A stretch of 55,987 bases of DNA from a bacterium (GTDB lineage: Bacteria; Cyanobacteriota; Vampirovibrionia; Gastranaerophilales; Gastranaerophilaceae), in assembly GCA_024408765.1 (NCBI GenBank), contig JAKSUR010000002.1, forward strand, positions 1 to 55,987, given 5' to 3'. Position numbers and translations under genes: made by a program. Of this stretch, positions 1 to 55,987 are shown one piece after another. The notes under the pieces are model-generated. The model searched no databases, was not told where the DNA came from, and saw only the letters and a program-made list of their open reading frames with translations. The stretch's first letter is position 1. Every line of letters starts with the position of its first letter.

Positions 1-2
1 AT

Positions 3-704
3 TACGAATATGAATCGGAAAATAATAAATTAAAATTTATTGATAATTTATCAGCAAAAGAGTTTTATATAAATTCAAATTTTTATTTTGGTAAAAAAGA
101 AGAATTGCTAAAACTAAAAGAAATACTAAATACAAAAAGAAAAAATAATTCTATTTTAGTAAAAAACGGTTTTGCAACACTTAAAGATAACTTTTTTATC
201 GGGGAATTTGATTTCAATGAACATACTATACCGATAATAAAAGCATCAACAGGGGAAAGAAAAACTTGTTTTTTCCCATATAAAAATAATAATTTAATAT
301 CGTACCAAGAATTAACTAAAAATATTAATATAAAAAAATATTTAGAAAAACACAAAAGCGAATTAAGTAATAGAAGTTTGGGAAAAAAATCATTTTGGTA
401 TGGATTTGGCCGTTCGCAAGGCATAAAAGATGTTTACAACAACAAATTCAGCATTAATACGGTAGTAAAAGATATTAACAGTATTAAATTAATACATTGT
501 CCGTCCGGCATGGGAGTATATAGCGGTATTTATGTATTAACAAAGTTATCTGAGGAAGAATTGCGAAAACAAATATTGACTCAAGATTTCATAAATTATA
601 TAAAACTACTGGCAAAATATAAAAATGGCGGATATTACACCTATTCATCCAATGATTTAAAAAAATATTTAGATTATAAAACAGGAAGTGAGTTGACATC
701 TTAA
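3..704 (+). CDS. C-terminal part of an adenine-specific DNA methyltransferase (Eco57I/TaqI-like), 5' truncated by window edge
   Basis: The frame is open from the first bases to the stop at 702-704, giving 233 visible residues, so the gene begins outside the window. The visible part resembles the target-recognition and C-terminal region of class I N6-adenine methyltransferases of the Eco57I/TaqI type. The visible features are the segment around ILVKNGFATLKD, then a PIIKASTGE stretch, then WYGFGRSQGI before a short Lys- and Tyr-rich tail. The catalytic NPPY motif would lie upstream and cannot be seen. If correct, the enzyme methylates adenine in a specific sequence as part of a restriction-modification system or a combined RM protein. 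Composition is very AT-rich, typical of accessory defence genes. The family call rests on recall of C-terminal motifs only. Confidence 0.6.
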   Translation, partial: YEYESENNKLKFIDNLSAKEFYINSNFYFGKKEELLKLKEILNTKRKNNSILVKNGFATLKDNFFIGEFDFNEHTIPIIKASTGERKTCFFPYKNNNLISYQELTKNINIKKYLEKHKSELSNRSLGKKSFWYGFGRSQGIKDVYNNKFSINTVVKDINSIKLIHCPSGMGVYSGIYVLTKLSEEELRKQILTQDFINYIKLLAKYKNGGYYTYSSNDLKKYLDYKTGSELTS

Positions 705-784
705 TTTCCTAACTTCTTAATAAAATCAATTTAATGTTAAAAGTTATGTATAAATAAATTATTGATTGTGTTAATATTCAGAAT

Positions 785-1237
785 ATGGAATTTGAATTAA
801 ATGACAGATTAAAACAATTAAATAGCATGTTGTGCGAAATTGACAGTTTATATCAGGCACTTCTTTCCGCAAAGAACATTTCTGATAGTGAATTTGTTGT
901 TATAAATGCAATTTTATCATTAGGAGAAGGTTGTTTACAAAAAGATATTGCTGAAACAAGTTATATGAGTAAAAAAACCATTAACTCTACAATTAAAAAG
1001 CTTGAAAAAGAAGGATATTTAAAATTAAAAGCAGGGAAATATCCGAATATGCACATTTACTTAACTCCTCGCGGTATAGAACATATCAAAAATCATATAT
1101 TTCCAATCATTGATGTTGAAGAACGTTTTTTAGACAGTATGTCGGAAGATGAATTTGAACGCTTAATTGTTAGTTCTTCAAAATATATAGGTATATTTAA
1201 AGAACACGTTGCAAACTTTATTATTCGTGAGCGTTAA
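785..1237 (+). CDS. MarR-family transcriptional regulator
   Basis: The 150-residue protein has the length and layout of MarR proteins: an N-terminal dimerisation helix, a winged helix-turn-helix at about residues 35-95, and C-terminal dimerisation helices. The recognition region reads QKDIAETSYMSKKTINSTIK followed by the wing KLEKEGYLKL. MarR proteins bind palindromic operators as dimers and usually release DNA on ligand or oxidant binding. No ligand can be read from the sequence. It stands alone between the methyltransferase end and the flagellar block, and a rho-independent hairpin follows it, so it is probably monocistronic. The ATG at 785 lacks a clear Shine-Dalgarno and sits a few bases after a TAATAT box, so a very short leader is possible. 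Confidence 0.85.
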   Translation: MEFELNDRLKQLNSMLCEIDSLYQALLSAKNISDSEFVVINAILSLGEGCLQKDIAETSYMSKKTINSTIKKLEKEGYLKLKAGKYPNMHIYLTPRGIEHIKNHIFPIIDVEERFLDSMSEDEFERLIVSSSKYIGIFKEHVANFIIRER

Positions 1238-1276
1238 AATTTATATCAACATTTTCATTCATTTTATAAATCTAAT

Positions 1277-1310
1277 GGTCTATTTTTAAATAAAAAATTA
1301 GACCTTTTGA
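1277..1310 (+). terminator. Rho-independent terminator after the marR-type gene
   Basis: GGTCTA...TTAGACC forms a stem through a T-rich/A-rich middle, followed by TTTT. It lies 40 bases after the marR stop and separates that gene from the flagellar block. Confidence 0.6.
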
Positions 1311-1337
1311 TTGATGTTGATATTAATAATATATAAT
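1311..1337 (+). promoter_or_regulatory. Candidate promoter for the flagellar block
   Basis: TATAAT at 1332-1337 is preceded by TTGATG at 1311-1316 with a short 15-base spacer. The block's first gene starts 80 bases downstream. No sigma-28 type (TAAA/GCCGATAA) box is apparent. The spacer is suboptimal, so confidence is low. Confidence 0.35.
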
Positions 1338-1416
1338 AAACTACTAGTGTAGATTATAGGGGAAATTATCCCCGATTATGACTTGGTAAGAATATAAAAT
1401 AAGAGAGGTAGAAAAG

Positions 1417-1965
1417 GTGCAGCTTTCGGGCTTGGACATGACTTTACGCAGAATAAGTATGATTGAACGTCAGTTTCAATCACTGGAAACTTTTGCTCAA
1501 AAACCCGATGCTGATTTTCAAAAAATTCTTGATTCAAAGGTTGAAAATAAAAAAGATTCAACTTCGATTTCAAGGACGGAAATTAATGATTTAATATCAA
1601 AATATTCCGATAAAAACGGACTTGACGAAAATTTTGTTAAAGCTGTAATAAATCAGGAATCGGGTTTTAACCCGAATGCAACATCAAAATGCGGAGCAAT
1701 GGGTTTGATGCAGTTAATGCCTTCGACAGCGGAAGGTTTGGGTGTAAAAAACGCTTATGATGCGGAACAGAATATTGAAGGCGGAACAAAATATTTGAAA
1801 GGTTTAATGGACAGGTTTAATAATGACAAATCTCTGGCACTGGCCGCTTATAATGCAGGGCCCAATGCTGTTAAAAAATACGGTGGTATTCCTCCGTATG
1901 CCGAAACTCAGAATTATGTAAAAAACATTCTGAGTAAATACGATAAAATGAAAGGAGAGGGTTAA
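1417..1965 (+). CDS. Lytic transglycosylase with SLT domain, flagellar-operon-linked
   Basis: The 182-residue protein carries a Slt70-type lysozyme-like domain from about residue 55 to the end. E81 in the NQESGFNP motif is the expected catalytic glutamate. The supporting motifs GAMGLMQLMPST and ALAAYNAGP are both present. It cleaves peptidoglycan glycan strands, and as first gene of a rod/ring operon it most likely opens the wall for the flagellar rod. No signal peptide is evident in the first 50 residues, so export may be through the flagellar system, as for FlgJ. The GTG start at 1417 is chosen because AGAGAGG lies about 8 bases upstream; an in-frame ATG at 1438 lacks one. The stop overlaps the next start by one base (TAATG), indicating translational coupling. 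Confidence 0.85.
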   Translation: MQLSGLDMTLRRISMIERQFQSLETFAQKPDADFQKILDSKVENKKDSTSISRTEINDLISKYSDKNGLDENFVKAVINQESGFNPNATSKCGAMGLMQLMPSTAEGLGVKNAYDAEQNIEGGTKYLKGLMDRFNNDKSLALAAYNAGPNAVKKYGGIPPYAETQNYVKNILSKYDKMKGEG

Positions 1966-2789
1966 TGCTGATTAGAGGACTTGAATCTGCTGCAAAAGGT
2001 ATGCTCGCTCTTATGGAACAGCAGGATAATATTGCAAACAATCTTGCAAACGTCAATACAACAGGATTTAAACGTGGTCAATTAAGATTTAAAGATATTA
2101 TGGAATCTGCTGTATATTCTCAGAAAGGTTCAATTTTAAGAAATGATGCAGGAAGATATCTTGGTGATTTAAGTATGGGTTCTGTTTCACTAAATTATAC
2201 ACACGATTTTTCGCAAGGTGCATTAGAAAAAACAGGAAACAAATTTGATGTAGCAATTGAAGGGGACGGATTCTTCAAAATTCGTGACATTGACGGCAAT
2301 GAATCGTATACCAGAAATGGTTCGTTTGTTGTTAACAGTGAGGATTATTTGGTTACAAAACAAGGTGAGTATGTAATTGATGTTAATAACAGAAGAATAA
2401 GAATGATTCCGGAAGATTTTGATCCTGAACTTGTCAGGGACAAAATGGAAATAATTATCGGCGAAAGCGGAAATATCGAAATGAATTCTTATACACAAAA
2501 AATTCCTATGCAAACAATCGGAGTATTTGACTTTTCGGATAAAGAAGATCTATTTGAAATCGGAGATGCAAGGTTTGTACCTCGTGATAAACAAAATAAT
2601 CCGGAATTGCGTTCAAGCAAATTCACTGTTCAACAAGGAATGCTTGAAGGTTCAAACTCAAATGTAATCAGAGAAATGCTTAATACGATAAGCACAACCA
2701 GAAATTATGAATCGTTATCAAAAACGGTAAGTACAAATAACGAATTGTTAAGAACAGCTGTTTCGGTAGGCAGATTAAGAAACAGTTAA
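1965..2789 (+). CDS. flgF: Flagellar basal-body rod protein, FlgF-type
   Basis: This is a 274-residue protein of the FlgE/FlgF/FlgG rod-hook family. The N-terminal rod signature NIANNLANVNTTGFK is at residues 22-36. A central beta domain is followed by the C-terminal coiled-coil segment with QQGMLEGSNSNVIREML. Two such genes lie in tandem; the downstream one fits FlgG best, so this one is called FlgF (proximal rod) by position and divergence. It is exported by the flagellar type III apparatus without a cleaved signal peptide. It starts inside the stop of the upstream transglycosylase and runs 37 bases before flgG. It could instead be a second FlgG-like protein, as annotated in some lineages. 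Confidence 0.8.
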   Translation: MLIRGLESAAKGMLALMEQQDNIANNLANVNTTGFKRGQLRFKDIMESAVYSQKGSILRNDAGRYLGDLSMGSVSLNYTHDFSQGALEKTGNKFDVAIEGDGFFKIRDIDGNESYTRNGSFVVNSEDYLVTKQGEYVIDVNNRRIRMIPEDFDPELVRDKMEIIIGESGNIEMNSYTQKIPMQTIGVFDFSDKEDLFEIGDARFVPRDKQNNPELRSSKFTVQQGMLEGSNSNVIREMLNTISTTRNYESLSKTVSTNNELLRTAVSVGRLRNS

Positions 2790-2826
2790 ATAATTTAAAC
2801 AAATTTTAAAAGGTGAGGAGAAATAA

Positions 2827-3612
2827 ATGTTAAGATCATTGACAACAGCGGCAACAGGTATGATAGCTCAACAAAATTATCTTGATGTTATTGCACACAA
2901 TGTAGCCAACGTGAACACTACCGGATTTAAGAAATCAAGAATTGAATTTCAGGATTTGCTTTCTCAAGCACAAAGATCACCGGGTGCATTAATGAATCAA
3001 GGAACATATCAGCCTGTCGGTATTGAAATCGGTCTTGGTGTAAAAACAGCCGCAACAACAAGAGTTTTTACTCAAGGTATTGCAATTTCGACAGGCAGAC
3101 AGCTTGATATTGAAATAGAGGGTGAGGGCTTTTTGCAGGTAATGAAAGAGGATGGCTCTCTTGCATATACTCGTGACGGATGTTTACAAGTGGATTCACT
3201 CGGTCAGTTATGTACAAATGACGGGCTTTTAATTCAACCATCTGTTTCAATTCCTCGTGATGCTACTGAAATAACGATTACACAAGACGGTAATATTTCC
3301 GTAACTCTTCCGGGACAAACACAACAGTCTATTGTAGGTTCTTTGCAGTTGGTAAAATTCCAGAATCCTTCAGGACTTCTGTCAATCGGTCATAATTTGT
3401 ATAAAGAAACACAAGCATCAGGCAATCCGGTTCAGGATACTCCGGGGCAAAACGGTTTAGGGTTAATTCAACAAGGTATGCTTGAAGGTTCAAATATTCA
3501 AATTGTCGATGAACTTGTAGGATTAATAAAAGCGGAACGTGCTTTTGAATCAAATTCAAGATTGATTAATTCTTCAAATAATATTCTTCAATTAACAAAT
3601 AATATGGTTTAG
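2827..3612 (+). CDS. flgG: Flagellar distal rod protein FlgG
   Basis: The 261-residue length matches FlgG closely. The rod signature IAHNVANVNTTGFK is at residues 22-35. Further FlgG-like features are the QPVGIEIGLGVK segment, GEGFLQV in the central domain, and the C-terminal GMLEGSNIQIVDELVGLI helix that packs in the rod. FlgG forms the distal rod that passes through the P and L rings, whose genes are downstream in this operon. GGTGAGGAG precedes the ATG. It is part of a plus-strand operon with short gaps throughout. Confidence 0.93.
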   Translation: MLRSLTTAATGMIAQQNYLDVIAHNVANVNTTGFKKSRIEFQDLLSQAQRSPGALMNQGTYQPVGIEIGLGVKTAATTRVFTQGIAISTGRQLDIEIEGEGFLQVMKEDGSLAYTRDGCLQVDSLGQLCTNDGLLIQPSVSIPRDATEITITQDGNISVTLPGQTQQSIVGSLQLVKFQNPSGLLSIGHNLYKETQASGNPVQDTPGQNGLGLIQQGMLEGSNIQIVDELVGLIKAERAFESNSRLINSSNNILQLTNNMV

Positions 3613-3635
3613 TTTAAAAACAGAAAGTTATATAA

Positions 3636-4352
3636 GTGAATAAGTTAATTATAAAAAATTTAATAACGGCAATTTGTTTATTTGGTTTGGGTGTTTCAGC
3701 GAATGCTCAGACGGTTACTTCTGCTCAAATTAAAACTCAAATTTCCAATCAACTTATTCAAAGCTACAAAAAAATGACAACAGGAGAAGTGGAGGTAAAA
3801 ATTCCTGCCACTCCATTTGCAAGCATCGAGCTTCCTGACGGAAAAATCACTTATAAAATTACAAACGGTGCGGATAAAATAGTTCCTCGTGATATAAAAA
3901 GGATTGATATATATGTTAATGATTCTTTCGTGAGAACTTTGAACCTTCCTGCTCAAACGTCCGTTTATAAAGATGTATTGGTTGCATCTGATTTTATTGA
4001 CAGAGAACACGCCATAACAAGAGAACTTACTGAAACAAAAAGGGCAGATGTTTCATTTTCAATGGATTATGTTTTGACGGATAAAGTTTTGGGTAAAGAA
4101 ATGTCTGCTAAAAAAGCATTTAGAAAAGGGGAAATTATTGATAAAAGATTTGTAAAAATGCGACCTGATGTAATAAGAAACGGTGATGTAAGAATTTTCT
4201 TTGTATCACAAGGTGCTGTTATGGTGACAATTGACGGAACAGCGATGGCAGACGGGATGTGTGGTGATTATATTAACGTAGAAAACAAAAATTATAAAAA
4301 GGTTTATAAAGGAAAAATAATCGGAGAAAACAGAGTATTGGTTAATATATAG
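3636..4352 (+). CDS. flgA: P-ring assembly chaperone FlgA
   Basis: The 238-residue protein has a signal peptide in its first 24 residues, cleaved after SANA. Its C-terminal half is an SAF/FlgA domain, with KAFRKGEIIDKRFV resembling the SAF core. FlgA is a periplasmic chaperone needed to assemble FlgI into the P ring. It is immediately followed by flgI, which supports the call. The start is a GTG at 3636; its Shine-Dalgarno is weak (AGAAAG). Overall similarity to FlgA is low in the N-terminal half, as is usual for the family. Confidence 0.82.
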   Translation: MNKLIIKNLITAICLFGLGVSANAQTVTSAQIKTQISNQLIQSYKKMTTGEVEVKIPATPFASIELPDGKITYKITNGADKIVPRDIKRIDIYVNDSFVRTLNLPAQTSVYKDVLVASDFIDREHAITRELTETKRADVSFSMDYVLTDKVLGKEMSAKKAFRKGEIIDKRFVKMRPDVIRNGDVRIFFVSQGAVMVTIDGTAMADGMCGDYINVENKNYKKVYKGKIIGENRVLVNI

Positions 4353-4385
4353 TAACTAAGCAACTTAATGGCTTAGGGGGGTAAA
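4353..4385 (+). promoter_or_regulatory. Small hairpin directly before the flgI ribosome binding site
   Basis: CTAAGC and GCTTAG form a 6-bp stem around a 9-base loop, directly followed by a run of six G's that must serve as the flgI ribosome binding site. It could tune flgI translation relative to flgA. No experimental parallel is claimed. Confidence 0.35.
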
Positions 4386-5489
4386 ATGAAAAAGTTCTTT
4401 ACAACAATATTATTAATAATAAGTATGGCAGTATGGGGATTACCCGTAAATGCTATTCAAGCAAAAGTCAGAATAATGGATATTACGCATATAAAAGGTG
4501 TTCGTGATAACCAATTGGTAGGTTACGGTATAGTTGTCGGATTACCGGGGACTGGTGACAACTCACGTTCGACACAGATTACAAACAAAATGATGTTAAG
4601 AAATTTAGGTACTGTAATTGAACAAGAAAACTACATCCAAAAAGGTGCTTCTGCTGCGGTTATTGTAACAGCTACCGTTCCTCCATTTTCAAAAAACGGA
4701 GATAAAATTGATGTAACTTGTTCAGCAATAGCTGATGCTAAAAGTCTTGAAGGCGGAGTTTTGGTACAAACAATTTTAAAAGCACCTAACGGCGAAGCTG
4801 TTGCGGTTGCACAAGGGCCTTTAACAGTTGGCGGCATAAATAAAATTGCAGGCGGTTCTTCTGCCAGAACTGCAATTACAACTTCGGGAAGAATCCCCGG
4901 AGGTGCAATAATTGAACGTGATATTTATACCGAAATCGGTGATGAAGATTCAATAACACTTTCTATTGATAAGTCCGATTATACACTTGTTTCCAGAATC
5001 GCAAGTGCAATTTCTCCATTAGCAACTGCTCATGCAATAGACGGAAGCTCCGTAAGAGTTCAAATTCCACAAAGATTTATGAATGACAGGGTTACGTTTG
5101 TTTCTTTGTTGGAAAATTTAGAAGTTTCTCCGACATTGGAAAAAGCGAAAGTGGTTGTAAATGAGAGAACAGGTACTGTCGTAATCGGTGCTGACGTAAA
5201 GCTTTTGCCGGCTGCAGTTGCTCACGGTAATATTACGGTAACGGTTTCTACAACAAATGATGTTTCACAACCGAATAGCTTTGCAAACGGTGCAACTGTC
5301 GGTTTTGAAAACTCGGAAATTGAAATAAGCAAATCTCCGGGAAGTCTTATACAAATGCCTGCAAACAGCAATTTGAATGATTTGGTTACGGCATTGAATG
5401 CAATCGGTGTTGCACCGATTGACTTGATATCCATATTGCAAGCGCTGAAAAAATCAGGAAGTTTGCAAGCGGAGTTGATTGTAATTTAG
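4386..5489 (+). CDS. flgI: Flagellar P-ring protein FlgI
   Basis: The 367 residues match FlgI length. A Sec signal peptide covers about residues 1-25. The N-terminal FlgI signature VGYGIVVGLPGTGDN follows. Other family segments are TVPPFSKNGDKIDVTCSAIADA, here split as PPFSKNGD and VTCSAIADA, then GPLTVGGI, and a C-terminal LNDLVTALNAIGVAPIDLI. FlgI assembles as the ring in the peptidoglycan layer around the distal rod. Its presence means a peptidoglycan layer under an outer membrane. It lies between its chaperone flgA and the rod-binding flgJ-N gene, with only 8 bases to the latter. Confidence 0.95.
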   Translation: MKKFFTTILLIISMAVWGLPVNAIQAKVRIMDITHIKGVRDNQLVGYGIVVGLPGTGDNSRSTQITNKMMLRNLGTVIEQENYIQKGASAAVIVTATVPPFSKNGDKIDVTCSAIADAKSLEGGVLVQTILKAPNGEAVAVAQGPLTVGGINKIAGGSSARTAITTSGRIPGGAIIERDIYTEIGDEDSITLSIDKSDYTLVSRIASAISPLATAHAIDGSSVRVQIPQRFMNDRVTFVSLLENLEVSPTLEKAKVVVNERTGTVVIGADVKLLPAAVAHGNITVTVSTTNDVSQPNSFANGATVGFENSEIEISKSPGSLIQMPANSNLNDLVTALNAIGVAPIDLISILQALKKSGSLQAELIVI

Positions 5490-5497
5490 GAGAAATT

Positions 5498-5848
5498 ATG
5501 GATTTTTCAACACCTACATTGGATTTAATAAAAAATGATTTAAATAACGCTCGAGTCGTAAACTCCGATCAGGTTTTGTATAACCGTATTAAAGAGGCAG
5601 GCGATTCTAAAGCCCAATTAAGAAAAGCCGGAGAAGAATTTGAATCAATTTTTATAACCAAAATGCTTTCTCAAATGGATAAAACAGTTGATCGCTCAGG
5701 AAGTATATTTGGTGAAAAATCGCCTTATGTTGATACATTCAAGTCAATTGTATTCCAGCAAATGGCACACGATATGGCAAGCAATCCGAGAACATCAATC
5801 GGTTTGGCTGATCAAATTTATAAACAAATGGAAAAATACGTTCAATAA
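5498..5848 (+). CDS. flgJ: FlgJ N-terminal-type rod-binding protein (no muramidase domain)
   Basis: The 116-residue protein corresponds to the rod-binding domain of FlgJ. It has RKAGEEFESIFITKMLSQM, then a GSIFGEKSPYVDTF region and an IGLADQIYKQM tail. FlgJ scaffolds rod assembly in the periplasm. In enterobacteria FlgJ also carries a C-terminal muramidase; here that part is missing and the wall-opening activity is probably supplied by the separate SLT-domain gene at the head of the same operon. The split arrangement is known from alphaproteobacteria and several other phyla. AGGAG lies just upstream of the ATG. Confidence 0.88.
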   Translation: MDFSTPTLDLIKNDLNNARVVNSDQVLYNRIKEAGDSKAQLRKAGEEFESIFITKMLSQMDKTVDRSGSIFGEKSPYVDTFKSIVFQQMAHDMASNPRTSIGLADQIYKQMEKYVQ

Positions 5849-5863
5849 AAGAGGACAATAAAA

Positions 5864-6142
5864 TTGAGAGTAGAACAAAATAACAACGTACAAAGATTTT
5901 CAGCGGTAAATGCTTTTAGGTCAAATACAAATATAACCAAACCGCAGGAAAAAGATGAAAATATTTTATCTGATAATACTTCTTCCGGTGTTAAGTCTGC
6001 ACCAAAAAGTATTTTAGAAAAAGTTGATACGGCGGATATTAAGAAATTTGCAGGCTATGTTGGCGAATATAATATCACTGATGATGATATAAAGTACGGA
6101 TTAATGTACGGAAGAAGTGTTATAGCTGAATGGTTGTGTTAA
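5864..6142 (+). CDS. Small unknown protein in the flagellar operon
   Basis: The 92-residue protein has no recognised domain. It starts at TTG 5864, supported by GAGGA about 9 bases upstream. The first 50 residues are polar and probably disordered (Asn, Ser and Lys rich). The last 40 are predicted helical and end GRSVIAEWLC. It lies between flgJ and flgH where other lineages encode FlgM or assembly factors. The helical tail is only faintly like FlgM, so no such name is given. Co-transcription suggests a flagellar role. Confidence 0.65.
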   Translation: MRVEQNNNVQRFSAVNAFRSNTNITKPQEKDENILSDNTSSGVKSAPKSILEKVDTADIKKFAGYVGEYNITDDDIKYGLMYGRSVIAEWLC

Positions 6143-6175
6143 TCCAAGCAAGACTTATGTAACGGGAGAAAGGTT

Positions 6176-6790
6176 ATGAAAAAACTGTTAACAATAATAT
6201 TAACGATGGTAGCATTAACTACAATAGGAGTGAATGCCGAATCTTTATTTACATTGGGTGCTACGCAACACTATCAAGGCGTTCCACGCTCGCTTTTCGG
6301 CGGAGTTCAAGCTCGACAGATAGGAGACTTGATTTCTATTATAATGAGTGAAAATATTTCGGTTAATGATAATCTTTCTTATTCTTCTCAGAAAGAATCG
6401 AATACAACCGATAGTTTTACATCATACATAAAGAATTGGCTTCATTTATCACCACTAAAAAGTTCTGACGGTTACGGCGGTTCAAACGAAGTAACCAATT
6501 CTGCAACAGGTTCTCGTGCAATGAGCTTGGGTGACAGAGTCGCAGTTCAGGTCGTTCAACAATTACCTAACGGTAATTTGAACGTCCAAGGCAAAAAGAC
6601 TATTGTTAACGGCAATGAAAGAATGGATTTTATTATAACTGGTGTAGTTGATCCGAGGTGGTTAAATGAAAACGGAGAAATCTATTCGTATAGGGTTGCA
6701 AATCTTCAATTTGCACTTTCCGGCAGAGGTTCAATTTCCAGAAGCCAAAATGAGGGTATATTTAACAGGTTTATTAAATACTTATTCTAG
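6176..6790 (+). CDS. flgH: Flagellar L-ring protein FlgH without a lipobox cysteine
   Basis: The 204 residues fit FlgH. The family segments SLFGGVQARQIGDLISIIM, then LGDRVAVQVVQQLPNGNLNV and GVVDPRWLNENGEI are all present. FlgH forms the ring in the outer membrane around the distal rod. The N-terminus is a signal peptide ending around VNAES, but no cysteine follows, whereas FlgH is normally a lipoprotein anchored through an acylated N-terminal Cys. Either this lineage processes FlgH with signal peptidase I or the anchor is dispensable. It is separated by 83 bases from flgN. Confidence 0.92.
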   Translation: MKKLLTIILTMVALTTIGVNAESLFTLGATQHYQGVPRSLFGGVQARQIGDLISIIMSENISVNDNLSYSSQKESNTTDSFTSYIKNWLHLSPLKSSDGYGGSNEVTNSATGSRAMSLGDRVAVQVVQQLPNGNLNVQGKKTIVNGNERMDFIITGVVDPRWLNENGEIYSYRVANLQFALSGRGSISRSQNEGIFNRFIKYLF

Positions 6791-6827
6791 TAATGTGTAA
6801 AATTGATAATTTATGAAAGGAGAAGAG

Positions 6828-6845
6828 TGAATAAGTCAGGTTAAA
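6828..6845 (+). other. Five-codon open frame behind a strong ribosome binding site upstream of flgN
   Basis: AAGGAGAAGA is followed by GTG AAT AAG TCA GGT TAA. It is in a different frame from flgN, whose own ATG at 6874 has no good Shine-Dalgarno. It may be a leader peptide, or the ribosome site may simply feed flgN at a distance. Speculative. Confidence 0.3.
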
Positions 6846-6873
6846 ATAAAAACCCAATAGTCACTCGGATAAT

Positions 6874-7371
6874 ATGGATAAAATTGAATTTAAAAAATTT
6901 ATAACGATAATAGATAAAGAAATTCTTGCTTATGAAGAATTAAAGGCACTTTTTGAAGAAAAAAGAGAGCTTTTAAAACATTCAAAATCAGGTGATTTAG
7001 GTGAGCTTGATAACAGGATTATTGCTCAAAACAATATAATTACAAAAATTAACGGTACAAGGCAGCAAATGTCTGTTGAATATTTTAACAAAGACTGTAC
7101 AATGACAGATTATATTGAGCTTTTAGGTTATGATAACGAGGATTATAAAGAACAGTTAACGGAACGAAAAGTTAAAATTTGTAAAATTTTAGACGAATTA
7201 GTGTTACTAAATAATCAAAATGTGGAATTGTTAAAACATGGTATTACAATTACCAACAAGATGTTGGAAACGATTGTAGATGCCTTTGCGCCACAAGGAA
7301 GTAACTATAACGAAGCAGGTAAAACAGATACACACGATTTGGATATGTGGACTGTTAATGAAGAAATCTAG
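6874..7371 (+). CDS. flgN: FlgN-type flagellar export chaperone
   Basis: The 165-residue, almost wholly helical protein lies directly before flgK and flgL, the two clients of the FlgN chaperone. Family-like features are the N-terminal helix EILAYEELKALFEEKRELL and the long amphipathic helices that follow. A conserved-looking C-terminal tail has the LDMWTVNEEI ending. FlgN binds the C-termini of FlgK and FlgL in the cytoplasm and delivers them to the flagellar export gate. The call rests on helical profile and synteny more than on strict sequence motifs. The start has weak ribosome-binding potential. Confidence 0.75.
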   Translation: MDKIEFKKFITIIDKEILAYEELKALFEEKRELLKHSKSGDLGELDNRIIAQNNIITKINGTRQQMSVEYFNKDCTMTDYIELLGYDNEDYKEQLTERKVKICKILDELVLLNNQNVELLKHGITITNKMLETIVDAFAPQGSNYNEAGKTDTHDLDMWTVNEEI

Positions 7372-7427
7372 ACAGGTAAAACCTGACACATTAAATGTAA
7401 CGGAATACGAACAGAGGTAAATAAAAC

Positions 7428-9098
7428 ATGGTTAGCTTATTTTCATCAATGAATATTGCATCAGGAGCATTGAAGGTCAATGAATCCGCTATCAGCGTTG
7501 TTTCGCATAATGTTGCAAATATGAATACAGAAGGTTATTCAAAACAAAAAGTAAATCTCGCGACAAGAAATATTGCCGGAACAATCGGTAATAATGTTGA
7601 TGCACAAATTCGTTCAAATGGCGGTGTAATGATAGCTAATGTTATGAGATACAACAATGATTATCTCAACAATTATTATCGTTCTCAACTTTCTGATTTG
7701 AATAAATATGAACAACAATTGGGTAATCTCGGAGATTTAGCCAAAGTATTTGATGATCTTGAAGGCGAAGGTATTGATGGTGCATTGTCATCTTTTTATG
7801 AAGCATTAAATAATCTTCAAGAATATCCGGCAAGCTCGACTGCAAGAGTTAACTTTATTGAAAGTGCCAAAACATTAACTTCTGTTTTAAATTCAAAAAG
7901 TTTACAATTAGACCAGCTTAATGCAAAAGCACTCGGTGATGGTGAAACGGAAGATTCTCTGAAAAATTCTCAAATTTATACAAAAATCACAGCATTTAAT
8001 GATAAATTGGAAGAACTTGCCGAGGTTAACAAAGCCTTGCAAGTTACCCAAACCGGAACGCTTACGGCAAATAATTTGTTGGACAGACGTGATATGATAC
8101 TTAATGAAATTGCCGAATACGTTGATATTGAAACAAAAGAAGCGCCAAGCGGTTCTGTAACATTGTATGCATGCGGAATGGAATTGGTAAAAGGTGCAAG
8201 TGTAACGGGTAAATTGAATATTCAGACAGCGAAACAGTATTGCATTGAGCATGGTATGTCATATCCTGACGATTGGGTTGATGATGAAGGTAATCCGAGA
8301 AGTGATTTGGCTGTTATCAATATCGTAAACAACGGTTCTGTTGTTATAAGTGATGTAAATAAACAAATTACAAGCGGTTCTCTGGGCGGACTTATACATT
8401 CAGGTGATTTAAACGCAGACGGCATGAATCCGGGGAAAGCAAAAGATGCACTTAATAAAATTGCAACAGAAATTGCAACTATGTTTAATTCATACAACAA
8501 GAGAAGCAATGCTTTTTATATAGATCCGAATGATACAACTAAATTATATTTCAAAACTGATGCGGACGGAAATATTACAAACGGCGGGAATAATATAGAC
8601 ATATTTACTGCAAAATCAGGTACGGGTGGTATCATTGATGCAAGCAATATTCAGGTTAATTCGGAATTGTTTGCTGATGACGGATGTTGGAAAATAGCTT
8701 GTGCATATTTTCAAGATATGGAAAATTTTGATGCAAATGCAGTGGGTAATGCGCAAAATGTAGGTAATTCTCTTGTTGATACCTTAGGAAATCCAATCGG
8801 ATCGTTTTTGGGAACAAGAAGTGAAAAACGAACAAATCTTAACGGTCAATCTTTGGAAGATTTTTATACAGGTATTGTAGGACAAGTAGCGGCAGGCGGA
8901 AACAATGCTCAAAATCTTGTCGATACACAAAGCGATATAGTAGATTCTTTATATGCACAAATTAAATCAAATAATAGTGTTGATTTGAATGAAGAACTTG
9001 TGGATTTGGTTAAATATCAGACAGCTTATGCGGCTTCCGCACAGGTTTTCAATGTAGTAAACACTTGTTTAGATACTTTAATGACATTAGGAAGGTAA
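7428..9098 (+). CDS. flgK: Flagellar hook-associated protein 1, FlgK
   Basis: The 556 residues are typical for FlgK. The N-terminal rod-family signature SVVSHNVANMNTEGYSKQ occurs at about residues 23-40. A FlgK-specific helical region follows (DLAKVFDDLEGEGIDGALSS in part), then NLLDRRDMILNEIAEYVDI. The C-terminal helix has VDLVKYQTAYAASAQVFNVV with the FlgK-like NEELVDLVKYQ. FlgK joins hook to filament together with FlgL, whose gene starts 6 bases later. AGAGG lies upstream of the ATG. Confidence 0.95.
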   Translation: MVSLFSSMNIASGALKVNESAISVVSHNVANMNTEGYSKQKVNLATRNIAGTIGNNVDAQIRSNGGVMIANVMRYNNDYLNNYYRSQLSDLNKYEQQLGNLGDLAKVFDDLEGEGIDGALSSFYEALNNLQEYPASSTARVNFIESAKTLTSVLNSKSLQLDQLNAKALGDGETEDSLKNSQIYTKITAFNDKLEELAEVNKALQVTQTGTLTANNLLDRRDMILNEIAEYVDIETKEAPSGSVTLYACGMELVKGASVTGKLNIQTAKQYCIEHGMSYPDDWVDDEGNPRSDLAVINIVNNGSVVISDVNKQITSGSLGGLIHSGDLNADGMNPGKAKDALNKIATEIATMFNSYNKRSNAFYIDPNDTTKLYFKTDADGNITNGGNNIDIFTAKSGTGGIIDASNIQVNSELFADDGCWKIACAYFQDMENFDANAVGNAQNVGNSLVDTLGNPIGSFLGTRSEKRTNLNGQSLEDFYTGIVGQVAAGGNNAQNLVDTQSDIVDSLYAQIKSNNSVDLNEELVDLVKYQTAYAASAQVFNVVNTCLDTLMTLGR

Positions 9099-9104
9099 TA
9101 AAAT

Positions 9105-10172
9105 ATGGTTGAAAGGATTTCGACAGCAACAAGATATGCGCAATTAATAGCAGACATGAAAATTAATCAATTTAATTTTAATAAATTGACTGCTCAATTA
9201 TCATCAGGCAAAAAGTTGACAAGCATTACGGATGATCCTATTGCTTCCGTTAATTATGTTAATACTTCAAGACAATTAGGTCGTATTGAAACTTATGAAC
9301 AAAATGTAAATATGGCGACTTCTGAACTTAGTGCGTTAGATGATTTTATGGAGCTTGCAAGAGGATATCTTCAAACTGCTTGGGATAAGGCTGTTCAAGC
9401 CAATAATCAAACCTATAACGGTAATTCTTTAAGAGCTATGAAAACCGAAATTGATGAAATAACTAAAACTATGGTTGACTTGGCAAATGCAGAATATGAT
9501 GATAACTATATTTTCGCAGGAGCTAATACAAAACTTATTCCTTATGAAATTGATGAAAACGGTTATATAAATTATTACGGTACTCCAAGTGATAACTCAG
9601 ATTATGTAAGACAAACAGAGGTTGCAGACGGTGTATTTGAAGTTATAAATACAACAGGTGATAAAGTTTTCGGATATTATATGCAGGAAGATGTTACAAG
9701 AGATACTGACGGAAAGATTGTGACATTAGATAAAGATGATAATAAATATTATTATGAGGACGGAACGGAATATACAGGTGATATTGCTGATTTAACGACT
9801 ACAAAAGAAGATAAAGCAGAGGGTGTAATGGGTGCGTTAAAGTTATTAAGCCAATCCATTCAAATGGTTCTTGACGGAGATACGGAAAATGGTTATAAGC
9901 AAATGAACGCAACTTTGGATATGTTTTCAAATGCTCATAACGATATTTTAAATCAGCAAACTAAGTTTGGCGGAGTATACAACCGTATGGAAATGTCAGC
10001 TTCTACTCTTGAAACCACGGGAGAAAATTTGACATCATACATAACAGACTTAAATTCGGTTGATTATGCAACGGCAATTACTCAATGGATGAACGCTCAA
10101 TATGCTTATCAAGCAAGCCTTCAAGTTGCTGCCGGTTCTATGAACATGAGTTTATTAAATTATATACAATAA
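9105..10172 (+). CDS. flgL: Flagellar hook-associated protein 3, FlgL
   Basis: The 355-residue protein has the flagellin-like N-terminus expected of FlgL: RISTATRYAQLIADM, then QLSSGKKLTSITDDPIASV, in which the SGK..TS..DDP pattern is the family hallmark. The C-terminal helix is also flagellin-like, ending in AYQASLQVAAGSMNMSLLNYI. The central 120 residues, rich in Asp, Thr and Tyr, form the variable domain. FlgL is the hook-filament junction protein next to the filament. It is the last gene of the operon and is followed by two hairpins. Flagellin itself is not in the window. Confidence 0.93.
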   Translation: MVERISTATRYAQLIADMKINQFNFNKLTAQLSSGKKLTSITDDPIASVNYVNTSRQLGRIETYEQNVNMATSELSALDDFMELARGYLQTAWDKAVQANNQTYNGNSLRAMKTEIDEITKTMVDLANAEYDDNYIFAGANTKLIPYEIDENGYINYYGTPSDNSDYVRQTEVADGVFEVINTTGDKVFGYYMQEDVTRDTDGKIVTLDKDDNKYYYEDGTEYTGDIADLTTTKEDKAEGVMGALKLLSQSIQMVLDGDTENGYKQMNATLDMFSNAHNDILNQQTKFGGVYNRMEMSASTLETTGENLTSYITDLNSVDYATAITQWMNAQYAYQASLQVAAGSMNMSLLNYIQ

Positions 10173-10177
10173 AATTT

Positions 10178-10206
10178 AAAGGCTCTTCAAGGAGAGAAGA
10201 GCCTTT
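10178..10206 (+). terminator. First hairpin after flgL
   Basis: AAAGGCTCTT pairs perfectly with AAGAGCCTTT (10 bp) around a 9-base loop, 6 bases after the flgL stop. No U-tract follows, so it may be a processing or stability hairpin preceding the true terminator at 10258. Confidence 0.6.
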
Positions 10207-10257
10207 AAGGACAATCAGAGAAAATTCTACAATTTTTTATATACTTACCATTTATAG

Positions 10258-10280
10258 GGATGTTTTTACATCCTTTTTTC
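10258..10280 (+). terminator. Rho-independent terminator of the flagellar operon
   Basis: GGATGT-TTTT-ACATCC followed by a run of six T's and a second T-rich stretch. It closes the plus-strand flagellar block before the convergent nan genes. Confidence 0.75.
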
Positions 10281-10329
10281 TTTTTTATACGTTTAATAAA
10301 CAAAAACTTTTAATTTTGCATAATTTATC

Positions 10330-10545
10330 TTATTTAACAATACCGCCAAGTGCTACAACATCTTCATAATCAGCACCGGCTTCTAATATATCTTCTGCCG
10401 TAAAATCAAAAAGCGTAACTGTATCTATTACAAAATCAGTGTCATCTATATTTTTGATTACGGCTTCTAATGCCCCTTCTCTGGTTAAATACTTAAATTT
10501 ATCGTTTGTATGCCTGTTTAAGCTTCTGCTTTTAGATTTACCCAT
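10330..10545 (-). CDS. Small unknown protein coupled to nanK
   Basis: The 71-residue protein starts two bases after the nanK stop, and its ribosome binding site (TGAGGT) lies inside the nanK C-terminus, so translation is probably coupled. The first 20 residues are basic (GKSKSRSLNR), the rest acidic with FDFTAEDILEAGADYEDVV. No signal peptide or membrane segment is seen and no family is recognised. Position suggests a role linked to amino-sugar metabolism, but that is inference only. Confidence 0.6.
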   Translation of the reverse strand: MGKSKSRSLNRHTNDKFKYLTREGALEAVIKNIDDTDFVIDTVTLFDFTAEDILEAGADYEDVVALGGIVK

Positions 10546-10547
10546 AT

Positions 10548-11426
10548 TTAAACCTCAATGTTTTCCATGGCAAGCAAAGATACACCAATCATGCCCGAAA
10601 AATTGCCTGCGGTTGCGAGTCTGACAGAAATTGGTGAAGTCACGATGTCAGAATTAACTGCTTCTTCAATTTTTTTAAGATTTACAAATTGTGCCATTGA
10701 ACCCGAAAGTACAACACAATCAGGATCAAATATATTAGCAAGCCCCATTATTCCGATTGTGATATCGTTTTGCCATTTATTGAATACTGCGGTCATTTTG
10801 GAATCACCGTTTTTTACACCGTCAATAACATCATACGTTGTCACATCTTTATTATTAAGCATTTCTTCTGCGGTTATTTTTAATGCCGTACCTGATGCGT
10901 AAGCTTCATAACAGTCCCAGCTTCCGCAAGAACACTTTCTTCTGTGATCCGGATACATTTTAAAGTGCATTTCACCTGCTGCGCCCGATTTTCCTTTTAA
11001 AATTTTGTTGTTTATGATTATACCGCCACCAACACCTGTTCCAAGTGTAAGCATAACAGAAACATTTGTTCCTTTTGATGCTCCAATCTTATATTCAGCC
11101 CAAGCCGCCGAATTCGCATCATTTTCCAGAAATACGGGTTTGTTACTCAGGGATTGAAAATCAATTGTATAATACCCTTTCACAAGATTCCCCGTAGAAC
11201 CTATAACTGCTGTGTTTTCGTTGTTTACAGCTCCTGCTGTAGCAATTGCAATTAAATCAATTTCATTTTCGTGAATATTAATTTGTTCGGTAAGAATTTT
11301 TATAATTCCATCAATTGTTTTTGGTGTTGAAAATTTCAGCGGTTCATATAAAATATTGCCGTTTTCATCAACAATTGTACTGTATATTTTTGTTCCGCCA
11401 ATATCAAATGCCAGTGCTTTACGCAT
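10548..11426 (-). CDS. nanK: ROK-family sugar kinase, probable N-acetylmannosamine kinase
   Basis: The 292-residue ROK kinase has the ATP phosphate-binding motif DIGGTK at residues 8-13. The catalytic aspartate is in ENDAN (D103), with TLGTGVGGG at 128-136. The ROK zinc site comprises H154 and CSCGSWDC at 165-172. ROK enzymes phosphorylate hexoses. Because nanE, the next enzyme of N-acetylmannosamine catabolism, precedes it with an 8-base overlap, the likely substrate is ManNAc, giving ManNAc-6-P. A glucokinase activity cannot be excluded from sequence. Neither sialic acid lyase (nanA) nor a transporter is in the window. Confidence 0.85.
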   Translation of the reverse strand: MRKALAFDIGGTKIYSTIVDENGNILYEPLKFSTPKTIDGIIKILTEQINIHENEIDLIAIATAGAVNNENTAVIGSTGNLVKGYYTIDFQSLSNKPVFLENDANSAAWAEYKIGASKGTNVSVMLTLGTGVGGGIIINNKILKGKSGAAGEMHFKMYPDHRRKCSCGSWDCYEAYASGTALKITAEEMLNNKDVTTYDVIDGVKNGDSKMTAVFNKWQNDITIGIMGLANIFDPDCVVLSGSMAQFVNLKKIEEAVNSDIVTSPISVRLATAGNFSGMIGVSLLAMENIEV

Positions 11427-12108
11427 TTTTATACTCCATAAATCTTTTAACTATTAATTGCGGTCTTGTAATTGCCGAACCTATTACAACCGCATAAGCT
11501 CCGATATCAAAAGCTTTTTGAACATCTTTTTGTTCCCATATTCTCCCTTCCAAAATTACAGGAATTGCAGTTGCTTTAACCAGCTTTTCTAAAAGTTCAA
11601 AATCAGGTGTTTTGCCTGCTTCGCCTGATTCATTTGTGTAACCTGCCAGTGTTGTAGAAATTATATCTGCATTGAGATTAGCACAATTTAATCCTTCTTC
11701 AAACGTAGAAATATCAGCCATAGCAAGTTTACCTTTGTCATGGATTCTTTCTACTATATCTTTTAAAGTGCAATTTCCTTTTCTTGGACGTGAAGTTCCG
11801 TCAAATGCAATAATATCTGCATCGGCATTAATAAGTTCATCAACTTCTTTAAGAGTTGGAGTTATATAAACAATGCTTTTCCAATTTTCAGGCAATTTAT
11901 TCGGTTTTGTTAAACCTATGACTGTTACTCCAAGTTCTTTTGCCATTTTAACATCTCTTGCACCTGCAACTCTAAGTATTTTAGCACCACCGTTGATGAC
12001 TGATTGCATCATTGCTTTCATACATTCTTCCTGATAAAACGGTTCATCAGGCATTGCTTGTGATGACACAATAATTTGACCTTTTAATTTTTCAATTATG
12101 CTATTCAC
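11419..12108 (-). CDS. nanE: N-acetylmannosamine-6-phosphate 2-epimerase
   Basis: The 229-residue TIM-barrel protein matches NanE in length and motifs. It begins LKGQIIVSSQAMPDEP, like the family's LKGGLIVSCQA. It continues with ADIIAFDGTSRPR, LAMADISTFEEGLN and the phosphate-binding VILEGRIW. It converts ManNAc-6-P to GlcNAc-6-P, feeding amino-sugar catabolism or cell-wall synthesis. It starts at a GTG (12108) with a weak GGGGCG ribosome site and overlaps nanK by 8 bases. It is the first gene of a three-gene minus-strand operon. Confidence 0.92.
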   Translation of the reverse strand: MNSIIEKLKGQIIVSSQAMPDEPFYQEECMKAMMQSVINGGAKILRVAGARDVKMAKELGVTVIGLTKPNKLPENWKSIVYITPTLKEVDELINADADIIAFDGTSRPRKGNCTLKDIVERIHDKGKLAMADISTFEEGLNCANLNADIISTTLAGYTNESGEAGKTPDFELLEKLVKATAIPVILEGRIWEQKDVQKAFDIGAYAVVIGSAITRPQLIVKRFMEYKNA

Positions 12109-12291
12109 TAATTCGCCCCAAATTTGTAATAGTATCCCTAGATATTAACATAAAAATTTGTTTATACAATCAAATATTTTTTTTTATAAAAATTATTTAT
12201 ATTTATTTTTTTGCACCTTGCTTATTGTCATCCTGAATTTGCGGATTTTTGGTAACGCAAAGAACAAAACTTCGTACAAACAAACAGAAGC

Positions 12292-12325
12292 CAAGAAGTC
12301 AAGCTTTTTTAAGCCTGACTTCTTG
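12292..12325. repeat. Long hairpin downstream of the orphan gene
   Basis: CAAGAAGTCA and TGACTTCTTG form a 10-bp stem, extended after one mismatch by GCTT/AAGC around TTTT. It sits 48 bases past the stop of the minus-strand orphan gene and could end its transcript, though no U-tract follows. Confidence 0.5.
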
Positions 12326-12372
12326 ACCTCCAAACTTTTTGACATCCGTTCGCTTATTGAATTTTACCCAAC

Positions 12373-12831
12373 TTACATGATTTGGTTTTTAACAGGCATT
12401 GTAATATTTTCCACCGTAGTCTTACCATTTAATGTTTTAGTCAAAGTTCCATTGCCGGTTACTGTATTCCAACCTAAATACCTTCCACTAATGTCTCCGG
12501 TATTCGACAAACTATTAGTACTACAATAAAATCCAGTTCCTTTTTTTGTATGCCTGAACATTTCTACCGCACCATGTTCATCAAAACGTGTGTAATTTAT
12601 ATTACGCGTAATATTTCCACTACTATCATATAATGACCTTACCTTGCCTGTACGCAAGTCTATTGTTGTTACAACTTTTTTATCACCGAACATTTTTTCA
12701 AAAGCAGCCCACCCTTTATTATTAACCTTACCAACTTGATTACCATATTGTTGTGCTAATTTAGCTAGCTCTCTGTTTACACCCGCTTCATAAAGTCTCT
12801 GACCGGCTCTTGCAATTGAATTTAATCCCAT
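12373..12831 (-). CDS. Unknown 152-residue protein
   Basis: The protein has no recognised domain. A helical N-terminal third contains RLYEAGVNRELAKLAQQYG. A beta-rich remainder follows, with repeated Gly/Thr/Asn, including TIDLRTGKVRSLYDSSGN, faintly like YD/RHS-type or phage tail beta repeats but without a repeat register. No signal peptide is visible. GAAAGGA lies 8 bases upstream of the ATG, which supports translation. It is isolated between intergenic repeats and flanked by a 14-base inverted repeat, so it may be horizontally acquired. A 16-base palindrome lies just before its ribosome site. Confidence 0.6.
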   Translation of the reverse strand: MGLNSIARAGQRLYEAGVNRELAKLAQQYGNQVGKVNNKGWAAFEKMFGDKKVVTTIDLRTGKVRSLYDSSGNITRNINYTRFDEHGAVEMFRHTKKGTGFYCSTNSLSNTGDISGRYLGWNTVTGNGTLTKTLNGKTTVENITMPVKNQIM

Positions 12832-12845
12832 AATTTTTCCTTTCT

Positions 12846-12861
12846 TGTATCATTTGATACA
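12846..12861. promoter_or_regulatory. Operator-like palindrome before the orphan gene
   Basis: TGTATCA-TT-TGATACA is a perfect 7+7 inverted repeat. It overlaps the 5' leader directly upstream of the ribosome site of the gene starting at 12831 and fits a dimeric repressor site. Confidence 0.45.
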
Positions 12862-12959
12862 GTTAAATATAATACATAAACTATTTTTAAAAATTCCCCT
12901 TGTACTTATATAAAGAATTTTGGGATTTAAAAATTGCTATAGGCAGACACAGCTTGCCT

Positions 12960-12989
12960 CATATCATATCATATCATATCATATCATAT
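12960..12989. repeat. (CATAT)6 pentanucleotide microsatellite
   Basis: Six exact CATAT units in tandem, in non-coding DNA about 130 bases upstream of the orphan gene start. Such tracts change length by slippage. Confidence 0.9.
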
Positions 12990-13099
12990 AGCAGATTTTA
13001 CAAGGGTTTTCGCCTTATTGTCAACCCCAAAAATTCATCTTTACAAATCTTCACAAACACGCAAAATTTGCTTTTTGTTTTACAAAAATTAATATATTC

Positions 13100-13215
13100 G
13101 AGTTTGCGGAAAAATTGAAATTTTTCCTGCAAACTCCGGGGAACGGTTTCAAAGCAAGTCGTGTGCTATCCCGCACACAACTTGCTTTTCACACACCTTA
13201 GGTCGGATACGAAAA
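13100..13215 (+). repeat. Copy 1 of a 116-bp two-hairpin dispersed repeat
   Basis: It differs by one base (position 13139, CCGGGG versus CCGAGG) from 49536-49651. Hairpin one is GAGTTTGC-GGAAAAATT pairing with AATTTTTCC-T-GCAAACTC. Hairpin two is AAGCAAGT...ACTTGCTT with inner GTGTGC/GCACAC and loop TATCCC. It is non-coding. Unlike copy 2 it lacks the right-hand terminal inverted repeat, so it may be a truncated mobile unit or a conserved RNA module. Confidence 0.85.
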
Positions 13216-13221
13216 TCGGAT

Positions 13222-13320
13222 TATAATATGTTTAGATGGTTTTGATACGGTAAATCTTGCAACAGAGCTAACAGGCGACAGTGGTCGAGCACGCCCACAT
13301 AATCAAAACTGTCTTTTTTA
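13222..13320 (+). ncRNA. Candidate small RNA (about 85 nt) with own -10 box and terminator-like end
   Basis: TATAAT at 13222-13227 would start transcription near 13234. GTTTTGAT (13239-13246) pairs with ATCAAAAC (13302-13309) and GTCTTTTTT follows, giving a closed structure with a U-rich end. Inside, GGCG...CGCC with GTG/CAC forms a second stem. It matches no RNA family that I recognise. The -35 is poor, and transcription is inferred only. Confidence 0.4.
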
Positions 13321-13603
13321 TTGTTTAATATTTTATATAACGCTCACAGTTTATTAAATGCAATGATTTTACATAAATAATAAATAAAAGTAGTCAATAT
13401 TTCTGTTATTAATTATCAAATCAATAATTAATTTAGACCAAACATGCAAACAAAAATCAAGAAGTTTGGAGGTCAGGATGTCGGGATGTAAAAAAATCTC
13501 CCTTCTTGCCTTCTGAAGTATGAAATACAAAAATTTATACCGTTGTCGGATAGAAAAATCTTTTGATTTTATTTATAAAACCAGAAGAGAGTGAGGTAAA
13601 ATT

Positions 13604-14035
13604 ATGAAAAAATTATTATTATTTGGCTTATTATTATTTTCAGGTGCATCTGTTTTTGCACAAGAAGATATTGCTATTGTCGATTTAAGTAAAATTGTTG
13701 AAAATTCTGCACAAGTTAGACAATTAAAACAAGAACATTCAAAGAAAATAGCGGATTTGGATAAAATCCTCGTCAATGCAAGAGGTGAAATTTCAAACGA
13801 AAAAGATCCTGCAAAAGTTTTGTTATTAGAAGACAAATATATGAAAGAATTTAATTCCAAGCGAGAAGTGTTGGAAAAAGATTACAACGGTAAAATATCA
13901 GTAATCGAAAAAAATATAAAAGATGAAATTACAAAAAAAGCACAAAAAGACGGATATAAATATGTTTTCGCAAAAAGTGTAGTTTTATATGGCGGAAAAG
14001 ATATTACAAGTGAATTGTTAAATAGTATTAAATAG
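13604..14035 (+). CDS. OmpH/Skp-like periplasmic chaperone
   Basis: The 143-residue protein has a clear Sec signal peptide (residues 1-19, ending FAQ). It is followed by IAIVDLSKIVENSAQV, which matches the conserved start of Skp/OmpH proteins. A long charged coiled coil comes next, and a C-terminal strand region contains YVFAKSVVLYGGKDIT. Skp trimers hold outer-membrane proteins during passage through the periplasm. It is slightly shorter than E. coli Skp. It is not near bamA here. GAGTGAGG precedes the ATG. Confidence 0.88.
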   Translation: MKKLLLFGLLLFSGASVFAQEDIAIVDLSKIVENSAQVRQLKQEHSKKIADLDKILVNARGEISNEKDPAKVLLLEDKYMKEFNSKREVLEKDYNGKISVIEKNIKDEITKKAQKDGYKYVFAKSVVLYGGKDITSELLNSIK

Positions 14036-14102
14036 CAAAAATATTTTTCTTAGGGTTTATATTATAATATGATTGTAATATAAAATTTTTAAGGAGGCAT
14101 AA

Positions 14103-14528
14103 ATGTCAAAGAAATTCTTTACAAGTCTTGTATTCGTTTCTATTTTTGCACTTACTGTTTGTACAGCACAAGCATATACTCAAAATTCTATTTTCGGTAC
14201 AGGTTACGGGTTTGCCGGTTATAACAATTTTGATGACGGCGCAATATACTCAAAAGCAATAAATTCTGCCGAAAAAGATTTGAATAAATCAAAAACTAAA
14301 CCCGCAGACATTAAGTATAATTTTGAAAAAAATGTATCAAATGTATACAACGGTCATGATGAAGCTCCAAATGCAGGATATAAAACAACATACACTTATA
14401 TTGAAAAAGATATGTCTGATTATAACCCATATACAGGTGCAGATGCAGGCGTAAATGATTCAAAATCAATTTACACAGATGATTTAGGCAGGTTGCACTT
14501 CTTTGGAAAAGGTAGTCTTGTAAAATAA
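14103..14528 (+). CDS. Secreted protein of unknown function
   Basis: The 141-residue protein has a signal peptide over residues 1-24 (cleavage after AQA). The mature part is Tyr-, Asn- and Asp-rich: GTGYGFAGYNNFDDG near its start and YNPYTGADAGVNDSKS towards the end. No domain is recognised. It follows the skp-like gene by 67 bases but has its own TATAAT-containing upstream sequence, and AAGGAGG precedes the ATG. It is likely a periplasmic or surface protein. Confidence 0.75.
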   Translation: MSKKFFTSLVFVSIFALTVCTAQAYTQNSIFGTGYGFAGYNNFDDGAIYSKAINSAEKDLNKSKTKPADIKYNFEKNVSNVYNGHDEAPNAGYKTTYTYIEKDMSDYNPYTGADAGVNDSKSIYTDDLGRLHFFGKGSLVK

Positions 14529-14554
14529 AATCGTCTTAAAATATCATAATAAAC

Positions 14555-14584
14555 AAAAAAACGACTGTCCTCAGTCGTTTTTTG
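14555..14584. terminator. Bidirectional terminator between the secreted protein and ykgJ-like genes
   Basis: AAAAAACGACTG-TCCT-CAGTCGTTTTTT is a near-perfect stem with A- and T-runs on both sides, so it works on either strand. It overlaps the last codons of the minus-strand ykgJ-like gene. Confidence 0.85.
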
Positions 14585-14972
14585 TATTCAAATATGTTTG
14601 AAAACTTTTATCCTCAACCTTATAACCGCAACCTTCGTGTAATTTCCCCGGATAACCGATAGAAGATGCCGGATATTTTTTACACATTTTTAACCTTTTA
14701 TCATATACTGAACACAAACCCTCTTCCGTGACATATTTACAAGCAAAAATCAAATTGCCGTATTCATCTTTTCCTCTTATATAAAACCTTTTATACGCAG
14801 GAAAAAGAAATTGCATAATCTTAAAATCTGTCGTTGTGTATGTGTCAAAACTGTACATGTATCTGCAACATTTACCACATTTAAGGCAATGACCGCTTAT
14901 TTTGTACTCCATTTTTTCAGGTACAAAATAAGATAAAAATTCATTTTTTATTGATTCTAAGAATCCGAACAT
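14571..14972 (-). CDS. YkgJ-family cysteine-cluster protein
   Basis: The protein is 133 residues from ATG 14972; an alternative TTG 30 bases upstream would overlap pheT. It carries the CxxCGxCC cluster (CLKCGKCC), then further cysteines in FACKYVTEEGLCSVYDKR, then CKKYP and GCGYKV. This is the layout of the YkgJ family (zinc- or iron-chelating domain), whose function is not settled. The stop lies inside the terminator hairpin. The gene follows pheT with a 4-base gap and is probably co-transcribed. Confidence 0.82.
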   Translation of the reverse strand: MFGFLESIKNEFLSYFVPEKMEYKISGHCLKCGKCCRYMYSFDTYTTTDFKIMQFLFPAYKRFYIRGKDEYGNLIFACKYVTEEGLCSVYDKRLKMCKKYPASSIGYPGKLHEGCGYKVEDKSFQTYLNTKND

Positions 14973-14976
14973 GGAA

Positions 14977-17454
14977 TTATTCTCTAAATGAAATTTCCGC
15001 AATATTCTTCTTTAAAACCGAACGAAGATTTGCCATTTGTGCCTCAATAGCTTCATCCGTGAGAGTTGCATTGCTATCTTGCATTTTTAATCTGAATGCA
15101 ACTGATTTAAAGCCATCCTGAACATGTTCACCTTCGTACAAGTCAAACACGTCACAGTCTTTAAAAATTTTGTTATCAATTCCCTTTTTAATCACTTTTT
15201 CTAAATCAGCCCAACTTAAATCTTTAGGAACAATTACAGCCAAATCACGCTGAACCTCAGGAAATTGCGGTAATTTTTTGTACCTTACAACACTTTCATT
15301 AACGGCTTCTGATAACATGTTTAAATCAAGTTTGAACAAAAAAGCCTCTTGATTCATTTTTAATTTGTTTTGCAACTCAGGATGAATTTCGCCATAATAA
15401 CCAATAATTTCAGGAGTTTTGCCAAGCATGGTTAAGACAGCTGTTTTATATGGATGCAGGCTTTTATGAGTATTTGCGAGTTCTGAATCTGCAAGAAGAG
15501 TAAATTTTATTCTTCTCATCAATCCAAATTCTTCCAAAACCTTATCAATAATCCCTTTAACTGTGTAAAAATCTACTTTACCCGTACATTGCCATAATGA
15601 TTTTTGAATATTACCCGTCAAAACACCTGCGAGAACTAAAGATTCTCTAACACCTGATGATTTTTCATCCGCCTCAGCAATTTTTAAATAAGTTCTGCCT
15701 ACTTCGTATCCCCAAAAATCTTTTTGCCCGTTATCATAATTATATTTCATGCAATTTAACATACTTGCAGCCATTGTTTGACGAAGCATTGCATAGTCCT
15801 CCGAAGCAGGATTTTCTACAAATACGGCATTTTCTTCGTCAAATGTCATATTAAATTGTTTTAACAACGGTTTTCCAATTAAAGATGAGGTTTGTATTTC
15901 GTTTAGTCCGCTCGCAAGCATAATTGAATGAACTTTTGTAATTATTCTTTCCATTGGAGAAATTTCTGCCGAGCTTGATTTGCTTGGTAATGTGGGTGTG
16001 ATTTTATTGTAACCGTTAATTCTTGCAATTTCCTCAATCAAATCACATTCTCTTGTTACATCACTTGCACGGAATGAAGGTACTTTAACCTTACAAGCCG
16101 CATCGTTTTTACCTGCAATTTCAAATCCGAGTTTTTCAAGTATATTAATGCATTTTTCCTGCTCAATTTCACATCCTAATAATCTCTTAATTTGTGCAAA
16201 TCGAAGAGTTATGTCAATAGTATCCGAACTATTATTTCCTGTTTTTACAACACCTTCAAATTTTGCATCGGCATATTTAATAAGTAAATCAACCGCTCTC
16301 AAAAGACCTTGGCTAACTGCTTCAATATCCACACCTCTTTCATACCTTGCAGAAGCCTCAGAACGATATCCGACACTCCTTTCGCTTCTTCTTGTTGTAG
16401 CAGACGGAAAAAACGCTCCTTCAAGTGCGAGATTTTTTGAGTTGCTATCAATTTCAGAATTTGCACCGCCAAAAACTCCGCCTAAACAAACAGGTGCTTC
16501 TTTTGTAGCAATCAGAACCGAATCTTTTGTAAGAGTTCTTTCAACTTCATCAATAGTAACTATTTTTTCATCTTCTTCCGCTCTTCTTACACACAAATAT
16601 CCGTTTAATTTGTCATAATCAAACGCATGCAGAGGAGTCCCATATTCAAGCATAACATAATTCGTAATATCAACAACATTATTTATTGCTCTCATTCCAG
16701 ATGCTTCAAGACGTTTTTGCATCCAGTCGGGAGAAGATTTAATAGTTATATCTTTTAAAATCGCTACCGAATAATATTTACATACGTCACTGTCTTTTAT
16801 TTCAACTTCAAAATCAGGTTTGTTTTCTTCTTTTGATAATATTTGAGGAGTTTTCATAGGTCTGTCAAACAATGCAGATAATTCTCTTGCTATACCTATT
16901 ACAGACATTTGATCGCCACGATTAGCTGTTGGTGCGGTATGTATAATGTAATCTTTTTCAAATCCTAAAACATTTTCTACATCCACTCCAAGTCCCACAT
17001 TCGGGAAAATACTGTTTAAAATCAATATACCGTCTTCTTCCTGATAATTTCTCTCCGAAACACCAAGTTCATCATCGGAACAAAGCATTCCTTGTGATTC
17101 AACACCTCTAATTACGGCAGGCGTAAGTTCAAACTGTTCGCCTGTTTTTCTGTCCAAAACTTTACTTCCTACAGAAGCATAAGGAATAACTTGTCCTACC
17201 TCTATATTCTGTGCACCGCAAACAACCGTTTTTAAACCCGAACCTGTATCAACCGTAACAAGGTGCAATCTGTCAGAATTCGGATGTGCATCTATTTTTA
17301 TAATTTTTGCCGTAATTATATTTGTAAATTTTGGCTTTACTTCTTCAACTTCTTCGACTTCAAGACCGCTCATAGTAAGTTCGTGTGCTATTTGTGCGAC
17401 CTCAATATCGCTTAAATCAACTAATTCGTTTAACCAATTTAAAGAAACCTGCAT
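14977..17454 (-). CDS. pheT: Phenylalanyl-tRNA synthetase beta subunit
   Basis: The 825-residue length fits bacterial PheT. The order of domains is visible: the N-terminal B1 part with MQVSLNWLNELVDLSDIEV; an inserted EMAP-type tRNA-binding domain at about 40-150 with IDAHPNSDRLHLVTVDTG; B3/B4 editing domain with RREDE-like charged stretches and NNVVDITNYVMLEYG; B5; the catalytic-like core; and a C-terminal ferredoxin-fold anticodon-binding domain starting FPEVQRDLAVIV. It charges tRNA-Phe together with PheS, whose gene is not in the window. RBS AGAGAGG precedes the ATG. Confidence 0.96.
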   Translation of the reverse strand: MQVSLNWLNELVDLSDIEVAQIAHELTMSGLEVEEVEEVKPKFTNIITAKIIKIDAHPNSDRLHLVTVDTGSGLKTVVCGAQNIEVGQVIPYASVGSKVLDRKTGEQFELTPAVIRGVESQGMLCSDDELGVSERNYQEEDGILILNSIFPNVGLGVDVENVLGFEKDYIIHTAPTANRGDQMSVIGIARELSALFDRPMKTPQILSKEENKPDFEVEIKDSDVCKYYSVAILKDITIKSSPDWMQKRLEASGMRAINNVVDITNYVMLEYGTPLHAFDYDKLNGYLCVRRAEEDEKIVTIDEVERTLTKDSVLIATKEAPVCLGGVFGGANSEIDSNSKNLALEGAFFPSATTRRSERSVGYRSEASARYERGVDIEAVSQGLLRAVDLLIKYADAKFEGVVKTGNNSSDTIDITLRFAQIKRLLGCEIEQEKCINILEKLGFEIAGKNDAACKVKVPSFRASDVTRECDLIEEIARINGYNKITPTLPSKSSSAEISPMERIITKVHSIMLASGLNEIQTSSLIGKPLLKQFNMTFDEENAVFVENPASEDYAMLRQTMAASMLNCMKYNYDNGQKDFWGYEVGRTYLKIAEADEKSSGVRESLVLAGVLTGNIQKSLWQCTGKVDFYTVKGIIDKVLEEFGLMRRIKFTLLADSELANTHKSLHPYKTAVLTMLGKTPEIIGYYGEIHPELQNKLKMNQEAFLFKLDLNMLSEAVNESVVRYKKLPQFPEVQRDLAVIVPKDLSWADLEKVIKKGIDNKIFKDCDVFDLYEGEHVQDGFKSVAFRLKMQDSNATLTDEAIEAQMANLRSVLKKNIAEISFRE

Positions 17455-17507
17455 AATAATTTACCTCTCTTTTGTAAACCATTATACAATAAAAATTATT
17501 TTAATAT

Positions 17508-18554
17508 TTATTTATCCTTTTTTGTAAGTACACTTCTGATACTTAACCCAATCATTATTAATAAAAGAACCGCAATATATACAAAATAGTGTTTTATTGC
17601 TCCCGTAAAGTATGTTGCAACCGCACCGCCTACTATCGCAACAGATGTAAGTATCGCTACCGTTATTTTTTGAGAGAATCCTGCTTTTAAAAGTTTATGA
17701 TGAATATGCTCGGCATCGGCTACAAATGGCGATTTACCCTTTAATATTCTTCTTAAACTGGAATAAGTTATGTCCATAATGGGAACGGCCAAAACCATAA
17801 ACGGAAGCAATATTGCCAATGTTGCACCTTTCATAACGCCTGCAATCGAAAGCGTTGCCAGCAAAAATCCCGAAAATAACGCACCTGAATCACCCATAAA
17901 TATTTTTGCCGGATTAAAGTTGTAAGTCAAAAATGCAAGCATAGAACCTGCAAGAATAAAACCGATTAATGCCGTAATCGGCTGTGCAGGGGTAATAGAA
18001 ACTGCAATAAGCGCCAGAGTAATTGAATTTACAGTAATTACAGAACCTGCAAGTCCGTCAACGCCGTCAATAAAATTAACCGCATTTGAAATTCCGACTA
18101 TCCAAAGAACTGTAATCGGATATGAAAAAATTCCGAGTTGAAAAGGGTTACCGCCAAAGGGATTGAAGATTGTATCAATTTTTACTCCCAATAAATAAAC
18201 AATCGTTGCGATAGAAAGCTGTATCAATAATTTGAATTTTGCATCAAGATTATAAACATCATCAATTAATCCGAGTAAAAACATTAAAGAACCGCCGAGC
18301 AGTATTCCTGAAAGTAAACTCCCATAAGGATAATAACTCAACAGAACCAAGCAAAGGAAGGTAAGCATTGTGCTTGACCAAATTGCTATTCCGCCAAGCC
18401 TCGATATCGGATTTTTGTGTATTTTCCTTTCATTAGGTATATCCACCAAGCCTTCTTTTTGAGAAAACTCAATTACAAAAGGCACTATAAATACTCCGAT
18501 TAAATAAGAAATAAATGCACCGATAATATGGGCTTGTGTAAGTTTTACAATCAC
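17508..18554 (-). CDS. Undecaprenyl-phosphate GlcNAc-1-phosphate transferase-like (WecA/TagO group)
   Basis: The 348-residue polytopic membrane protein has about 10-11 hydrophobic segments. Glycosyltransferase-4 signatures are present: GLIDDVYNLDAKFK, the catalytic NFIDGVDGLAG, and FMGDSGALFSGF. The loop VADAEHIHHKL matches the WecA/TagO type (HIHH) rather than MraY. It transfers a sugar-1-phosphate to undecaprenyl phosphate at the inner membrane, the first step of an O-antigen, teichoic-acid-like or capsule pathway. The exact sugar cannot be told. It follows glyA by 23 bases on the same strand. Confidence 0.88.
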   Translation of the reverse strand: MIVKLTQAHIIGAFISYLIGVFIVPFVIEFSQKEGLVDIPNERKIHKNPISRLGGIAIWSSTMLTFLCLVLLSYYPYGSLLSGILLGGSLMFLLGLIDDVYNLDAKFKLLIQLSIATIVYLLGVKIDTIFNPFGGNPFQLGIFSYPITVLWIVGISNAVNFIDGVDGLAGSVITVNSITLALIAVSITPAQPITALIGFILAGSMLAFLTYNFNPAKIFMGDSGALFSGFLLATLSIAGVMKGATLAILLPFMVLAVPIMDITYSSLRRILKGKSPFVADAEHIHHKLLKAGFSQKITVAILTSVAIVGGAVATYFTGAIKHYFVYIAVLLLIMIGLSIRSVLTKKDK

Positions 18555-18577
18555 CGTTTAAAATCCTTTCCAATACA

Positions 18578-19813
18578 TTAATACAGAGGATGAGCTTTAC
18601 ATAATTTTAAAGCATCCGCTCTTAATTTTACAAGAACTTCATCATTGTCCGAATTTTTAATTGCCTCTGCTATTATTCTTGCAACTTCTTTCATATCATC
18701 TTCTTTAAATCCTCTTGTCGTCATAGCTGGAGTTCCCAAGCGAATACCGCTTGTAACAAAAGGACTCTGCGGATCATTCGGAACAGTGTTTTTATTGGCA
18801 GTAATACCGACTCTTTCCAGAACATTTGCCATATCTTTACCTGTTTTACCTGTTTTTCTAAGGTCAAGAGTCATAAGATGGTTTTCAGTCATACCGCCAA
18901 CTATATCTAATCCGTTATCCATAAGTCCTTGTGCAAGAGCTTTTGCATTTTTAACAATTTGTTTTGCATATTCTTTAAATTCAGGTGACATTGCTTCTTT
19001 TAGAGCTACTGCTTTACCTGCAATAATATGCTCCAAAGGTCCTCCCTGACATCCTGGGAAAACAGCTTTATCCAATTGCTGAGCCAAATTTTCATCACAC
19101 ATAATTATACCTCCGCGAGGCCCACGCAAAGTTTTGTGAGTCGTAGTTGTAACAAAATGTGCATAACCTGCCGGTGACGGATGAACTCCGCCTGCTATAA
19201 GCCCGGCAATATGTGCAATATCCGCCAAAAGATATGCACCGACCTCATCAGCAATTTCTCTAAACCTTTTAAAATCAATGATTTTAGAATAGTTACTTGC
19301 ACCGCAAATTATCAATTTTGGCTTATGTTCAAGTGCCATTTTACGAACATCATCATAATCTATGTTACCGTTTTCATCTACACCATAGCTTTTTACATCA
19401 AAGAAAAGTCCGGAAAAATTAACGGGCGAGCCATGGCTTAAATGTCCTCCGTTTGACAAATCCATACCTAAAACCTTATCACCGCATTTTAAAACTGACA
19501 TAAACACAGCCATATTTGCCTGCGCTCCCGAATGTGGCTGTACATTTGCATGCTCCATTTTAAAAAGCTCACATGCACGTTTTTGTGCAAGTTCCTCCAC
19601 TTTATCGATTGCTTCACATCCGTTATAATAACGCTTGTGCGGTTTTCCCTCCGCATATTTATTTGTCAAAATTGTACCGCAGGCTTCCATTACCGCAAGA
19701 GAAGTAAAATTTTCGCTCGCAATAAGTTCTATATTGGCTTGTTGACGTTGTAATTCCTCTTCAATATATCCCGCCAACTCGGAATCAACCGCTTTTAATT
19801 TGTCTAAATTCAT
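18578..19813 (-). CDS. glyA: Serine hydroxymethyltransferase
   Basis: The 411-residue PLP enzyme matches GlyA throughout. It has [11 protein letters not shown] near the N-terminus, [13 protein letters not shown], the HSGAQAN motif and the PLP lysine in [14 protein letters not shown] at about residue 225. It interconverts serine and glycine with tetrahydrofolate, feeding one-carbon metabolism. AGGAGAG lies upstream of the ATG. The long gap upstream (to nrdD, divergent) must hold its promoter on the minus strand. Confidence 0.97.
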
Positions 19814-20260
19814 TTCACAACTCTCCTTATCTTATATATCATCTAATTGTAATTATATGTAAAAATTACTTCGGTGCAAAATAGTAAACAATCGTTAATA
19901 TTTTTATTTAAAAATTTTCAGGCATGCCAAAATCTTATGATTGTTTTTTTATAATTTAGTATCACTTTTACAATCAACAAATGTTTCAAATTTTGTCAAG
20001 GAATTTAACAAAATTTTTTACTAAAAAAATTTTACAATTTTAACAATGTTGCGAAGTGTAAACATATTGATTTTACTGCTGTTTACGGTTTATTAAGGTA
20101 TGTAAAATTTTTGATAAGTTTTTTTGTTTGGTTTATCATAATTTCATAGGATTAATTTTGGGGTATAGAATGTTATCCTGTTAATAGAGGATAGCTATAG
20201 TTTGTAAAAAGAAATATAGTAGCTAACCCTGCAATGTGTGATTAGGAGGTTTAAGGGTCA
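19814..20260. other. 447-base divergent intergenic region between glyA and nrdD
   Basis: No coding frame. It is extremely AT-rich with many A/T runs. It holds a good sigma-70-like promoter for nrdD at 20111-20139 and a 110-base nrdD leader. The leader can form an imperfect stem (AGCTATA with TATAGTAGCT, about 20188-20226). I searched for an NrdR box pair and did not see a convincing one. Confidence 0.55.
20111..20139 (+). promoter_or_regulatory. Candidate nrdD promoter
   Basis: TTGATA (20111-20116) and TATCAT (20134-20139) are separated by exactly 17 bases, pointing to transcription from about 20146 and a leader of roughly 115 bases before nrdD. Confidence 0.55.
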
Positions 20261-22546
20261 ATGCAGAATAGTTTGAACAAAGAAGGAACAGTAGTAGAAT
20301 TTTCATCTAAATCAACAAGTGAGTCAAAAAGCGGAGCATCAATTCCGAACGATTTGATTTCACACTCCAGACCAAACTTGTCTGAAGTGTCACAATTAAT
20401 ACAAGATAAAACTTTAACCTCAAGTACAATATATGTAATTAAGAAAGATGGTACAAAAGAAACCTTTGATAATAAAAAAATTATTAATGCTGTTTCAAAA
20501 TCTGCTGCAAGAGCTTTAATAAAATTTACGGATGAGGACTTGAAAAATATATGCGACTTCGTAAATAATAATATTGTAAGGATGAATAAGCAAGAAGTTT
20601 CGATTGCCGATATGCATAATCTTGTTGAAAGCGCCTTAGAACATTTATACCCACAAGTCGCAAGCAGTTACAGAAATTACAGAAACTACAAACAGGATTT
20701 CGTACACATGTTAGACAAAGTTTATCAAGAATCTCAAAGAATTATGTACATTGGTGACAAAGAAAATTCAAATGCGGATTCAACATTAGTATCAACCAAG
20801 CGTTCTTTGATTTTTAATGAATTAAACAAAGAATTGTATAAAAAATTCTTCTTAAATGTTGATGAATTGCAAGCTATTAGAGATGGATATATCTATATTC
20901 ACGATATGTCAGCAAGACGTGACACAATGAACTGTTGTTTATTTGATGTAAAAACAGTTCTTGAAGGCGGATTTGAAATGGGTAACATCTGGTACAATGA
21001 ACCCAAATCTCTTGATGTTGCCTTTGATGTAATAGGTGATATTGTTATGGCGGCAGCAAGCCAACAATATGGCGGTTTTACTGTTGCAGAAGTTGATAAA
21101 CTGCTCGCACCTTATGCTGAAAAAACATTCAAAAGACAAAATGAAAAATATTTATGCTTAGGTCTGGACTTTGAAAAAGCAAGAGAGGCTGCTATTGAAG
21201 ATGTCAGAAAAGATTATGAACAAGGTTTCCAAGGTTGGGAATACAAGTTCAACACCGTTGCATCTTCAAGAGGTGATTATCCGTTCATTACCGTAACCGC
21301 CGGTTTAGGTACGGAATTTTATGAAAAAATGGCTACAATCGCTATGCTTAAAGTTCACATGAACGGTCAAGGAAAGAAGGATAACAAAAAACCTACATTA
21401 TTCCCCAAAATCGTATTTTTATACGATAAAAACATCCATGGTGAAGGTAAAATTAACTACGATGTGTTTGAAGCAGGTATTGAATGTTCAAAAAGAACAA
21501 TGTATCCGGACTGGTTATCTTTATCAGGCGAGGGTTATGTAGCTTCAATGTACCAAAAGTACGGAAGAGTAATTTCTCCAATGGGTTGCAGAGCATTTTT
21601 ATCACCTTGGTTTGAAAGAGGCGGTATGGAACCGGCTGATGAAAACGACAAACCGATTTTTGTCGGGCGTTTTAACATTGGTGCAATAAGTTTACACTTA
21701 CCTATGATTTATGCTAAAGCAAAAAAAGAAAGCAAAGATTTTTATGAAGTTCTTGATTACTATATGGAGTTAATAAGACAGCTTCATATAAGAACTTATG
21801 AATACTTAGGTGAAATGAAAGCTTCAATTAATCCTCTTGCATATTGTGAAGGCGGATTCTATGGCGGACATTTGGGAATTCACGATAAAATTAAACCGTT
21901 GTTGAAATATGCAACTGCTTCATTTGGTATAACGGCATTAAACGAATTGCAAGAACTTCATAACGGCAAATCTCTTGTTGAGGACGGACAATTTGCAATT
22001 GAAGTTATGGAGCATATCAACAAAAAAGTCGCAGAATTTAAAAAAGAGGACGGATGGTTATATGCACTATACGGAACTCCTGCCGAAAATCTTTGCGGTT
22101 TACAAGTTCAACAATTCAGAAAAAAATATGGAATTGTTGAAAATGTTTCAGATAAACCTTATGTTTCAAATTCTTTCCACTGCCATGTTACGGAAAAAAT
22201 AACTCCTATTGAAAAACAGGATTGTGAAAAAAGATTTTGGGATTTAATGAATGGCGGGAAAATCCAATATGTAAAATATCCGTTGGATTATAATACCGAT
22301 GCTGTAAAAACCTTGGTACTTCGTGCAATGGAAATGGGCTTTTACGAAGGAGTAAATCTTTCACTTTCATATTGTGATGATTGCGGTCATCAGGAATTAA
22401 ATATGGATGTATGTCCAAAATGCGGAAGTCGTAATCTTACTAAGATTGACCGTATGAACGGGTATCTCTCTTATTCAAGAGTTAAAGGAGATTCCAGATT
22501 GGCTGATCATAAAATGGAAGAAATAAACGACAGAGTGTCTATGTAA
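20261..22546 (+). CDS. nrdD: Anaerobic ribonucleoside-triphosphate reductase
   Basis: The 761-residue class III reductase has an ATP-cone at about residues 60-150 (VIKKDGTKETFDNKKI). The glycyl-radical barrel with RRDTMNCCLFD follows. The C-terminal zinc site is formed by C705, C708, C718 and C721. The radical-bearing glycine is G734 in MNGYLS. It reduces ribonucleotides to deoxyribonucleotides in the absence of oxygen. The radical-SAM activase NrdG is not next to it, which is unusual; it must be encoded elsewhere. TAGGAGG precedes the ATG. It is followed by a strong terminator, so it is monocistronic. Confidence 0.96.
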   Translation: MQNSLNKEGTVVEFSSKSTSESKSGASIPNDLISHSRPNLSEVSQLIQDKTLTSSTIYVIKKDGTKETFDNKKIINAVSKSAARALIKFTDEDLKNICDFVNNNIVRMNKQEVSIADMHNLVESALEHLYPQVASSYRNYRNYKQDFVHMLDKVYQESQRIMYIGDKENSNADSTLVSTKRSLIFNELNKELYKKFFLNVDELQAIRDGYIYIHDMSARRDTMNCCLFDVKTVLEGGFEMGNIWYNEPKSLDVAFDVIGDIVMAAASQQYGGFTVAEVDKLLAPYAEKTFKRQNEKYLCLGLDFEKAREAAIEDVRKDYEQGFQGWEYKFNTVASSRGDYPFITVTAGLGTEFYEKMATIAMLKVHMNGQGKKDNKKPTLFPKIVFLYDKNIHGEGKINYDVFEAGIECSKRTMYPDWLSLSGEGYVASMYQKYGRVISPMGCRAFLSPWFERGGMEPADENDKPIFVGRFNIGAISLHLPMIYAKAKKESKDFYEVLDYYMELIRQLHIRTYEYLGEMKASINPLAYCEGGFYGGHLGIHDKIKPLLKYATASFGITALNELQELHNGKSLVEDGQFAIEVMEHINKKVAEFKKEDGWLYALYGTPAENLCGLQVQQFRKKYGIVENVSDKPYVSNSFHCHVTEKITPIEKQDCEKRFWDLMNGGKIQYVKYPLDYNTDAVKTLVLRAMEMGFYEGVNLSLSYCDDCGHQELNMDVCPKCGSRNLTKIDRMNGYLSYSRVKGDSRLADHKMEEINDRVSM

Positions 22547-22570
22547 TAAAAATTTCAAATATAAATATAA

Positions 22571-22600
22571 AAACCACCCGATTGGCTCGGGTGGTTTTTT
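22571..22600 (+). terminator. nrdD terminator
   Basis: AAACCACCCG-ATTGGCT-CGGGTGGTTT with a T-run: a 10-bp GC-rich stem 25 bases after the nrdD stop. Confidence 0.92.
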
Positions 22601-22654
22601 ATTGAAAAAGATAATAAAACACGTTATAATTTGCACAAAATTGAGGAGTCAAAT

Positions 22655-23257
22655 ATGGATACACAAGCTTTGTTTAAAATCGGTTGCGGATTATATGTTT
22701 TAACAGCTAATGAAAACAATAAAGATAACGGATGCATAGTAAACTCCGTTATTCAGGTAACGTCTAATCCTTGTATGGTTGCAGTTGGAGTTAATAAACA
22801 AAATTATACTGCTGAAATGATTTCAAGAACACGCAAATTTAATATTTCTACAATTGCAGAAGGTGCAAATTTTGAATTATTTAAGCATTTTGGATTTCAA
22901 AGCGGAAGAACAGTCAATAAATTTGAAACATTTAATGACACAAAACGCTCAAACAACGGAGTTTTGTACATAACGCAAAATACAAATTCATATATGTCAG
23001 CCTATGTACAGCAAGAAATTGACCTTGAAACACATATTATGTTTGTAGGACAACTTGTTGAAGCGGAGTGTTTATCGGATTTACCAACTGTTACGTATGA
23101 TTATTATCAAAAAAATATAAAACCAAAGCCTGAAAACACCAAGAAAAGGGGTTGGAGATGTAAGGTTTGCGGATATATTTATGAAGGTGAAGATTTGCCT
23201 GCTGATTATATATGCCCGTTGTGTAAACACGGTGCTTCTGATTTTGAGAAAATATAA
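22655..23257 (+). CDS. Flavin reductase-rubredoxin fusion (high-molecular-weight rubredoxin type)
   Basis: The protein is 200 residues from ATG 22655, which has TGAGGAG 6 bases upstream; an upstream in-frame TTG lacks this. The first 155 residues form a FMN-binding flavin reductase domain (IGCGLYVLTAN, NSVIQVTSNPCMVAVGV). The C-terminal 40 residues are a rubredoxin-like iron site with CKVCGYIY and ICPLCKHG. The combination matches Hrb of anaerobes, an NAD(P)H:rubredoxin unit that passes electrons to flavodiiron proteins for O2 or NO detoxification. No flavodiiron gene is near. An oxygen-protection role is inferred. Confidence 0.88.
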   Translation: MDTQALFKIGCGLYVLTANENNKDNGCIVNSVIQVTSNPCMVAVGVNKQNYTAEMISRTRKFNISTIAEGANFELFKHFGFQSGRTVNKFETFNDTKRSNNGVLYITQNTNSYMSAYVQQEIDLETHIMFVGQLVEAECLSDLPTVTYDYYQKNIKPKPENTKKRGWRCKVCGYIYEGEDLPADYICPLCKHGASDFEKI

Positions 23258-23315
23258 CCGCCGACATAGAAAAGTAAAAATTTGCATTTTGCTTATACGA
23301 AAAGATATAACGGGG

Positions 23316-23344
23316 TTGAAATTGGTATAAACATGCTTTATACT
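23316..23344 (+). promoter_or_regulatory. ssrA promoter
   Basis: TTGAAA (23316-23321), 17 bases, TATACT (23339-23344). It predicts a start near 23351 and a 36-base 5' precursor removed to give the mature tmRNA end. Confidence 0.75.
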
Positions 23345-23386
23345 GTGTATGCGAACATTGAAATAAATGAGCGATAATAATTGTAT

Positions 23387-23780
23387 GGGGATGTACCGGT
23401 TTCGACATTGCGATTGGTAGATTCGGATTGCGTGTCCGGGAGCTGTTCCCGGTTAGAAACGAGCAAATTAAAATAAACGACAATAAAGTTGTTTCTATGG
23501 CTGATTATAGAGCTAGAAAGCTCGCTGCTTAATAATCGCAGTTTAGCCCATTCTTCCTGACCAGCTTGCCGTTGGGGTAAGAATGACCGTATGCAAGACG
23601 CAGTACGCAAATGATGGTATGCGTATCAAGTTTACCATTGGAGGTTAGGCTTCCGCAAAAAGTCTTTGGTTTGGCTCAGGTTTTGTAACTTTCCTTGTTA
23701 AATCGAGATAATAAGTTGCTACACTCGTAGATATCAGTTTTTATCCGTTATGGACAGGGGTTCGACTCCCCTCATCTCCA
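23387..23780 (+). ncRNA. ssrA: tmRNA (one-piece)
   Basis: The 5' end GGGGATG pairs with CATCTCC before discriminator A at 23780. The tRNA-like domain includes ACCGGTTTCGAC and a T arm GGGGTTCGACTCCCC. CCA is not encoded. The tag frame ends with two stops (TAATAA) at 23530-23535 and reads (I)NDNKVVSMADYRARKLAA, with the classic LAA degron. The open frame places the resume codon at ATA (23473-23475, mature nt 87-89) or the following AAC. The E. coli GCA is at 90-92, so the position fits but the codon is unusual. A pseudoknot stem CCGGGA/TCCCGG precedes the tag. With smpB at 31924 it rescues stalled ribosomes. Confidence 0.96.
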
Positions 23781-23820
23781 AATAAAGAAGGAAGTAACAT
23801 TTGTTACTTCCTTCTTTATT
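23781..23820. terminator. ssrA terminator
   Basis: A perfect 19-bp inverted repeat with a 2-base loop, AATAAAGAAGGAAGTAACA and its complement, starting directly after the tmRNA 3' end and ending in CTTTATT. Confidence 0.88.
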
Positions 23821-23961
23821 ATTTCATTTTTTGTTGGGCTAAAAGCCCAACCTACGTACTGGCAGTTTGAAAAATTTGAACATAGAAATTGAGAATTATT
23901 TTGGTGCAAAAAATTGCCCCTGCTCCTGGCAAAAAATATTTTTATAGGTTTTATATTATAT

Positions 23962-24954
23962 ATGAAAATATCGCCAATATATTTTAATTCAAATAACACC
24001 AAATTTTGCGGTAAGCAATGTTATTCAACTGAAAAATGGATAGAACTCAGGGATATGGTGACACGCCCACATAAGTATGGAATCGAAGGAGTTGTAACAT
24101 TAAGCGATTACATTCCATCTTTTAACAAAGCGCACTTTGAATATTCGGATTATAAGTCATTATCTCCGAAAGAAAGGCTGATAATTGATATATTAAATAA
24201 AAAAAGAGCGGATTTAAAAAACGATTGGGATTACAGAAATGACCTGAGTATAAAAAAGGATGCGCAAAGGATATTTACATTAGCTTCAAATATAAAAGAG
24301 TTTTTTGATGATAAATATAAAAATGGTTATAAACTCGTAGGCATAGGTAATTCACCTGCACCAATTGTGGAAACTATGCAATTGTTGGGAGCAGATGCGG
24401 TAACGCTGCCTTTTTCAAAAGTACTGATAGAAGAATCTCTATGTCGTGAATTTCCTTATGAGCGTTGGGCACCGGATGGATCCCGCGAAGATATGTATCG
24501 GAATATTGGACATTGGGGAAAATGCAGTGCTAAGGATTGGGAAGAGTATTTTAAATATTATGGTGTTGAAAAAGATTTTTGCAAAAAAACAGGAAAGGCC
24601 TTACTATTTACAGACTATGTTGCTGAAGGCTGGACTCAAAGATATTTGGAATCAATCTTGAAGGGTATAGGTTTTGATAAAAATTACGAATTTATAAGAA
24701 CAGAATGCCTGTTGCCATCTGATATAAGATTTATTCGTGGTTGGAATTTGGGCTATAATTTGGGTAATTGTCTTGATAACAGTAAATTTAAATGTTATGC
24801 GAAAATGGAATCACCTAAACATCATTATAGAGAAGTTGATATCATTAAACATCCCGAATACATACCGTCTTTACCCGAAGGAAATGAATCAAAACTTTTT
24901 CGCTGTGCTTTGTATGATTTGATAGCAAAAAATAGGGATTTTACGATTTTATAA
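23962..24954 (+). CDS. Unknown protein with phosphoribosyltransferase-like motif (paralogue of 27018-27935)
   Basis: The protein is 330 residues from ATG 23962; upstream codons lack any ribosome site. The core has LVGIGNSPAPIVETMQLLG followed by LPFSKV and then ALLFTDYVAEGWTQ. The strand-D-Y-x3-G-x-T pattern resembles, but is one residue shorter than, the PRPP-binding loop of type I phosphoribosyltransferases. The same motif order occurs in the minus-strand gene 3 kb to the right. The N-terminus (residues 1-20) is Asn/Ser rich with KFCG, like the F-[KRC]-[GA] N-terminal motif of other unknown proteins here. Function is unknown; the fold is an inference. A bidirectional terminator follows at 24967. 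Confidence 0.65.
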   Translation: MKISPIYFNSNNTKFCGKQCYSTEKWIELRDMVTRPHKYGIEGVVTLSDYIPSFNKAHFEYSDYKSLSPKERLIIDILNKKRADLKNDWDYRNDLSIKKDAQRIFTLASNIKEFFDDKYKNGYKLVGIGNSPAPIVETMQLLGADAVTLPFSKVLIEESLCREFPYERWAPDGSREDMYRNIGHWGKCSAKDWEEYFKYYGVEKDFCKKTGKALLFTDYVAEGWTQRYLESILKGIGFDKNYEFIRTECLLPSDIRFIRGWNLGYNLGNCLDNSKFKCYAKMESPKHHYREVDIIKHPEYIPSLPEGNESKLFRCALYDLIAKNRDFTIL

Positions 24955-24966
24955 ATTCAATGCAAT

Positions 24967-24997
24967 AAAAAAAGACCACGTACTCGTAGTCTTTTTT
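24967..24997. terminator. Bidirectional terminator
   Basis: AAAAAAGAC-C-ACG-TACT-CGT-A-GTCTTTTTT. It ends the plus-strand gene at 24954. On the minus strand it directly follows a tRNA-like 3' end (25005-25020). Confidence 0.8.
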
Positions 24998-25004
24998 AAA
25001 ATTT

Positions 25005-25131
25005 GAGCCCGGAGGGATTGTCTTGAGTCGCTTGCATTAAACGTGTCTACGTGTTTTGCTTTGCAAAAATCCTTCGCACTCTGCTCACAGGTCGCTGAAC
25101 CCCTGACAAGTCTGACGACTTGTAGGGGTTC
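25005..25131 (-). repeat. tRNA-like unit 1: broken tRNA 3' end with insertion
   Basis: On the minus strand the unit ends AATCCCTCCGGGCTCA, which looks like a T-arm 3' strand plus acceptor strand and discriminator of a tRNA. Instead of the T-arm 5' half, about 75 unrelated bases precede it, headed by GGGGTTC. The outer hairpin GAACCCCT...AGGGGTTC (25097-25131, inner arms ACAAGTC/GACTTGT) closes the left end. It has the same plan as units 2-4 but a different tRNA and insert. It is not a functional tRNA. Confidence 0.5.
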
Positions 25132-25150
25132 TTATCCTATACTCAATCAT

Positions 25151-25189
25151 AATAAAATAGCCTATGGCATAAACCAAGGCTATTTTATT
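25151..25189. terminator. Terminator-type hairpin before unit 2
   Basis: AATAAAATAGCCT and AGGCTATTTTATT form a perfect 13-bp stem around 13 bases. On the minus strand it directly follows tRNA-like unit 2, as a terminator follows a tRNA gene. Confidence 0.7.
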
Positions 25190-25190
25190 C

Positions 25191-25274
25191 GGCGGTAAGG
25201 ACTCTGCCGAAGGAAAAGGTGACTAAATGTCACGTTTTCCTGAGAGGTGCGAACCCCTGTTTGGAGAATGAGAA
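25191..25274 (-). repeat. tRNA-Glu-derived unit 2 with 50-base insertion in the T arm
   Basis: Plus-strand GGCGGTAAGG and, 50 bases later, GAACCCCTGTTTGGAGAATGAGAA are both identical to the tRNA-Glu gene at 28512-28586, where only seven bases separate them. The inserted segment folds as GGAAAA-G-GTGAC-TAAAT-GTCAC-G-TTTTCC. It preserves the variable loop and anticodon arm part of tRNA-Glu but not the D arm. The same insert is in units 3 and 4. Confidence 0.75.
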
Positions 25275-25451
25275 ACCTCATACTCAACTATTTTTACAGA
25301 AAAAGTCCTTATAAATCGTACAAAAACGGTTATTATGTAAAATAGTATTTCTGCTTGTAAATATAAAATGGGTACATATAGGGTACACGATTTTGGAGTA
25401 AATCTGACGTAGATTTTTGAACTGATTATAGTATATAACAAAACTATGAAC

Positions 25452-25480
25452 TTGACAAAAGTGTAGGCTTAGCCTACAAT
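25452..25480 (+). promoter_or_regulatory. Toxin-antitoxin promoter with embedded operator
   Basis: TTGACA (25452-25457), 17 bases, TACAAT (25475-25480). The inverted repeat TGTAGGC-TTA-GCCTACA (25462-25478) sits between and over the -10, as expected for autorepression by the antitoxin. Confidence 0.85.
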
Positions 25481-25498
25481 ATAATTAAGGAACATTAT

Positions 25499-25825
25499 AT
25501 GGAAAAACAGATTATATATTACTACACTGTTAATGCTGAATGCCCGTATAAAGAATGGTTTGATAACTTGGACAAATCAATACAGCTTAGAGTAGATAAA
25601 CGTGTCGAAAAACTAAGGGCAGGGTTATATGGCGACCATAAACCACTGCAAAATTCTGAATTATCAGAACTTCGTATGGATTTTGGCAAGGGTTACAGAA
25701 TATATTACTATGACATAGATAATACATTAGTCTTATTTGTAGGTGGTAGTGAAAAGAAAGACCAAAAACAAATAGTAAATAAATGTAATGGTTACTTTAA
25801 AGACTTTACAGAAAGGAACTCATAA
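25499..25825 (+). CDS. HigB/RelE-type toxin (addiction module killer protein)
   Basis: The 108-residue protein is of the RelE/ParE superfamily subgroup seen with downstream HTH antitoxins. The hallmark block is ELRMDFGKGYRIYYYDID followed by LVLFVGGSEKKDQ, which holds the basic/aromatic residues that act on ribosome-bound mRNA in this family. The N-terminal YYYTVNAECPYKEWFDNL is also typical. The toxin gene comes first, as in higBA. AAGGA precedes the ATG. It likely acts as an endoribonuclease on translated mRNA, neutralised by the next gene's product. Confidence 0.85.
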   Translation: MEKQIIYYYTVNAECPYKEWFDNLDKSIQLRVDKRVEKLRAGLYGDHKPLQNSELSELRMDFGKGYRIYYYDIDNTLVLFVGGSEKKDQKQIVNKCNGYFKDFTERNS

Positions 25826-25826
25826 G

Positions 25827-26183
25827 ATGTTAGATAAAACAAAATTACAGAAATATATAGAAAATGCACCAACTTGGGAACACGACCATTTAGAACGTCT
25901 GCATGATGTAGAATATCAAAAAGGTTGGCTTGAACTTACTTTGAACGAATTTTTAGAAAATGGCGACCTCGATACATTTATTAGATGTTTGACAGATGTT
26001 GTTAAGGTACGTGTACAATCTAGCGGTCGTGGAGAGATTACAAGACTGGCTAAAGAATTAAAGATAGACCGTAGTAATTTGTCTGAAATTGTCAACGGTT
26101 CAAAACAACCACGTTTAGAAACAGCATTCAAATTGTTGAATGGACTAGGATTTAAGTATGACATCAAATTGAAGTTAGCTTAA
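25827..26183 (+). CDS. HTH antitoxin partner (HigA-like)
   Basis: The 118-residue protein has a C-terminal helix-turn-helix: ITRLAKELKIDRSNLSEIVN then GSKQPRLETAFKLLNGLG. The N-terminal 60 residues are acidic and likely contact the toxin. GAAAGGAA precedes ATG 25827, one base after the toxin stop. It binds the toxin and, with it, the palindrome in the shared promoter. The stop overlaps the convergent minus-strand gene by 4 bases. Confidence 0.85.
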   Translation: MLDKTKLQKYIENAPTWEHDHLERLHDVEYQKGWLELTLNEFLENGDLDTFIRCLTDVVKVRVQSSGRGEITRLAKELKIDRSNLSEIVNGSKQPRLETAFKLLNGLGFKYDIKLKLA

Positions 26184-26731
26184 ACTGCGTTTTTAATTTT
26201 ATCGGCATCTGCTAACATTTCGCCAAGATATCTTTCAAATGTTTGAACATCTTTGGAAGTTAGTGATCGTTCTATCGGTACCATCCATGCTCTTTCACTT
26301 ATAATAAAATATTCTTCATTCTCGTAACATTTATTAGAACAATATGTAAAGTACGTTCCGCCATGTATCGTGTCGTTATTATCATGTATATGCATATGCA
26401 TATATGTACCATATTGTGGATATATATGCATCTTAACTGAGATATCTTTTTCGTTTATTTTTTTAGACAATGTAAGACTTTTTGGTTCTATTCGAATATC
26501 CGGAACTTTATAAACTGCTGTAACGTCACTAATTAAGGTTTTAAAGCTATTTTTACCTTCCAAACCTTCCATTATATCAGTTGCAGTTTCAGCCAATTGT
26601 CTGATTTTTGGAGTAACCATAGGATGTTGTTTCCCCAATGACATAGCCCTAAAACTTTTGCTTTTGCAAGGTGATGAAATTTTTTGATTAAGAACAGTTG
26701 GATTTATTTGGTTAATTGCGGATACGTACAC
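26180..26731 (-). CDS. Unknown protein with N-terminal SFRA motif
   Basis: The 183-residue protein has no recognised domain. The first 30 residues are polar and disorder-like, with KSKSFRAMSLG resembling the F-[KR]-[GA] motif of neighbouring unknowns. A His-rich strand segment HMHIHDNNDTIHGGTYF lies in the middle and might bind metal. It converges on and slightly overlaps the antitoxin gene. No signal peptide or membrane helix is seen. Possibly lineage-specific. Confidence 0.6.
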   Translation of the reverse strand: MYVSAINQINPTVLNQKISSPCKSKSFRAMSLGKQHPMVTPKIRQLAETATDIMEGLEGKNSFKTLISDVTAVYKVPDIRIEPKSLTLSKKINEKDISVKMHIYPQYGTYMHMHIHDNNDTIHGGTYFTYCSNKCYENEEYFIISERAWMVPIERSLTSKDVQTFERYLGEMLADADKIKNAV

Positions 26732-26811
26732 ATTTCCCCCATTTTAGTTGATATGCCGTCATTCTAACATAATAAAACATTTATTGCAATATAAAAACTA
26801 TAAAATATTGT

Positions 26812-26925
26812 GGCGGTAAGGACTCTGCCGAAGGAAAAGGTGACTAAATGTCACGTTTTCCTGAGAGGGGCGAACCCCGTTCAACGAAGTTGAATAGGGT
26901 TCAATTTCCAAAACAAAAAGCCCTC
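26812..26925 (-). repeat. tRNA-Glu-derived unit 3
   Basis: It begins GGCGGTAAGG like the tRNA-Glu 3' end, then carries the same 50-base insert as units 2 and 4. After that it has hairpin AACCC-CG-TTCAAC-GAA-GTTGAA-TA-GGGTT, and ends AAAACAAAAAGCCCTC as in unit 4 and the tRNA-Glu terminator. The hairpin arms differ from unit 4 yet still pair. Confidence 0.75.
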
Positions 26926-27017
26926 TGTAAAAGAACATTCGTCTTGAGAAGAAAGAACAGGGATTATGAGAATAATATCGGTGCTAAAATTGTACCCTAC
27001 AAAATAGACAACTACAC

Positions 27018-27935
27018 TTACAAATCACTCACTTTACTATGCATAAATTTAAAATAAAAGCTTTTTAATAACAAATCCCAATCTTCAGGTTTATATACGG
27101 ACTTTGTAGTCCGAAACAAATTATCACACATATTTACTAAAGATAAATCTTTATAATCCATATTTCCCAATGCTTGGGATAACCAAGTGCCGTAATAATC
27201 AGGCATCATATTTATTATATCAACAAATATTATATTATCAGTATTGCCAAACATTCGGTTTGATTTAAACAATGTCTTTGCACCTGCCATAGTTCCCCCA
27301 CGACAACGATAATCTGTAAAGATATATTTTTTACCGGAATTTTGCACCGCCTCTTTTGTCATGCCAAATGAAGCCAGATAATCAGTTAAAGCATCGATTC
27401 CACTTTGTTTTATTTTTTCAATATTGTGACAAAAACGCCGAGCCTCACTCATAGGCAATTGTATTACATTTTCTTCACCTATTTTATATCCTAAGCATTT
27501 ACAAATTGAAGAGAGAGAACGACCAATTGAAATAACCACAAAATTATCGGCACCATATTTTTTCTCCAATTTGTCCTTCATGTCTGTAGTTACTATGTTA
27601 TGGCCTTCCAAATACTCATCAAATTTACTCCAAGTACTTGTGTAATCTGTAAACAAATGATGAGCATTATCAAAAAAAATATTCTCACTAGCATCTTTCC
27701 ACGTTTTGTTCTGAATAATGCCATCAATCATTGCATTAATACTTGCAATTTCAGATTTTGATAACTGTCTATACTCATTAATAGTAAATCTCTTTAATTT
27801 GTCAATAGGTAGATTTCCTTTTATAAAAATATCACCGATATAACCGGCTCGAAAGGTTGGAGAATTATTTTGGAACTTATAATTTTTGTTATTATAAGAC
27901 TTTATTGTAAATGGTTTAACAGATTCTATATTCAT
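27018..27935 (-). CDS. Unknown protein, phosphoribosyltransferase-like motif (paralogue of 23962-24954)
   Basis: The 305-residue protein shares motif order with the plus-strand gene at 23962: VVISIGRSLSSICKCLG, then IQLPMSEARRF, then GKKYIFTDYRCRGGTMAG. The D-Y-x3-G-G-T stretch after a hydrophobic strand resembles a type I PRPP loop. The N-terminal 35 residues are Asn/Lys rich and include PTFRAGY, matching the shared N-terminal motif. Catalysis is unproven, and no substrate can be suggested. It is bounded on both sides by tRNA-Glu-derived units 3 and 4. Confidence 0.65.
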   Translation of the reverse strand: MNIESVKPFTIKSYNNKNYKFQNNSPTFRAGYIGDIFIKGNLPIDKLKRFTINEYRQLSKSEIASINAMIDGIIQNKTWKDASENIFFDNAHHLFTDYTSTWSKFDEYLEGHNIVTTDMKDKLEKKYGADNFVVISIGRSLSSICKCLGYKIGEENVIQLPMSEARRFCHNIEKIKQSGIDALTDYLASFGMTKEAVQNSGKKYIFTDYRCRGGTMAGAKTLFKSNRMFGNTDNIIFVDIINMMPDYYGTWLSQALGNMDYKDLSLVNMCDNLFRTTKSVYKPEDWDLLLKSFYFKFMHSKVSDL

Positions 27936-28224
27936 ATTACTACTTCTAAAACTCGTAAAAAAATTTTTTTGACAACTTGCTGAGCTTGTAACTTGCAGAT
28001 TAAGTTTTCAACCCAACAAAAACCTTCAAAAGTAACTTTTCGTCGGGTTTGAAATTCAAATTTTAACCGACTTCCAACTGCTATGATTTAGCAAGTATGT
28101 TGGGTAAAACCCAACAATAAATTTATAGTGCAATTAATAGAACAAAAAGAGTAAAAAAGCGGACAATTTTATTACCAAAACCGGACATTTCGGACATTTT
28201 AAATCAACCAACTTCCGACCATAA

Positions 28225-28310
28225 TGTCACCCTGAATTTATTTCAGGGTCTTACCAGAACGTAGTAAACATGCCACTTTTGTAAGATGCTGAAACAAGTT
28301 CAGCATGACA
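28225..28310. repeat. REP-like paired hairpins
   Basis: ACCCTGAA/TTCAGGGT and, 36 bases on, ATGCTGAA/TTCAGCAT form two hairpins flanked by GTCA and TGAC. Such elements with this wording are scattered in many bacterial genomes. A partial relative (GTCATCCTGAATTT) lies near 12,227. Confidence 0.6.
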
Positions 28311-28352
28311 GTACGCTTATTTCCTTCCGACCAAATGTCCTGTTAAAAGGTA

Positions 28353-28495
28353 CCCTCGAATGAGGACTTCTATTGGCGGCGGTAAGGACTCTGCCGAAGG
28401 AAAAGGTGACTAAATGTCACGTTTTCCTGAGAGGTGCGAACCCCGTTTGTTTCGAAGAAACAAATAGGGTTCAATTCCCAAAACAAAAAGCCCTC
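28353..28495 (-). repeat. tRNA-Glu-derived unit 4, adjacent to the intact gene
   Basis: It repeats the downstream flank and 3' end of tRNA-Glu (CCCTC.AATGAGGACT..TATTGGCGGCGGTAAGG, with three differences), then the 50-base insert, then hairpin AACCC-CG-TTTGTTTC-GAA-GAAACAAA-TA-GGGTT. So both the tRNA end and its terminator hairpin are duplicated next to the parent gene. Confidence 0.8.
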
Positions 28496-28511
28496 AAATG
28501 AGGACTCTTAT

Positions 28512-28586
28512 TGGCGGCGGTAAGGGGAATTGAACCCCTGTTTGGAGAATGAGAATCTCCCGTCCTAACCACTAGACGATACCGCT
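28512..28586 (-). tRNA. tRNA-Glu (anticodon CTC)
   Basis: The D stem is GTCT/GGAC. The anticodon stem GGAGA/TCTCC encloses loop TTCTCAT, so the anticodon is CTC, reading GAG. The T arm AGGGG-TTCAATT-CCCCT is canonical. CCA is encoded at the 3' end after G73. Acceptor positions 2-7 pair, but position 1-72 is A-C. That is unusual for a glutamate tRNA and may reflect past insertion events at this end. A terminator-like hairpin CCTC/GAGG with a T-run follows on the minus strand. Confidence 0.9.
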
Positions 28587-28646
28587 ATATAGTTTATGTA
28601 TATAATTATAACACAAAAACTGTTTTTTTAAACTTATTTTAACATA

Positions 28647-28678
28647 CAAAATGCCCTTTCAATATTGAAAAGGCATTT
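28647..28678. terminator. Terminator of the Cys-rich gene
   Basis: AAATGCC-C-TTTCAATATTGAAA-A-GGCATTT is a near-perfect inverted repeat located 30 bases past the stop of the minus-strand gene at 28709. Confidence 0.7.
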
Positions 28679-28708
28679 GTATACTTTTACTATCTTTTAC
28701 TGTAAAAA

Positions 28709-29005
28709 TTATTTATTCATGTTTTGTAATTGGTTACAAGGATCGCAGTTCTCACGAACTTTTTGGCATGGTTCACAAGGCTTAGCTTGTGGTTGTTGAA
28801 CTTTACAAGGACAATTTTTCTTCTTTTTTGCACAGGGGTCACAAGGTGCAGCATAGCCCGTATTACATGGGTCACATTTCTTTTCGCATTTTTTACAATG
28901 TCCCCAGTTCGCAGGATTAAGATTTGACCAACTAAAAGCATCCGCTTGCGGTGCGGATAATGCAAAAACTCCTAGTAATGCTAATAATGACAATGTTTTT
29001 TTCAT
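28709..29005 (-). CDS. Small secreted cysteine-rich protein
   Basis: The 98-residue protein has a signal peptide (residues 1-23, ending QADA). The mature part has 12 cysteines arranged as pairs: CKKC, CDPC (twice), CDPC-like CEPC, and CPC. These are interrupted by Lys-rich linkers KKKKN and short QPQAKP. Nothing else is recognised. The pairs could bind metal or form disulfides in the periplasm or envelope. RBS AGGAG precedes the ATG. It is monocistronic between terminators. Confidence 0.75.
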   Translation of the reverse strand: MKKTLSLLALLGVFALSAPQADAFSWSNLNPANWGHCKKCEKKCDPCNTGYAAPCDPCAKKKKNCPCKVQQPQAKPCEPCQKVRENCDPCNQLQNMNK

Positions 29006-29026
29006 AAATTAACTCCTTTTTTAAAA

Positions 29027-29058
29027 AAATGAATGTGTTTTTTAACACACATTCATTT
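29027..29058 (-). terminator. proS terminator
   Basis: AAATGAATGTGTT and AACACACATTCATTT form a stem (2-base bulge) about 42 bases after the proS stop on the minus strand, followed there by a T-run. Confidence 0.75.
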
Positions 29059-29099
29059 TAAATAATTTATTAATTTAAACCATTGCCTGTTTGGGCATA

Positions 29100-30848
29100 T
29101 TATTTCATTTTTAAATTTGTTACAGCAGTGACAACAATTTCCGCTGCGTCTTCAGGTTTTATATTTGAAATTTCTTCTGTTTCTCTGACTTTGAATTCAA
29201 CAAGCCCTTCTGAAATGCCTTTTCCAACAGTAATTCTATATGGAAATCCGATTAAATCAGCATCTTTAAATTTTACGCCTGCTCTTTCATCTCTGTCGTC
29301 AATAACTGCTTCAACTCCGTGTTTTATAAGCGTTTTGTATATATCTTCCGCTACCTTCATTTGAAGTTCGTCTTTTGTGCTTACAGGTATAACTATGGCA
29401 TGATAAGGAGCTATCGCAAGTGGCCATTTAATTCCGTGTTCGTCATGATGAGCTTCAACGGTTGCCGCTGCTGTTCTTGATATGCCAATCCCGTAACATC
29501 CCATAACATATGGCTTTGTTTTGCCGTCTATATCTGTATATACAGCATTCATTGGTGCTGAATACTTAGTTCCAAGTTGAAAAATATTACCGACTTCGAT
29601 TCCTCTGGTTACTTTTAACGGTTTACCGCATTCAGGACATAATTCGCCTGCTTCAACAAGTCTTATATCAGCAATTAGTTCAGGTAAATCAACTTCACTG
29701 CCCCAATTATAACCGACTCCGTGCATATCTTTTTTGTTTATTCCGATTACAAAATTTTTCATATCTTTAACGGTTTCGTCAGCTACAAATTTGATTTTTT
29801 CTCCATTGTATTCTTTCAGACCTTTTGGCCCGATAAATCCTCTGTCTGCATCAAATCCGTTAACCTTCATTATATCTTCAATTTCGCCGGCAGTTGCGAT
29901 ACGAATGTCATTCCCTTTAACTGCATTCATAAGTTTTGTTTCTTCAACGGCTTTATCTGCTCTAATCAAAGCTATTACAGGAATTTTATCCACTATATAA
30001 ACAAGGGATTTAACAATAACAGTAGGTTCAATTTTTAGGAAATCACAAAGTTCTTCGATTGAATGAGTATTTGGCGTGTCGATAATTTCTGCTTTTGACC
30101 AATCACCGGATGTTTTTGCCGTTGGAAGATTTGAAATTGCATGATTTGAATTCGCAGCATATCCGCAATCACAGTAAAATACATCATTCTCACCTGCATC
30201 TGTATCTGTTATAACCATAAATTCGTGGCTTACACTTCCTCCGATTGCACCTGAATCGGATTGAACAGCTTTTGTTTCTAATCCGCAACGCTTAAAGATT
30301 TTAGTATAAGCATTCCACATATTTTTATATTCTTTATCCAAGCCTTCTTGTGATGTATCAAAAGAATATGCATCTTTCATTATAAATTCACGACCTCTTA
30401 AAAGACCGAAACGTGGACGTCTTTCGTCACGGAATTTTGATTGTATTTGATAAAGATTTACGGGCAATTGTTTATATGATTTCAAACCATCACGAGCAAT
30501 TGATGTGATAATCTCTTCATGCGTAGGTCCAAGACACATTTCACGTCCGTGCCTATCTTGCAAACGCATTAATTCTGCGCCATAAGCTCCCCAACGCCCT
30601 GATTCTTCCCACAATTCCTTAGGCTGAACAAACGGCATAAGAAGCTCTTGAGCGCCCGCTGAATCCATTTCTTCACGAACTATATTTTCAACTTTTTTTA
30701 ATACTCTCCACATGAGCGGTAAATAGTTGTAAACTCCCATTGCGAGTTTTCTTATAAATCCTGCTCTTACCAGCAATTTATGTGATACAACTTCCGCATC
30801 TGACGGAAATTCTCTTAAAGTTTGAACAAATAACTTCGACATTCTCAT
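29100..30848 (-). CDS. proS: Prolyl-tRNA synthetase (bacterial type with editing insert)
   Basis: The enzyme is 582 residues from ATG 30848; AGAGGA lies upstream, and a TTG three codons earlier would be too close to it. Class II motif regions are LLMPFVQPKELWEESGRW, then FRDERRPRFGLLRGREFIMKD (motif 2) in part. Motif 3 has YGIGISR. The INS editing domain is inserted at about residues 230-385. A C-terminal anticodon-binding domain begins IVIPVSTKDE. It charges tRNA-Pro and hydrolyses Ala-tRNA-Pro. It is alone in its transcript. Confidence 0.96.
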   Translation of the reverse strand: MRMSKLFVQTLREFPSDAEVVSHKLLVRAGFIRKLAMGVYNYLPLMWRVLKKVENIVREEMDSAGAQELLMPFVQPKELWEESGRWGAYGAELMRLQDRHGREMCLGPTHEEIITSIARDGLKSYKQLPVNLYQIQSKFRDERRPRFGLLRGREFIMKDAYSFDTSQEGLDKEYKNMWNAYTKIFKRCGLETKAVQSDSGAIGGSVSHEFMVITDTDAGENDVFYCDCGYAANSNHAISNLPTAKTSGDWSKAEIIDTPNTHSIEELCDFLKIEPTVIVKSLVYIVDKIPVIALIRADKAVEETKLMNAVKGNDIRIATAGEIEDIMKVNGFDADRGFIGPKGLKEYNGEKIKFVADETVKDMKNFVIGINKKDMHGVGYNWGSEVDLPELIADIRLVEAGELCPECGKPLKVTRGIEVGNIFQLGTKYSAPMNAVYTDIDGKTKPYVMGCYGIGISRTAAATVEAHHDEHGIKWPLAIAPYHAIVIPVSTKDELQMKVAEDIYKTLIKHGVEAVIDDRDERAGVKFKDADLIGFPYRITVGKGISEGLVEFKVRETEEISNIKPEDAAEIVVTAVTNLKMK

Positions 30849-30945
30849 AATATACAAATCCTCTTTTTTTATATTTTATCACAAATATTGTTGAGTTAGC
30901 GAAGTTAGAGTTTTTTTGCTAAGGTTTTTATAGTATTCTGATTAT

Positions 30946-31869
30946 ATGTTAGACAGAAGGTATAATGCGTTTAGCGATTATTTAAGACAAAAATTTAATG
31001 CAAAAGTGTACAAAATTACGATTGATGCAGGCTTTTCCTGTCCAAATCGTGACGGAACATTGTCAAATAAAGGATGTTTATTTTGTGATGAAAGCGGAAG
31101 TTTTTCCCAAACACATTCAGGATTATTAAGTATACCTGAACAAATTGAATCGGAAATGAAATTTCTTTCAAAAAGGTTTAAAGCAGAAAAATTTATGTCA
31201 TATTTTCAGGCTTATTCAAACACTTACAAGCCTGTTAATGAATTAGAAAAAATTTACAAAAAATCTCTTGAACACCCTGATATTGTTGGAATTTCAATAG
31301 GTACAAGGCCTGATTGTGTCGATGATGATAAATTATCCCTGATTAATTCATTTGCACCTGAGTATTACACATGGATTGAATACGGTTTACAAACAGCAAA
31401 TGACAAAACTTTGAAAAAAATTAACAGAGGTCATGATTTTAATTGTTTTTTAAAAACTTATGAAAAAACAAAAAAATATAGCGGAATTAATATTTGTATA
31501 CATGTTATAATGAATCTTTTTGAAACTTATGAAGAAATGATGTATACAGCAAAAAAAGTTGCCGAGCTTGAACCTGATGGGGTAAAAATTCACATGTTAT
31601 GTGTACTTGAAAATACAAAACTTGAAAAAATATATAATCAAGGCAAGTTAAATTTAATGACAGAGGATGAATATGTAAGTGTTGTTTGCGATATGCTGGA
31701 ATATTTACCTTCAAATACTACAATCCACAGGCTTGCAGGAAATGGGCTGAGAACAAAACTTGTTGAACCACGCTGGATTGGAAGAAAACTTGATACTATG
31801 AATCGTGTGACTTGGGAACTTGAAAGAAGAGGATCAAGGCAAGGTGCTAAATTTGAATTAATTAAATAA
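30946..31869 (+). CDS. TIGR01212/YtqA-like radical SAM protein
   Basis: The 307-residue protein has the radical SAM cluster as CPNRDGTLSNKGCLFC, the widely spaced Cx11-12CxxC pattern of the YtqA/TIGR01212 group. It also has GISIGTRPDCVDDD, YGLQTANDKTLKKINRGH and VKIHMLCVLENTKLE. Members relate to Elp3-like tRNA modification enzymes, but the substrate is not firmly known. A TATAGT box ends 12 bases before the ATG and no Shine-Dalgarno is visible, so the mRNA leader may be very short. Confidence 0.88.
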   Translation: MLDRRYNAFSDYLRQKFNAKVYKITIDAGFSCPNRDGTLSNKGCLFCDESGSFSQTHSGLLSIPEQIESEMKFLSKRFKAEKFMSYFQAYSNTYKPVNELEKIYKKSLEHPDIVGISIGTRPDCVDDDKLSLINSFAPEYYTWIEYGLQTANDKTLKKINRGHDFNCFLKTYEKTKKYSGINICIHVIMNLFETYEEMMYTAKKVAELEPDGVKIHMLCVLENTKLEKIYNQGKLNLMTEDEYVSVVCDMLEYLPSNTTIHRLAGNGLRTKLVEPRWIGRKLDTMNRVTWELERRGSRQGAKFELIK

Positions 31870-31923
31870 TTTATTTTATTAAAATATCTTTAAAAATTAC
31901 ACTCGTTGTTTTATAATACATCT

Positions 31924-32370
31924 ATGGATAAAAAAGTCGTTTCAACAAACAGAAAAGCATTTCATGACTATCTGATATTTGACAGATACGATGCAGGAGT
32001 GGTTTTAACAGGAACAGAGATTAAATCCGTCAGAAAAGGAATGTTTAACCTTAAAGACAGTTTTGCAAAAATTGAAGATAATGAAGTGTTTTTATATAAC
32101 ATGCATATTTCACCTTATGAACAAGGAAACAGGTTTAATCACGAGCCTGAAAGAGTTAGAAAATTACTGCTTAAAAAGCAAGAAATTTCTAAAATACTGG
32201 GAAAAATTAAGAAAGAAAACTATACAATTGTACCTTTAGAATTGTATTTATCTCATGGTTTTGCTAAGATAGAAATAGGTCTTGCTAAAGGTAAAAAAAA
32301 TTATGATAAACGGGAAGCTATTGCAAAAAAATCACAAGAAAGGGATATTGCAAGAAACACAAAGCGATAA
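31924..32370 (+). CDS. smpB: SsrA-binding protein SmpB
   Basis: The protein is 148 residues from ATG 31924. The OB-barrel shows NRKAFHDYLIFDRYDAGVVL, then GTEIKSVRKG and NLKDSFAKI. The basic C-terminal tail GKKNYDKRE, ending AKKSQERDIARNTKR, enters the ribosomal mRNA channel. It binds the tRNA-like domain of tmRNA, encoded 8 kb upstream. TATAAT at 31912-31917 ends 6 bases before the ATG and there is no Shine-Dalgarno, so the transcript is probably leaderless. Confidence 0.96.
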   Translation: MDKKVVSTNRKAFHDYLIFDRYDAGVVLTGTEIKSVRKGMFNLKDSFAKIEDNEVFLYNMHISPYEQGNRFNHEPERVRKLLLKKQEISKILGKIKKENYTIVPLELYLSHGFAKIEIGLAKGKKNYDKREAIAKKSQERDIARNTKR

Positions 32371-32388
32371 TTGATTAAGGAGTTATGG

Positions 32389-33012
32389 ATGTACAATCGT
32401 GAATCAATATTACAAAATTTGAATTCTGAAAATTATTACATAGATAAACATTCTCTTGACTTATTTTTAAGTGATTGGAAAATAGATTCAATTTATGAAG
32501 ATGAAAGCGGTCTTGAATTTTATGATGACTTATCACTGGATAAAATTAAAAAGGGTATATCATTGAAATCACAAGGTTATAGTGATGAGCAAATTATATC
32601 CAAATTAAACAAAATGGAAGCAAAAATCGAAAAATCATCTGAACCCGTACAACCGATTCTTGTAAAAGATTATTTAGAACCTTCCGTTGAGCAAGATATA
32701 GAAGAAAAAGAAGAAGAACATGTTGTAACGGATTTAACTCCGCAACCCGAAAAGAGTTTTACATTAGATGTCAGTTCTCAAACTCTTCAAATGCTCGCCG
32801 AAGCAGTTGCAAAAAAAATTAGCGACGATATTACTAATTCCGATATGGCAAAACGCTTAATTGAAGCCGGCGGTTATAAACGTGATAATGAAATTATGGC
32901 AAAGCAAATAAAAGAACTTCTGGAACATAACAAAGAACTTTCCGAAAGAATTGAACACCTTGAAAATACTCATTCAAAGACTTTTTGGAAAAGAATTTGG
33001 GGACATAAATAA
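32389..33012 (+). CDS. Unknown protein with MerR-like N-terminus and coiled coil
   Basis: The protein is 207 residues from ATG 32389, with AAGGAG 6 bases upstream. Residues 1-75 resemble a MerR-type DNA-binding domain (GLEFYDDLSLDKIKKGISLK, then GYSDEQIISKL). An acidic linker follows (EEKEEEH). The C-terminal 60 residues form a coiled coil around LLEHNKELSERIEHLE and end in a basic FWKRIWGHK. It may be a regulator or a DNA-tethering protein. It lies 18 bases after smpB. Confidence 0.65.
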   Translation: MYNRESILQNLNSENYYIDKHSLDLFLSDWKIDSIYEDESGLEFYDDLSLDKIKKGISLKSQGYSDEQIISKLNKMEAKIEKSSEPVQPILVKDYLEPSVEQDIEEKEEEHVVTDLTPQPEKSFTLDVSSQTLQMLAEAVAKKISDDITNSDMAKRLIEAGGYKRDNEIMAKQIKELLEHNKELSERIEHLENTHSKTFWKRIWGHK

Positions 33013-33045
33013 ATTGTACTGAAAAAATGTACCAGAGTTGTTTAT

Positions 33046-34623
33046 TTATGACATTCTGTTTTGACGTTTAAGTCGTTTTATAAGTTCTCCTATGTATTCC
33101 ATTTTGAATACAATATTTAATCCCATATAAAGTACAAAACATAATATTGTTACAGAAACAATTTTGGTCGTTTCAAACAAATATTTGGGCAGAATAATAT
33201 TATTAAACAATTTACAAGCAAAAATACAAGCTATAAAGGTTAAAATTCCTGCAATAATCATTTTTGCAAAATTTATAAATAATGATGGATAATCAAGTTT
33301 TATTCTTTTTGAAATAAACAATCCCAAGAATATTGCATTAAATAATGTGACAAGAGAAGTAGAGAGGGTAATTCCTGCAATTCCCATATTTAATTTGAGG
33401 ATTAAGCACCAGTTTAAAAATACTTTCAATAAAATAGTTGAAGTTGCTATTATGAAAGGAGTTCTTGAATCGTTAAAAGCATAATATACTCGTGTAATAG
33501 AATCTCTAAACACATAAGGAATAATTGAAAAAGATAAAAAACAAAGTGCTTCTGACACCATTAAAACCGCATTTGAATCAAATGCACCTCGTTCAAATAT
33601 TAATGAAATACCGTCTTTTGCAAGTGTAAGGATTAATATAATCATTGGTATTGATGCAAATAATAATACCCCGACTCCTTTGTTAAAATAATTGCGTATA
33701 TCTTGAGGCTTATTTTCACCTGCAAGTTTTGAGAATAAAGGAAATAACGGTACCAAGAATGCCGTTACCAAAATCCCCACAGGAAATTGAAAAATTCTGT
33801 TTGCAAAAACAACTGATGTCCAAGCCCCTTCTGCAAGAGTAGAGGCAAAAAACATATCTACATAAATCCCGATTTGTCCGATTGTTGAACTTAGTATTGC
33901 AGGAAACAATAATTCACTAATGTTCTTAAATTGCAAATTATTTATTATATCAAAATTCGGTTTAATCCTATATCCCAATTGTCTTAGTTTTGGAAATTGA
34001 AGTAATAATTGACAACAAGCACCGACTGTCGTTGCAATGGCAAGCACCATGCCTGATTTATCATTGTTTACAAGGCAAATTGAAATGATTACAACAAGGC
34101 TTAATACCATTGGAGAAAGATTCGGAAGAATATATTTTTTATGTGATACAAGTAATCCGTAATAAATACCGATAATGCCTCCTATTAATATAATCGGTGA
34201 CATTATTTTGAAATGCATAGTCGCTAAACTTATCAATTCACTTGAGCCTGCTGAAATTATTAATCCCATAACTTTATCAGCAAACAAAAATCCGCCTATT
34301 GAAAGAAATGCAAAGAATATAAAAGTTATAGTTAAAAATGTGTTATAAAGTTTGTTGAGTTGTTCTGTCGCAACATTTTCATTCCCTATTAATTTTGAAA
34401 ACACTGCTACTGTTGCACTATGAAAAGGCCCGCCGACTCCTCCGAGAATAATTATTGCAAGTGAAGGAATTTGAAGTGCATAAAAATAAGCATCTGAAAC
34501 CATTGTTGCACCGTAAAAATTTGCAACAACCATATCTCGAATAAAACCAAGCAGTTTGCTTGCAATTGTTACCAATGCAATCAACCATGCCGCTTTTAAG
34601 ATTCCGCCCGTCTCATCCTTCAT
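33046..34623 (-). CDS. murJ: Lipid II flippase MurJ
   Basis: The 525-residue polytopic protein of the MviN/MATE-like superfamily has about 14 membrane segments. Signature-like parts are KLLGFIRDMVVANFYG near residue 25, GGVGGPFHSATVAVFSKL, and FERGAFDSNAVLM in the middle. It moves lipid II across the inner membrane for peptidoglycan synthesis. It begins 2 bases after the stop of the upstream SpoIID-like gene, so the two are coupled. Confidence 0.93.
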   Translation of the reverse strand: MKDETGGILKAAWLIALVTIASKLLGFIRDMVVANFYGATMVSDAYFYALQIPSLAIIILGGVGGPFHSATVAVFSKLIGNENVATEQLNKLYNTFLTITFIFFAFLSIGGFLFADKVMGLIISAGSSELISLATMHFKIMSPIILIGGIIGIYYGLLVSHKKYILPNLSPMVLSLVVIISICLVNNDKSGMVLAIATTVGACCQLLLQFPKLRQLGYRIKPNFDIINNLQFKNISELLFPAILSSTIGQIGIYVDMFFASTLAEGAWTSVVFANRIFQFPVGILVTAFLVPLFPLFSKLAGENKPQDIRNYFNKGVGVLLFASIPMIILILTLAKDGISLIFERGAFDSNAVLMVSEALCFLSFSIIPYVFRDSITRVYYAFNDSRTPFIIATSTILLKVFLNWCLILKLNMGIAGITLSTSLVTLFNAIFLGLFISKRIKLDYPSLFINFAKMIIAGILTFIACIFACKLFNNIILPKYLFETTKIVSVTILCFVLYMGLNIVFKMEYIGELIKRLKRQNRMS

Positions 34624-34625
34624 TA

Positions 34626-36281
34626 TTATTCATCTCCCAGCAAGCTCTTATTAGTATTTGTATTATAACTTTCAACAAGCTCTATATATACTTTCATTGG
34701 AAAATATGTCGGATAGAAAAGGACTTTATTTTGACCGTCCTCTATACATCTTGAAATATCGATTTTAGCCTCTTTTTGAAAAAGTGTTCTCGTGACATTG
34801 AACTCTTGTATTTTACCGTTAATCATAGCCGTTATTTTCGGAACGGAAGGCCCGACAATCACTATATGCGCTCTTCCTATCGGAGCCCAAAAAACTTGTT
34901 CGACTTCTTTATTGCTGACTTCAACCGGTTTTGTCCCAAGAGAAATACCTTTATAATAATGCCTTAAAATATTATAATAAGGTTGATTAAGCTTAGTTGC
35001 CATATAACCTGCTCCATATTGACTCATTCCGACTCCATGTCCAAAACCACCGCCATAAGCAGTTATGTTGGTTAAATTGCCTGAGTTATCAGATTTTTTT
35101 TCAAAAACCACATTCGCACTGGGTAAAGAAATCCCGTCTTTTTGAAAAACTCTTCTTATTACAAGTTCTTTTGAAATTCTGTAACATCCTTTTGATGTCA
35201 TTAAATCAACAACCATGGCTTTTCCTGATTCACCACGTTTCATAACTTTAATATCTTTGATATTCCCCAATTCTTCTCCTTGTCTGAATACAGGGGTGAT
35301 AAATCCGGTTTTTGATTGAGATACCAGTGTTTGTTTTAAAACATTTTCAAGCTCTCCGATTGTCCATTCTTTTTGCCAACGATAATAAGGTGATTCTATA
35401 TCATAAGAAGGTATTTTGGCTGAATAAAACTCTCTTGCCTTAATATCTGTATCAATCGGTTCAAACTCATCTTTATCGGGTACTGCTGTCAAATAAGGTT
35501 TGCCTATTGACGGAAATGCACCGGTTAAATTGTCTGAAAAAGCATTTGAATAACTTTCTGTATATCCGCCTGCCGTCGAGCTGTATAAAGTTAAAATCGG
35601 TTCATGATTGTATAAAGCAACTATTCCATCCGTTTCCATAACAGCTTGAGTTGCCAAATCTGTTTCCGTATTAGCACCGAAATAAACTTGACTTGCAACA
35701 CTATCTACAACATCAAATTCTTTATTTGTTTTTGACCGAGGTGTTATTACATAATTCCTTGCTGCGACAGCTTGTGCTTTTAAAGCTTCTAAACCAAATT
35801 TGACAGGCATCTCATTCGGAACAACACCTTTTAAATATTCTTGGAGTTCTATTAAATTAACAAGATAAAACCCTCTTTTTGCATTTTCTTGTACAAATTC
35901 AAAAGCTCCGTGGTAAACAGCGGGTTTACCTTTTCGTTTTAATTCTTTTATTCCGAGTAAGCCTGTTGGGCACACAATCACAAAATCTCTCAAAACAGCT
36001 CCCTGATTATTTACATTAACTTCCATTCCCGAAAGCAAGTTTGTTACAGTTATATCCGTGTTTGGAGCCACTCTGAAAAGAATTTTTTTTGTTTCTTTGT
36101 CACAAATATCACAATTTGAAGTTCCATATACGGTAACTTGTTGTTTAAGGACATTTTGAAAATTGTTATCCGTAATTCCTACTCTTACCAAATCATCAGC
36201 AATTGCTATATTCACAGGCAAGAATAATATAGTAATAATTATAATAAAACGATATAGAAACCCTAAGATTTTAATTCCCAA
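34626..36281 (-). CDS. SpoIID/LytB-domain protein
   Basis: The 551-residue protein has an N-terminal signal/anchor (residues 1-28). The SpoIID domain is marked by LKGVVPNEMPVKFGLEALKAQ in part, AVAARNYVITPRS, SSTAGGYTES and GGFGHGVGMSQYGAGYMA. SpoIID proteins are peptidoglycan lytic transglycosylases acting on denuded glycans, or enhance amidases; they are widespread outside spore formers, including cyanobacteria. Here the neighbours are cysS (19-base overlap) and murJ, so a general wall role is likely. Confidence 0.88.
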   Translation of the reverse strand: MGIKILGFLYRFIIIITILFLPVNIAIADDLVRVGITDNNFQNVLKQQVTVYGTSNCDICDKETKKILFRVAPNTDITVTNLLSGMEVNVNNQGAVLRDFVIVCPTGLLGIKELKRKGKPAVYHGAFEFVQENAKRGFYLVNLIELQEYLKGVVPNEMPVKFGLEALKAQAVAARNYVITPRSKTNKEFDVVDSVASQVYFGANTETDLATQAVMETDGIVALYNHEPILTLYSSTAGGYTESYSNAFSDNLTGAFPSIGKPYLTAVPDKDEFEPIDTDIKAREFYSAKIPSYDIESPYYRWQKEWTIGELENVLKQTLVSQSKTGFITPVFRQGEELGNIKDIKVMKRGESGKAMVVDLMTSKGCYRISKELVIRRVFQKDGISLPSANVVFEKKSDNSGNLTNITAYGGGFGHGVGMSQYGAGYMATKLNQPYYNILRHYYKGISLGTKPVEVSNKEVEQVFWAPIGRAHIVIVGPSVPKITAMINGKIQEFNVTRTLFQKEAKIDISRCIEDGQNKVLFYPTYFPMKVYIELVESYNTNTNKSLLGDE

Positions 36282-37639
36282 GTTGTGCCTTCCTTAGAAT
36301 CTTTTAGAACGATTCCCGATTTATCAAGAGCTATTCTTATCTTGTCTGCCATATCCCAATTTTTTTCCAATCTGGCCATTTTTCTCTTTTCAATAATTTC
36401 TTCCATTGAAATAAATTGTTCACCCAATTCAGTTGAAATTTCAGAAAGTTTGGTTTGCAGTTCTTCTTCTGATAGTGAAGCTTTTTCAAATGTAAACCCG
36501 AGAGCTTCCGCAAGTTTATACAAAAGAGTAAATGCATAATCAACATCTTTGTTTGCCTTATTAGTTAATTCAAAAAGCACAGCCAAAGCTTTTGATGTAT
36601 TCAAATCATCATCCATCGCATCAACAAATTGCTTATATTCTTCAAATTGAGTAATATCAATTGTATTATCAATTTTTGTTCTTTTTGCGTTTAACATTCT
36701 TTTAACACCGTTTGAAGCGGAAGTTAAAGCTTCATCCGAAAATTCAACGGGCATTCTGTAATGATTTGTTAAAATAAAGAATCTTATTGTATTTGCATCA
36801 TATTTTTTCATCAAATCATCAATTGTTAAAAAATTACCCAGCGATTTTGACATTTTTTCTTTATTAATGGTCACAAATCCGTTGTGTAACCAATAATTTA
36901 CAAACTTGCAACCGTTGGCACATTCTGATTGTGCAATTTCGTTTTCGTGGTGAGGAAATATTAAATCAGCTCCTCCGGCATGAATATCTATGGTTTTACC
37001 TAAATATTTACGGCTCATTGCGGAACATTCAATGTGCCATCCCGGACGACCGATTCCCCAAGGAGAATTATAACCGAATTTTTCATCTTTTTTCCATAAA
37101 GCAAAATCCAGCGGATCTTCTTTTTGTTCGCCAATTTCTATTCTGGCGCCACTTTCAAGTTTATCTATCGGTTGTTTTGAAAGATAACCGTATTGCGGAA
37201 AACGCTTAACTCTAAAATATACATCTCCGTTAACTTCATAGGCATAATCTTTTTTGATTAAATCTTTTACAATGGAAATCATTTCGCCTAAAGTTTTTGT
37301 AGCAAATGGCTCAACATCAGGTTTCAAATTGTTTAATGCCTTCATTGAATCGCTAAATCTATTATACCAAAATGTAGAAACTTCTTCGGGAGTTTTACCC
37401 TCTTTTTCTGCTTTTTTTAAGATTTTGTCATCAACGTCAGTAACATTACGGCAATAAGTAACGTCATAACCCTTAAATTTTAAATATCTGTACAACACAT
37501 CCCAAGTTATATAACATCTGGCATGCCCTAAATGTGCATTGTCGTATACAGTCGGCCCGCAAACATACATTTTAACTTTGTTCGGCTCAATGGTATTAAA
37601 TTCCTCAACTTGATTTGTGTACGAATTGTGTAGTTTCAT
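36263..37639 (-). CDS. cysS: Cysteinyl-tRNA synthetase
   Basis: The 458-residue length is standard. The HIGH-type motif is in AHLGHARCY, KMSKS in KEKMSKSLGN, and the zinc ligands in MYVCGPTVYD, ECSAMSRKYLG and FPHHENEIAQ. It charges tRNA-Cys. GGGGAG lies 7 bases upstream of the ATG. It heads a minus-strand operon with the spoIID-like gene and murJ. Confidence 0.97.
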   Translation of the reverse strand: MKLHNSYTNQVEEFNTIEPNKVKMYVCGPTVYDNAHLGHARCYITWDVLYRYLKFKGYDVTYCRNVTDVDDKILKKAEKEGKTPEEVSTFWYNRFSDSMKALNNLKPDVEPFATKTLGEMISIVKDLIKKDYAYEVNGDVYFRVKRFPQYGYLSKQPIDKLESGARIEIGEQKEDPLDFALWKKDEKFGYNSPWGIGRPGWHIECSAMSRKYLGKTIDIHAGGADLIFPHHENEIAQSECANGCKFVNYWLHNGFVTINKEKMSKSLGNFLTIDDLMKKYDANTIRFFILTNHYRMPVEFSDEALTSASNGVKRMLNAKRTKIDNTIDITQFEEYKQFVDAMDDDLNTSKALAVLFELTNKANKDVDYAFTLLYKLAEALGFTFEKASLSEEELQTKLSEISTELGEQFISMEEIIEKRKMARLEKNWDMADKIRIALDKSGIVLKDSKEGTTWELKS

Positions 37640-37802
37640 AAAAGACTCCCCATATCATAATTTATGGTATAACAAACTGATAAAAATGTCTATTAAGTCA
37701 AATATTAAGAAACATTTGAAACCTGATTTGTTTGTATAATGTATTTGCCTGAGTTTTATTTTGACAAATTATCATGTTATGATTTTTACGGAGGTTGTTA
37801 TT

Positions 37803-38540
37803 ATGAGTTTAAAAAATATTATTGAAAAAGCAGAAAAATTCCAAATCACAATTTTAGCCATTATTATTGCATTAGGTGTTATTATAAGTTCCAAAATTGT
37901 AACATCATCAATTCCTCATGACGGAGTGTCCGTTACCGGTTCTTCTTATGAAATTGTTAAATCCGATTCGGGTAAATTAATGTTTGATATTACTGCACAA
38001 GCTAAAACAAAAGCTTCTGCGTATCAGCTTATAAAACAACAGCTTCCGATTGTAAAAAAATATCTTGAAGAAAAAGGAATAAAAAGGGTAACGGTTAAAA
38101 ATTATACGGGATATTATACATATAAATATAATCAAACAACAGGTAATTATACCAATGAAGTTGATTTATATAAACTTTCTCAGCCGATTGAGGCAACTTC
38201 CGATAATGTTGATTTGATTAAAGATGTTTCCCTTGATATTCAAAATCTCGTAGACAAAGGAATTGATATAAGCGATACAAGAGTTGAATATTTTTATTCT
38301 AAATTATCGGATTTAAAAGTAAAATTATTAAAAACAGCCACGGTTGATGCTAAAAACAGAGCTTCTGCAATGTTAAGTGCCAATAATAACAAAGTCGGCA
38401 AAATTCAATCGGTTAAAATGGGTGTGTTTCAAATTACAGATGTGGATTCAACAAATGTGTCTGACATGGGTATAAATGACACTTCAACAATAGATAAAAA
38501 AATTACGGCAGTAGCAAATGTCGTGTTTAAAATAAAATAA
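37803..38540 (+). CDS. SIMPL-domain (DUF541) exported protein
   Basis: The protein is 245 residues from ATG 37803, with ACGGAGG 8 bases upstream. An N-terminal hydrophobic segment at about 15-35 (ITILAIIIALGVIISS) may be a membrane anchor. It is followed by a SIMPL domain with GVSVTGSSYEIVKSDSGKL and the family's conserved C-terminal A..A..K block, DAKNRASAMLSANN. SIMPL proteins are periplasmic, and their role is poorly defined. It is monocistronic, ending at a strong terminator shared with secG. Confidence 0.82.
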   Translation: MSLKNIIEKAEKFQITILAIIIALGVIISSKIVTSSIPHDGVSVTGSSYEIVKSDSGKLMFDITAQAKTKASAYQLIKQQLPIVKKYLEEKGIKRVTVKNYTGYYTYKYNQTTGNYTNEVDLYKLSQPIEATSDNVDLIKDVSLDIQNLVDKGIDISDTRVEYFYSKLSDLKVKLLKTATVDAKNRASAMLSANNNKVGKIQSVKMGVFQITDVDSTNVSDMGINDTSTIDKKITAVANVVFKIK

Positions 38541-38553
38541 GTCATTTGAAAGT

Positions 38554-38589
38554 AGGGCGGCTGAAATTAAAATTAATTTCACCCGCCCT
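38554..38589. terminator. Bidirectional terminator between SIMPL gene and secG
   Basis: AGGGCGG-C-TGAAATTA and TAATTTCA-C-CCGCCCT form a 15-bp stem with one C-C mismatch and TTTTAA after it. It serves the convergent genes on both sides. Confidence 0.88.
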
Positions 38590-38609
38590 TTTAATATTGT
38601 TTTTCAAGT

Positions 38610-38834
38610 TTACTTAATAATACCGAAACCTAAAATAAATACACATACCAAAAAAATAGTTGCTACGATTGCAGTAAGTTTATTCAATCCTTTTTCGGCA
38701 CTTTTTTGTGATGTAAACATTTGCGCAGCATTACCTATTCCTGCAATACCATCACCCTTAGGCGAATGCATTAATATTAATACTATTAATAACAAAGCTG
38801 ATACAACTTGTAATATCCAAATAAGTGTAAGCAA
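38610..38834 (-). CDS. secG: Preprotein translocase subunit SecG
   Basis: The 74-residue protein has two membrane helices and the SecG signature between them: LMHSPKGDGIAGIG, then AAQMFTSQKSAEKGLNKLT. It assists SecYE-SecA export. It lies 2 bases after the NrtR-like gene, probably in one transcript, and ends at the bidirectional terminator. Confidence 0.93.
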   Translation of the reverse strand: MLTLIWILQVVSALLLIVLILMHSPKGDGIAGIGNAAQMFTSQKSAEKGLNKLTAIVATIFLVCVFILGFGIIK

Positions 38835-38836
38835 AA

Positions 38837-39511
38837 TTAATCTCCTTTTTTTATAAAATGTGCTCGTTTTGAATTCAATTTAATTGATTCAAATGTATAC
38901 AATCTGGCCGGTCTTTTAGAACTCGATTTTGAAAATTCATTTAATTCTCTTAAACCTTCGGTTGTTATAACTTTTTTCCTGAAATTACGCTTATCGAGCT
39001 GTTTTTCCATAATCATTTCATAAGCTTTTTGCATTTCGGTAAGTGTAAATTTTTCATTTAATAATTGGTATGCGACAGGACACATTTCTAATCTTTCTCG
39101 AGTGCGTTTTAAAGAATATTGTATAATTTCTTTGTGGTCAAACGCAAGCGGAGGAAGATTAAATACTTTGTGCCAAGCCAAATCCGTTGTTTGGTTTACA
39201 TTAACATCTTCTGCACGGACAAGTGCAAAATAAGCAACCGTTATTACCCTTGAAACAGGGTGTCTGAGCGGATCGCCAAACGTATAAAGCTGTTCAAGAT
39301 AAATATTATCGACTTCTGTTTTTTCTTTAAGAACACGAATTGCAGCTTCATCAAGATTTTCTGACATTCTGACATAACCGCCGGGAATTGCCCATCTGTC
39401 TTTAAACGGCTCGTTGTTACGTTTGACGAGCAAAACCTGCAAAGCGTCATTTTTGATAGTTAAAATAACGATATCGACAGTAATCTCGTGTGTTTTAATT
39501 TCATTAAACAT
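38837..39511 (-). CDS. NUDIX-domain regulator, NrtR-like
   Basis: The 224-residue protein has an N-terminal Nudix fold with DIVILTIKNDALQVLLVKRN and WAIPGGYVRM. The Nudix box is degraded: the REUxEExGU part reads RVLKEKTEV, so key metal-binding glutamates are missing. The C-terminal 80 residues look like a winged helix (EKFTLTEMQKAYEMIMEKQL). This layout is that of NrtR, an ADP-ribose-sensing repressor of NAD-related genes. Its targets here are unknown, and no NAD genes are adjacent. Confidence 0.8.
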   Translation of the reverse strand: MFNEIKTHEITVDIVILTIKNDALQVLLVKRNNEPFKDRWAIPGGYVRMSENLDEAAIRVLKEKTEVDNIYLEQLYTFGDPLRHPVSRVITVAYFALVRAEDVNVNQTTDLAWHKVFNLPPLAFDHKEIIQYSLKRTRERLEMCPVAYQLLNEKFTLTEMQKAYEMIMEKQLDKRNFRKKVITTEGLRELNEFSKSSSKRPARLYTFESIKLNSKRAHFIKKGD

Positions 39512-39626
39512 AAATCACCTTATAAACAATATTGTACAATAAACATTTCAAATTTGAAGCAATCCGAAAGGTAATTTGTTACATTTATAAAAACATCTGC
39601 ATAAAAAATATTATTTACATTAATTA

Positions 39627-40670
39627 TCATGAAATAAACATGCAATCACCATAGCTATAAAATCTATATTTATTCGCAATTGCTTGTTTGTAACCTTCAA
39701 ATATAAAATCTTTTCCTGCCAAAGCACTAACCAACATTAAAAGTGTCGATTTTGGCAAATGAAAATTTGTAATAAGTTTATCAACAACCTTGAACTCATA
39801 CGGTGGATAAATAAACAACTCCGATGCCGATTTACACGCTTTTATTTCTCTAAATTGTTTATACGCTGTTTCTAATGTTCTTACGGTCGTAGTTCCAACG
39901 GCTATAACTTTTTTCCCATCTTGTTTTGCTCTGTTAATTAAATTTGCGGTATTTTCCGGTATTTCAAATGCTTCAGAATCCATTTTGTGTTCCAAAACAT
40001 TCTCACATTTTACAGGTCTGAATGTACCAATTCCGACATTTAAGGTTACATACCCTATTTCCACTCCCTTATCTGCAAGTTTTTTCAAAATTTCTTGTGT
40101 AAAATGCAAACCTGCGGTTGGTGCTGCAACAGAACCTTCATCTTTTGCATAAACAGTTTGATATCGTTCAAAATCGAGTTTTTTCAAATCCTCACTCGCC
40201 ATTTTACGTTCAATATAAGGCGGAAGCGGAATATTCCCGACTTTGTGCAAAATGTTTAAAATATCACCTTCGTAAACCATTTTTACAAGCCACTTGCCAT
40301 CATCTTCAAGGGAAGAAATAACTTCCGCAGATAAATCTTCGCTGATTTTAACAACAGTCCCTTCTTTTACACGTTTTGAAGGTTTAATAAGAACTTCCCA
40401 TTCCTTATTTTCTTTTTCTTTAAGTAAAAATACCTCTATTTTTGCACCCGTATCTTTATAGCCATAAAGCCTTGCGGGAATGACCTTAGTATTGTTTAAT
40501 ATTAAAACGGAATCTTTATCAATCAAATCAACAATATCATAAAAATGTTTATGCAAAATTTCATGGTTATTTCTGTTCAAAACCATCATTTTTGAATCTT
40601 GTCTTTTTTCTGTCGGTCTTTGGGCTATTAATTCTTCCGGCAATTCATAATCAAATTCTGATAAAAGCAT
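39627..40670 (-). CDS. queA: S-adenosylmethionine:tRNA ribosyltransferase-isomerase
   Basis: The 347-residue protein matches QueA: MLLSEFDYELPEELIAQRP at the start, DSVLILNNTKVIPARLYG, SVAAPTAGLHFTQ and the C-terminal YSYGDCMFI. It makes epoxyqueuosine in tRNA wobble position 34. It follows yidC by 2 bases, so it is probably translated from the same mRNA. Confidence 0.96.
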   Translation of the reverse strand: MLLSEFDYELPEELIAQRPTEKRQDSKMMVLNRNNHEILHKHFYDIVDLIDKDSVLILNNTKVIPARLYGYKDTGAKIEVFLLKEKENKEWEVLIKPSKRVKEGTVVKISEDLSAEVISSLEDDGKWLVKMVYEGDILNILHKVGNIPLPPYIERKMASEDLKKLDFERYQTVYAKDEGSVAAPTAGLHFTQEILKKLADKGVEIGYVTLNVGIGTFRPVKCENVLEHKMDSEAFEIPENTANLINRAKQDGKKVIAVGTTTVRTLETAYKQFREIKACKSASELFIYPPYEFKVVDKLITNFHLPKSTLLMLVSALAGKDFIFEGYKQAIANKYRFYSYGDCMFIS

Positions 40671-40672
40671 GG

Positions 40673-41758
40673 TTATTCTTTTTCTTTAATTTGTTTTGCA
40701 TCCGCTAAGTCAATATCACTGACTTTTTCTTCTTTCTTCTTATCTTCAGCTTCGAGTTGCTTGTTTATAATAATTGTCTGCACTACTTGGAAACAATTGC
40801 TTGCAATCAAATACAACAATACACCTGCCGGAATAGGAATAATTACAAAAGTGAATGTAAGCATTATCGGCATAAATGTATTCATGGATTTTTGCATAGC
40901 AGCTTGTGCAGGATCTTGATTTACATTCTTGCCCATAGACATCATTGCCTTTTGCGACAATACCATTGTTAATGCAAACAAAATTATTAACAGCAAAACG
41001 TCGTAATGAAAGGAAGTCTTAACTTCTTTTGTCGGTATCGTTGCAGTTAAAATACCGTCTTTTCTTTCAAAATTGACAAGCTCGGTTTCTTTTGTTTGGA
41101 CATCCATAACGTCTATTTCTGCTTTTTCAATTTGCTCTAGCTGACTAAACTTCAACCCTAAATTATCCAAACTGATTTTGAAATCAATTTCTGCTCCCGG
41201 ATTTAACTCGCCTTGAACCTCTACGGCTTTTTGCGGTTTTTCAATTTTTACATTATCCATTGGTTCATCGATGTCTTTAAAATAAACTTTGGCAGTTTTT
41301 CCGGTCATAAAAGTATCATATTTTGAAACTCCTAAAACACCGTCATGCGAAATTCCTGCCGATGTTTTTAAAGTTGCATCCAATCTGTTTATAAACAAAA
41401 AGTGCGAATCTCCTGCCATTTGTATAAATTGAGGACTCATCAAGGTTGAATATAATAAAATAAAGATTGGCATTTGTATAAGAAGCGGAAAACATCCTGC
41501 CATAGGATTGAATTTGTGCTCCTTATAAAATTCCATCATTTTTTGTTGCATTTTTTGAGGATCACTCTTATATCTTTCTTGAATAGCCTTCATTTTAGGC
41601 TGTAAAATTTGCATAGTTCTCATTGAACGCTGTTGTGATACTCCCAAAGGCCACATTGCAGCTCTAACAATTATTGTTAACAATATAATACCTATTCCGT
41701 ATCCGCCTATAATTGAAAGTGCTTTTAATATGTCTATCGTTAATGTTGTAAAATCCAT
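40673..41758 (-). CDS. yidC: Membrane protein insertase YidC/Oxa1
   Basis: The 361-residue protein has the Oxa1 core. The first membrane segment near the N-terminus is IGGYGIGIILLTIIVRAAMW. MKAIQERYKSDPQKMQQKMM is the cytoplasmic coiled hairpin. NPMAGCFPLLIQMPIFI and a C-terminal helix pair with PIPAGVLLYLIASN are also present. A non-membrane insert of about 130 residues (rich in Lys/Glu, around 130-245) separates segments 2 and 3 and is larger than in most short YidC proteins. It inserts proteins in the inner membrane. GGAAGAG precedes the ATG. Confidence 0.93.
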   Translation of the reverse strand: MDFTTLTIDILKALSIIGGYGIGIILLTIIVRAAMWPLGVSQQRSMRTMQILQPKMKAIQERYKSDPQKMQQKMMEFYKEHKFNPMAGCFPLLIQMPIFILLYSTLMSPQFIQMAGDSHFLFINRLDATLKTSAGISHDGVLGVSKYDTFMTGKTAKVYFKDIDEPMDNVKIEKPQKAVEVQGELNPGAEIDFKISLDNLGLKFSQLEQIEKAEIDVMDVQTKETELVNFERKDGILTATIPTKEVKTSFHYDVLLLIILFALTMVLSQKAMMSMGKNVNQDPAQAAMQKSMNTFMPIMLTFTFVIIPIPAGVLLYLIASNCFQVVQTIIINKQLEAEDKKKEEKVSDIDLADAKQIKEKE

Positions 41759-41859
41759 AAGTCTCTTCCCTAAAAAATCTATACTAATTTAAAAAGGTGC
41801 AATAAATGCACCTTCTAAAAATACTTTAAATATAAGTTAAAGTCAATTTTTAATAATTA

Positions 41860-42327
41860 TTATTGTTGACCTTCATTTTGCGGAGCAGTACCAAGTGAAT
41901 GTAAACGTTTTGCAGGGTCGGTTATGTGGGTAATTCTTAAACCGAAATTGTCCTCAATAACAACAACTTCACCATAAGCAATCAGTTTCCCGTTTGCATA
42001 TAATTCAACAGGTTCACCTGCCGCTTTATTCAATGTAACAATAGAACCCTTTGTAAGCTCTAAAACCTTCTTTATAGGAAGTTCTGTGCGACCGAGTTCA
42101 ACCGTTAGTTGCAATTTTACATCAAGCAAAATGTTTAAATTTTGATTTTTACCGCCTTGTACCTGTTCTAAATCTTCAAATGAAGCAAACTGAACCGGTT
42201 GAACTGTGACAGGAGATTCTTCTCCGCCTTCATTCGGATTCACATCAGCCTTTTCCGGTTCAAAAGGTTTCGGATTTATTTCATCAAGATTTTCGTTGTT
42301 ATTCATTAAATTGTCATCTTCAGGCAT
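41860..42327 (-). CDS. fliN: Flagellar motor switch protein FliN
   Basis: The 155-residue protein has the C-terminal SpoA/FliN domain: LNILLDVKLQLTVELGRTEL, IKKVLELTKGSIVTL, EPVELYANGKLIAYGEVVV, RITHI. The N-terminal 60 residues are acidic, Asn/Pro/Glu-rich and probably disordered. It forms the C-ring base that sets rotation direction. It is the last gene of a minus-strand ompA-like, fliL, fliM, fliN operon, 13 bases after fliM. Confidence 0.95.
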   Translation of the reverse strand: MPEDDNLMNNNENLDEINPKPFEPEKADVNPNEGGEESPVTVQPVQFASFEDLEQVQGGKNQNLNILLDVKLQLTVELGRTELPIKKVLELTKGSIVTLNKAAGEPVELYANGKLIAYGEVVVIEDNFGLRITHITDPAKRLHSLGTAPQNEGQQ

Positions 42328-42340
42328 ATTCTAATCCTCT

Positions 42341-43318
42341 CTACAAATAGTTTCTTAATAGTTCATGCATTTCATCATAAACTTCTGTTATTTTAACGCA
42401 TATATTGTCTTTTATTTTTCCGGGTCTGGCAAAAAATTTCTTTTCGCCATTAACTTTTACAATTAAATCATCTTGCACCTTATTATCCAATCTTATAATA
42501 TCACCTTCGGTAAGTTGCAGAAAATCATCCAGTGTTATACTGCATGACCCAAACTGAACTCTAAAATCAACATTAGATGTGTTTAATTTTGAAATCATTT
42601 TCAATCGTTCTTCGTTTGAAGCTACTAAACCTTTAGTTTGAAATATGTGCTGCGTGCTTAAATGTCCCAAAACGGTTTCTAATACCGGATATGGAAAGCA
42701 AATACTAAATAATCCGTAATGTTTACCTGCAATATGAACTTCAAAAGTTAAAAGAGCAACAATCTCACCTGCTGTTGCAACCTGTATTGACTGATAATTG
42801 TCATCCAAGCTTATAAACTTTCCGGTAACCGGAACAATTTCACTCCAAGAATTTTCCAACGACTGCAACATAATATTTATAACTTTTTTTGCAAGTGCTT
42901 TTTCTATATCGGTAAGTTCTCTGGTTTGAACATCAATAGTACCGATTCCGCCTAACATACGATTTACAATACAAGATAAAACCTCAAAGCTTATACCCAA
43001 AAGAATTTGACCTGATAAAGGTTCAAATTCAAACACTCCGACATTTATAGGCGATGGCATCGAGCGAACAAATTCGTCATAAGTTAATTGGTCAACCGAA
43101 ACGACTTCTATTTCAACCCTCATCCTTAAATAACCGCTTAAAATTAAAGATATACTTTTTGCAAAATCTCTGTGTATATCTCTCAAAGCACGAAGATTAT
43201 CTTTTGAAAATTTATCCGGTCTTCTAAAGTTATATAGTTTATAACTTTTGTGCGCAGAATCTTCGAATTCTTCTTCCGTATTAGTTAATTTATTCATTAA
43301 TTCGTTACTATTTGTCAT
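42341..43318 (-). CDS. fliM: Flagellar motor switch protein FliM
   Basis: The 325 residues match FliM: YNFRRPDKFSKDNLRALRDI at about 30-50, the middle CheC-like domain with MRVEIEVVSVDQLTYDEF, and a C-terminal SpoA domain with VDFRVQFGSCSITLDDFLQL. It links FliG and FliN in the C-ring. The usual N-terminal CheY-P peptide (LSQxEIDALL) is not recognisable in residues 1-25, which are Asn/Glu/Lys-rich instead, so control by CheY may differ. Confidence 0.94.
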   Translation of the reverse strand: MTNSNELMNKLTNTEEEFEDSAHKSYKLYNFRRPDKFSKDNLRALRDIHRDFAKSISLILSGYLRMRVEIEVVSVDQLTYDEFVRSMPSPINVGVFEFEPLSGQILLGISFEVLSCIVNRMLGGIGTIDVQTRELTDIEKALAKKVINIMLQSLENSWSEIVPVTGKFISLDDNYQSIQVATAGEIVALLTFEVHIAGKHYGLFSICFPYPVLETVLGHLSTQHIFQTKGLVASNEERLKMISKLNTSNVDFRVQFGSCSITLDDFLQLTEGDIIRLDNKVQDDLIVKVNGEKKFFARPGKIKDNICVKITEVYDEMHELLRNYL

Positions 43319-43327
43319 TTCTAAGCC

Positions 43328-43930
43328 TTATTGTATAATAAATTGACCGAAGCTTACACGCAAAACTTCTCTTTCTCCACCCAAAATCGAATTTATATCA
43401 TTTGTAATTTGTTCTTTTGCAAGCTCTTTACCGGCAGCAGATGATAATTCAGCCGAAGTTTTACTTGACAAATTGGTAATAACGGCATCTCTTATTGCCG
43501 GTTTAAACTGATTCATTTCTTTTTGAATTTCTTCCATAGGATCAGCAACCACCGGTGCTTCCCCATGACCATGTCCGCCCTTAACAGATTCTCCAGTTGT
43601 CGGAAAGTCTGATTCTTTCTGAGAAACCTCTATTGCTACATTTGCTTTCAAGTATTTTTTCTGATTTTCATCGCAAAGATTTAAAATAAAATCACCCAAG
43701 TCAACTATAATGCCTCGTTGAATTTCATCTTCTTCGCCACCTTCTTCTTCAAGTTCTTCCTGTGACACATTAATTTTCTCAAGTTTTGAAGAAACTAAAT
43801 TGTCAACTACAAGATAATTTACACCTGCAAATACAACGCATAACAAAACCGTTGATACAAGACTAATTATCAAATATTTATTTATTTCTCCGCCATTTTT
43901 GTTATTTTCAGATTCATGTTCGTTTGCCAT
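43328..43930 (-). CDS. fliL: Flagellar basal-body-associated protein FliL
   Basis: The 200-residue protein has a single membrane helix at about 20-45 (YLIISLVSTVLLCVVFAGVN). An acidic Glu-run linker (EEEGGEEDE) and a periplasmic stomatin-like domain follow, ending LRVSFGQFIIQ, typical of FliL. It supports the stator around the motor. It lies 9 bases before fliM and 1 base after the OmpA-like gene. Confidence 0.88.
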   Translation of the reverse strand: MANEHESENNKNGGEINKYLIISLVSTVLLCVVFAGVNYLVVDNLVSSKLEKINVSQEELEEEGGEEDEIQRGIIVDLGDFILNLCDENQKKYLKANVAIEVSQKESDFPTTGESVKGGHGHGEAPVVADPMEEIQKEMNQFKPAIRDAVITNLSSKTSAELSSAAGKELAKEQITNDINSILGGEREVLRVSFGQFIIQ

Positions 43931-43931
43931 A

Positions 43932-44453
43932 TTATTCTCCGCTTATATTACACAATATAATTATATCAACTCTGTTTGAAAAATTACCACCATTATTTGA
44001 TGTATTCTTTGCAGGTAAAAACTCGCCGAAACCTACCGAACTTATCCTATCTTTTAGTTGTTTGTCAATTAAACAAATCATTTGTACAAGCCTTCCCGCA
44101 ATTATAGCAGATACTTCCCAGTTTTTTATACTATTGTTTTTAAAATCTGCCACATGCACTTCTATTATAACAGGATTTTTAATTTTTGCCAAAAAAACTC
44201 CGACTTTTTGTATTTTTTCCAAAGTTTTATCTGTCAAACAACGGTATTCTGTTTCCGGTTCAACTAAACCAAATCTTAAAATAATACCTCTTGAATCTCT
44301 TATTACATATATTTCACTATTTTCAAAATATAAAGCTGCAGGTTTATACAGATTATTTATACAACTGTCATGCAATATAAATTTTACTTCTTCCGCAAAA
44401 GCAGGAAGAATCAAGTTTGTTAATAACAACATAAGTATAATTGATTTGTACAT
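43932..44453 (-). CDS. Exported OmpA/MotB-type peptidoglycan-binding protein in the fliLMN operon
   Basis: The protein is 173 residues from ATG 44453. A signal peptide spans residues 1-21 (ending PAFA). The C-terminal 85 residues match the OmpA/MotB domain: VIIEVHVADF, NWEVSAIIAGRLVQMI, GFGEFLPAKNTS and NRVDIIIL, which contains the usual Asn-Arg and Asp. It lacks the MotB plug and membrane helix, so it is not a standard stator subunit. Located directly before fliL, it may anchor stator or basal body to the cell wall. No clear Shine-Dalgarno is seen. Confidence 0.75.
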   Translation of the reverse strand: MYKSIILMLLLTNLILPAFAEEVKFILHDSCINNLYKPAALYFENSEIYVIRDSRGIILRFGLVEPETEYRCLTDKTLEKIQKVGVFLAKIKNPVIIEVHVADFKNNSIKNWEVSAIIAGRLVQMICLIDKQLKDRISSVGFGEFLPAKNTSNNGGNFSNRVDIIILCNISGE

Positions 44454-44557
44454 GAGATTATCATTTAACAAACTCTGAATTATTTATATTACTACTTAGG
44501 ATACTCTTTATAATTTTACTACTGTTAAAAATATATTGTGTGCAATATAATATATTT

Positions 44558-46207
44558 ATGGGGAAATTTGATATTTTTAATAAATTTAACAGTGCGGTTA
44601 TAATTATTAACAGCAAAAAAGAAGTTGTGTTTAGAAATAATCTTTTCAAACGCACCTTTCCGGATTTTGAAAATTTACAAAAATTTTCTCATAAATTAGA
44701 CTATAATGTTTATCCGATTGAAAGCAACAATGTATCTGTACATTCCCCTGTTTTACAAGCTTACGAATCGAAAGAGGATTTTTTTTCACACATTACATAT
44801 TCCGATTCAGATGGCAAAATTTATTATTTTGATATGAACTCTTCTAAAAAAGGCATTCATACAATTATTGTTTTTACTGATGTAACGGCTAAAATTCAGT
44901 GTGAAGCAATGCAAAAAAATAATCTTAATCTAATCCAAAAAGTTCATTCCTTAGAAGAAGATAACAAAAATATTTCAAAAATTAAGCAGCAAGCACAATC
45001 ACAAGCAATGAAACTTCTTTTACTCAACAATATTTCAAATTTAATAAGAAGCTCTATTGATACTTCAAAAATAATTAATTCCGCTCTGAAAGAACTTTCT
45101 GAATTGTTTGCGTCATTTAAAGCTTATTATGCAGTATATTCAAAAGATATGGGGGCATATATTATTAATAACTCCCTTAATAAAAAAGAAATCGGAAACA
45201 AAATTTCTTTTGACAATGAAACAGAAAAAGGAATCTCTGAATCTAAAGCTTTTATAACTTCTTGCATGAAAGAATATACTGAAGCAAAACCGTTTAACGA
45301 ATTGGTGCAAAGAATAATACTACCCTTATATCACAGAAATAAAAGGCTTGGAATTATTGTTCTTTTGACTAAGCAAAAAACCAAACTTGATGATGCACTG
45401 GAGGTTTTAGACGGTGTTTCTTCCCAGCTGAGCAACGCTATTATTCAATCGGAACTTTACGAAAAAGATGCAAGAATGGTAAAAGAATTGACAAAAACTC
45501 TTAAAGAATTGAGAGAAACTCAACTACAGCTTATTAACTCCGAAAAAATGGCTTCTTTAGGTCAATTGGTTGCCGGAGTTGCACACGAAATCAATACTCC
45601 TTTAGCTTCAATCAAATCAAATAATGAACTCTACGGTAAATTAATATCCAAACTTCCTTCCGGTGACTCGGGTTTGTTTAAAGAAATTAATGCGATTGAT
45701 AAAGAAGCAATAGCCAGAATCAACGGATTGGTAGTTTCATTAAGAAAATTCGTCCGTCTTGATGAAGCTGAACTTCAAGAGGCTGATATTAATAAAGAGT
45801 TGGATTTAACACTTGATTTAATAAGACATGAAATAAAAAACAGAATACAGATAATAAAAAATTATGACAAAATACCACCGATTAAATGTTACCCTAATAT
45901 GCTCAATCAGGTATTCATGAATATTCTTGTAAACGCTTCTCACGCAATAAAAGCAGACGGAATTATAACTATTGACACAACATATAAAAATAACAACCTG
46001 ATTGTGAAAATTAAAGATAACGGATGCGGAATTAAAGAACCTCAAAAAATATTTGATGCAGGTTACACAACAAAAGGAGTTGGAGTTGGAACGGGCTTGG
46101 GGCTTGCAATTTCGCAAAAAATTATTGAAAAACATAACGGGAAAATCGAAGTTAATACAAAAATAAATAAGGGTAGTGAATTCATTATTACTATCCCAAG
46201 TGAGTAA
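44558..46207 (+). CDS. Sensor histidine kinase (PAS-GAF-HisKA-HATPase)
   Basis: The protein is 549 residues from ATG 44558. Residues 1-125 form a PAS-like domain (IIINSKKEVVFRN), then a coiled coil, a GAF-like region at about 155-300, and a HisKA domain with H343 in GVAHEINTPL. The HATPase has VFMNILVNASHAI (N box), DNGCGI (G1) and GTGLGLAIS (G2). No membrane helices are present, so it is cytosolic. It has no adjacent response regulator and is divergent from the flagellar operon. TATAAT at 44546-44551 ends 6 bases before the ATG, suggesting a leaderless mRNA. Confidence 0.9.
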   Translation: MGKFDIFNKFNSAVIIINSKKEVVFRNNLFKRTFPDFENLQKFSHKLDYNVYPIESNNVSVHSPVLQAYESKEDFFSHITYSDSDGKIYYFDMNSSKKGIHTIIVFTDVTAKIQCEAMQKNNLNLIQKVHSLEEDNKNISKIKQQAQSQAMKLLLLNNISNLIRSSIDTSKIINSALKELSELFASFKAYYAVYSKDMGAYIINNSLNKKEIGNKISFDNETEKGISESKAFITSCMKEYTEAKPFNELVQRIILPLYHRNKRLGIIVLLTKQKTKLDDALEVLDGVSSQLSNAIIQSELYEKDARMVKELTKTLKELRETQLQLINSEKMASLGQLVAGVAHEINTPLASIKSNNELYGKLISKLPSGDSGLFKEINAIDKEAIARINGLVVSLRKFVRLDEAELQEADINKELDLTLDLIRHEIKNRIQIIKNYDKIPPIKCYPNMLNQVFMNILVNASHAIKADGIITIDTTYKNNNLIVKIKDNGCGIKEPQKIFDAGYTTKGVGVGTGLGLAISQKIIEKHNGKIEVNTKINKGSEFIITIPSE

Positions 46208-46498
46208 TAAATGTGTAGTTTTGTAAATGCGTATTTTTGCGAGTATAACTATATTTCACCTTGCTTGCGAGTGTTATTTTTAATAATTATATTGAATAAT
46301 ATACAACAGATTAGAGATTTTTTTTAAAATATATGCTATTATACATGTTGCAAATCGATTAAGTGTATTTTTTACATTAATAGAATTGTAACAATTTATT
46401 AATATATCTTATAAAAGAAAGCAATTTTTTTTTAGGTCAATACTTTATATAAATGTGTTGAAGTTATATTTTAAATTTACGATAACGGAGGTTAGTAA
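46208..46498. other. 291-base region between the histidine kinase and the HEAT gene
   Basis: No gene or clear terminator is seen. It is very AT-rich, ending in the leader and ribosome site of the HEAT-repeat gene. Confidence 0.5.
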
Positions 46499-47353
46499 AT
46501 GACAATCACAGTGAACAGCAAAAAGAAACAGGCTAAAAAAACTTTTCAAGAATTAATTAATGATTTAATGACAAGTAATTCTGAAAAAGTACGTTATAAT
46601 GCTGCCCGTGTTTTAGGTGAAATGGGTGACTCGAAAGCAGTTGAACCATTGATTGACGTATTAAAAAACGACAAAAACGGTTCAGTTCGTTTGTATGCGG
46701 CAAGAGCATTGGGTGAACTCGGAGATTCAAAAGCTACCGAACATTTAATTGAATCTTTACGAGAAGACAGAAATGTTGACGTGCGTGTTCGTGCGGCTCG
46801 TGCATTAGGACGCTTGGGCGGTAAAATTGTTGTAGAACCTCTTGTTGAAGCACTTAATGATGAAAACTCACAAGTATGCATAACGGCAACGGATGCTCTT
46901 ATTGAAATTGGTGATGTCGCAACTGATGCATTAATAAAGTCGCTTGACCATGAAAAAGTTAATGTAAGATGCGATGCTACAAGAGCATTAGGCGAAATCG
47001 GAAACAAAAAATGCGTTGATAAAATCATTAATATGTTATATGACGAATGGGTCAACGTAAGAATTTATGCAGTAACTTCATTAGGAAAATTAAACGATAC
47101 AAAAGCTGTTCCTTCATTAATTGAAGTTATGAAAAATCGTTCCGAAAATGATTTAGTAAGAGCAGGTGCAGCAGCTGCATTGGGTGTTCTTAGAGATCAA
47201 AGAGCATTACTTCCGTTAAGAGAATTGATTATGGAAGCTGATGAATTGGGTGAACTCGAGGACACAGCCCTTAAATCATTTAAGAAAATTATGGCGGCAA
47301 ATTGGCAAGCAATTCCGGGTGCAAGCCAACAAAAGAAACCGGCTAATGTTTAA
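46499..47353 (+). CDS. HEAT-repeat protein
   Basis: The 284-residue protein is built of about eight 31-residue HEAT/PBS-lyase-type repeats. Each has a VR..AARALGE-like helix start (VRYNAARVLGEMG, VRLYAARALGELG, VRVRAARALGRLG). Such scaffolds bind proteins; in cyanobacteria relatives include phycobilin lyases, but this one has no sign of a lyase site. GGAGG precedes the ATG. It is a single-gene transcript ending in a perfect palindromic terminator. Confidence 0.9.
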   Translation: MTITVNSKKKQAKKTFQELINDLMTSNSEKVRYNAARVLGEMGDSKAVEPLIDVLKNDKNGSVRLYAARALGELGDSKATEHLIESLREDRNVDVRVRAARALGRLGGKIVVEPLVEALNDENSQVCITATDALIEIGDVATDALIKSLDHEKVNVRCDATRALGEIGNKKCVDKIINMLYDEWVNVRIYAVTSLGKLNDTKAVPSLIEVMKNRSENDLVRAGAAAALGVLRDQRALLPLRELIMEADELGELEDTALKSFKKIMAANWQAIPGASQQKKPANV

Positions 47354-47370
47354 TTAAAATTTACAATAAA

Positions 47371-47402
47371 AAAAGAGGTGATTTTAAAATCACCTCTTTT
47401 TT
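47371..47402. terminator. Bidirectional terminator after the HEAT gene
   Basis: GAGGTGATTTT-AAAATCACCTC is a perfect 22-base palindrome with A-run and T-run flanks, between convergent genes. Confidence 0.88.
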
Positions 47403-47408
47403 ACATTA

Positions 47409-47921
47409 TTATTTTAAATGTTGCGGTTTACATTTTTTATTAAACTTATTAGAATAACCTTTTTTGTAATGTTTTTTACCTTCTTTTTTCATTTCTTTTA
47501 AGGTTTTCTTTTGGTCAGCTGTTAATATTGATTCAAAATCCTTCATGTTTTGAATTCTTATATCATGAGCTTCTTTGCGTAAAACTTTGATATCTGCATA
47601 AAGGGTGTTCAATTTTTCTTGTTGAGCCTGCGGTGCAAGTTTTGAATTTTTAATCATTCTTACTTCTTGTTCTTTTGCCTTTAATTGAGTCATAATCGGT
47701 TTAATTTTTTCAAAGCTTTTTACTCTAAGTTCTTTTGCTTGCTGTTTTTGCTCATCAGTTAAACCTAATTTTTGATCAAAAGGAGATTCTTTCTTCGCTT
47801 TTTCGACATCTGTCATTTTGGGAGCGTTAGAAGGAATACCTTTTTGTTGATTTACTTCATTTGCATTTACTGAAAATGCCGATAAACAAATTGCCAATGT
47901 TAAAATTAATAATTTTTTCAT
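47409..47921 (-). CDS. Spy/CpxP-like periplasmic protein with LTxxQ motifs
   Basis: The protein is 170 residues from ATG 47921, with AAAGGCG upstream. A signal peptide covers residues 1-20 (ending VNA). Two LTxxQ motifs, LTDEQKQQ and LTADQKKT, flank an all-helical region as in Spy and CpxP. The tail is very basic (KKHYKKGYSNKFNKK). It may act as an ATP-independent chaperone or metal-stress protein. It lies 10 bases after the ECF sigma gene, so it is probably part of that envelope-stress operon. Confidence 0.8.
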   Translation of the reverse strand: MKKLLILTLAICLSAFSVNANEVNQQKGIPSNAPKMTDVEKAKKESPFDQKLGLTDEQKQQAKELRVKSFEKIKPIMTQLKAKEQEVRMIKNSKLAPQAQQEKLNTLYADIKVLRKEAHDIRIQNMKDFESILTADQKKTLKEMKKEGKKHYKKGYSNKFNKKCKPQHLK

Positions 47922-47931
47922 AATTCGCCTT

Positions 47932-48429
47932 TCATAATAAATCTGATAACTTTTCTGCAAGTTCTTTTTTTGCATTAAATATTCTTGATTTTACAGTTCC
48001 TATAGGACAATTTAGTTTCTTTGCAACTTCTTCGTAAGTGTAACCTTGAATTTCGCAAAGCATAACAGTTTCTTTTAATTTTGGTTTAAGTTCTTCTATT
48101 GCGGATATAATTCTCTGTTGCCTTTCAATTGAAATAACATTGTCATCAGGCAAAGATTTTTTATCCGCAATTGAATCCAGAGTGTATTCGTCATTATCTG
48201 AATTTTTTGTATTCTTAAACCATGCCGATTTCAGGTAATCTTTCGCAACATTTTTTGCAACTGTGTTAACCCAGCTTTTAAGACTGCCTTGTTCTGTGTA
48301 TTTATTTTGGTTTTTCCATATTTTTAAATAGACCTCCTGTTCAAGGTCCTCGTTGTCTTGTTTTGTAATTAGTCTTATAATACTTTTTACATTTTGTTTA
48401 TTTAGTTTAATAAGCTCATTAAAATTCAT
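47932..48429 (-). CDS. ECF-type RNA polymerase sigma factor
   Basis: The 165-residue protein has sigma region 2 (NEDLEQEVYLKIWKNQNKY, GSLKSWVNTVAKNVAKDYL) and region 4 (LKETVMLCEIQGYTYEEVAK, CPIGTVKSRIFNAKKEL). This is the RpoE-like ECF layout without region 3. It starts within the stop of the upstream anti-sigma gene (TAATG). The inverted order (anti-sigma first) is less usual. It probably drives its own operon including the spy-like gene. Confidence 0.92.
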   Translation of the reverse strand: MNFNELIKLNKQNVKSIIRLITKQDNEDLEQEVYLKIWKNQNKYTEQGSLKSWVNTVAKNVAKDYLKSAWFKNTKNSDNDEYTLDSIADKKSLPDDNVISIERQQRIISAIEELKPKLKETVMLCEIQGYTYEEVAKKLNCPIGTVKSRIFNAKKELAEKLSDLL

Positions 48430-48773
48430 TAATCCACCATTAAAAGCCCGTATGAATCAACGGGAAAGCCTAAATCTTCAGCCGTTAAGGTTTCGCCGTA
48501 CATAAGCGAATCCGCCAAGTCCTCATTATTATACAAAACACCAAATGTAGAAGAAAAGAATACGATAAACAAAACAGCAGCAACTGCTCTAAATTTTTGT
48601 AATCTTTTTTTTCTTTTTAAATAATAAGGTTTAACTTCACGAATCAGCTCTGAAACTTTGTCCATTTTTTCTTGAACAGCTTTGCAATCATCACACTCTT
48701 CGAGATGTTTTTGCAAAGCGTCGTCATCTGAAAATGTAAACAGTCCTTCGTATTTTGAACATTTATCTTCCAT
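48429..48773 (-). CDS. Zinc-finger anti-sigma factor, membrane-bound
   Basis: The 114-residue protein has a short zf-HC2-like H-x3-C-x2-C motif (HLEECDDC) at about residues 19-26, before a helix. A single membrane helix FRAVAAVLFIVFFSSTFGVL at about 63-85 is followed by a small outer domain. This is the plan of ZAS-type anti-sigma factors that hold an ECF sigma at the membrane. It is adjacent to and overlaps the sigma gene. Confidence 0.85.
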   Translation of the reverse strand: MEDKCSKYEGLFTFSDDDALQKHLEECDDCKAVQEKMDKVSELIREVKPYYLKRKKRLQKFRAVAAVLFIVFFSSTFGVLYNNEDLADSLMYGETLTAEDLGFPVDSYGLLMVD

Positions 48774-48829
48774 TTTTTGTACCTCTTACATTATTATAAC
48801 GAATAAGAAATAAAAATGTTCAAAAATTG

Positions 48830-49105
48830 TTATTCATCAGTCAGCTTAAAATTATTACCAAGTTCTGATTTTAGAATAGTTGAAAATTCTGCAAAATCAA
48901 CACCTAATGCTTCGACTATTTTCCATATAGTGATAAATTTACAGTCTACCACACCATTTTCTATTCTAGATAAATTACCATTCCCTATATCATACTCATT
49001 AGCTAATTTATTCCCCGACAGCTTAGTTTTTTCTTCTCTCTGTTGTCGAATAACCTTACCTAAAACTTCTCTAAAATACAAGCTTTTTTCGTTTTTGTTT
49101 TGCAT
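48830..49105 (-). CDS. XRE-family transcriptional regulator
   Basis: The 91-residue protein contains an HTH_3 domain at about residues 13-70: LGKVIRQQREEKTKLSGNKL, then IGNGNLSRIENGVVDCKFIT and LVKALG-like IVEALGVDF. Such small XRE proteins are phage- or plasmid-type repressors or antitoxins. It is divergent from a 99-residue unknown gene, and the 125-base gap has a 20-base palindrome plus half-sites, so it probably represses both. Confidence 0.88.
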   Translation of the reverse strand: MQNKNEKSLYFREVLGKVIRQQREEKTKLSGNKLANEYDIGNGNLSRIENGVVDCKFITIWKIVEALGVDFAEFSTILKSELGNNFKLTDE

Positions 49106-49119
49106 ATATACATAATAAG

Positions 49120-49213
49120 TGTTTTGAGGTTTAGTCGTTATGCATACATGGATAACATTGATAGTTTAATTGTTTAAATTACAACATTATGATATTATGC
49201 ATATATGCATAAT
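49120..49213. promoter_or_regulatory. Operator region for the XRE regulator
   Basis: ATTATGCATA-TATGCATAAT (49194-49213) is a perfect 20-base palindrome directly upstream of the plus-strand gene. Related TTATGCATAC lies near 49,138, and a GCATATATACATAAT half-site lies close to the XRE start. Confidence 0.65.
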
Positions 49214-49230
49214 ATGGAGTTAGTATAATA

Positions 49231-49530
49231 ATGGATAAAAATTTCGAAAACAAAATTACTTATGATGAATTTATGAGAAATGTTGAAATAGCTTATAATG
49301 AATTAGGCGAAGCTTCAAAAATGGTGAATGTGCTTAATGAATATTGCAAAATTAATATTGAAAATGAACACGTTTGGAATATATCAGGTGTTATAACATC
49401 ATTGAGCAGGACTCTCGAATATTGTGAATTTAAGTTGCATAAAATCGTAGACCCCGAATCAAATGACAGCACGCCTGAATTTATTACCAGATTTAACGAA
49501 TATGACGTAACATTTGAAGATAATTTATAA
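49231..49530 (+). CDS. Unknown 99-residue protein, divergent from the XRE gene
   Basis: The protein is acidic, mostly helical at first (EFMRNVEIAYNELGEASKMV), with no recognised family, signal peptide or membrane helix. It has GGAG upstream of the ATG. It may form a regulated pair or toxin-antitoxin-like unit with the XRE protein, but no toxin motif is seen. The second copy of the 116-bp repeat starts right after its stop. Confidence 0.65.
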   Translation: MDKNFENKITYDEFMRNVEIAYNELGEASKMVNVLNEYCKINIENEHVWNISGVITSLSRTLEYCEFKLHKIVDPESNDSTPEFITRFNEYDVTFEDNL

Positions 49531-49697
49531 TAATTGAGTTTGCGGAAAAATTGAAATTTTTCCTGCAAACTCCGAGGAACGGTTTCAAAGCAAGTCGTGT
49601 GCTATCCCGCACACAACTTGCTTTTCACACACCTTAGGTCGGATACGAAAAAGTTCAAAAAATTGTCATTTTTTGACTTTTTCCGCATCCTCAATTA
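49531..49697 (+). repeat. Copy 2 of the two-hairpin repeat, MITE-like with terminal inverted repeats
   Basis: Bases 49536-49651 match 13100-13215 with one difference. The whole unit is bordered by TAATTGAGTTTGCGGA and TCCGCATCCTCAATTA (inverted, 14 of 16 matching). A third hairpin (GGATACGAAAAAGT... with ...ACTTTTTCCGCATCC) fills its right end. No coding frame: a small non-autonomous element or structured RNA is likely. Confidence 0.8.
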
Positions 49698-49701
49698 TTA
49701 A

Positions 49702-49740
49702 AGAATAAAAAAAAAGACCTTGAGTATAATACCAAGGCCT
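49702..49740 (-). terminator. Minus-strand terminator-like hairpin
   Basis: On the minus strand CCTTGGTATTATACTCAAGG is followed by TC and nine T's. No minus-strand gene directly to its right explains it, so an unnoticed transcript or a leftover is possible. Confidence 0.6.
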
Positions 49741-49921
49741 GTCCGTTTAAATAAGAAGAGAGAGCTTTATGTTTATATAAAAAATTCGACAAAATAATTT
49801 TTGCTATTTTAGGATAAAAAATGATAAAAATTTTTACAAATATTTACAAATTAAGGATGGTGGATTCTGATTCGAATTAAAGGTTTTATGATAAAATTAT
49901 ATTCATAAAGAGGGGTTAATT

Positions 49922-50512
49922 ATGAAAAGAATTATTATTTTTTCTATAGTGTTAATTTTATCTGCACTAAACACAGTAAATGCAAAAGTAATTTCTAACG
50001 AAAAAATTGATAAAGCAAAACTTGATAATGCAACCAAGATTATTACTGAACTTCAAAATGATATGAAAAATTATACAAAAAATGGTTCAGGGCCATTTGT
50101 AGCTGCAATATATGATAATAAAGGCAATTTGATTGTAAAAGTTGCTAATTCCGTTGTTAATGAAAAATGTTCACATAATCATGCCGAAATGAATGCGATA
50201 AAGGCAGCAGAAACTAAGTTAAACACTTATGATTTAGCAAAATATAATCTTAGTCTTTATGTTACAGCAGAACCTTGCATGATGTGTATTGGCGGGATTA
50301 TGTGGTCAGGAATAAAAGCGGTATATTATGGAGTGCCGTCAAAAGATGTGGAAAATATAACAAAGTTTGATGAAGGTTTTAAACCTCATTGGTTCAAAGA
50401 GTTCAAAAAAAGAGGAATAATCGTCTATGGAAATATTGAACCCGAACTTGGAAAACAAGAATTATACAGATACATGAATGAAGGTAAAATAATTTATAAA
50501 CCGGAAAGATAA
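49922..50512 (+). CDS. Exported nucleoside/cytidine-type deaminase
   Basis: The 196-residue protein has a CMP/dCMP-deaminase zinc site: H87-A-E89 and P-C119-M-M-C122. GPFVAAIYDNKGN and GGIMWSGIKAVYYG resemble guanine deaminase/TadA-type proteins. The first 21 residues form a signal peptide (ending NTVNA), which is unusual because these enzymes are cytosolic. It would deaminate a purine or pyrimidine base or nucleoside, here in the periplasm or outside. GAGGGG lies before the ATG. It stands alone. Confidence 0.82.
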   Translation: MKRIIIFSIVLILSALNTVNAKVISNEKIDKAKLDNATKIITELQNDMKNYTKNGSGPFVAAIYDNKGNLIVKVANSVVNEKCSHNHAEMNAIKAAETKLNTYDLAKYNLSLYVTAEPCMMCIGGIMWSGIKAVYYGVPSKDVENITKFDEGFKPHWFKEFKKRGIIVYGNIEPELGKQELYRYMNEGKIIYKPER

Positions 50513-50936
50513 TAAATATAAGAACAAGTATGTTCTCATTGCTGCCAAACAAAACTTCAAAATAAAGTTGTAAGTGGATTTGAAAAAAATCATATTTTTC
50601 AACTTTATAGTGTTGTAATTGTTTCTTGAATGTGGGATCATTCGGCAAAAAAAATATTTACGGGTTTTTATTTATAAAACAGATAAATATAGTTATTTCA
50701 ATGAACTAATAACATAAGCATTTATTTGATGTGCAAATCATTAATAATAAAGAAGAAAATATGCTAACATGTTTAAATAAAAATACGTTATTCGCCTTTT
50801 ATTAAACCCATAGCGATTTTTAGAAAAATGCAACTTATTAAGATTAATATTTTGTAATAATTCAATACAAATACAAAATACTCTAATATAATAAAGTCAA
50901 ATATGTGTCGTACATAGTATAATAGGAGAATTATCA
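50513..50936. other. 424-base gene-free region
   Basis: Near 50,562-50,606 AAAGTTG...CAACTTT with inner TTGAAAAA/TTTTTCAA makes a long hairpin, perhaps the deaminase terminator. The rest is AT-rich leader, and no gene is seen. Confidence 0.5.
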
Positions 50937-51479
50937 ATGAGAACCAATGCTATCAATTCCGGTATGTTGTACTCAAACAGAATACAGCAACCTGCAAAAC
51001 AAAAAGCAAACAATCAGACATTTAAAGGTTATTGGAACGCAGAAGCACTACATGTTCTTAATCGTTCTGCAGAAGAAATGACTCAAATCGGCAAATTATT
51101 CCATAAGAGTTCTGATACAACATTAAGAGAAGTTACATTAGTACGTAGCTTTTTTGGTTGGATAAAGCAGAAAAAAAGTCAACAAGCTTATGAAAAACTT
51201 AAAGAATATGTAAATATTGCTAAATTACATAGAACCGAAATGGAAACATATTATAACACTTTAAACAACGTTGAAAAGTATGTTGGTTTACCTGAAATAC
51301 TCAAAGAAGAAAAGGAAAAAACAATTAATAAAATTAAGGAATTAGATGAAATTGCAACACATGCAAATATCTATTATGTAACTGATGAACAAATACAACG
51401 TCAAAAAGAAGAAATGAAAGAAATTAATAGAGAAGCAATGCTGGATTATTACGCAAGGCATAACTCTTATGATTGGTAG
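50937..51479 (+). CDS. Unknown protein with N-terminal TFKGY motif
   Basis: The 180-residue protein has a polar, disorder-like first 40 residues with NNQTFKGYWN. The rest is largely helical, with Lys/Glu-rich coiled-coil character (EEKEKTINKIKELDEIA). The F-K-G motif near residue 29-33 is shared in form with the unknowns at 23962, 26180 and 27018. AGGAG precedes the ATG. No family is recognised; it may be a lineage-specific protein. Confidence 0.65.
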   Translation: MRTNAINSGMLYSNRIQQPAKQKANNQTFKGYWNAEALHVLNRSAEEMTQIGKLFHKSSDTTLREVTLVRSFFGWIKQKKSQQAYEKLKEYVNIAKLHRTEMETYYNTLNNVEKYVGLPEILKEEKEKTINKIKELDEIATHANIYYVTDEQIQRQKEEMKEINREAMLDYYARHNSYDW

Positions 51480-51721
51480 ATTGTAGATTGTAAGGTGTAC
51501 TCCATTTTAATAACATTCGTATGTTTATTTGTTGCATCTGATAACTCAACCCATTTATCAGGTCTACCCTCTTCTTTGAAGTTGTCCTCCGTTGCAGTTG
51601 CCATTATTCCTGCGATATTTTTCATCAAAGGTCGGAGGCTCTCTCCACGTTTTGCTAATTCTAGCAATATAGAAAGAACCTCTTTATTATCAATTTTTAT
51701 TTCAATTGGTTGTTCACTCAT
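51467..51721 (-). pseudogene. Phage virion morphogenesis (gpG-like) protein, C-terminally truncated
   Basis: The frame gives 84 residues from ATG 51721. ELAKRGESLRPLMKNIAGIM and NFKEEGRPDKWVELS match the N-terminal part of Mu gpG-like tail completion proteins, which are roughly twice as long. The remaining residues are unlike the family, so the 3' part was lost. The neighbours are other phage or methylase fragments. Confidence 0.65.
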
Positions 51722-51965
51722 GCAGTTCCTTAATTGGATAGTTTGCAATAAGTAACTCTTTGAACACTTTGTTTTTACGATTAGCAAAATCTCGGTTGTT
51801 GATTCCGTTTTGTCGTTCAATCGCAATTATATCAAAGCCTTTGTATAACTCTCTAATTTTTGGCGAATCGTCATAAGAAAGTAAAAATCTGCCTTTGATA
51901 TTACCAAGCACTTCTCTTAATCTTTCGTGGTCAAAGCCTTCCGTAGTTGTTACCAACCAAGCCAT
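51714..51965 (-). pseudogene. C-terminal fragment of a D12-class DNA adenine methylase
   Basis: The frame gives 83 residues. HERLREVLGNIKGRFLLSYD, SPKIRELYKGFDI and VFKELLIANYPI match the C-terminal end of Dam/D12 N6-adenine methylases, while the SAM-binding and DPPY parts are missing. It overlaps the gpG fragment by 8 bases and the next frame to the right by 16. It is probably a remnant of a prophage-borne methylase. Confidence 0.65.
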
Positions 51966-52219
51966 TTTCCTGATTTATAATCCCTCCACACTGTAACCCA
52001 AGGAAATACAACATTACCTTTAACTCTACTATCAAGTAACTTTTCTGCTGTTTTCACAAATGGTTTGCAGAAGTTAATTGTGTTAGATTTGGAATATTCC
52101 AAAAAATGCTCCAAGAACTCCCTTATCAATTCTGATTGTTTAAATGGAGTAATTTGACGTTGAGCTAGGATTATATTGTACTGTATAAGTATAAGTTTTT
52201 GTTCGTATAAGTCTTTCAT
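51950..52219 (-). CDS. Small unknown frame in the phage remnant
   Basis: The 89-residue frame ends KSGKWLGW and overlaps the methylase fragment. It contains a Phe/Glu-rich helix and WVTVWRDYK. No family is recognised. It may be a truncated phage gene or a joint of two fragments. Confidence 0.4.
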   Translation of the reverse strand: MKDLYEQKLILIQYNIILAQRQITPFKQSELIREFLEHFLEYSKSNTINFCKPFVKTAEKLLDSRVKGNVVFPWVTVWRDYKSGKWLGW

Positions 52220-52225
52220 ATTTTT

Positions 52226-52603
52226 TTGACAATTGGGTTGAATGGGTCTCTACTATTATGTTATCGCTATTTCTGCATTGCATCAAGACAAATAACTAAA
52301 AAGCTAGCAGATGATGGTTTGAGAAATCCAAATGGAAATAAATACTTCAAATCAACTATTGAACATATGCTTAATCTTCAACAAAAGAAATTAATACTTG
52401 AGATTATATCAGAAGACCTTACATATAAAGATAAAACATTAAGTGTTAAATTAAGACCAATATTTGATTGTTTATCAAAATCTAGTATAAAGCTGATAAA
52501 CATTGAGTTTGAGAACAATAGAACTCTCGAAAATATGATTGATAGTGGATTACAAGGGGATAAAACTCCAAAAACAATAAAAAACTCCTCGAAAATGGTT
52601 TAA
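52226..52603 (+). pseudogene. Possible C-terminal remnant of a serine recombinase
   Basis: The open frame has only a weak TTG start. SRQITKKLADDGLRNPNGNKYF followed by KSTIEHML (given here in two parts) resembles the recombinase linker in which an HTH-like segment selects sites. The following LSVKLRPIFDCLSK also fits recombinase C-terminal strands. The catalytic domain is absent upstream. Its left end abuts the phage remnants on the other strand. Confidence 0.45.
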
Positions 52604-52911
52604 GTCGAACTATTTGTATTGACTTATATAAAGTGCTAAATAGTATATCCAGTGATATATTCTACCGTATTCAAGGATTCAATTATTATATCACAAATAA
52701 TATTTCTGCATAATTAATTTACAATACATCCTTCCTTTACTATAAATTTTACTGAATTACTAACATTTTACCATTGGTAATTCCCGAAATCCCTCTATTT
52801 ATGGGGGATTTTTTGCATACATACTCCCAAAATAAAGAGTAATTTGAGAAAAATTTTAAAATGAAAATATGGGAAGCACCCAGATATTACAAATTAAAAA
52901 AGGAGAAAATC
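52604..52911. other. 308-base leader of the recombinase-like operon
   Basis: TTGACT (52619-52624), 16 bases, TAGTAT (52641-52646) is a reasonable promoter. AAATCCC...GGGATTT with six T's (52787-52814) is a terminator placed between that promoter and the operon. This could be an attenuated leader, or simply the end of the upstream remnant. Confidence 0.5.
52787..52814 (+). terminator. Terminator or attenuator before the recombinase-like operon
   Basis: A 7-bp AAATCCC/GGGATTT stem with a 10-base loop and a T-run, about 100 bases before the first start codon. Confidence 0.65.
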
Positions 52912-53454
52912 ATGCCTAAGAAAAAAACTAATACAAAAAGTAAAAACGTAGAAGAAACAAAAAGGAGAACAATTATGGAACAAGAAAAGGTAGTAATTTA
53001 CACACAAGTAGCAACACAAGAACAAGCAAAAGAAGGTTATGCTATTGAAGCACAACGTAAAACTCTGAGAGAGTATGCAGAGGAGAACAATTTAGAAATT
53101 GTAAAAGGATTCTCTGATACCGGGTCAGGTCTTAAGAGTAGCAGAAAGAGTTTCAATGAAATGTTGAAATTTCTTGAATCTTCTGAAGATTGCAACACAA
53201 TTTTAGTTACAAAACTTGATAGATTAAGTAGAGATTTTAAAACATTAAGTGAATTGCAAGAGAAATATTCAATAATTGCAACGAAAGATGGTATTGGAAC
53301 TCAAATTAACACTGATATTATGAAGCAAATAAAAAATGCAATGGCATCGTATTATTATGTACGCCAATCACAAATAATGAAAGATGCTTGGAAGAGAAGA
53401 AAAGAAAGAGAAGCTCAACAAAAAGAAGTTAAACTTGAAGGAGGTGAGGTGTAG
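52912..53454 (+). CDS. Serine-recombinase-like protein lacking the catalytic serine
   Basis: The protein is 180 residues from ATG 52912 (AAGGAG upstream). A second ATG at 52975 has an equally good AAAAGGAGAA site. From the second start the resolvase fold is clear: VVIYTQVATQEQAKEGYAIE, FSDTGSGLKSSRKSFNEML and KLDRLSRDFKTL. In active enzymes this first motif is YxRVSTxEQ; here Arg becomes Gln (Q11) and the nucleophile Ser becomes Ala (A13). No DNA-binding C-terminal domain follows. It cannot be a standard recombinase and may be a regulatory or DNA-binding descendant. Its stop overlaps the next gene. Confidence 0.8.
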   Translation: MPKKKTNTKSKNVEETKRRTIMEQEKVVIYTQVATQEQAKEGYAIEAQRKTLREYAEENNLEIVKGFSDTGSGLKSSRKSFNEMLKFLESSEDCNTILVTKLDRLSRDFKTLSELQEKYSIIATKDGIGTQINTDIMKQIKNAMASYYYVRQSQIMKDAWKRRKEREAQQKEVKLEGGEV

Positions 53455-54014
53455 TGATTACTTCTAAATACTTGAAATTTAATACAATTTATCCGGGAGT
53501 AAAATGCATAGAATTATTTACAACTTTGAGTAGAAAAAGAGTTCATGCATACCAAGTTAAATTGAATAACAATATTATCAGTTTATTTGACTACAGGATA
53601 AATAAAGTACAACAATGGATTATAGACTGGATTAGTAATGGTTCAAATGAATCCACATCTAAAAATAGCTCACGTAGATTAGTTAAAAAAACAGTCAGAG
53701 TTGATTCTGATATGCATAATTCACTTGTTTCTTGTACAAATGTTGATAAAACTGAAATAAGTAGAATAATATCTAATGCCGTAATGGGAGAAATTTCTAA
53801 TAATGAAATTATCTTAATAGGCTCATGTGATTTTACATATAGAGTTACAGTATATTTTACGCCCCAACAATATGCTCATATTAAACAAATTGTAGAAGAA
53901 TTAAAACATAGGCAATTGGGTGTAACTTTTAGCTCATTAGTAAGAAGCATACTGTATAAAACACTTAAACACGTTAAAGAAATTAAAGGAGAACTAAAAA
54001 ATGAACAATGTTAA
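53454..54014 (+). CDS. Unknown protein with two ribbon-helix-helix-like segments
   Basis: The protein has 186 residues from GTG 53454, overlapping the previous stop by one base, with GGAGGTGAGG upstream. Two segments have a strand followed by two helices, the RHH plan: TVRVDSDMHNSLVSC and DKTEISRIISNAVM, then TVYFTPQQYAHIKQIVEEL with VTFSSLVRSILYKTL. A small basic region precedes them. It may be a DNA-binding protein. The end overlaps the next gene by 14 bases. Confidence 0.65.
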   Translation: MITSKYLKFNTIYPGVKCIELFTTLSRKRVHAYQVKLNNNIISLFDYRINKVQQWIIDWISNGSNESTSKNSSRRLVKKTVRVDSDMHNSLVSCTNVDKTEISRIISNAVMGEISNNEIILIGSCDFTYRVTVYFTPQQYAHIKQIVEELKHRQLGVTFSSLVRSILYKTLKHVKEIKGELKNEQC

Positions 54015-54843
54015 AACGGTAAAAATTGTAAAAAGAAATGCAAATGGTAAAAAGAAAACCATCAGAAGAAAAGAATATGATTATTTCAGTGTGGATAAAT
54101 TTACCTATGATACTATGCAGGAAAAAGCTCTTCAAGAACAAAGCAGAGTAAAAAATATCAAAAATGATACTCAAAGAACTCTTGTACAAGTTGAGTTACC
54201 AAGTTGTTATTTTAAAAAATTAAAGACTTGTGGTTTTGAAGTACAAGATATAGAGTGGCACAATAGAGATAAACGCTACAAGGATATAATTCTTGATTCA
54301 TACGATTTTATTGTTTCAAGCCCTATTTCTGCTGGCTTAGATGATTGCTGTGAGAATGTTGTAATTAATCAGCAATTTGAGGAAATGATAAGCAACTATA
54401 TAGAAAATAGTCCCAAGAGTAAAATTAGATGTGAAGTACCACCATCTTCAGGTTCAAAATGTATTTATTTATCATTACCAACTCTTTTGGCATATAAATT
54501 AAAGTTCTCATCAATGATGTCTGGAGTTTATATGTCGGATATTATTACTCATCTATTTGGATATTTTGTTCCCAAAATGATAGTGAAGAAATACGGAAAA
54601 TATATCAAGAATAAAAGATACCTGGAAATGGAAAATGATGCACCTTGGGGTACTAATTACAGAGTAATAAATCGAATGTGGATTGAAATATTTCTATACG
54701 CTAATGATAAAGTTAAAACCCTATTAGATTTATCCTCGTTTAATATTACCAGTGAGGATACGGATTTTGGTGAAGAATTTGATTTCTTTATTGATGATTT
54801 AGTAACTGTTGAAAGTCAAATCTACCAATATGAGTTTCACTAA
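54001..54843 (+). CDS. Unknown 280-residue protein in the recombinase-like operon
   Basis: No family is recognised. A basic N-terminus (KKTIRRKEYDYF) is followed by QVELPSCYFKKLKTCGFEVQ. A central region has CEVPPSSGSKCIYLSLP, which resembles the first strand of another RHH-like repeat, then a helical C-terminus and acidic tail (EEFDFFIDDL). No signal peptide is present. It is translationally coupled to the preceding gene and followed by a terminator. Confidence 0.6.
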   Translation: MNNVKTVKIVKRNANGKKKTIRRKEYDYFSVDKFTYDTMQEKALQEQSRVKNIKNDTQRTLVQVELPSCYFKKLKTCGFEVQDIEWHNRDKRYKDIILDSYDFIVSSPISAGLDDCCENVVINQQFEEMISNYIENSPKSKIRCEVPPSSGSKCIYLSLPTLLAYKLKFSSMMSGVYMSDIITHLFGYFVPKMIVKKYGKYIKNKRYLEMENDAPWGTNYRVINRMWIEIFLYANDKVKTLLDLSSFNITSEDTDFGEEFDFFIDDLVTVESQIYQYEFH

Positions 54844-54865
54844 TTGTGAAATTATATTTTGAAGT

Positions 54866-54898
54866 AGGAGTGGTTAAGGCTCTTCCCACTCCTTTCCT
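54866..54898 (+). terminator. Terminator after the 280-residue gene
   Basis: AGGAGTGG-(12 bases)-CCACTCCT is an 8-bp perfect stem followed by TTCCTTTTT. Confidence 0.75.
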
Positions 54899-54934
54899 TT
54901 TTAAGTAGTATGAAGAGCCAAATGGAACAAAAAA

Positions 54935-55987
54935 ATGAAGATAGAAGAGCCGAGTCAAATTTTTGACGATATTGATGATATTGACGATATTGATAATTTT
55001 GAATTTAAAAATAATATTTCAAAGAGCCAAAGTTTAAATACCACAAGTGATTCCATAGAAAATAAACCTCACATCCCGGATATAATATCTAAAAGGGATA
55101 TGCCTTATTTTCCATGTTGTTACGATGCTCCTTTAATAAGTATCATAAACAAAATATATATAGAAACACTTGATTATATGGTTGGTATGGAAAGATTCCA
55201 AGAGTTATTTAATGAGTTAGGTGTTTGTAGTAACAACAGTAATACTATAGATAGAACCAATAGTATTTATAGAATATTAAATCCAGATGTATTATCAATG
55301 TTGAGTGTGTTAAATATTGGCGAAATATACCAAGTAGGTGATTACACCAATAGGGTAGAATCGCCACTGTACACAACAACAGGTTTTGATGTATATGTAT
55401 TGAAACATTTACAACAGTACCACATAAAAGATATGGTTAGTGATATTGAAAATAATATTCTACACAGGTTTATTTCATTAACATATCAAAAGAAAAACCT
55501 CATTATACATTTGTATCCACTTAAATGTATGGAACTTAAACACATACCTTATGAAGATGCCCTATCATACTGTATTTCAGCAATGTGGGCAACGCTCATA
55601 AATATTGTTTATACAGGCATGAATTCTTGTACTGTAGAAAAGGATTTAATAATTGATTTACTAAAAAAAGTATTTTATCAATTAAATCCAATACTAACTA
55701 AATTTGTAATATATGCATCACGACCAATTACCCCAGAGGGGTATGCTTTTGTGTACGAACTGCAACAACTTCAACCAGCCAAGAAACATTTCACTATGAA
55801 AGTTTCCCAGAACCATGTAAATTACAGATGGAGTCCATTTAATGAAAGGTTTGAAGATTATTTTAATAATTTCTACAGGACAAGATTTCCTATACCTGAA
55901 GAAGAAATAGGAGATTTAAGAGGCGATAGTGATGGTAAAAGATGTTGCAAATATGATTGCAGAATAAAGAATAAGAGTGTAATAACA
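54935..55987 (+). CDS. Unknown large protein, 3' truncated by the window end
   Basis: The frame is open from ATG 54935 to the last base, giving 351 residues so far. It begins with an acidic repeat (FDDIDDIDDIDNF) encoded by near-repeated 9-base units. It then has a helical domain with YIETLDYMVGMERFQELFNE, and later PEGYAFVYELQQLQPAKKHF. A possible metal or disulfide cluster near the end has CCKYDC. No family is recognised. Located 91 bases past the terminator, it may be a separate transcript but belongs to the same accessory cluster. Confidence 0.6.
   Translation, partial: MKIEEPSQIFDDIDDIDDIDNFEFKNNISKSQSLNTTSDSIENKPHIPDIISKRDMPYFPCCYDAPLISIINKIYIETLDYMVGMERFQELFNELGVCSNNSNTIDRTNSIYRILNPDVLSMLSVLNIGEIYQVGDYTNRVESPLYTTTGFDVYVLKHLQQYHIKDMVSDIENNILHRFISLTYQKKNLIIHLYPLKCMELKHIPYEDALSYCISAMWATLINIVYTGMNSCTVEKDLIIDLLKKVFYQLNPILTKFVIYASRPITPEGYAFVYELQQLQPAKKHFTMKVSQNHVNYRWSPFNERFEDYFNNFYRTRFPIPEEEIGDLRGDSDGKRCCKYDCRIKNKSVIT

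Follow-up and report, generated by a model that had tools for sequence, protein, structure and literature searches.

The right end of a contig from a gut bacterium of the Gastranaerophilaceae raises the question of what a serine-recombinase-like protein does at the head of an operon when the residues of its catalytic centre are altered. The DNA analysed, hereafter the window, is 55,987 nucleotides long and makes up the entire contig C26 in a draft genome (G000) that totals 1.58 Mb. The features that bear on the question lie in its last kilobases and are collected in Table 1.

Table 1. Features at the left end of the integrative element in the window
Feature	Position	Strand	Description
Decayed large serine integrase remnant	52226..52603	+	Recombinase-domain fragment joined to C-terminal part; left flank of the element
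att core AATAAAAAACTCCTCGAA	52576..52593	+	Marks the left element end; core shared with the left ends of L080, L095 and L096
Integrase-frame C-terminal tail (...RTICIDLYKVLNSISSDIFYRIQGFNYYITNNISA*)	52584..52713	+	Frame completed only in the circular form; aligned across elements
24-bp inverted repeat TTACYAA-N10-TTGGTAA	52757..52780	.	Upstream of ORF1
Terminator-like hairpin with T run	52792..52813	+	Between the inverted repeat and ORF1; from a pattern scan, weak alone
ORF1 (RES)	52861..53454	+	Serine-recombinase catalytic domain standing alone; catalytic Ser and first Arg missing
ORF2	53454..54014	+	Tandem ribbon-helix-helix-like, coupled to ORF1; homologues in L099 and L130
ORF3	54001..54843	+	Conserved protein, possible RHH units; 51% homologue in the integrase-bearing element of G259
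ORF4	54935..55987	+	First part of a large protein of unknown kind, cut off by the contig end

Fold, catalytic residues and operon of ORF1

The frame of ORF1 is open throughout (197 aa) and matches Pfam Resolvase (PF00239, E 1.4e-19). The likely start is at 52912 (AAGGAG upstream) or at 52975 (behind GGAG). The latter agrees with the start of the homologue in the related element L078, and both proteins are then 159 aa long. The AlphaFold model (pLDDT 77) has a resolvase fold with a long C-terminal helix, and its best PDB matches are the catalytic domains of ISC1926 TnpA and TP901-1 integrase (probability 1.00). ORF1 belongs by this fold to the serine recombinase superfamily. In fold and sequence its catalytic domain is like those of the large serine integrases, both TP901-1 and the local ones of Gastranaerophilaceae. 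Unlike them, ORF1 lacks the Recombinase and zinc-ribbon domains, the 159-197 aa protein stopping after the E helix, as well as the Ser and the first Arg, and the same element type has a separate integrase.

The YxRVS motif reads YTQVA in ORF1 (52999-53013; R8Q, S10A). The Ser and Arg positions are correctly called, since alignment with the TP901-1 integrase structure 3bvp pairs IYTQVATQEQ of ORF1 with IYTRVSTTNQ. DRLSRD is retained at 53218-53235 with the equivalents of R68 and R71, as are those of R45 and D36. Among the loci compared, Arg and Ser are present in all 46 distinct full-length serine integrases that cover those positions (46/46), and both Arg of DRxxR in 49/49; the truncated integrases of these genomes, where the positions are covered, retain Arg and Ser too. 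Judged from its residues, ORF1 is not expected to be an active serine recombinase, because the nucleophilic Ser and the first Arg of YxRVS are missing. The initial annotation, made from the DNA letters, is thus borne out in its description of an intact frame and a remaining recombinase fold that keeps DRLSRD and has lost the nucleophile and a key Arg.

The same annotation described tight coupling to an RHH-like gene and a third gene, followed by a large protein running out of the window, and this description holds as well. ORF1 and ORF2 share one base (53454), with which the ORF1 stop codon ends and ORF2 begins, the start of ORF3 overlaps the end of ORF2, and ORF4 leaves the contig end. The ORF2 model is weak (pLDDT 51), with two beta-helix-helix units visible. 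Its top PDB match, also weak (E 0.056), is a small chain of the F-plasmid relaxosome, which we take to be TraY. No Pfam RHH hit was obtained for ORF2. The weak model suggests that ORF2 may resemble tandem RHH proteins of the TraY kind, a likeness in arrangement that model and fold match indicate at low confidence; the setting differs from that of TraY, as no relaxase was identified in the element of ORF2. No relatives of ORF4 were detected. Related elements have a 522-550 aa protein in this position; homology of ORF4 with it was considered and rejected (hhalign probability 0.2%). Near the N-terminus of ORF4 a DDIDDIDDID stretch is encoded by a short DNA repeat (54965-54994).

The integrative element around the operon

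The operon proved to occupy the left end in a type of integrative element that has a full canonical integrase, a setting that the initial annotation had not foreseen. The type is seen from end to end in the genomes G117 and G250, which represent two genera and whose elements (L078, L079) share 99.75% identity across 11.6 kb. The element spans about 24 kb between an att core, which lies 350 bp before the head gene, and tRNA-Asn(gtt); its right end carries a canonical integrase of 506 aa (YVRVSS). It encodes the 159-aa head protein, a protein of 222 aa, an RHH protein, proteins of 159, 522 and 350 aa, and defence genes. The middle region differs between L078 and L079 (type III restriction, Snf2/HKD and others by PADLOC). 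The two copies point to a recent transfer between genera with exchange of cargo. Sister elements carry restriction and other defence genes.

The gene content bears on the proposal that ORF1 serves the circular form, together with RHH proteins, as a partition or replication factor of the plasmid type. The operon of the relatives does run on into RHH, OB-like 159-aa, 522-aa and 350-aa proteins of unknown kind. On the other hand, no ParA/ParM-type NTPase or recognised replication protein occurs among the operon proteins (Pfam, PHROGs), and the element is found integrated, which makes such a role very improbable. A suspicion that the 350-aa protein is a replication initiator was dropped, Pfam, PHROGs and NCBIfam giving no support.

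Sister elements occupy the same tRNA-Asn in G151 and G176. The left core is AATAAAAAACTCCTCGAA in G151 and a close variant in G176, and these relatives terminate at tRNA-Asn with AATAAAAAACTCC. A duplicated core, an integrase at one end and a tRNA at the junction are present in both G117/G250 and G151/G176. In G000 the left element end lies in the window and the right end on a separate contig, C21, which ends inside an element whose integrase overlaps tRNA-Asn; the att core occurs in a single copy in this genome. C26 and C21 probably hold the two ends of one element, and the window's canonical integrase would then be the one on C21, the two contigs being joined by inference. Homologues of C26 and C21 genes are neighbours in G220 and G212, with an orientation that differs between these two genomes, and lend moderate support to the adjacency.

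The integrase gene spans the att core (G117:C3 84230-85750; G000:C21 23381-24901). In the integrated copy the C-terminus of the integrase is made of tRNA-Asn-derived residues (LDSNQQP). The circular form would give the integrase a different C-terminal tail of about 40 residues, as predicted from the frames, and the in-frame tail junction is demonstrated for the G117 element and for C21 plus the window.

To the left of the core, the integrase remnant has a Pfam Recombinase match under the curated cut-off (E 0.016), and its C-terminal part looks by eye like the integrase ends of L080 and L082. It is probably a decayed integrase, in the same direction as that of L080, from an older element at the same site. 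Truncated or decayed integrases adjoin the left att core in the same direction both in L080 (11647-12993) and in the window (52226-52603), as would be expected from earlier insertions of elements into this tRNA-Asn site. The short frames beyond (51467-52219, minus strand) resemble prophage remnants by eye. Elsewhere in the genome, at G000:C41 143-1765, another large serine integrase overlaps tRNA-Ala(tgc) with its 3' end and marks a second element type.

The inverted repeat is found about 80-200 bp upstream of the operon, at the same place in L078-L081, L095 and L096, with 0.02 occurrences expected in the window. The repeat persists in elements without ORF1; therefore, it is probably not bound by ORF1, and another protein probably reads it.

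Head proteins of related elements

The comparison rests on three distinct operon-head proteins, those of the window, L099 and L078 (identical in L079). The L099 protein shares 61% identity with ORF1 across 92 aa, has the SRDFKTLSELQEKYS stretch in common with it and carries R68K, its contig beginning after the Ser position. This contig is 5.3 kb long and comes from a MAG labelled Christensenella, possibly mis-binned. Its gene order is head protein, overlapping ORF2 homologue (38%), 159-aa-type protein, RHH, 516-aa and 356-aa proteins. In L078/L079, where a stand-alone RES is the first gene as well, the corresponding motifs are YMRVT and ARLIR (S10T, D67A), with the first Arg present. The sister elements L080/L081 hold a short N-terminal relic of the head protein, fused to the RHH gene, and L095/L096 have in its place an RHH gene that begins in the same way. 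The ORF1-type head protein is consequently optional in the element family, only a relic being left in L080/L081. The element type of L095, L096 and L099 lies on contigs of MAGs labelled Clostridium and Christensenella, which reflects either mis-binning or wide transfer.

The initial annotation had asked whether the Ala and Gln changes and the gene order are conserved in homologues. The changes are not, L078 having Arg and Thr. Altered catalytic residues do recur, by R68K in L099 and by loss of Ser and D67 in L078, as different lesions. The gene order is kept for ORF1-ORF2 in L099, and L078/L079 have a related arrangement. A predicted dead catalytic centre in stand-alone form is thus recurrent among the head proteins, and the lesions differ from protein to protein. 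In the tree the window protein groups with that of L099 (95/83), and the three head proteins all branch outside the clade of local integrases (98/99); they may have a single origin.

Neither a search of the order with ORF1 (286 genomes) nor one of the family with ORF2 (378 genomes) turned up any closer relative of the genes in the window. IMG/VR scans with ORF1, ORF2, ORF3 and the 350-aa protein gave no relatives, the scan with the ORF1 pair ordinary recombinases only, and that with the 159-aa protein one weak locus only. Phage and plasmid collections held recombinases of less than 60% identity only, and a GTDB scan with ORF3 had no matches.

Over the 92-codon core the window and L099 genes differ at 29, 17 and 38 sites in codon positions 1, 2 and 3. 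The NG86 method gives dN 0.28 and a dS of 1.25 that is near saturation (dN/dS about 0.22). In 5000 neutral simulations the protein identity never came up to the observed value, and only 78 of the runs had no stop codon. The core is under purifying selection, and ORF1 is therefore not a fresh pseudogene. The outcome of the simulations, together with R and S in 46/46 integrases, indicates that the observation is not due to chance. These results weigh on the explanation that ORF1 is a slowly decaying integrase remnant, a truncated, no longer functional catalytic domain that persists for a time by chance or on account of its short N-terminus. Catalytic lesions that differ in each homologue, a C-terminal half that is barely recognisable in the L078 protein and the relic fused to RHH in L080/L081 agree with such decay. 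The intact frame and the purifying selection across the window-L099 divergence argue against it, as do the truncated integrases of these genomes, which keep R and S, and decay is considered unlikely.

Head proteins are seen only in tRNA-Asn-type elements or in L099, whose contig ends are unknown, and not in elements where a divergent integrase occupies the left end. G353 (L130) has ORF2 and the genes behind it, together with a divergent canonical integrase and no head protein. In G259 (L039) the ORF3 homologue (51%) has as neighbours a divergent canonical integrase and a restriction system of type I. ORF1 could instead form a DNA-bound complex with the RHH protein ORF2 (and ORF3) that represses the left-end operon, or that is relaxosome- or segrosome-like, and leaves the integrase untouched. 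The stop/start overlap of ORF1 and ORF2 in the window and in L099, the match of the ORF2 model to a tandem-RHH chain of the F relaxosome and the conserved inverted repeat upstream are all consistent with this complex. However, L130 has ORF2 without ORF1 beside a divergent integrase, the inverted repeat stays in elements without ORF1 and the ORF2 model is weak, so that the complex appears rather doubtful.

Candidate role of ORF1 and its significance

The explanation favoured here, tentatively, is that ORF1 is a pseudo-recombinase, a non-catalytic accessory protein acting on the integrase of the element or on the RHH complex, where both the partner and the direction of the effect are inferred. 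ORF1 most likely acts by protein contact, because the fold and the E helix are kept and the nucleophile and the DNA-binding domains are absent. Modulation of the integrase is favoured because the ORF1 type heads only tRNA-Asn-type elements (or L099) with a distal integrase, and because ORF1 adjoins att and could form mixed assemblies with subunits of the integrase.

In the proposed mechanism ORF1 would consist of a serine-recombinase catalytic domain and a long E helix, without the nucleophile and the DNA-binding domains of an integrase, and would be kept as the head of the left-end operon in tRNA-Asn elements with a canonical integrase at the right end. Its catalytic-domain and E-helix surfaces would dock onto the integrase of the element with no chemistry. 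Alternatively or additionally, ORF1 may act close to att and the inverted repeat, in company with the RHH proteins to which it is coupled. In this way it would damp or time integration, excision or expression of the operon. The element lineage may even have turned a duplicate recombinase catalytic domain into a dead modulator of its own integrase, as a dominant-negative subunit or directionality factor, a step that is conceivable and still on the unlikely side. Two observations count against the favoured explanation. The elements L080/L081, with the relic, and L095/L096, with the RHH gene, have moved nonetheless; and the three head proteins have different lesions each, which also fits relaxed catalytic constraint during slow decay. 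As for the roles first suggested, a regulator or adaptor fits these data, and partition has no specific support.

Pseudo-enzymes that regulate active relatives are well known among kinases and proteases. A literature search for inactive serine recombinases found vaccinia F16 as the sole predicted case (PMC11980589). Like ORF1, F16 is a serine-recombinase relative believed to be catalytically dead and in another role, an analogy that is limited because F16 is a nucleolar protein of a eukaryotic virus and does not head the operon of a bacterial integrative element. The regulatory-site dimer of Sin resolvase has a structural, non-cutting role (PMC2428073) and may likewise resemble what is proposed for ORF1, a serine recombinase dimer used without cutting. 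In contrast to ORF1, Sin carries a DNA-binding domain of its own, and the very protein that has this structural role performs catalysis at site I.

These results also bring to light a family of integrative elements that carry defence genes in gut Gastranaerophilaceae. Serine integrases are genome-engineering tools, and their directionality factors are hard to find. If the favoured explanation is true, a conserved pseudo-recombinase in elements with an active integrase would represent a new kind of serine-integrase control.
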